Virus record (IMG/VR): IMGVR_UViG_3300040758_000042
Span: 1-21,735 of that record
Source: a virus
DNA: 21,735 nucleotides
Direction: 5' to 3' (one strand)
Shown here: positions 1-21,735 of the stretch, one piece after another
Layout of the letters: the number at the start of each line of letters is the position of its first letter
How positions within the stretch are numbered: the stretch's first letter is position 1
The notes under the pieces: generated by a model
The model's input: the letters and a program-made list of their open reading frames with translations, nothing else
Told to the model about the DNA's origin: nothing
The model's database searches: none
Position numbers and translations under genes: made by a program

Positions 1-373
1 TCGTTCCGCCACATTGGAACGTAATGACGCCCGAACCAATCGTTAGGTTGGCATTCGTCAAAACGTTGCAAGCACTCCCGGGACAATAGATTTGAATCAA
101 TTGGCCGGTTGAGCTTGCTTGGTACGACGATGCACAAACACCAGCGAACCAATTGCCGTTCGATGAAGTCGGCAACACGACATAGTTCATACGTCGGCCA
201 TCAACCGACGCCGCCGTCTCGGCAGGCGCGCCAGCAGGCGTCGCCGGGGCATTATAGTTATACTCATAGCAAACCGCTTGCCCTTCGAGCAAGGCAGTCG
301 TGCCGTCGAACCAAACCCACATCGGAGAAGAGTTTGCGTTCTGCAACGGGGAGTTGACACTGCGGTCGAACAT
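1..373 (-). CDS. Putative head/structural protein, partial (C-terminus outside window)
   Basis: An open frame runs from an ATG at 373 to the window edge, about 124 residues without a stop. The Shine-Dalgarno GAGAGG sits 8 nt upstream of the ATG. It begins MFDRSVNSPLQNANSSPMWV and is rich in Ala, Thr, Ser and Asn, with no charged clusters, membrane segment or catalytic motif. It follows the major capsid gene by 36 bp on the same strand. From that position, a head decoration, head fibre or other virion protein is the likely role, but I do not recognise the family. The composition (small, polar, beta-prone) fits a virion surface protein. Function is inferred from context only. Confidence 0.7.
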   Translation of the reverse strand, partial: MFDRSVNSPLQNANSSPMWVWFDGTTALLEGQAVCYEYNYNAPATPAGAPAETAASVDGRRMNYVVLPTSSNGNWFAGVCASSYQASSTGQLIQIYCPGSACNVLTNANLTIGSGVITFQCGGT

Positions 374-409
374 AGGATTATCCTCTCAAAGTAAAAGTCA
401 AAGTGCAGA

Positions 410-1486
410 TTACATGAACATCGAAATGACGCCCTGCCGACGCAAGTTCGTGCAAACGCATTGAAGCGTTGCATCGAGATCGACGCGCCGAACCAAGTGC
501 TTGCCAGGAACCATGTACGGAGCCGTCAACTGATTTTCCCAGCCGGGCATGACTCCGACCGCCATCCACTTCCAATCGAGCATGTAGACCGGATGGTCAT
601 AGATGTTCGTGGAGACGTTGTACGGCAAACCGTCATTGGTACTTTCGTCCAAGAACGGAGCGTAAACCAGCGGCGAGCCTTTGAACACAACGCGGCCACC
701 ACGGCTGTCGAGATCGAAACCGAGGTTCATGTCCTGGCCTTCAAGCAACTCTTCCGCGAGTCCAATCGTGTACGAGTCACAGTAGACGCCATTGCGCATC
801 GAACCAAGCTCAGGCTGCGCGTGCGAAACCACAGAGCGGAATTGAATCTTCCGGTGCATGGTTCGCATTTTGCGAACGAGGTCTTCCGTGGACACAGCGT
901 CATAGCTGTTCGTCCAGTTCGCCCAACGCGGCTGGCTGGCGGTCGTGATGTTCGCACGCCCTTGCGCAAATCCGGTCGGATCGCCGCCATTAAAGCCTTC
1001 GCTGGCGTTTTTCGTGACCCAATAACCGATGCCATACGGAGTCTTCTCGTCCGTACTGTCAACCGGCTTCGTCCACAGCACACCTTCCAGGTACTCAAAC
1101 AAGCTGACCATCATGGCCACGTACTTCGTTTGAATCAAATCAACGATGCTCGTGCCACCGCGCTGGAAGGCCGGCTCACGTTGATCGTAGATGTAGTTCG
1201 CGTTGACATGGCGCGGTTGAACCGTGCCCTTAATCATCGTGTTGTTGATAGCCGCTCCATCGGTCTCATACAACTCAACAGCGTGCGCGCTGTGGTTGTG
1301 GTCAACCTGACACTCGAACTCCCACGGATTACCGCCATCAAACTTGTGTTGGCGATCCTTCCACATTTCCCGAACGGCAACGTGATCCGTCAAGTCCGTT
1401 TGCATATCAACGAACGCACCACGCTTCACGAGGCCTTGCTGAGTCAACAGCACAGCATCATCAATATCAGAGTATTGCAAACCCAT
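410..1486 (-). CDS. Major capsid protein
   Basis: A 358-residue protein that would form the icosahedral shell. It starts MGLQYSDIDDAVLLTQQ and carries the conserved-looking segments HVNANYIYDQREPAF, PRWANWTN and MLDWKWMAVGVMPGWENQ. I recognise this pattern from capsid proteins of uncultured tailed phages and do not see the classic HK97 pro-domain. Length and the position directly after a scaffold gene fit a coat protein. The start is supported by AAGGA 8 nt upstream. A 6-bp inverted repeat (CTTGTC/GACAAG, 1496-1516) lies just upstream and partly covers that ribosome site. Assignment is by family resemblance plus gene order; a search against capsid profiles would settle it. Confidence 0.85.
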   Translation of the reverse strand: MGLQYSDIDDAVLLTQQGLVKRGAFVDMQTDLTDHVAVREMWKDRQHKFDGGNPWEFECQVDHNHSAHAVELYETDGAAINNTMIKGTVQPRHVNANYIYDQREPAFQRGGTSIVDLIQTKYVAMMVSLFEYLEGVLWTKPVDSTDEKTPYGIGYWVTKNASEGFNGGDPTGFAQGRANITTASQPRWANWTNSYDAVSTEDLVRKMRTMHRKIQFRSVVSHAQPELGSMRNGVYCDSYTIGLAEELLEGQDMNLGFDLDSRGGRVVFKGSPLVYAPFLDESTNDGLPYNVSTNIYDHPVYMLDWKWMAVGVMPGWENQLTAPYMVPGKHLVRRVDLDATLQCVCTNLRRQGVISMFM

Positions 1487-1495
1487 GATTTTGTC

Positions 1496-1516
1496 CTTGT
1501 CTTATCAACCGACAAG
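1496..1516 (-). promoter_or_regulatory. mRNA hairpin overlapping the capsid gene Shine-Dalgarno
   Basis: Perfect 6-bp arms (CTTGTC and GACAAG) enclose a 9-nt loop. The hairpin lies between the scaffold stop and the capsid ATG at 1486. In the leftward mRNA the 3' arm ends in AAG, which is also the first half of the AAGGA ribosome site. Pairing could therefore limit capsid translation or protect the message. A six-pair stem is modest and could be chance. Confidence 0.3.
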
Positions 1517-1520
1517 AGGC

Positions 1521-2480
1521 TTACGTCTTACCGAAGAACTTTTGGTCGATCTCGGCGGCGATGTCCTCTTGAGGAGTTTTCTTTGATTGCCCATTCGCAC
1601 CCTTCGCCCGTGCAAGGTGTTGAGTGCTGCGCTTAGCGAGTTCGCTCGATAAACGCTTTTCGTGAGCTTGGATATACTCGTCCTTCAACACAATCCGCGC
1701 AGCCGCGTCGAAAACTTCGTCGCGCGGCGGAACCTTCTGCCCGGTAGCTCGGTATCCTTGCAAAAGGGCTGCGGCTGTGGTGGCAATGCTGTCCCGCTTC
1801 AAAGCCTGCGGGCTTCCTGGGGTGAGCGCCATCGTGGCCCCGGTCCCCAAGGTATCGTTAAAATCTTCTCCCAAGCCAGCGATCTTACTATCGAACCAGC
1901 TCGCGACTTCAGCGGCGTGAGCCTCTTGACTCGAACGCGCAATATGCGAAGTCTGATCTTTGAATTGCTGAATATCCTGCTGCTGTTTCTGAATGACTTT
2001 TTTGAGCGACTCGAATGCAGCAATCACTTCCGGCTCATACTCTTCTGGATCAAGCACCGGAATACCGGCGAACAAATCTTCAGGCGGCGCTTCAACGGGC
2101 GGAGTGATCGGCTTTACGGCAGCTTCCATACGTTCGACTACGCGCAGTAGCGCAGCCTCATTCGTGAACGAATGCGCATCATCGAGCGATATGCCCGCTC
2201 GAACCGCCCGCGTCAAAGCGTCATTACTCAAAGCAACGGCTGTCGGCTCTTTCACCGGTGCAGTTGCGATAGGTTCTTCAGTAGCCTTTCCAGCTAAATC
2301 GTCTGATTCCTTCGACGGCGTGGAATCCATTGCCATGTCGTCTTCAGTATGCGCCTCAGCTACCGGCTCTTCAGTCGGCGTATTCTCAGGCGTTATCTTC
2401 ACAGCTTCAGCGGATTTTGCTTCCATTGAAGCTTCAATAGATTGATTGATTTCGGCAACAAGTTCGTCGGAAACTGGCAT
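1521..2480 (-). CDS. Capsid scaffolding protein
   Basis: 319 residues, strongly acidic in the first 95 and low in complexity (many Glu, Ala, Thr and Pro). A helical, Gln-rich coiled-coil stretch follows at about residues 155-190 (KKVIQKQQQDIQQFKDQ), then a mixed helical part and a basic, Lys/Arg-rich C-terminus (QHLARAKGANGQSKKTPQE). Scaffold proteins typically combine an acidic disordered N-terminus, coiled coil and basic coat-binding C-terminus, and sit just before the coat gene, as here. It would act inside the procapsid and leave before or during packaging. No protease motif is seen, so this is not a protease-scaffold fusion. A GAGAGA ribosome site precedes the ATG. Confidence 0.75.
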   Translation of the reverse strand: MPVSDELVAEINQSIEASMEAKSAEAVKITPENTPTEEPVAEAHTEDDMAMDSTPSKESDDLAGKATEEPIATAPVKEPTAVALSNDALTRAVRAGISLDDAHSFTNEAALLRVVERMEAAVKPITPPVEAPPEDLFAGIPVLDPEEYEPEVIAAFESLKKVIQKQQQDIQQFKDQTSHIARSSQEAHAAEVASWFDSKIAGLGEDFNDTLGTGATMALTPGSPQALKRDSIATTAAALLQGYRATGQKVPPRDEVFDAAARIVLKDEYIQAHEKRLSSELAKRSTQHLARAKGANGQSKKTPQEDIAAEIDQKFFGKT

Positions 2481-2505
2481 AGTGCTTTCTCTCTTCTAAA
2501 AAAGG

Positions 2506-2646
2506 TTAAACAAGACGAGGCTGCGGAATCGACTTGACAACCGGCGCAGCTTTCTGGGCGACTGGAGCCGAAGCAACCGGCGCAACGGGCGCTATAGGAG
2601 CCACAACCGCCGGTTTCACAACGGGAGTAACAGGAGCAGTAGGCAT
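2506..2646 (-). CDS. Small Pro/Ala/Val-rich protein
   Basis: A 46-residue frame beginning MPTAPVTPVVKPAVVAPIAP and ending QPRLV. Pro, Ala and Val make up most of the chain, in repeats of the type APVxPV. An AAGAGG ribosome site lies about 6 nt before the ATG. The gene sits between the 90-residue gene and the scaffold gene in the same direction, with only 9 bp to the upstream stop and 25 bp to the scaffold start, so it is part of the operon. Such a sequence would be extended and disordered, and it could be a linker-like virion or assembly factor. I recognise no family; the ribosome site and tight packing are the main support. Confidence 0.55.
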   Translation of the reverse strand: MPTAPVTPVVKPAVVAPIAPVAPVASAPVAQKAAPVVKSIPQPRLV

Positions 2647-2655
2647 CGTAACCTC

Positions 2656-2928
2656 TTAGTAATAGGCAGCGTTATCGTGTAAACCCCGGAGCTTCAGCAA
2701 ACGCTTACGCTGTTGCGGCCCGGTGTAGACTGGATCACCATCGGGAGTCACATCTACCTTCTCGCCGTGCTGCTGAAAGAAGTCCCGAAGCTCTTGGGCT
2801 TGGGATGCGTGAACGCCACTTGCATAGCAAGCAAATGGCCACTTTGCTGCCGCCCGGCGAACGGGCGAGGGCTTGGTGCGCTCTATCACTTCTCCGCTTT
2901 CATGGTCGTAGATGTATATGCGTCCCAT
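2656..2928 (-). CDS. Conserved small phage protein between portal and scaffold
   Basis: 90 residues, beginning MGRIYIYDHESGEVIERTK. The C-terminal half (QELRDFFQQHG, VDVTPDGDPVYTG, RKRLLKLRGLHDN) resembles a small protein I associate with head operons of many tailed phages; its function is unknown to me. No membrane segment or Cys cluster. There is no Shine-Dalgarno: the ATG lies 3-4 nt after the start expected for the promoter at 2938-2966, so it would be translated from a nearly leaderless transcript, or by run-through from portal. The ATG is embedded in an inverted repeat (2925-2958). It is the first gene of the sub-operon that includes scaffold and capsid. Confidence 0.7.
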   Translation of the reverse strand: MGRIYIYDHESGEVIERTKPSPVRRAAAKWPFACYASGVHASQAQELRDFFQQHGEKVDVTPDGDPVYTGPQQRKRLLKLRGLHDNAAYY

Positions 2929-2958
2929 ACACTGTATAATATACCATACAGTGTATGG
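2925..2958. promoter_or_regulatory. Tandem palindromic operator
   Basis: Two perfect 13-bp inverted arms (CCATACACTGTAT and ATACAGTGTATGG) are separated by 8 bp. Each arm contains its own 11-bp palindrome, ATACA-C-TGTAT and ATACA-G-TGTAT, with centres 19 bp apart. One site fills the promoter spacer and the other lies between the -10 box and the start codon. This is what two adjacent repressor-dimer sites would look like. As RNA it could alternatively form a 13-bp hairpin. The cognate regulator is unknown; one of the HTH proteins at 7892-8866 is a candidate. Confidence 0.6.
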
Positions 2959-2966
2959 AAAGTCAA
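2938..2966 (-). promoter_or_regulatory. Sigma70-type promoter for the scaffold/capsid sub-operon
   Basis: On the minus strand TTGACT (2966-2961) is followed by 17 nt and TATATT (2943-2938). Spacing is ideal, and both boxes match consensus at 5 of 6 positions. Transcription would start near 2931, giving a leader of only a few nucleotides before the ATG at 2928. Overlap with the palindromic operator indicates control by a repressor. Confidence 0.6.
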
Positions 2967-2970
2967 TACA

Positions 2971-4722
2971 TTACCCCTGGCCGCCCGAGCGCATGCCCTG
3001 ATCCCCGGCTGTCTGGCGTCCATTCCCCCCCATAAGGATTTGTTCCATGTTGGCATTAGCCCCCTGACGGGATTGCCCTGGCTCACCAACACGAGTGGTT
3101 GTGTGCTGGGTGTTGGCGGGCTGACTCGAACCGCGATCCACACCGGGGCCTGGTTGGTTGTCGGAAAAGACGACAAGCTCGCTAAGTTCCGGGAAGTCGG
3201 CGTAGCGGGCCACAAGCTCAAAGACCTTCGGAAAGTCGATTGTGCCGCCGCTCTCTTTAATGAACGGAGCGAGCTTCTCAACATACTCCGCCATGATCAT
3301 GTTGAGCTTCTGAAGCCGAACGCCCGGCGAATTATCTTGCAGCGAGTAGGCGTCGATCCGAAGATCATACATATCGAACTTTCCTTTGCGCTCTTTCTTA
3401 CCAAACGTGATAGGCAACGAAAGTGATGTGCCCGGGATCGGCTTTTCAAGCTGACGACGCTTAACTGGATCAGTCCATTCGTAATGTGCGAGCGCATAAA
3501 AGATTTCCTGAATCGCCTTCACAGTGGCGTCTACCATATCGCGCATCTGAGCGCCCGACGCCGCGCTGAGCAGCTTGTCTTGTCCGAGCGTCGGAGCCTG
3601 CTTAGCAAGTCCGCCCAAGCTATCAAGGTTTCCAGCAAAGTAAGAAAGCAAATCGCGGCATTGCATTTCAAAAGCCATCGTCTCGCGGACAACGCCGCCA
3701 GCTTCAAGCTTCTGTGGAGTCCCGCCGGTGTAGTTGATGCCTTCACCGTCCTTCGCATTTTTGAATGCTTCAACGCTTTCGTCGTTGCCCCCCAAGAACC
3801 CGAGGACCGTCTTCTGGTCTTCAGCCTGCTGACCGAGCTTGCGAAACAGCTTGTTGGCTAATTCATGGAGATCACGCCATAGAGCGATCGGAGGCAGCGG
3901 CAGCAGGTTACCAGGAACATCATTGTAGCCAAGCTTCACAAATGGCCCATTCTTTGGACCTTCCCACTCCGTTACCTTTAACAGCTTGTTGGTTTGCGCA
4001 CCGACGGTCAACACGACTTGCTCACGCGGCAACCAGATGTCTCGCAGCCAACAACGGTCTCGATACTGGTCAGCAGAAGAGTCGGCGGAGATTTCCTCTG
4101 CGCGGCGCTCGCCAGCAACGCCCACGACAGTGTACTCGTCCGGGATTAACGAGTCCTTCGCTTCCCCCTTTAGCCAATCGCCCTCCATGACTTCCTTGTA
4201 GTCCAACCAGTATTGATTCCCCTCGTAGGAAATCTCGTCCATACTCTTGGCGCTCATGTCAAGAAAGTAATTGTCGAGCGGAACAAGATCGACGAAGGGC
4301 TGGCCATATTCATGGTGCAGAATCGTATCGACCGTATGCAGGCCGACTTTTACGATACCCATTGAGAACAGGGCCTCAAGAACGAACTTACGTAAGGTCG
4401 CCGAGAGACCAATCTCGTCGGGAATCTGATTGAGGGCAAGCTCGAAGTTTTTTGCTGTGGGTTTAAGTTCCGGCTTCTGTGTCGTCACAAGAACGCGGGG
4501 TTCCTGTGCCGCCAAGTTGCGAACGTAGATTTGTGCGGCGAGCGCTAGCAATGGCACCGGCACCCGATGAAATGCGCCGTACTGCGCATAATGGAAGCCG
4601 ACCAACTGGCGTATCGCAGAAATGCGATTGCGCTTTGGCATCTCAAGTTGCCTCTCGCTCCATTGAATGCTCGCAATGAGGCGATCGTATTCTAGTTTAG
4701 AAAGCGGATTGTTCTCGATCAT
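2971..4722 (-). CDS. Portal protein
   Basis: About 583 residues; forms the dodecameric DNA-entry ring at one capsid vertex. It lies directly after the large terminase and before the scaffold, the usual order. The body is mixed alpha/beta with portal-like segments (VPLPLLALAA-type N-terminal helix, LVPLDNYFLD, LWRDLHELANKLFRKLGQQAEDQ, GAQMRDMVDATVKAIQEIFYAL). It ends in a disordered Gly/Gln-rich tail (QILMGGNGRQTAGDQGMRSG). I chose ATG 4722 because it forms an ATGA overlap with the terminase stop (TGA 4721-4719). A TTG at 4731 is an alternative start adding three residues. Identification is by position, length and overall pattern. Confidence 0.8.
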   Translation of the reverse strand: MIENNPLSKLEYDRLIASIQWSERQLEMPKRNRISAIRQLVGFHYAQYGAFHRVPVPLLALAAQIYVRNLAAQEPRVLVTTQKPELKPTAKNFELALNQIPDEIGLSATLRKFVLEALFSMGIVKVGLHTVDTILHHEYGQPFVDLVPLDNYFLDMSAKSMDEISYEGNQYWLDYKEVMEGDWLKGEAKDSLIPDEYTVVGVAGERRAEEISADSSADQYRDRCWLRDIWLPREQVVLTVGAQTNKLLKVTEWEGPKNGPFVKLGYNDVPGNLLPLPPIALWRDLHELANKLFRKLGQQAEDQKTVLGFLGGNDESVEAFKNAKDGEGINYTGGTPQKLEAGGVVRETMAFEMQCRDLLSYFAGNLDSLGGLAKQAPTLGQDKLLSAASGAQMRDMVDATVKAIQEIFYALAHYEWTDPVKRRQLEKPIPGTSLSLPITFGKKERKGKFDMYDLRIDAYSLQDNSPGVRLQKLNMIMAEYVEKLAPFIKESGGTIDFPKVFELVARYADFPELSELVVFSDNQPGPGVDRGSSQPANTQHTTTRVGEPGQSRQGANANMEQILMGGNGRQTAGDQGMRSGGQG

Positions 4723-6530
4723 GGTGCCCAACCGTCCTCTCGATCTTGTATTTCTTTTTGTTGACGTTCACGTAATTGCTGCCGCCACTTCAGGCAGCCT
4801 ATTGGTACTTCTGGCTTCTCTTGCAATTGCGATAGGCTTTGATCGCGCATTCCAAGCCACGCGAGCGCATCGGCAATGACTCGATCGCCGTGATTCGCTT
4901 TAGCCCCCGATGGGTCAACTTTATTAGTAGACCGCGAGTGTTCAATGCCGCCGTCGCCTGAATAGATATATTCGAGCGTTTCCTCCATCGCGTCCTTTGA
5001 AAGATTGATGCACGCCCCGCGCTCCACGGCAGCGCGATAATCTCCCAGCAGCAATAGCTTGATTTCCTTAGTAGTAACAACTCCCGGAATGTCGGTAACG
5101 GAACCGGATAGACCTTCCGAGCGTCGGCGATAGTGAATGTTGCCATATCCCAACTCCATTATTTTAGAGCCAAATTGCCGGCCTGGTCCACCCGACTCCC
5201 ATACAATATAAGCGCCACCGAACCACTTTGCTATAGCGACGGCCTGTTTCCCGAACGCCTCTGGGCGCACATGCGAATTGGCATACTCCCAAACTTTAGT
5301 ATTTGTGGTCCGGTCGTAACCGGCCAGACAGGAATTACTCGCACCAGTGCCAGCGGAGACATCCACGCCCATTGAATACTTGTGATCCCTGGGGGGAGTT
5401 CCTTCCCCATCGAGTGTACACCAGAGTTTAAGGCTGCCGCCCAAGCCCTCCACAAATCTAATTGGGTCACCCGTAAGATCATCGTATTCAAGCTCTCCAA
5501 TCAACTCAGGTGATCGGGCATGCTTTCGGATTTGTTCGATAATGGCTGCTGGATTGAAGTATTGGAATCCGCTGCCGAGGTAGTCAATGTCAAGCTCTTG
5601 GGCGATCTCCTGAGCGCTTGCAGCCCTTTTGCATTCGTTGTCGTAACATGGACTCCGTAACTTTCCGTCGAGGATCGGTTCGTAGTCTTTTGGGTATCCA
5701 TCCGAGATAATGACTTTAAGCTTACCTCGCTCGTCGCAAGTGTAGAGACCTCTGTTTTTGACAGGATGTTGTGACCAATGCAGCCGCAATCGCTTAATCC
5801 CCAGTTGTCGAACATCGTAGAATGCTGAGTTGACACCACTAGGGGTTGAGTTGAAGAGGCGGCAGTTCGTGGCATCGCGTGTGGAAGTAAGGACACGGTG
5901 CCCGTCTGGTACAGCAGCGAACTCGTCGAGTAGGATGGCCGTTCGTCTGTCGCCGCGCGCGACGTTTCCGGTTGTTGCTTCGCCATCAATCACTCCTCCT
6001 GTTTCAGGATTCTCGATGTGCATCTGCTTACGGCATGAGTCATCGTATCCTTTAGGTATAAGCCAGTTGGGTAAGTTTTGAAGTAAGAAATCGAGCTTCC
6101 AGAACAGACACTTTGGGTTGCCTGCTTGGTCAACGTAGCTTTCAACACGAGAGACGAAGAGGCCGGAGAACCCGGGAACGAACCTCCAGCACCAACCCAT
6201 TGCGTAGATGTTGAGGTAACTGGCCCCCATATCACGCGATTTCTCAATGAGTAAATCATGGTTCCCGATCGCGTCCAGAATGTCGAGCATCGCCTGTTCT
6301 TGGAACGGATACAGAATGAACGGAATGATCGGTCTCTCCGGGCAATCCTTCGGGCTGTATGTCCAAGCAAATGTGTTGATGAAGAAGAGCGGGTCTTTGG
6401 CACATGCAGCAACGACAAGCTCGGCATACTCCGGTTCTGTCAGAACGCATTGAAGAGTCTGCTTTCGATAGAGCAGATTCTCTCTGAGGGTCTTTGGGAC
6501 TCTGCTTATAAATGGAGTAGAGACTTTCAT
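4719..6530 (-). CDS. terL: Terminase large subunit (packaging ATPase and nuclease)
   Basis: 603 residues; the motor that pumps DNA into the procapsid and cuts concatemers. The ATPase half has a terminase-type Walker A at residues 96-104 (EKSRDMGAS), a Walker B with catalytic Glu at 197-204 (TAILLDEF), and a coupling motif STPSG near 228-232. The nuclease half shows the RNase H-like acidic residues D390 in MGVDVSAGTG, E445 in VWESGGPG, and D549/D554 in HGDRVIADALAW. Length and motif order are normal, and nothing is truncated. The start overlaps the stop of the small Cys-rich gene (ATGA), and its own stop overlaps the portal start, so translation is probably coupled. Confidence 0.93.
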   Translation of the reverse strand: MKVSTPFISRVPKTLRENLLYRKQTLQCVLTEPEYAELVVAACAKDPLFFINTFAWTYSPKDCPERPIIPFILYPFQEQAMLDILDAIGNHDLLIEKSRDMGASYLNIYAMGWCWRFVPGFSGLFVSRVESYVDQAGNPKCLFWKLDFLLQNLPNWLIPKGYDDSCRKQMHIENPETGGVIDGEATTGNVARGDRRTAILLDEFAAVPDGHRVLTSTRDATNCRLFNSTPSGVNSAFYDVRQLGIKRLRLHWSQHPVKNRGLYTCDERGKLKVIISDGYPKDYEPILDGKLRSPCYDNECKRAASAQEIAQELDIDYLGSGFQYFNPAAIIEQIRKHARSPELIGELEYDDLTGDPIRFVEGLGGSLKLWCTLDGEGTPPRDHKYSMGVDVSAGTGASNSCLAGYDRTTNTKVWEYANSHVRPEAFGKQAVAIAKWFGGAYIVWESGGPGRQFGSKIMELGYGNIHYRRRSEGLSGSVTDIPGVVTTKEIKLLLLGDYRAAVERGACINLSKDAMEETLEYIYSGDGGIEHSRSTNKVDPSGAKANHGDRVIADALAWLGMRDQSLSQLQEKPEVPIGCLKWRQQLRERQQKEIQDREDGWAP

Positions 6531-6760
6531 CGACTATTGCCGTTCCGAATATCAAAAGTACGAGCACAAGCATCACTACAAAAAAAATAACAATGCTCTC
6601 CATTTTTTTCTCCAAAATGCTTTTTCACGATAATCCCTTCGCCTGCGGCGCAAATGCTACTCATATCTGTCCGTGCGCACGTCCGCCCGAGAGCCTTGCT
6701 GCAATAATCACACACGGCTGTCGTCTTGGTTTCCGGTTTGAGTTTCTTTCGTGGTGCCAT
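6527..6760 (-). CDS. Small Cys-rich, probable zinc-binding protein
   Basis: 77 residues starting MAPRKKLKPETKTT. Cysteines fall at about 17, 20, 28, 37, 57, 61 and 65, with pairs CDYC and CSDAC that could hold one or two zinc ions. The basic N-terminus suggests nucleic-acid contact. The start is supported by GGAG 7-8 nt upstream. The gene overlaps the C-terminal codons of the probable small terminase (6708-6760), and its TGA overlaps the terL ATG (ATGA). Sitting between the two terminase subunits, it may assist packaging; this is inference. I do not recognise the family. Confidence 0.65.
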   Translation of the reverse strand: MAPRKKLKPETKTTAVCDYCSKALGRTCARTDMSSICAAGEGIIVKKHFGEKNGEHCYFFCSDACARTFDIRNGNSR

Positions 6761-7187
6761 AATTTGACTCCATGTAATCCAGGAAGTCTTCGACTTGGGC
6801 GAGCGAATGGCGGGTGCTCTGTTGCTGCTGCCGCTTTTCTTCTTCGCCGTTGTCGGACTTAGCTTCCATTTGATTGACTTTAGCCATGAAATCCTTTGGC
6901 TCCTCGCACGCTTGCACATACAAGAACCATGCGGAATTATTGGGGCAGGAAAGCGGTTGCTTTTTCGTTCGGAGAGTCTCACCTGCCGCGCGAAGCGCCC
7001 AGGCAAGATTCTCACGGTAGGATTGATCTTTGTCTTCACAGTGAACGCCGCCGGTCGCAGCCTTCATCATCCGAGCCAGGTTGGAGGCATCTAACCCGTG
7101 TTCTCTGGCAAGCGACACCAGCGTCTCGCCAGCGCGGTTGCGTCTTCGCAATTCGGCAATTTCTTCTTCGGTAAACTTCGATGCCAT
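6708..7187 (-). CDS. Probable terminase small subunit (HTH DNA-binding)
   Basis: 159 residues. The N-terminal 45 residues form a helix-turn-helix (TEEEIAELRRRN, then LVSLAREHGLDASNLARMM), as in small terminases that recognise the packaging site. The middle contains WALRAAGETLR and a Cys pair region. The C-terminal third is charged and Gln-rich (EEEKRQQQQSTRHSLAQVEDFLDYME), suited to oligomerisation or contact with the large subunit. Position immediately upstream of terL supports the role. The ATG shares its first base with the TAA of the previous gene (TAATG). It could instead be a general DNA-binding protein, because small terminases are poorly conserved. Confidence 0.6.
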   Translation of the reverse strand: MASKFTEEEIAELRRRNRAGETLVSLAREHGLDASNLARMMKAATGGVHCEDKDQSYRENLAWALRAAGETLRTKKQPLSCPNNSAWFLYVQACEEPKDFMAKVNQMEAKSDNGEEEKRQQQQSTRHSLAQVEDFLDYMESNYGTTKETQTGNQDDSRV

Positions 7188-7366
7188 TATTTCTTTTTCT
7201 TCTTCTTAAAGGATTTCTTCTTCTTCTTCCCGATTTGCGCCTTCTTCGGGTACGCCTTCCCTTGGATCGTCACCGAGGGATTTGCATCGCGCTGCGACGG
7301 ACTCGGCTCGCTGCCGGATTCGTCGTTGTCAGTGTCTCGATATTCAAGTCGCGATCCAGGATTCAT
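7187..7366 (-). CDS. Small protein with poly-lysine C-terminus
   Basis: 59 residues, beginning MNPGSRLEYRDTDNDESGSE. The first half is acidic and Ser/Pro-rich. The last 19 residues are almost all lysine (GKKKKKSFKKKKKK). Its ATG overlaps the TAA of the 89-residue gene (TAATG at 7366), and its own TAA overlaps the next ATG (7187), so it fits exactly into the operon. The tail is similar to the end of the 47-residue protein at 7638-7781 (KKKKSFKKRD). It probably binds DNA, RNA or an acidic surface. No known family recognised. Confidence 0.6.
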   Translation of the reverse strand: MNPGSRLEYRDTDNDESGSEPSPSQRDANPSVTIQGKAYPKKAQIGKKKKKSFKKKKKK

Positions 7367-7635
7367 TATCGTGCCACATAGATGTAAGTCTCGGAAAAGT
7401 ACGCATCACCCACGACTGTGATTCTGCCATCTGGATACTTAATAAGCCAATCCAACGAACTCAAGCGAAAGGAAGCAAGCCCTCCCACATAGTACACATT
7501 AGCTGAGTCATCAGAAGTAAAGTAGCACTTGTTAAGTACGGCATGAACAACCCATGTTGGGACGGTGCCGTCTGCTTGGTCAAGCCCTCTCCATTGGAAA
7601 GCTTCAACAGTTTCGCCTCTCTGAATGTAACCCAT
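7366..7635 (-). CDS. Small conserved phage protein, PGDYG-like
   Basis: 89 residues. The N-terminus MGYIQRGETVEAFQWRG followed by VPTWVVHAV, and the C-terminal SLDWLIKYPDGRITVVGDAYFSETY, follow the pattern of a small phage family (Ile/Val-x-Ala-x-Gln-Trp near the start, Gly-Asp-Trp/Tyr plus a final Phe-x-x-x-Tyr) that I know as PGDYG-like. The molecular role is not known to me. It lies in the packaging operon 2 bp after the 47-residue gene and overlaps the next start by TAATG. A GAGAGA ribosome site lies about 7 nt upstream. The family assignment is tentative. Confidence 0.65.
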   Translation of the reverse strand: MGYIQRGETVEAFQWRGLDQADGTVPTWVVHAVLNKCYFTSDDSANVYYVGGLASFRLSSLDWLIKYPDGRITVVGDAYFSETYIYVAR

Positions 7636-7637
7636 AA

Positions 7638-7781
7638 CTAGTCTCTCTTCTTAAAGGACTTTTTCTTCTTGACATGCTCCGGCAACTTTTTCCCCTTGGG
7701 GGTCTTGTCCTCAAACTCTTGAGCGAGCTTCGGATCGGTTGCCCATAACTTACGGCGTTGAGATTTTGATTTCATAGGCAT
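7638..7781 (-). CDS. Small basic phage protein
   Basis: 47 residues, beginning MPMKSKSQRRKLWATDPKLA and ending KKKKSFKKRD. The pattern KSKSQRRKLWA...LAQEFEDKTPKGKKLPEHV resembles a very small basic protein found in many phage structural operons (Ser-Lys-x-Gln-x-Arg, then Phe and LP). A strong GGAGGT ribosome site lies 11 nt before the first ATG, a little far; a second ATG two codons later is possible. It is the first gene after the terminator-like hairpin and so probably begins the late operon. Function unknown. Confidence 0.6.
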   Translation of the reverse strand: MPMKSKSQRRKLWATDPKLAQEFEDKTPKGKKLPEHVKKKKSFKKRD

Positions 7782-7812
7782 AGATATAGTATACCTCCAA
7801 ACGTAAAGAAAG

Positions 7813-7858
7813 TCCAGCCGAGCGGCACCCCTGGGGGCATTTTAAGCGCTCGGCTGGA
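7813..7858 (-). terminator. Probable intrinsic terminator ending the regulator transcript
   Basis: Perfect 12-bp arms (TCCAGCCGAGCG and CGCTCGGCTGGA) enclose a 22-nt loop. Read leftward, the stem is followed by CTTTCTTT, a T-rich but imperfect tail. It sits between the small HTH gene and the first packaging gene, so it would separate regulator and late transcripts. The long loop, containing a CCCCTGGGG palindrome, is unusual and could instead mark a regulatory RNA structure. Confidence 0.5.
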
Positions 7859-7891
7859 GAAGGTGCCAGCAGAGGCCGGCCTCAGAGGGGA

Positions 7892-8131
7892 CTAATCTCG
7901 GAGCAGGGCATTGAGCGCTTCGACATCGACCTCGCGGGCCGTGCGGTCGTAGGGCGTCAAGACCACTCCCAGGGTGCGAAGCTTCGACGCGCGGCTGGCG
8001 GCGGACTCTTTCGTTACGCCAATCTTCGCGGCAAGCTCGGCATAAGACTTGCTGGTCTTGTATGCCTTGACGTAATCGACGTTCGAGACTTGCTTTCGCT
8101 TCGTGACAGGAACCACATTCTCTTCACTCAT
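7892..8131 (-). CDS. Small HTH DNA-binding protein
   Basis: 79 residues beginning MSEENVVPVTKRKQVSNVDY. A helix-turn-helix is visible at about residues 28-52 (SYAELAAKIGVTKESAASRASKLR), followed by TLGVVLTPYDR and an acidic end. I chose the ATG at 8131 because AGAGGA lies 7 nt upstream; a longer start is possible in frame but has no ribosome site. It is the last of three small leftward genes that look regulatory. It may control early or late transcription of the phage; the target is unknown. Confidence 0.65.
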   Translation of the reverse strand: MSEENVVPVTKRKQVSNVDYVKAYKTSKSYAELAAKIGVTKESAASRASKLRTLGVVLTPYDRTAREVDVEALNALLRD

Positions 8132-8175
8132 TGAAACATCCTCTAAAAAGGAACAGTAATGTTGAGAGTACCACA

Positions 8176-8514
8176 TTAGCACTCCCCACTATGATTAACT
8201 TCCCACGGGGGAAGGCTGGACTTCTCTACGATCTCAGGAGCGGCTTCTTGCACTAACGCCTTAGCCTCTTCCAAAGTTACCTTCGGCTTCTCGACGTAAG
8301 GCTCAGGCGCAACATGCCGTCCTTCAATATCCCTAGTAACCATAAAGAGATTAGTCCCAGGCCCGTGCTGCCGTGGGCCAGCCCAACCCTTCTTTTCGAG
8401 TTCGGCCCAAGTGGTCTTACCCTTCTTAATACATCGTGCTGCTGCCTGATAACAATTCCAGCAAAGATTTCGGCATGTTACCTTGCCTTTACATCCTGGC
8501 GTCAGACAATTCAT
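8176..8514 (-). CDS. Small Zn-ribbon protein
   Basis: 112 residues. The N-terminus carries a zinc-binding pattern, CLTPGCKGKVTCRNLCWNCYQ, with Cys at 3, 8, 14, 18 and 21, followed by basic helix AAARCIKKGKTTWAELEKKGW. The rest is Glu/Pro-rich, with no enzyme motif. A similar CxxPGC...RxLCxxCY motif occurs in phage DNA-binding and endonuclease-associated proteins, but no catalytic residues are visible here. It overlaps the end of the HTH gene upstream (8489-8514), and a GAGGAT ribosome site precedes its ATG. Probably a nucleic-acid-binding regulator or host-takeover factor. Confidence 0.6.
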   Translation of the reverse strand: MNCLTPGCKGKVTCRNLCWNCYQAAARCIKKGKTTWAELEKKGWAGPRQHGPGTNLFMVTRDIEGRHVAPEPYVEKPKVTLEEAKALVQEAAPEIVEKSSLPPWEVNHSGEC

Positions 8515-8866
8515 AATCCTCGATCCTCTCGTCTATGGGGTATGGCTTAATACTTCCGTCTTTATGATACCGAATAATTCTGCCGTGCTGATCGTATTCA
8601 ATTGTATGGTCAATAAGCATGTCCTCAAGCTCAACGCCAAGGACTGAGGCAAGTTCTTGCCACATGAGTCGGTTTTCCATCCAATGACTTATTGCGTGCC
8701 CACGATTGCAGATTCGAGACCAAGCCCGTGCAGAAATACCAATGCGATTAGCAATTTCTGTTTGACGTAAGTGTGACTCTCGAATGATGTCACGCAGACG
8801 CAATTTAACTCTTGACGCCTGGCCGTCACTGATAATTCCACTCTCACCAAGAAGTTTAATCGTCAT
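8489..8866 (-). CDS. XRE-family HTH transcriptional regulator
   Basis: 125 residues. A Cro/CI-type helix-turn-helix spans about residues 25-57 (VKLRLRDIIRESHLRQTEIANRIGISARAWSRI), followed by ENRLMWQELASVLGVELEDM, a typical XRE second half. The C-terminal 45 residues (EYDQHGRIIRYHKDGSIKPY) look like a small beta domain. No LexA-type protease motif is seen, so it is not a self-cleaving repressor. GAGG sits 8 nt before the ATG, and a strong promoter (8893-8920) lies directly upstream. It is a plausible regulator of the divergent promoters or of the palindromic operator at 2925-2958; the target is not shown. Confidence 0.75.
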   Translation of the reverse strand: MTIKLLGESGIISDGQASRVKLRLRDIIRESHLRQTEIANRIGISARAWSRICNRGHAISHWMENRLMWQELASVLGVELEDMLIDHTIEYDQHGRIIRYHKDGSIKPYPIDERIEDYELSDARM

Positions 8867-8892
8867 TTTGATTACCTCGTCTCTCTAAGACA

Positions 8893-8920
8893 ACTATATC
8901 CTATTTCTGAAGTTTGTCAA
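8893..8920 (-). promoter_or_regulatory. Strong sigma70-type leftward promoter
   Basis: On the minus strand, perfect TTGACA (8920-8915) is followed by 16 nt and TATAGT (8898-8893). The start would be near 8886, about 20 nt before the ATG at 8866. It should drive the three regulator-like genes and perhaps the whole left arm. Confidence 0.75.
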
Positions 8921-9059
8921 GTGGCCGCCCGGTCGCAGCCACGTGGGCAATCCACTTAAGCCATCCAGCCATGCCAAAAAGTTTGGAAGCCGCCTGCGAC
9001 GCAACATCCCACCCAAAGTGACCGTAAGAAGCAATCTACTAGAGATAAATTATAATCTG

Positions 9060-9091
9060 GATGATATTCAGTTTTTTGCGATGATATACAG
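9060..9091. repeat. Pair of 12-bp direct repeats
   Basis: GATGATATTCAG (9060-9071) and GATGATATACAG (9080-9091) differ at one base and are exactly 20 bp apart, two helical turns. This is an iteron-like or regulator-site arrangement on the edge of the AT-rich tract. Confidence 0.4.
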
Positions 9092-9261
9092 ATTTCATTT
9101 CTGGAAAGTATCGGGGTCTTGGGTGGTGGCAACCCCCCTGGATATAAATGATAATTGTATGTGTATAGTAGTGTATTATATTATATATTATTATTTTTTA
9201 TTTATTACTACCTAACTTATCACTCAACTACCCGATCTCCCATACCCTGAAAAAGTCGGTT

Positions 9262-9289
9262 GATATAAGTAACTTAAGTAAGTTATATC
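9262..9289. repeat. 28-bp near-perfect palindrome
   Basis: Twelve of fourteen base pairs are symmetric, with GATATAA/TTATATC outer arms and the palindromic core ACTTAAGT. The same ACTTAAGT core recurs at 9346-9353, 74 bp away. Possible operator or origin element. Confidence 0.45.
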
Positions 9290-9351
9290 TCTCCCTACTT
9301 TTCAACTTTCGCGCTCCGAAAACCGGGATAGTATTTTTTTTTGATACTTAA

Positions 9352-9370
9352 GTCCTTAGTACGTAAGGAC
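9352..9370. repeat. 19-bp inverted repeat
   Basis: GTCCTTA (9352-9358) and TAAGGAC (9364-9370) form perfect arms around a 5-base centre. A TATACT hexamer follows at 9372-9377, so this could be an operator beside a weak rightward promoter, but no -35 box was found. Confidence 0.4.
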
Positions 9371-9375
9371 ATATA

Positions 9376-9390
9376 CTCTCCAAGGGAGAG
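9376..9390. repeat. 15-bp inverted repeat
   Basis: CTCTCC (9376-9381) and GGAGAG (9385-9390) with a 3-base centre, adjoining the previous palindrome. Confidence 0.35.
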
Positions 9391-9573
9391 CATAATTATC
9401 ACCGGATTTTAACGGATTGTTGCCGATTCCTCCAGATTGTTAGTCAACCGTGAGCTTATCAATTCTATCTTAGTAGGTGCGAGGGGGTGGTAAGAATCAA
9501 GTAGCCTAACACTAAAGTAGGACTTCAGAATCTCATTCTCCGCCTGACAGGGGCTAGAGTCTCCTGAGGTGGA

Positions 9574-9607
9574 GGGGATGGGGTAGGGGGTCGGGTTGGG
9601 ATTGGGG
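9574..9607 (+). other. G-quadruplex motif
   Basis: Six runs of 3-5 guanines (9574-9577, 9580-9583, 9586-9590, 9593-9595, 9598-9600, 9604-9607) are separated by loops of only 2-3 bases. This comfortably exceeds the usual four-run G4 pattern. It lies in the gene-free region on the plus strand and is followed by a C-rich stretch that could compete by pairing. Confidence 0.6.
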
Positions 9608-9687
9608 ACACACCCCCCTTTCTTTTGACCCACCCTATCCCATTGCTATGCTTATCCTTATGTCCATCCCTATACTATAGCGGTACA

Positions 9688-9929
9688 TCGGCGTAAACCG
9701 AGTCGTTTAACGCCGAAACCACCCCCAACAGGTGAACGTAAACCCTTATTGGGCTTAGGGTTGCGGCGTCGTGGCATAGGAACATATCCACCCCAGGACG
9801 CCGACGCATGATACAAAGCCGGACGATATGTAACATTATGTTACGGATGATACACATTTCGCACCTTTGTCTCGTACTTCCGAGGTATGACCTCTTGAAT
9901 CCCCTCTTGTGGCGACGAGCAAGAAGGGG
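9688..9929. other. Cluster of hairpins, candidate structured RNA or origin element
   Basis: Several inverted repeats lie in sequence: 9688-9716 (TCGGCGT-AAAC / GTTT-A-ACGCCGA, 11 pairs, 6-nt loop, one bulge); 9741-9762 (AACCCT/AGGGTT); 9765-9802 (GGCGTC-GTGG / CCAC-bulge-GACGCC); 9830-9844 (GTAACAT-T-ATGTTAC); 9882-9894 (GAGGT/ACCTC); 9901-9929 (CCCCT-CTTG / CAAG-A-AGGGG, 10-nt loop). No protein-like frame covers the segment. The density suggests a structured transcript or single-strand origin, but the strand and any promoter are unknown. Confidence 0.4.
9830..9844. promoter_or_regulatory. Perfect 15-bp palindrome, operator-like
   Basis: GTAACAT and ATGTTAC flank a single T. The direct repeat ATGATACA lies on both sides (about 9808-9815 and 9847-9854). 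The symmetry and short centre resemble a repressor-dimer site more than an RNA hairpin. Confidence 0.4.
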
Positions 9930-10106
9930 TCATCTGAGGCCGTTTGCATGTCATCTAATATCAGAACACCTTGACGGCTTGAAGCGATTCTAGGGGCATC
10001 CTGGTCGGTTTTTGCCATATTCCCTGGTTTCGTTCCCAAGACGCCTTGTTATGGCCGTACTTCATCACAATCGCTTATGGATTGCTCACGATTACGTCAC
10101 CAATGT

Positions 10107-10163
10107 GGATTCCCGCAAAATAAAACAATTCGGCTTGACAACGAAAACATACTGGTTTAAGAT
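10107..10163 (+). promoter_or_regulatory. Rightward early promoter 1 with upstream GGATTNCCGCAAAAT box
   Basis: TTGACA (10135-10140), a 17-nt spacer and TAAGAT (10158-10163) form a strong sigma70-type promoter. The box GGATTCCCGCAAAAT (10107-10121) begins 28 bp before the -35. The transcript would start near 10170 and carry the very short leader AGAAAGAGAGG, which is also the ribosome site. The box recurs at promoter 2. Confidence 0.7.
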
Positions 10164-10185
10164 TGCAATAGAAAGAGAGGACATT

Positions 10186-10239
10186 ATGAAACGAGAACTA
10201 AGCTACGAGAAACAACTAGAGAAAAATGATCTAGGATAA
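10186..10239 (+). CDS. 17-residue leader peptide
   Basis: A 17-codon frame (MKRELSYEKQLEKNDLG) has an excellent AGAGAGG ribosome site and is the first reading frame of transcript 1. The peptide is highly charged and helical. Its last codons and stop (CTAGGATAA) contain AGGA, which serves as the ribosome site for the next gene, whose ATG is 4 bp beyond the stop. The simplest reading is a translational-coupling leader, though it might be a functional micropeptide. Too short for a family assignment. Confidence 0.5.
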   Translation: MKRELSYEKQLEKNDLG

Positions 10240-10243
10240 AGCA

Positions 10244-10429
10244 ATGGACCAAACAACGCTTATGTTTGCCGAACGCCAAGACGGCAAGTGGATTGCGTGG
10301 ACGAACGATTACACGCAAAAGGATCGGCTGGGCAATGTGAAGATACACACCCGGCTGATTACCGGCAAGTATAACGATGTTATCGAGTATGCTGAAAAGC
10401 ATGGGTATCGACTACTACTTGCAAACTAA
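10244..10429 (+). CDS. Small early protein, unknown
   Basis: 61 residues: MDQTTLMFAERQDGKWIAWTN, then KIHTRLITGKYNDVIEYAEKHGYRLLL. The alternating beta-strands followed by one helix look like a compact folded domain. The ribosome site AGGA overlaps the stop of the 17-codon leader, implying coupled translation. It is read from early promoter 1 and followed by early promoter 2. No motif or family recognised; position suggests an early host-takeover or regulatory function. Confidence 0.65.
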   Translation: MDQTTLMFAERQDGKWIAWTNDYTQKDRLGNVKIHTRLITGKYNDVIEYAEKHGYRLLLAN

Positions 10430-10432
10430 GAC

Positions 10433-10498
10433 GGATTGCCGCAAAATGATGTGGATTTCCGCAAAATGACTTGACAAGGTTAATTGCTAACGTATCTT
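10433..10498 (+). promoter_or_regulatory. Rightward early promoter 2 with two GGATTNCCGCAAAAT boxes
   Basis: TTGACA (10471-10476), a 16-nt spacer and TATCTT (10493-10498). Two tandem boxes, GGATTGCCGCAAAATGA (10433-10449) and GGATTTCCGCAAAATGA (10453-10469), have a 20-bp period. The boxes begin 38 and 18 bp before the -35; the box of promoter 1 begins 28 bp before its -35. All three therefore share one helical face. AATAGAAAGAGAGG follows 3 nt after the -10, exactly as in promoter 1. Confidence 0.7.
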
Positions 10499-10523
10499 TC
10501 AAATAGAAAGAGAGGGTAGAACG

Positions 10524-10667
10524 ATGCAAGGAACAATCACCAAACAAACGATGTTTCGCCACCCGTTGCTGATCGTACAGCTATGGGGCTGGAAAATCCT
10601 GTTGGTCGGATTACTTAGCCATTCTCCGACATTCCTAGATTTAGTAAGGAAGGTGAATAATGCTTGA
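10524..10667 (+). CDS. Small membrane-associated protein
   Basis: 47 residues starting MQGTITKQTMFRH. A hydrophobic, Trp-containing stretch (about residues 14-31, PLLIVQLWGWKILLVGLL) could insert into or lie on the inner membrane. A short polar tail with a final basic helix follows. It has a strong AGAGAGGG ribosome site and is the first gene of early transcript 2. Its TGA (10665-10667) overlaps the next gene's start region. The family is unknown; small hydrophobic early phage proteins often disturb host membrane processes, which here is only a possibility. Confidence 0.6.
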   Translation: MQGTITKQTMFRHPLLIVQLWGWKILLVGLLSHSPTFLDLVRKVNNA

Positions 10668-10854
10668 TATAAACGTTGAAAGAGCACAAACCATCGAAGC
10701 GAAAATTGCCCAACGTGGGCAAGATGTTAGGGAGAATGTCGTTGACGCCTTGACAGACATCGCTCACTTGTGTGAGTGGGCCGGCGAAGACTTCGGCGAG
10801 TTGCTTGACTTAGCCAAAGAGCATTTTGAAAGAGAGGGAGGGCACTATGTTTGA
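10660..10854 (+). CDS. Small acidic helical protein
   Basis: 64 residues: MLDINVERAQTIEAKIAQRG, then DVRENVVDALTDIAHLCEWAGEDFGELLDLAKEHFERE. It appears almost wholly alpha-helical and is acidic. AAGGAAGGTG lies just before the ATG, inside the end of the preceding gene, giving an 8-bp overlap. The end of the gene carries GAGAGGGAGG, the ribosome site for the next tiny gene. It resembles unannotated small proteins found in phage early regions; no function can be assigned. Confidence 0.65.
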   Translation: MLDINVERAQTIEAKIAQRGQDVRENVVDALTDIAHLCEWAGEDFGELLDLAKEHFEREGGHYV

Positions 10855-10924
10855 TTTTGCTATTGTGTTTGCTACGATCTTGATATGGGGCTTCTGTCAT
10901 TCCATCGCAATGGAGACAATATGA
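10847..10924 (+). CDS. 25-residue single-pass membrane microprotein
   Basis: 25 residues, MFDFAIVFATILIWGFCHSI and a short end. About residues 3-20 form one uninterrupted hydrophobic helix, so it is almost nothing but a membrane anchor. GGGAGG lies 5-6 nt before the ATG. It overlaps the previous gene by 8 bp, and its TGA overlaps the next ATG (ATGA at 10921-10924). The perfect fit between coupled genes supports real translation. The role is unknown; toxin-like, holin-like or membrane-modulating functions are all possible. Confidence 0.5.
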   Translation: MFDFAIVFATILIWGFCHSIAMETI

Positions 10925-11424
10925 CAAACGTTTTTCCGACACGTGCGGTTATTAACTTGTGGGCAAAGTAAGCCCACCCTGCACCACGTAACCGTGCAGG
11001 CAACGTCTTTGCTGAAGGTGAGGTTATCTTCAGTTACGGACACCACTTCCCAATGGCTCGCCATGTCGAAAGCAACGGGAAGCAAGCTGTGCTTATCACA
11101 ACCTGGGGATACAGCAAAACTACCGCAAAACAGCTAGGGCTAGTGCGGCAAGTTTGTGATAGCCTTGGCATTGTGGCGTTTCATGTTCCGTGCATTCAAG
11201 AGGTAATACCCGATTATGTGCTCTTCAACATCGGATACTATCGTGATGAATGCCGTCGGCTGCAAGGCCTAGCATCCAGAGCACGCAAACACGCCGATTG
11301 GTACAATCGGCAACTCCGCGATACTTGCGTTGAAGCTAAGGAATACGCTTCTTTTTTTGGTTATGGGGATATTCAATCCTTTAATGACATTTTGAAAGGA
11401 CTAGAAAGCAATGGCGTTCGATAA
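10921..11424 (+). CDS. Conserved phage protein interrupted by an in-frame TAA
   Basis: The frame opens at ATG 10921 (ATGA overlap with the previous stop) as MTNVFPTRAVINLWAK, meets TAA at 10969-10971, and continues in the same frame without another stop to 11424: AHPAPRNRAGNVFAEGEVIF, SYGHHFPMARHV, VLITTWGYSKTTAKQLGLVR. The combination LWA...ARN..GN..F.G..I.SYG.HFP.A and TT..YS.TT matches a phage protein family I recognise, whose conserved region spans the stop. The TAA probably replaces CAA (Gln). The next ATG (11053) has no ribosome site, so a product from there would lack the conserved N-terminus. The full frame would encode 167 residues. Nonsense mutation, readthrough or sequencing error are all possible. 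Confidence 0.65.
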
Positions 11425-11647
11425 CTGCTTTTGTAATGTGTGCGGTAGGCCAATGTATAGTGACCGACCGTACTCCGCCGATAAAGTTTGCTGCAAGGAT
11501 TGTCGGCGAATCAACAATCTTCCGCCCGTGAAAAAAAGCACGTTGCGGCGGAAGATGGAAGATTTGAAACCGCCCCGCGTTTCAGGCCGCAACGGCCCGT
11601 CAACAATGATTTTGTGGAAATATCCCAAACGAAAGGTAGGTGTTTAA
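11411..11647 (+). CDS. Small Zn-ribbon protein
   Basis: 78 residues. The first 37 contain a four-Cys zinc site: CFCNVCGRP, then CCKDCRRIN. A basic remainder (KKSTLRRKMEDLKPPRVSGRN, KYPKRKVGV) suggests nucleic-acid binding. It overlaps the previous gene by 14 bp and ends in TAATG with the next ATG. AGGA lies upstream at a slightly long distance, so coupling probably helps initiation. Probably a DNA- or RNA-binding accessory protein; no precise family can be named. Confidence 0.65.
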   Translation: MAFDNCFCNVCGRPMYSDRPYSADKVCCKDCRRINNLPPVKKSTLRRKMEDLKPPRVSGRNGPSTMILWKYPKRKVGV

Positions 11648-11961
11648 TGTTGAGAGTAACATATATTTTTCCTCTGGTTGACAACAAGGATGATGGCACT
11701 ATTAACTCCCCTATAGCGGCGGCACTCACCAGGGATTTAATTGCCCTGACCGGCGGCGTAACGACATACGAAGCAGCCGGTTCGTACCGCATGGATAATG
11801 GCGAATTGCGTATCGAACCGGTTGTGACTAACGTAACGGTTGTTGACGATGCTTTGTTGCCGCAATTGCGAGAATTGGCAGAACGTGCTTGCCGGATGCT
11901 CTCGCAAGAGTGTATCTATTTTGAATATCAGCCCACGCACATGGAACTGATACGCGGTTGA
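11647..11961 (+). CDS. Small conserved phage protein, unknown
   Basis: 104 residues: MLRVTYIFPLVDNKDDGTIN, then LTGGVTTYEAAGSYRMDNGELRIEPVVTNVTVV and a helix LLPQLRELAERACRMLSQECIYFEY. The order (beta-strand, helix, GG-x-T, a GSY/GxW beta hairpin, EPV strand, final helix ending in QE) resembles small ferredoxin-like phage proteins of unknown role, including DUF3574-like proteins. Its ATG overlaps the previous TAA. It is the last gene before a hairpin-rich gap. No catalytic residues are recognisable. Confidence 0.65.
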   Translation: MLRVTYIFPLVDNKDDGTINSPIAAALTRDLIALTGGVTTYEAAGSYRMDNGELRIEPVVTNVTVVDDALLPQLRELAERACRMLSQECIYFEYQPTHMELIRG

Positions 11962-11972
11962 CCGCCGCTCCC

Positions 11973-12005
11973 GCCTTGCCGGGTTTTGTTGTTCCCCGGC
12001 AGGGC
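11973..12005 (+). terminator. Intergenic hairpin, possible terminator or mRNA-stability element
   Basis: An 11-pair stem (GCCTTGCCGGG with CCCGGCAGGGC, one G-U pair) has an 11-nt T-rich loop. No T-tract follows (GTTGAATG), so classical termination is unlikely. It lies 12 bp after the stop of the 104-residue gene and may protect the upstream message. Confidence 0.4.
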
Positions 12006-12065
12006 GTTGAATGACACGCCGTTACGCTGACGACGTGACACACAACGCCTTTAAGGGAGATTGCA

Positions 12066-12257
12066 ATGGATATGTTACCAGAAGACGACGGCCCGAAGAG
12101 TGCTTGGTCTGAAGAGCTTGAAGAACGTCCGGCTTTGCCACCAGAAGACGACGAATGGGACGACTTCGACGGTGACGAAGACGATTAGGTAGAGGATGAC
12201 GATTGGGACTACGACGGATGGGACGAAGACGATTGGCGAGACGAACAAAACGCTTGA
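12066..12257 (+). CDS. Highly acidic small protein interrupted by an in-frame TAG
   Basis: The frame starts at ATG 12066, with AAGGGAGA 6 nt upstream. It reads MDMLPEDDGPKSAWSEELEE and EDDEWDDFDGDEDD, hits TAG at 12186-12188, then continues in frame with the same Asp/Glu/Trp pattern (VEDDDWDYDGWDEDDWRDEQ) to TGA at 12255-12257. The two sides share repeats of the form D/E-D-x-W-D-x-D, so the stop appears to split a single 63-residue acidic protein. Such extreme acidity is seen in DNA-mimic proteins, but that is only a guess. The product may be the 40-residue front part or a readthrough form. Confidence 0.6.
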
Positions 12258-12282
12258 CACCACCCCGGATGCAAGCTATGAT
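12254..12282 (+). promoter_or_regulatory. Sigma70-type rightward promoter
   Basis: Perfect TTGACA (12254-12259), a 17-nt spacer and TATGAT (12277-12282), one mismatch from consensus. It overlaps the end of the acidic gene and precedes the 67-residue gene at 12329 by about 40 nt of leader. Confidence 0.7.
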
Positions 12283-12328
12283 TTACTGCATACGGGATTG
12301 GTGCTCACGAAAAACAAGGAAAGAGAGA

Positions 12329-12532
12329 ATGCAAAAAACGAAAGAGTTTAACCTGATCGAGTTCATTACCGCATGGGAAAAAAATCCAAGCGGCATGGAT
12401 ATTTTCGAGGAATCCGCCGGATTTCAATATCTCATTGACCAAGGCCTTGTATGGAAGCTTCAAGGGACATATGGCCGTCGGGCTTGTCAACTCATTGATG
12501 CAGGCTACTGCCATGAATGCGAGGGCAAATAA
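12329..12532 (+). CDS. Small early protein, unknown
   Basis: 67 residues: MQKTKEFNLIEFITAWEKNP, then GMDIFEESAGFQYLIDQGLVWKLQGTYGRRACQLIDAGYCH. The pattern (a helix, then QGLVWxLQGxYGRxAxxLIxxGxC) is one I associate with tiny proteins of actinobacterial and other phages, without known function. GGAAAGAGAG lies immediately before the ATG. It is first in the transcript from the promoter at 12254-12282 and ends in TAATG with the next gene. Confidence 0.7.
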   Translation: MQKTKEFNLIEFITAWEKNPSGMDIFEESAGFQYLIDQGLVWKLQGTYGRRACQLIDAGYCHECEGK

Positions 12533-12654
12533 TGCTTAGCAAAAAAACCTACTGCATGATCGACAAGATATGGCACCACCGATGGGCTGTTGTCGATTAT
12601 CGGCTGTTCGGCATCCTCATCTATCGGCAATCGACAGATTGCGGGGTATGCTAA
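12532..12654 (+). CDS. 40-residue protein, unknown
   Basis: 40 codons, MLSKKTYCMIDKIWHHRWAV followed by VDYRLFGILIYRQSTDCGVC. It starts in a TAATG overlap with the 67-residue gene and ends in a TAATG overlap with the next. Four Cys/His-type residues and one moderately hydrophobic segment are visible, but no clear zinc site. The exact packing between two coupled genes is the main evidence that it is real. Confidence 0.5.
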   Translation: MLSKKTYCMIDKIWHHRWAVVDYRLFGILIYRQSTDCGVC

Positions 12655-12836
12655 TGAAACTCTACAAAGTAACGATGCTTGACGGGTTTCAATCGGAGTT
12701 TTCGGCCCATGACCCGGAAGACGCCTTGCGAAAAGCAGCATGCAACGCAATGGATGTAATCCGTGAATGGCCAATGACGCCGCAACAATTATGTGAAGCC
12801 TTGGAAGTCAAAACCCTAGAACTAATTGAGGTATAA
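12654..12836 (+). CDS. Small early protein, unknown
   Basis: 60 residues: MKLYKVTMLDGFQSEFSAHD, then PEDALRKAACNAMDVIREWPMTPQQLCEALEVKTLELIEV. A beta-strand, a helix with an AHDPEDALRKA turn, and a final strand suggest a small ferredoxin-like fold. It starts in a TAATG overlap, and its end supplies the GAGG ribosome site for the next gene, 1 bp away. No function can be assigned. Confidence 0.65.
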   Translation: MKLYKVTMLDGFQSEFSAHDPEDALRKAACNAMDVIREWPMTPQQLCEALEVKTLELIEV

Positions 12837-12837
12837 C

Positions 12838-13032
12838 ATGGAACCGGAAATCAGAATCTATCCCGTGCATTCCAATACGGGGACGTGCAATTTTCGGGCA
12901 ACACCCGATGATGAATGCCCGTGGGATGCGACGATGTATCTTGAGTGTGTTCCGTTGTGCGATCGGCATGCCGAAGAAGTTATGTCCCAACTATGTGACC
13001 GAGAAGTACATATCGAAAGGGGAACAAAATGA
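12838..13032 (+). CDS. Small Cys/His-containing protein
   Basis: 64 residues: MEPEIRIYPVHSNTGTCNFR and CPWDATMYLECVPLCDRHAEEV. Cysteines near 17, 27, 37 and 41 and His 44 could bind zinc, and the C-x3-C-x2-H end (CVPLCDRH) is suggestive. GAGG lies 7 nt upstream. Its TGA forms an ATGA overlap with the next gene. Probably a small regulatory or binding protein; family not recognised. Confidence 0.6.
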   Translation: MEPEIRIYPVHSNTGTCNFRATPDDECPWDATMYLECVPLCDRHAEEVMSQLCDREVHIERGTK

Positions 13033-13316
13033 ATGCTGTTTATTTGAATTGCACGGACACTATCAAACTTGCGTTACGAAACTTCTTTCCCGGCGTAACC
13101 TTTGAACGCCGTGGTTTTTTTCTGTATGCGGAATTACAAGGTGAACTCCCGCAAAAACTCGTGCTTTGCTTACGTTCCCTAGCGGCGGACGTTGCAGTCT
13201 ATCGCCACCACGGAACAACCGCTAGTGTCGTTTGTTTTCTTGACCAATGTTTTGCCAAAGAACAAGAGGATAATTATGCAAGATCGTTATGTTGTGTTTC
13301 TTCGCACCAATCTTGA
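13029..13316 (+). CDS. Small protein, unknown
   Basis: 95 residues: MNAVYLNCTDTIKLALRNFF, PGVTFERRGFFLYAELQG, then LVLCLRSLAADVAVYRHHGTTASVVCFLDQCFA. The alternating strands and helices look like a folded domain. The last 14 residues lie over the start of the next gene and may be less constrained. AAGGGG precedes the ATG, which overlaps the previous TGA. No motif is recognised. Confidence 0.6.
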   Translation: MNAVYLNCTDTIKLALRNFFPGVTFERRGFFLYAELQGELPQKLVLCLRSLAADVAVYRHHGTTASVVCFLDQCFAKEQEDNYARSLCCVSSHQS

Positions 13317-13515
13317 CGATGTGCCGTTGCGAATGTTCAAGAGAGACGAAAAGGCGATTCAGTTTGCGGAAAAGGTAAGAAAAAATCCATGCAAATACCA
13401 ATGTTACCGGTATAATGTTTTCGAGTTACCCGACCACTGCACAGTCGTGGGAGTTGCGGTGGTGGCTTTTTATGACGGGCATCCTACGTCGATGATTTAC
13501 GACGAAGAAACCTAG
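13276..13515 (+). CDS. Small protein, unknown
   Basis: 79 residues: MQDRYVVFLRTNLDDVPLRM, then FKRDEKAIQFAEKVRKNPCKYQCYRYNVFELPDHCTVVGVAVVAFYDG. I place the start at 13276 because AGAGGA lies 6 nt upstream. It overlaps the end of the preceding gene by 41 bp. A strand-helix-strand layout is visible, and VVGVAVVAF is a buried strand rather than a membrane segment. No function can be assigned. Confidence 0.65.
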   Translation: MQDRYVVFLRTNLDDVPLRMFKRDEKAIQFAEKVRKNPCKYQCYRYNVFELPDHCTVVGVAVVAFYDGHPTSMIYDEET

Positions 13516-13526
13516 AGGGATTAACC

Positions 13527-13682
13527 ATGTTCATGTTTCAAGGTAGTCAGAAGAATCGTCCGTCAATTCTTGACGCGGCGAAAGAATACTATATCCAACA
13601 GGCAATTAAGAAAGCCCGCGAGCAAACCTGCGTGGAGTACCCAAAGAAAGAAGAGGAGAAGAATGACAAAGCCGTCGAATAA
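13527..13682 (+). CDS. 51-residue charged protein
   Basis: 51 residues: MFMFQGSQKNRPSILDAAKE, a helix YYIQQAIKKAREQ, then KKEEEKNDKAVE. An AGAGGG ribosome site lies about 7 nt upstream, and the frame begins 11 bp after the previous stop. Its last 20 bp overlap the start of the Zn-finger/HTH gene, and its GAGGAGAAG codons serve as that gene's ribosome site. Mostly helical and charged; unknown function. Confidence 0.55.
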   Translation: MFMFQGSQKNRPSILDAAKEYYIQQAIKKAREQTCVEYPKKEEEKNDKAVE

Positions 13683-14145
13683 TTTGCTCATTGCAGAGAT
13701 ACGCGATTTACATCTAAGCTACGGGGAAATCGCCGCGAAGTATGAAATCTCCCGCGAGTATGTCGAGAGACTCGCACGGGAGTTTCGACCCGAAAGCCGC
13801 AAAAAAGTTTCCCCGTCAGGTGATTTTGTCCGATGCCCGGAATGCGGCAGAATGGTGCAAATGCCATGTCTGGAATGCTACGTCGATAACGGCGGCAAGC
13901 ATCTATTCTCGATAGTCGAGAAGACAATCAACCCCGTCCCCGCCGCAACACATCGGGTTTGCCGGGTGTGTAACAAGCGAAAGCCGATTCGATATTTTGG
14001 CAGGGAGACTGCCGTCGGCCAAACGACATGCGATATTCTTACGGTTTGCCAAGTATGTCGGCAGACCAACGACTTACGATCCTTCGACCAAAGGAACAAT
14101 GATGCCTCATGCCGTATTATACGCAAGGTTCTCTCCTCGTCCTAA
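13663..14145 (+). CDS. HTH and zinc-finger DNA-binding protein
   Basis: 160 residues from the ATG at 13663 (GAGGAGAAG upstream). The N-terminal 45 residues form a helix-turn-helix (AEIRDLHLSYGEIAAKYEISREYVERLAREF). A first zinc site follows (CPECGR with CLEC), then a second (CRVCNKRKPIRYF with CQVCRQ). The second resembles the small ribbon found in HNH endonucleases, but no HNH catalytic residues are present. It overlaps the recombinase start (14102) by 44 bp. Its role may be to regulate or assist the recombinase, or to act on the control region; inferred from domains and neighbour only. Confidence 0.65.
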   Translation: MTKPSNNLLIAEIRDLHLSYGEIAAKYEISREYVERLAREFRPESRKKVSPSGDFVRCPECGRMVQMPCLECYVDNGGKHLFSIVEKTINPVPAATHRVCRVCNKRKPIRYFGRETAVGQTTCDILTVCQVCRQTNDLRSFDQRNNDASCRIIRKVLSSS

Positions 14146-14779
14146 TGCTGATGAATGCGATTCCAATCATCACCAGCTAGAACGATGCAAGAAGTATTGC
14201 TTGAGTAAGGATTACTATATCAAGGGAATGTATTGGGATGATTCGATTTCCGGCAAGACGCTTATCCGGCCCGGCTTAACGAACGCATTGGACGCATTGC
14301 AAACGGGATGGGTGCTCATAGTTGACCGGCAAGATCGGCTCGCACGCGACTTGCTCGTTTCGCTAACGATTCATCATGAGGTTGAAAAACGCGGATGCAC
14401 CATTGAGTTCGCTGACGGCTCGCCCATTCGCACGACGCCGGAAGGGAAGTTATTCCAAAGTATGCTTGCGGCGTTTGCGGCATTCGAGCGTGATAAGATT
14501 GCCGAGCGAACCAAAATAGGAATGGCACGCAAAAAAGCCGAAGGGGTTTGGATTGGCCGTCCGCCGATTGGATATCGAGTTGCGGAAGGCAAGCTTTGTA
14601 CGAACGAATCGGAGCAACACGCTATTAAGCTGCTTCTGCAATGCTATTACGAAAAGTTTACGCCTTCCGAAACTGCAAGTTGGCTGAATATGCACAACGG
14701 GCTACTTCGCGATAAACCGTGGACTGCTCGTAAGGTTCTGTCAGTGCTCGCAAAACAGAAGAAGCTTGACAAAGCGTAG
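14102..14779 (+). CDS. Small serine recombinase (resolvase/invertase family)
   Basis: 225 residues. The catalytic domain shows Y-A-R-F-S at residues 7-11 (nucleophile S11, R9), the segment DDSISGKTLIRPGLTNAL, the Arg-rich active-site motif DRQDRLARD at 75-83, and the long E-helix AAFERDKIAERTKIGMARKKAEG. A short DNA-binding end with GRPPIGYRV and a final HTH-like segment follows. It is far shorter than large serine integrases (450 residues or more), so inversion or resolution is more likely than integration. ATG 14102 is chosen because AAGGA is better spaced than for the ATG at 14099. It lies between the accessory genes and the replication genes; no crossover site was found. Confidence 0.85.
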   Translation: MPHAVLYARFSPRPNADECDSNHHQLERCKKYCLSKDYYIKGMYWDDSISGKTLIRPGLTNALDALQTGWVLIVDRQDRLARDLLVSLTIHHEVEKRGCTIEFADGSPIRTTPEGKLFQSMLAAFAAFERDKIAERTKIGMARKKAEGVWIGRPPIGYRVAEGKLCTNESEQHAIKLLLQCYYEKFTPSETASWLNMHNGLLRDKPWTARKVLSVLAKQKKLDKA

Positions 14780-14793
14780 AATTGTGTTATGCT
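14766..14793 (+). promoter_or_regulatory. Sigma70-type promoter of the replication module
   Basis: TTGACA (14766-14771), a 16-nt spacer and TATGCT (14788-14793). It overlaps the end of the recombinase gene and precedes the ATPase ATG at 14827 with a leader of about 27 nt that contains TTTTGGAG. It should drive the recombination and replication genes. Confidence 0.65.
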
Positions 14794-14826
14794 TGTGTTG
14801 TTCACGTAACTTTTGGAGACGAAAAA

Positions 14827-15618
14827 ATGGCGTTCAATTTGGAGAGCATAACATGTGAGAAGCGATTGCGGGCACCCCGCATTGTGCTGCTTGGCGTTGA
14901 GAAGATTGGCAAAAGCACGTTCGCTGCTGGTTCGGCGAACCCAATCTTTATTCCGATTCGAGGTGAGCAAGGAATTGATTCGCTTGCTGTGCCTCAGTTT
15001 CCGCAATGTAATTCTATCGAAGATGTGTTTAGTTGCCTTGGGACGCTTTATAACTCCGACCATGATTACGGAACGGTCGTTGTTGATTCGGCCAGTGCCC
15101 TTGAACCTATTGTTTGGAATAAGACATGCGAGGATAACGGTCGTGTCAATTCCATCGAAAAGGTTATGGGTGGATATGGAAAGGGCTACATCGAAGCGTT
15201 GTCTGTTTGGCGAGGTATTACGGAAGGCCTGGATGCCTTGCGAGATAAAAAGAATATGGCGTCGATCGTTATCGGACATGTGAAAGTCAAACGATTCGAC
15301 GATCCTGCCGGCCCGTCTTACGATCAGTACCAATTCGACATTAACGACAAAGCTGCGAATCTGCTTTATCGTTGGTGCGACTTGATTCTGTTCTGCAACA
15401 CAAAGGTTGTCGTTGCTTCGGAATCGGTTGGGTTCAAGAAAGAGAAACACCAAGGGATTGACGTTGCTCCTGGCAGCCGGTTTCTCTACACCCAGAAGCG
15501 TCCGGCCCATCCTGGCGGCGGTCGCGGTGTCTTTGGGCAACTGCCGTATGAGTTGCCTTTGTCGTATGGCAGTTTCATGGATGCCGTCACAACCGCGTCC
15601 AATTCCGTTCCTTTTTAA
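14827..15618 (+). CDS. RecA-like ATPase (Sak4-type single-strand annealing/recombination protein)
   Basis: 263 residues. Walker A is at 23-31 (GVEKIGKST), with strand VLL before it. A Walker B-like strand YGTVVVDSAS ends at D87. SIVIGHVKVKRF and DLILFCNTKVVV continue the RecA core. This is the shape of the AAA_24/Sak4 family, phage proteins that promote strand annealing or exchange with an ssDNA-binding partner. The DUF669-type gene follows directly, the known partner arrangement for Sak4. ATG 14827 is preferred because GGAG lies 8 nt upstream; an earlier in-frame codon at 14782 has no ribosome site. It acts on phage DNA in the cytoplasm. Confidence 0.85.
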   Translation: MAFNLESITCEKRLRAPRIVLLGVEKIGKSTFAAGSANPIFIPIRGEQGIDSLAVPQFPQCNSIEDVFSCLGTLYNSDHDYGTVVVDSASALEPIVWNKTCEDNGRVNSIEKVMGGYGKGYIEALSVWRGITEGLDALRDKKNMASIVIGHVKVKRFDDPAGPSYDQYQFDINDKAANLLYRWCDLILFCNTKVVVASESVGFKKEKHQGIDVAPGSRFLYTQKRPAHPGGGRGVFGQLPYELPLSYGSFMDAVTTASNSVPF

Positions 15619-15630
15619 GAGAGGTTTCTA

Positions 15631-16152
15631 ATTAGTAATTTACGCAGTCTATTTGGTGGTGCATTTGATCCATTCCAGCAGCCGGAACGCAAAGCGGCGT
15701 TTTTGCCTCCTGGAGATTACATCGTCCTCGTCGAAAAAGAAGAAGTCAAGGCAACGAAAGCTGGCACCGGTCATTATCTCGAAATCCAATTCCAGGTAAT
15801 CGACGGCCAATTCAAGGGCCGAAAACTGTGGGATCGTTTCAATGTGGACAATCCGAATGGTGAAGCCGTTCGCATCGCATTAGAGGCCTTGGCGGAGTTG
15901 GGCCGAGCGGCCAACATTCATGACCTATCGGAAACTTCTGCGTTATTGAACAAGACCGCAAAGGTTCGGGTTGCAGTTAAGGACGATAAAAACGAGATTC
16001 GTAAATACGAATCTGTCACTCCGCCCGCCGCAGGAAGCATTCCATTTTCGCAGCAAACCGCACCGATGCAACTGCCGCCGGTCGCTCCGCCGCAAACAGG
16101 ATTGGTGCAACCGCCGCCCGCCGCCGGATTCAAGCCGCCTTGGCAGAAATAG
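15631..16152 (+). CDS. DUF669-type protein, probable ssDNA-binding partner; apparent ATT start
   Basis: About 173 residues if begun at ATT 15631. The N-terminus SNLRSLFGGAFDPFQ matches the typical DUF669 opening, followed by PPGDYIVLVEKEEVKATKAG, YLEIQFQVIDGQFKGRKLWDRFN and VDNPNGEAVRIALEALAELG, then a Pro/Gln-rich tail ending in FKPPWQK. DUF669 proteins adjoin recombinases and are thought to bind ssDNA; the acid-poor Pro-rich tail may be a protein-binding end. There is no ATG, GTG or CTG in the right place. GAGAGG (15619-15624) lies 6 nt before ATT. TTG at 15703 would discard 24 conserved-looking residues. The gene begins 12 bp after the ATPase stop. Confidence 0.75.
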   Translation: MSNLRSLFGGAFDPFQQPERKAAFLPPGDYIVLVEKEEVKATKAGTGHYLEIQFQVIDGQFKGRKLWDRFNVDNPNGEAVRIALEALAELGRAANIHDLSETSALLNKTAKVRVAVKDDKNEIRKYESVTPPAAGSIPFSQQTAPMQLPPVAPPQTGLVQPPPAAGFKPPWQK

Positions 16153-16157
16153 ACTAC

Positions 16158-16377
16158 ACCGGGAAACGCGGGCGCAAGACCCGCATGGGTTATCCTGGGC
16201 TTTTACACCAACGTAAGTGACTCATTCGTCCAGTTTCACTAGGACACTCGGTTTATAAATGATGGTTGTTGTTTCCACTCGCAGGGAGGCGAGTGGTAGG
16301 GCTGACTATTGGACGCAAAAACACCTTCGGGTAGCGTATAGCTCCAGCCCTTCCACCCGCTTCCTTTTTTTCTGGAG
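16158..16377 (+). promoter_or_regulatory. Structured leader region, candidate attenuator with pseudoknot
   Basis: A 231-bp gap without a gene. It contains: hairpin GCGGG/CCCGC (16168-16184); a possible H-type pseudoknot, AGTGA (16216) with TCACT (16236) interleaved with GTCC (16228) and GGAC (16242); a perfect 8-bp hairpin CCACTCGC/GCGAGTGG (16275-16296); and a nested stem AGGGCT...AGCCCT (16298-16351) enclosing CTAT/ATAG, ACGC/GCGT and ACC-TTCG-GGT. GTGG (16293-16296) can alternatively pair with CCAC (16353-16356), extending the nested stem and breaking the hairpin. Seven T residues follow (16365-16371), then the ribosome site TGGAG. Confidence 0.5.
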
Positions 16378-16383
16378 TTAATT

Positions 16384-16788
16384 ATGCCTGAAATTGATAT
16401 GTCTACACTGTCGTGTCTCGTTCGGCGTCTTCTTAATGATAAGAAAGTCGAAGAGAAAGCAAAAGCGGCGCGAATCGACGCCGAGACAAAAATTGCCGCA
16501 ATGATTCCCGGCCCGGAACGTGGCCAAAAGACCGTCAAGCTGCCCGACGGCTCTTCCGTGACGGTTGAACGCGGATACAACTACAAAGCTGACTTCGATG
16601 CCGTGAAGCTGGCATTGGCTGAGATGCCTGAAACTCCGCCGCCTATCAAGTCAAAGACGACAACCGAGCTTGACGTGACGGGCTATGAATACTACCGGGA
16701 GAACAACCCGGAGGTATTTCAGATTCTCAGCAAGCACGTCATAGCCACACCCAAGAAAATCGCAGTGAGTGTAAAGGCGGCGAAATGA
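16384..16788 (+). CDS. DUF7173-like phage replication-module protein
   Basis: 134 residues. The N-terminal helix is charged (LVRRLLNDKKVEEKAKAARI). It is followed by MIPGPERGQKTVKLPDGSSV, VERGYNYKADFDAV, PPPIKSKTTTELDVTGYEYY and VIATPKKIAVSVKAAK. This series is one I recognise from small phage proteins beside DUF669 and RecA-like genes, which I associate with DUF7173; the family name is from memory and tentative. The biochemical role is unknown to me. CTGGAG lies 8 nt before the ATG, directly after the structured leader. Its TGA overlaps the next ATG (ATGA). Confidence 0.7.
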   Translation: MPEIDMSTLSCLVRRLLNDKKVEEKAKAARIDAETKIAAMIPGPERGQKTVKLPDGSSVTVERGYNYKADFDAVKLALAEMPETPPPIKSKTTTELDVTGYEYYRENNPEVFQILSKHVIATPKKIAVSVKAAK

Positions 16789-17216
16789 TTCAAGTCTACT
16801 TCTCGCCAAAAGGCGGTTGCACGGACGCCATTGTCAAGGCTATCAATGCAGCCAAAAAGGAAATCCTGCTGCAAGCCTACTCGTTTACCGCCGGAAGAAT
16901 CACGCAAGCGTTAGTCGCCGCTAAAAAGCGTAAGGTGAAAGTGTCGGTTATTCTCGACCATAAGCAAGGGCACGACAAAGCAGAGATTCTCCACGCGGCT
17001 GGCGTCATTGTGCTCTCGGATGGTGAGCACGCCATTGCCCACAATAAGATCATTATTGTGGATCGTTCGGTGGTGGTTACCGGGTCGTTCAATTTTAGCT
17101 ACGCCGCCGAGAATAACAACGCCGAGAACCTCTTGGTCATTGACGATCCAAAGCTCGCGGCGCTCTATGTGGCCAATTGGCGAAAACACGCGAAACATTC
17201 AAAGGCTTACTTCTAA
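16785..17216 (+). CDS. Phospholipase D-family (Nuc-like) endonuclease
   Basis: 143 residues with one HKD motif: H86-N-K88-x4-D93 in AHNKIIIVDRSVVVTGSFNFS, followed by NNAENLLVI. The N-terminal half has the typical YFSPKGG, VKAINAAKKEILLQAYSFT and VSVILDHKQ elements. Single-HKD proteins of this size act as dimers and cut DNA without metal. Unlike secreted Nuc, no signal peptide is seen, so it would act in the cytoplasm on phage or host DNA. It sits inside the recombination module, coupled on both sides (ATGA and TAATG), which suggests processing of recombination intermediates or host DNA breakdown. Confidence 0.85.
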   Translation: MIQVYFSPKGGCTDAIVKAINAAKKEILLQAYSFTAGRITQALVAAKKRKVKVSVILDHKQGHDKAEILHAAGVIVLSDGEHAIAHNKIIIVDRSVVVTGSFNFSYAAENNNAENLLVIDDPKLAALYVANWRKHAKHSKAYF

Positions 17217-17506
17217 TGATGATCAGCATTCAAGATAGACAAGTAATCTACGAAAAGACTTCGATAATCATATCGAAACTGTCGGAAAAAAATCTTGGAG
17301 CGGCTATTGTATCCTTATCGTTCCACTGGAATCAAGGGTATGTAGAGTTTTGTAGACAATTTCCGAAAAATACACAGGAGTATGCAATTTCTCTTTACGA
17401 GCTTTTATTAACTAGAATCGACGCTCCGACATTTGCTGATAGCATCAATGCTCGATGGGAACGTGACCGATGTACTTACGGATGGGAGCAAGAAGCGCAT
17501 GTCTGA
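17216..17506 (+). CDS. Small protein, unknown
   Basis: 96 residues: MMISIQDRQVIYEKTSIIIS, KLSEKNLGAAIVSLSFHWNQ, then FCRQFPKNTQEYAISLYELLLTRIDAPTFADSINARWERDRC. Mostly helical, with no membrane segment. It starts in a TAATG overlap with the nuclease stop and overlaps the exonuclease start by 8 bp. I do not recognise the family. Its place between two nucleases suggests, but does not show, a part in DNA processing. Confidence 0.6.
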   Translation: MMISIQDRQVIYEKTSIIISKLSEKNLGAAIVSLSFHWNQGYVEFCRQFPKNTQEYAISLYELLLTRIDAPTFADSINARWERDRCTYGWEQEAHV

Positions 17507-18863
17507 TTTAACGCCATACATCCCGAAGAATACGCAAACCGTGCAGGCTATCTACGACCATTATAAAAAGGTCGGAGACGCCGAAGCGCCGCGAGGTTAC
17601 CTTGGGGCGTCAATCATCGGGCACCCGTGCTCCCGGTATCTGTGGTACAATTTTCGGCACTGCTGCCGTCCAGACATCGACGGAAGGGCGTACCGCCTAT
17701 TTGAGACAGGTGACCTCGCGGAAGCTCGATTCGTTGCCAACTTGCGGGCTATCGGTTGCACTGTCCATGAGATCGACAAACGGACGGGAGAGCAGTTTTC
17801 CGTCTCGGCTATTGGTGGTCACTTCTCCGGCCACATGGATGGATGCGCTTTGGGCGTGCCGGAAGCCCCGAAGACTTGGCATGTTATTGAGTTTAAGACT
17901 CACAACGCGAAGTCGTTCGCTAAGCTAAAATCTGGCGGTACGATTGATGGAGTGCATTACGATGGCGTACAGGGGGCTAAGCCCCAGCATTATGCTCAGA
18001 TGCAAGTTTACATGGGTCTGACGGAAATGACGCGAGCGCTCTATCTTGCCGTTAACAAAGACACCGACGAACTTTACTCCGAGCGGATTCATTTTGACAA
18101 GCTATATTTTAGCGGTCTAATCGAGCGTGCGAGAAATATCATTACGAACAATGAACCTCCGGCTCGTATTTCCGACCGCGAAGATTACTATGAGTGTTCG
18201 TGGTGCGATGCTCATGCGATTTGTTGGGGTTCGCCTGACCTTCCGGCGTTCCCGGTTCTTAATGTTTCGTGCCGTCAGTGTTGCTATTCCACTCCTATGA
18301 TGGATGGCATGGCGCGATGGCAGTGCGATCGGCACGAGCGAAGCTTGTCGGAACAAGACCAAGCGGCAGCTTGTGAAAACCACATTTGCCTTCCGGCGTT
18401 CTTTCCTCAGTGCTCCCCCGTTAGTTGCAGCAAAGAAGTGAATACCACTTGGCTAACCTACGAAGACAACAATACTAAGTTGCAATGGTCAAATGGACAG
18501 ACGGGTTTCACGAGCCAAGAACTAACAAAAATCCCTTACTCAGTCGTGTCGAATCGGCTCGTGAATAGCGCGAAGGAAACCTTAGGGGCCGAAGTGATTC
18601 AATGCAGTAAGGACGACATTCTTTCGCGTTACCCTGTTGAAGAGACGCGAACTTCTGATAGGTTTCCCGCTGCAATGCTTCGGGCGGTTTGGCAACAGAA
18701 ATACGGCGAGGATGTGACCCAGCTAACGCCCATTGCGGCGTGCCAAGAAATCGAATACCGTGCGGCTGTAATGCCCGGCGGTCGAGTAGTTATCGAGTGG
18801 CTTACAGGGGATAATTGTAAAATTGGCGCTTCCAACTGTGAGATACGAGAGGGTGTACAATGA
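17499..18863 (+). CDS. Cas4-like PD-(D/E)XK exonuclease with Fe-S cysteines
   Basis: 454 residues from ATG 17499. The nuclease motif is D114 in GHMDG, then E131-F-K133 in VIEFKTHN, followed by Q163 and Y166 of QHYAQMQVY. One Cys near the N-terminus (C44 in GHPCSRYLWY) and three later (C233, C236 and C242 in CSWCDAHAICW) match the four-Cys iron-sulfur site of Cas4/AddB-type nucleases. A second Cys/His-rich unit follows (CRQCC, WQCDRH, CENH, about 258-295), then a C-terminal domain of about 150 residues. It would resect DNA ends for the Sak4-like ATPase. Its TGA overlaps the next ATG. Confidence 0.85.
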   Translation: MSDLTPYIPKNTQTVQAIYDHYKKVGDAEAPRGYLGASIIGHPCSRYLWYNFRHCCRPDIDGRAYRLFETGDLAEARFVANLRAIGCTVHEIDKRTGEQFSVSAIGGHFSGHMDGCALGVPEAPKTWHVIEFKTHNAKSFAKLKSGGTIDGVHYDGVQGAKPQHYAQMQVYMGLTEMTRALYLAVNKDTDELYSERIHFDKLYFSGLIERARNIITNNEPPARISDREDYYECSWCDAHAICWGSPDLPAFPVLNVSCRQCCYSTPMMDGMARWQCDRHERSLSEQDQAAACENHICLPAFFPQCSPVSCSKEVNTTWLTYEDNNTKLQWSNGQTGFTSQELTKIPYSVVSNRLVNSAKETLGAEVIQCSKDDILSRYPVEETRTSDRFPAAMLRAVWQQKYGEDVTQLTPIAACQEIEYRAAVMPGGRVVIEWLTGDNCKIGASNCEIREGVQ

Positions 18864-19009
18864 AGATCGTATGTGAATACTGCGGAAAGGAACTTTATGG
18901 CGAAGAAGCTGAGCTAACGGAAGATCGGTTTATGAGTGAAATCCTTGACGACCACACCCTGCTCCACCTTTGCTACGATTGCAACGAAGAACATGCCCAA
19001 GATATTTGA
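18860..19009 (+). CDS. 49-residue zinc-binding protein
   Basis: 49 residues: MKIVCEYCGKELYGEEAELT, then a helix and HLCYDCNEEH. Two Cys pairs (C-E-Y-C and C-Y-D-C) form a classic zinc knuckle/ribbon. It is coupled to the exonuclease stop (ATGA) and to the next ATG (TGATG at 19007-19011). The second coupling is telling: the same junction would once have led straight into the helicase start, now copied downstream. Probably a small DNA- or protein-binding partner of the replication enzymes. Confidence 0.65.
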   Translation: MKIVCEYCGKELYGEEAELTEDRFMSEILDDHTLLHLCYDCNEEHAQDI

Positions 19010-19263
19010 TGTTTCAACTTCGCCCCTATCAACTCGAAGCTGTCAATGCCGTCAACGAGTTCGTTGTTCCTGTTTACGAAGCACAGCGCGTTGCATCACT
19101 AGAAAAACCCTTCGATGCCACGCCGTTTCACTGCGAGACTTACCAAAGGGACTTTTTTGGTATTCGTAATTACGGAACTGTTTTCTACCGCCATGAAGGA
19201 ACTCCACCGAAAGAGATTTTCGATTTGTTACTGCAATACATATTTGAGGGAAAAATCAGATGA
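19009..19263 (+). CDS. Chimeric ORF: helicase N-terminal stub fused to an unrelated tail
   Basis: 84 residues. Residues 2-19 (FQLRPYQLEAVNAVNEFV) equal residues 3-20 of the downstream helicase. From residue 20 the sequence changes to VPVYEAQRVASLEKPFDATP, then FHCETYQRDFFGIRNYGTVFYRHEG and FDLLLQYIFEGKIR, which I do not recognise. The helicase ATP-binding motif is absent, so this cannot be a helicase. It begins in a TGATG overlap and ends in an ATGA overlap, so it is embedded in the operon. The FHCETYQRDFFGIRNYGTVFY part looks like a real folded domain. Confidence 0.65.
   Translation: MFQLRPYQLEAVNAVNEFVVPVYEAQRVASLEKPFDATPFHCETYQRDFFGIRNYGTVFYRHEGTPPKEIFDLLLQYIFEGKIR
19012..19065 (+). repeat. 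Upstream copy of the duplicated helicase 5' end
   Basis: 54 bp encoding 18 residues match 19460-19513 at 49 of 54 positions. All five differences (CAA/CAG, GCT/GCC, GTC/GTT, AAC/AAT, GTT/GTC) are synonymous third positions. Copies are 448 bp apart. Confidence 0.9.
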
Positions 19264-19454
19264 AGACGGTAAAGCTCATTACTATCGAAGACCTTGAGAA
19301 AGCACAACAAGACGAAGCAATTATTTTTGTTAATTTACTATATCGAGGTCGTAAAATCTATCTGGAGTCGAATGGCGATGCCGAAAATGATCTCAGAGTA
19401 GTAAATGGTTTCGCTGATAAAATCTACAATACCTTAGCTGAATGGGTTACGTAA
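19260..19454 (+). CDS. Small protein inserted before the helicase
   Basis: 64 residues: MKTVKLITIEDLEKAQQDEA, then IIFVNLLYRGRKIYLESNGDAENDLRVVNGFADKIYNTLAEWV. It lies between the two copies of the helicase 5' end, so it belongs to the inserted segment. It starts in an ATGA overlap with the chimeric ORF, and its TAA overlaps the helicase ATG (TAATG). No zinc site, membrane segment or nuclease motif is visible. Its function is unknown. Confidence 0.65.
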   Translation: MKTVKLITIEDLEKAQQDEAIIFVNLLYRGRKIYLESNGDAENDLRVVNGFADKIYNTLAEWVT

Positions 19455-21082
19455 TGGCTTTTCAGCTTCGCCCCTATCAACTCGAAGCCGTTAATGCCGT
19501 CAATGAGTTCGTCTGCATAAAGCAAGGAAATCCTTGTGTCTCAATGCCGACGGGATCGGGTAAGTCGCCGACGATGGCGGCGCTGATACGACTATGGCAA
19601 AAAGATTATCCTAACCTTCGTGGATGCGTCCTGGCACATCGAAAAGAGCTTGTTCAACAAAACTATGAAAAACTACAAAGTCAATACGGGGAAAGCGGCG
19701 GCGGCAATATCGGAATCTTTTCAGCGGGACTTGGAAGGCGAGATTATCATTCTCCCATTGTCTTCGCTTCCATCGACTCCGTGTACAACAAAAGCGGAGA
19801 GTTCGCGCCCTTCGATTTTATCTTTGTTGACGAAGCACACCGTATTCCGTTTAGTGGAGAGGGCAAGTATCGTAGCTTTCTTAGTGGCTGCCGCCGGTTT
19901 AATCCCAAACTTTGCATCGTGGGTTGGACTGCCACGCCCTGGCGCATGGCTGGAGGTGCTTTGTGCCATCCCGATCATATACTTAATTCTGTATGTTACG
20001 AAGCCAAGCTCACTGATTTAATAGCCCAAGGTTATCTTTGCCCTCTTCGTTCTAAGATAGGAGTTTCTCATGCAGATTTATCCGAAGTTCGGCGTCAATC
20101 CGGCGGCGACTACATCACGAAATCTTTATCGACTGCTGTCAACGTGGATTCGTTGGTGTCATCTGCCATCGGAGAGGCGGTGCGAATTATACGAGCGGAA
20201 GCTCGCCAAGCCATTGTCTTTTATTGTGTCGATGTCCAACATTGCGAAAAGGTATCGCTGGAACTTCGACGATATGGAATCGAAGCCCCATGCCTGACGG
20301 CGAAAACAAAAACGTCAACCCGAGACCGTATGGTCGATGACTTTAAGGCTCAGCGGATTCATGCCATTTGTAACGTCAATGTTTTAACAGAGGGTTTTGA
20401 TGCTCCTCATATTGATTGCGTGGTGCTTCTTCGTCCTACTCTCAGCGCTGGTTTGTTTAGCCAGATGGTTGGAAGGGGATTGCGACTTTGGCCCGATAAG
20501 CATGATTGTCTGGTACTTGACTTCGCCGGTTGTATTGATGAGCATGGTCCTGTTGATCTTCTTGGTGGCGCGCCTGTTAAGCTGGTGACATGCGAAGCTT
20601 GCCGTGAGACCTTCAGCCGGGTCACTAAAGTTTGCCCGGCGTGCGGCCGGGAAGTTCCTAAGATAATCGTGGAGCGAGCCGCCGCCGAGGAACGCGAAAA
20701 GAGATTGCACGGAACCCAGGCGTCTACAAAATCCATACTTTCCGATGTACCAGAAATACTGAAGGTAGATACCGTCTATGTCAACCGACACAAGAAGCCG
20801 GGTAGTCCCGATTCAGTGCGAATCCAATTCCGATGCGGACTCCGAATGTTTCGCCATTGGTGCTTGCTTGACCATGCTGGTCCAGCAGGAAATATCGCTC
20901 AGGAGTGGTGGCGCAAGTATGCAGGAAATAGCAGCAATAAGAAGCAATATACAAGCGTTGATGAAGCTCTTGGAGACTTGCTCATATCTCAAACCCTTCT
21001 CGATTCGATTCACACCATTACCGTCCGCAGGCATGGAAAATATCACGAGATCGTAGCCTATAATCAACCGCTGAGCACGTAA
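19454..21082 (+). CDS. Superfamily 2 DEAH-box helicase
   Basis: 542 residues. Walker A is at 31-38 (MPTGSGKS), the DEAH box at 125-129 (VDEAH), motif III at 158-164 (GWTATPWR), motif V near 307-318 (NVNVLTEGFDAP) and motif VI at 338-344 (QMVGRGLR). The N-terminal Q-like segment is FQLRPYQ. A zinc ribbon follows the helicase core (C380-x2-C383, C394-x2-C397), then a C-terminal domain with RHWCLLDH and EWWRKYAG, common in phage DEAD/DEAH helicases. It would unwind replication or recombination intermediates. I use ATG 19454 because of the TAATG junction. Confidence 0.93.
   Translation: MAFQLRPYQLEAVNAVNEFVCIKQGNPCVSMPTGSGKSPTMAALIRLWQKDYPNLRGCVLAHRKELVQQNYEKLQSQYGESGGGNIGIFSAGLGRRDYHSPIVFASIDSVYNKSGEFAPFDFIFVDEAHRIPFSGEGKYRSFLSGCRRFNPKLCIVGWTATPWRMAGGALCHPDHILNSVCYEAKLTDLIAQGYLCPLRSKIGVSHADLSEVRRQSGGDYITKSLSTAVNVDSLVSSAIGEAVRIIRAEARQAIVFYCVDVQHCEKVSLELRRYGIEAPCLTAKTKTSTRDRMVDDFKAQRIHAICNVNVLTEGFDAPHIDCVVLLRPTLSAGLFSQMVGRGLRLWPDKHDCLVLDFAGCIDEHGPVDLLGGAPVKLVTCEACRETFSRVTKVCPACGREVPKIIVERAAAEEREKRLHGTQASTKSILSDVPEILKVDTVYVNRHKKPGSPDSVRIQFRCGLRMFRHWCLLDHAGPAGNIAQEWWRKYAGNSSNKKQYTSVDEALGDLLISQTLLDSIHTITVRRHGKYHEIVAYNQPLST
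19460..19513 (+). repeat. Downstream copy of the duplicated helicase 5' end
   Basis: The functional copy at the start of the full-length helicase; partner of 19012-19065 with five synonymous differences. The intervening 394 bp carry the unique tail of the chimeric ORF and the 64-residue gene. Confidence 0.9.
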
Positions 21083-21099
21083 TAAACAGGAATGCAATA

Positions 21100-21735
21100 A
21101 TGGGTTCGTTGCAGGATGCCGCATTGTACTATGCCTCTCTAGGGTGGAATATATTTCCTCTTGCTCCGGGCCAAAAGACTCCCATGACGAGCCACGGGAT
21201 TCTGGACGCCACGAACGATTCTGGAGCGATCCGCGAGTGGTGGGATAAATGGCCCACGGCGAACATCGGACTCGCCTGTGGCGACGCCAGCGGCGTTTAC
21301 GTGATTGATGTGGATGTACGCCCGACCGAAGACGGCTTTGAATCGCTCAAAGACTTTCCGCCTATTCCGCCGACGGTAACGCAAAACACTCCGAGAGGGG
21401 GTGTACACTATTTCTATACAGCCGTGACGCCGCCGTCCAGCCGGAATAAGTTTCGTAAGGGGGTCGACATCCGAAGCAACGGATTCTACGTTGTATTAGC
21501 CCCTTCTACGTGGGTAGGCGACCAAACGTGTCCGTTGGGTGGTAAATACGAATGGTCGCCCGACGCTGCACCGTGGCAGCGAGGTTATGCCGACTATCCC
21601 GAGTTTATGAGACCGGCCACGCGGGCACCGTGGGCGATGTCGCCGCAAGCCGAGAGACAAGAACCCCAGCCAAAGCAAGAAAGTGCCGAGGTTCTTATCC
21701 GAGCGTCGAAGTATCTTGCAGCATGCGATCCAGCG
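21100..21735 (+). CDS. Bifunctional DNA primase/polymerase (Prim-Pol), partial
   Basis: The open frame begins at ATG 21100 (AGGA about 8 nt upstream) and runs off the window after 212 codons. The N-terminal Prim-Pol domain is clear: ALYYASLGWNIFPL at the start, SHGILDATND, the metal-binding pair D70-V-D72 in VYVIDVDVRP, TPRGGVHYFY with H103, and GVDIRSNGFYVVLAPS near 121-136. This family makes primers, and often DNA, at phage and plasmid origins, and usually carries a helicase domain beyond the N-terminal part, which would lie outside the window. It follows the SF2 helicase by 17 bp and completes the replication module. Confidence 0.9.
   Translation, partial: MGSLQDAALYYASLGWNIFPLAPGQKTPMTSHGILDATNDSGAIREWWDKWPTANIGLACGDASGVYVIDVDVRPTEDGFESLKDFPPIPPTVTQNTPRGGVHYFYTAVTPPSSRNKFRKGVDIRSNGFYVVLAPSTWVGDQTCPLGGKYEWSPDAAPWQRGYADYPEFMRPATRAPWAMSPQAERQEPQPKQESAEVLIRASKYLAACDPA

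Follow-up and report, generated by a model that had tools for sequence, protein, structure and literature searches.

A duplicated helicase start in an uncultured phage, probably left by recombination between related phages

SXT/R391 ICEs integrate into the 5′ end of prfC, and prfC is restored by a new 5′ end. The phage locus analyzed here is similar in that an insertion lies at the start of a conserved gene, which regains its 5′ end; however, its 394-nt insert shows neither an integrase nor fixed content nor demonstrated site specificity. Phage morons are small orphan genes of differing composition that lie between conserved genes and carry their own promoter and terminator. Small orphan genes of different composition also lie between conserved genes in our locus, but a consensus scan detected promoter- and terminator-like matches around the insert only at chance level, and the genes are translationally coupled into an operon. 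Insertions of homing endonucleases close to essential genes of phages (PMC2988022, PMC10448857) share with it the gain of small genes beside conserved ones through recombination and co-conversion of flanks, whereas no endonuclease (HNH, GIY-YIG or LAGLIDADG) was recognized in the insert by Pfam and PHROGs. The locus is therefore not classed as a moron, an integrase element or a homing cassette.

In phage mosaicism through homeologous or illegitimate recombination, as mediated by lambda Red and Sak/Sak4 systems, related phages swap gene blocks that lie between conserved genes (PMC2327257, PMC5928155, PMC5499656), and a Sak4-like gene with its usual neighbor is present in the DNA studied here. 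The locus works as ordinary phage mosaicism does, in that accessory genes are gained, and in addition the 5′ end of the neighboring gene is re-supplied. It differs from these systems in that a recognizable 5′ piece of the conserved flanking gene remains. The less usual element is that a left-over helicase start has been reused to begin a small foreign gene, at a site for which relatives show other states.

The helicase-start repeat and the genes around it

The window, i.e., the whole stretch of DNA analyzed, is one virus record of an uncultured phage (IMGVR_UViG_3300040758_000042, here G000; 21,735 bases). Codons from the helicase start are duplicated in it, at 19012-19065 and 19460-19513, with 49 of 54 nucleotides identical (92% DNA identity), and both copies of the 18 shared codons encode F-Q-L-R-P-Y-Q-L-E-A-V-N-A-V-N-E-F-V. 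All five differences are synonymous third-position changes (CAA/CAG, GCT/GCC, GTC/GTT, AAC/AAT and GTT/GTC). The synonymous share of random single changes in this stretch is 22-28%, which gives a probability of 0.0005-0.0017 for five out of five under neutrality. This pair tops the direct repeats of the 21.7-kb window by a wide margin, and each copy is nearer to the other than to any other helicase.

The 49-aa gene is joined to the 84-aa ORF by TGATG, the latter overlaps the 64-aa gene by ATGA, and the 64-aa gene is joined to the helicase by TAATG (Table 1). The copies and their five synonymous differences had been located exactly, to the base, in a preliminary description of this DNA, and its gene limits and TGATG and TAATG couplings proved correct when the sequence was re-read. 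That description had also named an assembly artefact as a way in which its reading could fail. A second IMG/VR contig (L003; 4,089 bp) has the same arrangement, with 99.97% identity to positions 18717-21735 of the window (one mismatch in 3,019 bp), and extends 1,070 bp beyond the window end; the repeat is therefore not an artefact of assembly. Joining the flanks at the repeat computationally yields the predicted empty site, in which the helicase start, MFQLRPYQLEAVNAVNEFVCIKQGNPC, is in frame. A 5-bp hairpin, CAACGAGTTCGTTG, lies at 19053-19066, right where the helicase start meets the foreign tail; its occurrence is at chance level (shuffle mean 1.0).

Table 1. Features of the window that are discussed in the text
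Feature	Position	Strand	Basis or remark
Serine recombinase	14111-14551		PF00239; in 8 of 29 related records
Sak4-like single-strand annealing protein	14821-15618	+	phrog_124, E=3e-26; AAA_24
DUF669 protein beside sak4	15703-16152	+	PF05037, E=5.5e-15
Cas4-domain exonuclease, left flank of variable slot	17499-18863	+	phrog_1990, E=6e-98; putative start codon, frame open from 17433
49-aa CxxC gene, orphan	18860-19009	+	Sequence; ATGA overlap with exonuclease
Left copy of helicase 5′ end (start codon and 18 codons), now opening the 84-aa ORF	19009-19065	+	92% identity
84-aa ORF (19 helicase-start residues and unrelated 65-aa tail)	19009-19263	+	Sequence
Insert between the two helicase starts	19066-19459	+	40.4% GC; putative right limit, includes start codon of intact helicase
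65-aa tail, fused in frame to helicase start	19066-19263	+	Weak match to phrog_1523 (unknown function)
64-aa gene of insert, orphan	19260-19454	+	Codon score z=4.35; GC3 0.34
Complete RadD-like SF2 helicase	19454-21082	+	phrog_16, E=1e-86; ResIII and Helicase_C (Pfam)
Right copy of helicase 5′ end, within intact helicase gene	19460-19513	+	Direct repeat

The insert differs in composition from the window, whose GC content is 50.2%; equally low values occur in 2.2% of the 394-nt windows of the record. Third-position GC is 0.40 in the tail and lower still in the 64-aa gene, both at or below the 1st percentile among 65-codon gene windows. Codon usage is coding-like in the 49-aa gene, the tail and the 64-aa gene, and weakest in the tail. 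Given that the tail has no in-frame ATG, GTG or TTG up to a TTG close to its end, the ATG at 19009, derived from the helicase, serves as its start in practice.

The match of the tail to phrog_1523 (E=0.0033) spans positions 23-67 of the 72-position profile. Among 10 controls made by shuffling or reversing the tail, the lowest E value was 0.06, and a search for phrog_1523 members to align with it found none. Beyond L003, no relatives of the tail were found in viral_contigs, genome_contigs, phages or plasmids, and searches with the 64-aa gene likewise returned only L003. An ancient, independent family of the 84-aa ORF, which the preliminary description had considered as a refutation of its reading, is thus not seen in the four collections. 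The structure model of the 84-aa protein is of low confidence (pLDDT 55), and a fold search with it gave no matches. Neither a recombinase nor an endonuclease was detected in the insert by Pfam, PHROGs and PADLOC.

The 49-aa gene is probably the pre-insertion neighbor of the helicase. Only L003 carries a relative of it in viral_contigs; a match in L330 was rejected as a chance terminase match, and similarities to HNH-like zinc fingers were below threshold (E 0.016-0.06). The helicase is classified by sequence and by its similarity to the RadD structure 6jde (E=2e-59) as RadD-like SF2, and a Prim-Pol gene (Pfam) lies downstream. A small PLD-like protein (16785-17216; PF13091, E=2e-23) is encoded among the replication genes and also matches DISARM DrmC models in PADLOC (E=2e-15).

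The exonuclease-helicase slot in related phages

Family loci were gathered by searches with the helicase and two helicase alignments. In these relatives, the distance from the exonuclease stop to the helicase start ranges from -4 nt to 1,663 nt, with a direct 4-nt overlap of the two genes in L073, L081, L089 and L122, and the slot contains mostly unrelated small genes. Insertions have occurred repeatedly in this slot within the phage group. In L007, a tRNA-Ser gene (anticodon AGA; 4784-4857) stops 5 nt short of the helicase start codon, so that here a non-coding RNA gene occupies the slot. The slots of L004, L007 and L017 have two genes in common, in varying order: one of 236-295 aa whose GSGxLVxR and TAxHV motifs look protease-like by eye, and one of 62-64 aa that resembles a zinc ribbon.

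An exact empty site for the window, in which the 49-aa gene directly precedes this helicase, was not found among the relatives, and no donor (tail gene, 64-aa gene, helicase) was found in viral_contigs, phages or genome_contigs, which is weak evidence given that environmental phages are thinly sampled. Exonuclease and helicase distances correlate across the relatives (r=0.73). For L055 and L063 the nearest relative is identical for both genes, so the slot changed between flanks that did not separate. With the distances of the two genes in agreement, there is no sign that whole helicases were imported from distant phages; the donor must therefore have been close or the exchanged tract short. 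A breakpoint near codon 80 inside the helicase of L055 or L059 was suggestive of mosaicism, but comparable jumps occur elsewhere in the gene. Likewise, DNA conservation at the helicase start seemed elevated in a few window-specific pairs, but a family-wide test found no exceptional synonymous conservation over codon usage in the first helicase windows, so that the idea of the helicase start as an extra-conserved recombination site was rejected.

Left-over helicase starts were sought in 65 loci by matching the 75 nt at the beginning of each helicase gene to the DNA upstream of that gene. The window scored 45, L063 23 and L055 22, and the other 62 loci 14 or less; none of 3,968 cross-locus control comparisons reached 18. 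Extension of the scan to 206 distinct helicase loci still gave these three cases only (next best 16; downstream control maximum 16). The remnant in L063 (2344-2394) has lost its ATG and contains amino-acid changes, and a spacer separates it from the helicase. In L055 the first codons of the remnant (2065-2092) are missing, and the order is geneX, remnant, two other small genes and intact helicase. A geneX family member directly overlaps the helicase in L077, which is a near-empty site and the likely pre-insertion arrangement for L055. Older left-over helicase starts decay, as shown for L063 and L055. The L063 spacer (2386-2500) contains a long stem, GCAATCGCAGG/CCTGCGATTGC, and folds better than its shuffles (z -3.3); by eye it resembles a tRNA, although no tRNA was called by ARAGORN or Rfam.

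All three remnants end at helicase nucleotides 46-59. The shortness of the remnants may mean that the join is favored there, that longer repeats recombine out and are lost, or that older remnants stay recognizable only in the conserved LRPYQxEA motif. The remnants in L055 and L063 resemble certain other helicases almost as closely as the helicase of their own locus, so that more than one helicase is possible as their source. Low GC content of the insert is clear in the window, only mild in L055 and not clear in L063 or L084.

When 44 family loci (290 kb) were scanned for self-repeats, further cases emerged besides repeats within repetitive genes; Markov-shuffled controls gave 0, 0, 0, 1 and 0 matches. 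In L084, a 29-nt repeat (LLIPxxR and stop; 2050-2078 and 2478-2506) forms the ends of two successive slot genes, and its copies flank an extra 143-aa gene upstream of the helicase. L083, with geneA directly before the helicase, was considered as the exact empty site for L084, but the geneA end differs. Two small slot genes of L085 lie in a 523-nt tandem duplication (1415-2450; 74% identical). In L059 (4066-4424), the helicase 3′ end is repeated (approximately 60 nt, 92% identical) behind a 76-aa gene, followed by its strongly diverged paralog; this is the mirror-image case at the opposite end of the helicase. Short inter-gene direct repeats were also present in 46 of 209 other phage loci, where some are probably promoters or other signals, so that the repeat signature alone is neither rare nor special to this group.

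Origin of the locus

We consider it likely that the locus is the scar of accessory-gene acquisition through recombination between two related phages. In the ancestor, the order was most likely exonuclease, 49-aa gene and helicase, with the helicase TGATG-coupled to the 49-aa gene. This resident would have recombined with a donor whose helicase was very similar but was preceded by other small genes. The right join would lie inside the common helicase sequence, so that the donor also supplied its helicase start and the helicase gene remained whole. The left join would connect the resident helicase, at about codon 19, to the donor small genes, and from weak homology it may lie near codon 8-9 of a phrog_1523-like gene. 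The resident's first 19 helicase codons would remain as the second copy, this old start now providing the foreign tail with its ribosome start and 19 N-terminal residues, and the product would be a tightly coupled operon of the 49-aa gene, the 84-aa fusion, the 64-aa gene and the helicase.

Several observations bear on this origin. Relatives without the insert, in which the flanks are adjacent, are present (L073, L081, L089 and L122, as well as L077 compared with L055), and the insert, at 40.4% vs 50.2% GC and with genes that have no relatives, differs from its flanks. With roughly one random change in four expected to be synonymous, five of five has a probability near 0.001, and neutral divergence within one genome is unlikely. 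To this extent, the claim in the preliminary description that the copies are not a decayed recent tandem duplication is supported. We favor the idea that the copies came from two phages and diverged under selection before they were joined, the alternative being that both have been held since.

Judging from their families, the Cas4-like nuclease and the Sak4-like annealase, the latter together with the DUF669 protein, are plausible agents. In HK620, DNA annealing by Sak4 is aided by an adjacent SSB (PMC5928155), and by analogy the DUF669 protein is a plausible cognate SSB of the Sak4-like protein. Lambda Red recombines sequences that are 22% diverged (PMC2327257). The Sak4-like protein is a candidate driver of recombination between diverged phages, an involvement suggested through guilt by association.

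A different question is whether the 84-aa fusion is itself a selected functional protein, whose helicase-derived N-terminal segment binds or interferes with a helicase partner or the helicase, both copies being maintained at the protein level. This concerns function rather than origin and can be compatible with an origin from two phages. The purely synonymous differences agree with it, as do an ORF that is intact in both contigs, its coding-like codons and its coupling on both sides. On the other hand, the synonymous divergence may predate the join, no relatives were found by which selection on the ORF could be gauged, and the structure model is of low confidence. In addition, the matching fragments are decayed in L063 and L055, which argues against a general need to keep them. 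We regard a selected function as unlikely, and the suggestion in the preliminary description that the fusion mimics the helicase N-terminal segment is not supported.

The preliminary description had proposed a cassette that inserts into the helicase start and restores the gene with a replacement 5′ end. Insertion and restoration by a second 5′ end are upheld by the near-empty sites and the two remnant loci; the idea of a mobile unit is weakened, since inserts differ everywhere and contain no recognizable recombinase or endonuclease. A site-specific mobile cassette with the conserved helicase start (LRPYQxEA) as its target, comparable to ICE SXT at prfC, would account for the three remnants that stop within a short stretch of the helicase, for the restoration of the helicase every time and for the compact inserts. 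However, insert contents are unrelated from case to case, and the first codons lack exceptional synonymous conservation across relatives. The serine recombinase of the window was not found in the records of L055 and L063 and was rejected as the insertion agent because it is not common to these cases. Given these differing inserts and the lack of a shared or insert-borne enzyme, ordinary recombination between phages suffices, and a mobile cassette appears quite improbable.

A tandem duplication within a single genome, with the intervening genes replaced later, is consistent with the closeness of the two copies and with the occurrence of such events in the slot (L085), but it is very improbable, because it needs two steps, the GC content of the insert differs, neutral divergence would yield non-synonymous changes and the genes left of the remnants (the 49-aa gene, and geneX in L055) differ from the insert, so that a simple duplication does not fit. 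Equally hard to credit is the more far-reaching idea that the helicase start is a true recombination target at which compact cassettes insert and rebuild the gene and repeatedly make chimeras with a RadD N-terminus, the 84-aa protein having been recruited as a helicase regulator.

Implications for gene gain in packed operons

Recombination between two related phages, as favored here, would illustrate a possible step in gene gain inside a packed operon, in which the start of the neighboring gene is re-supplied and the conserved function is kept, and the old start is reused for translating a foreign gene. The order of events is made testable by a series of states: the copy is intact in the window and decayed in L063 and L055, and other relatives have empty or differently filled sites. 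Short left-over gene starts of this kind could map where and how often phages recombine.
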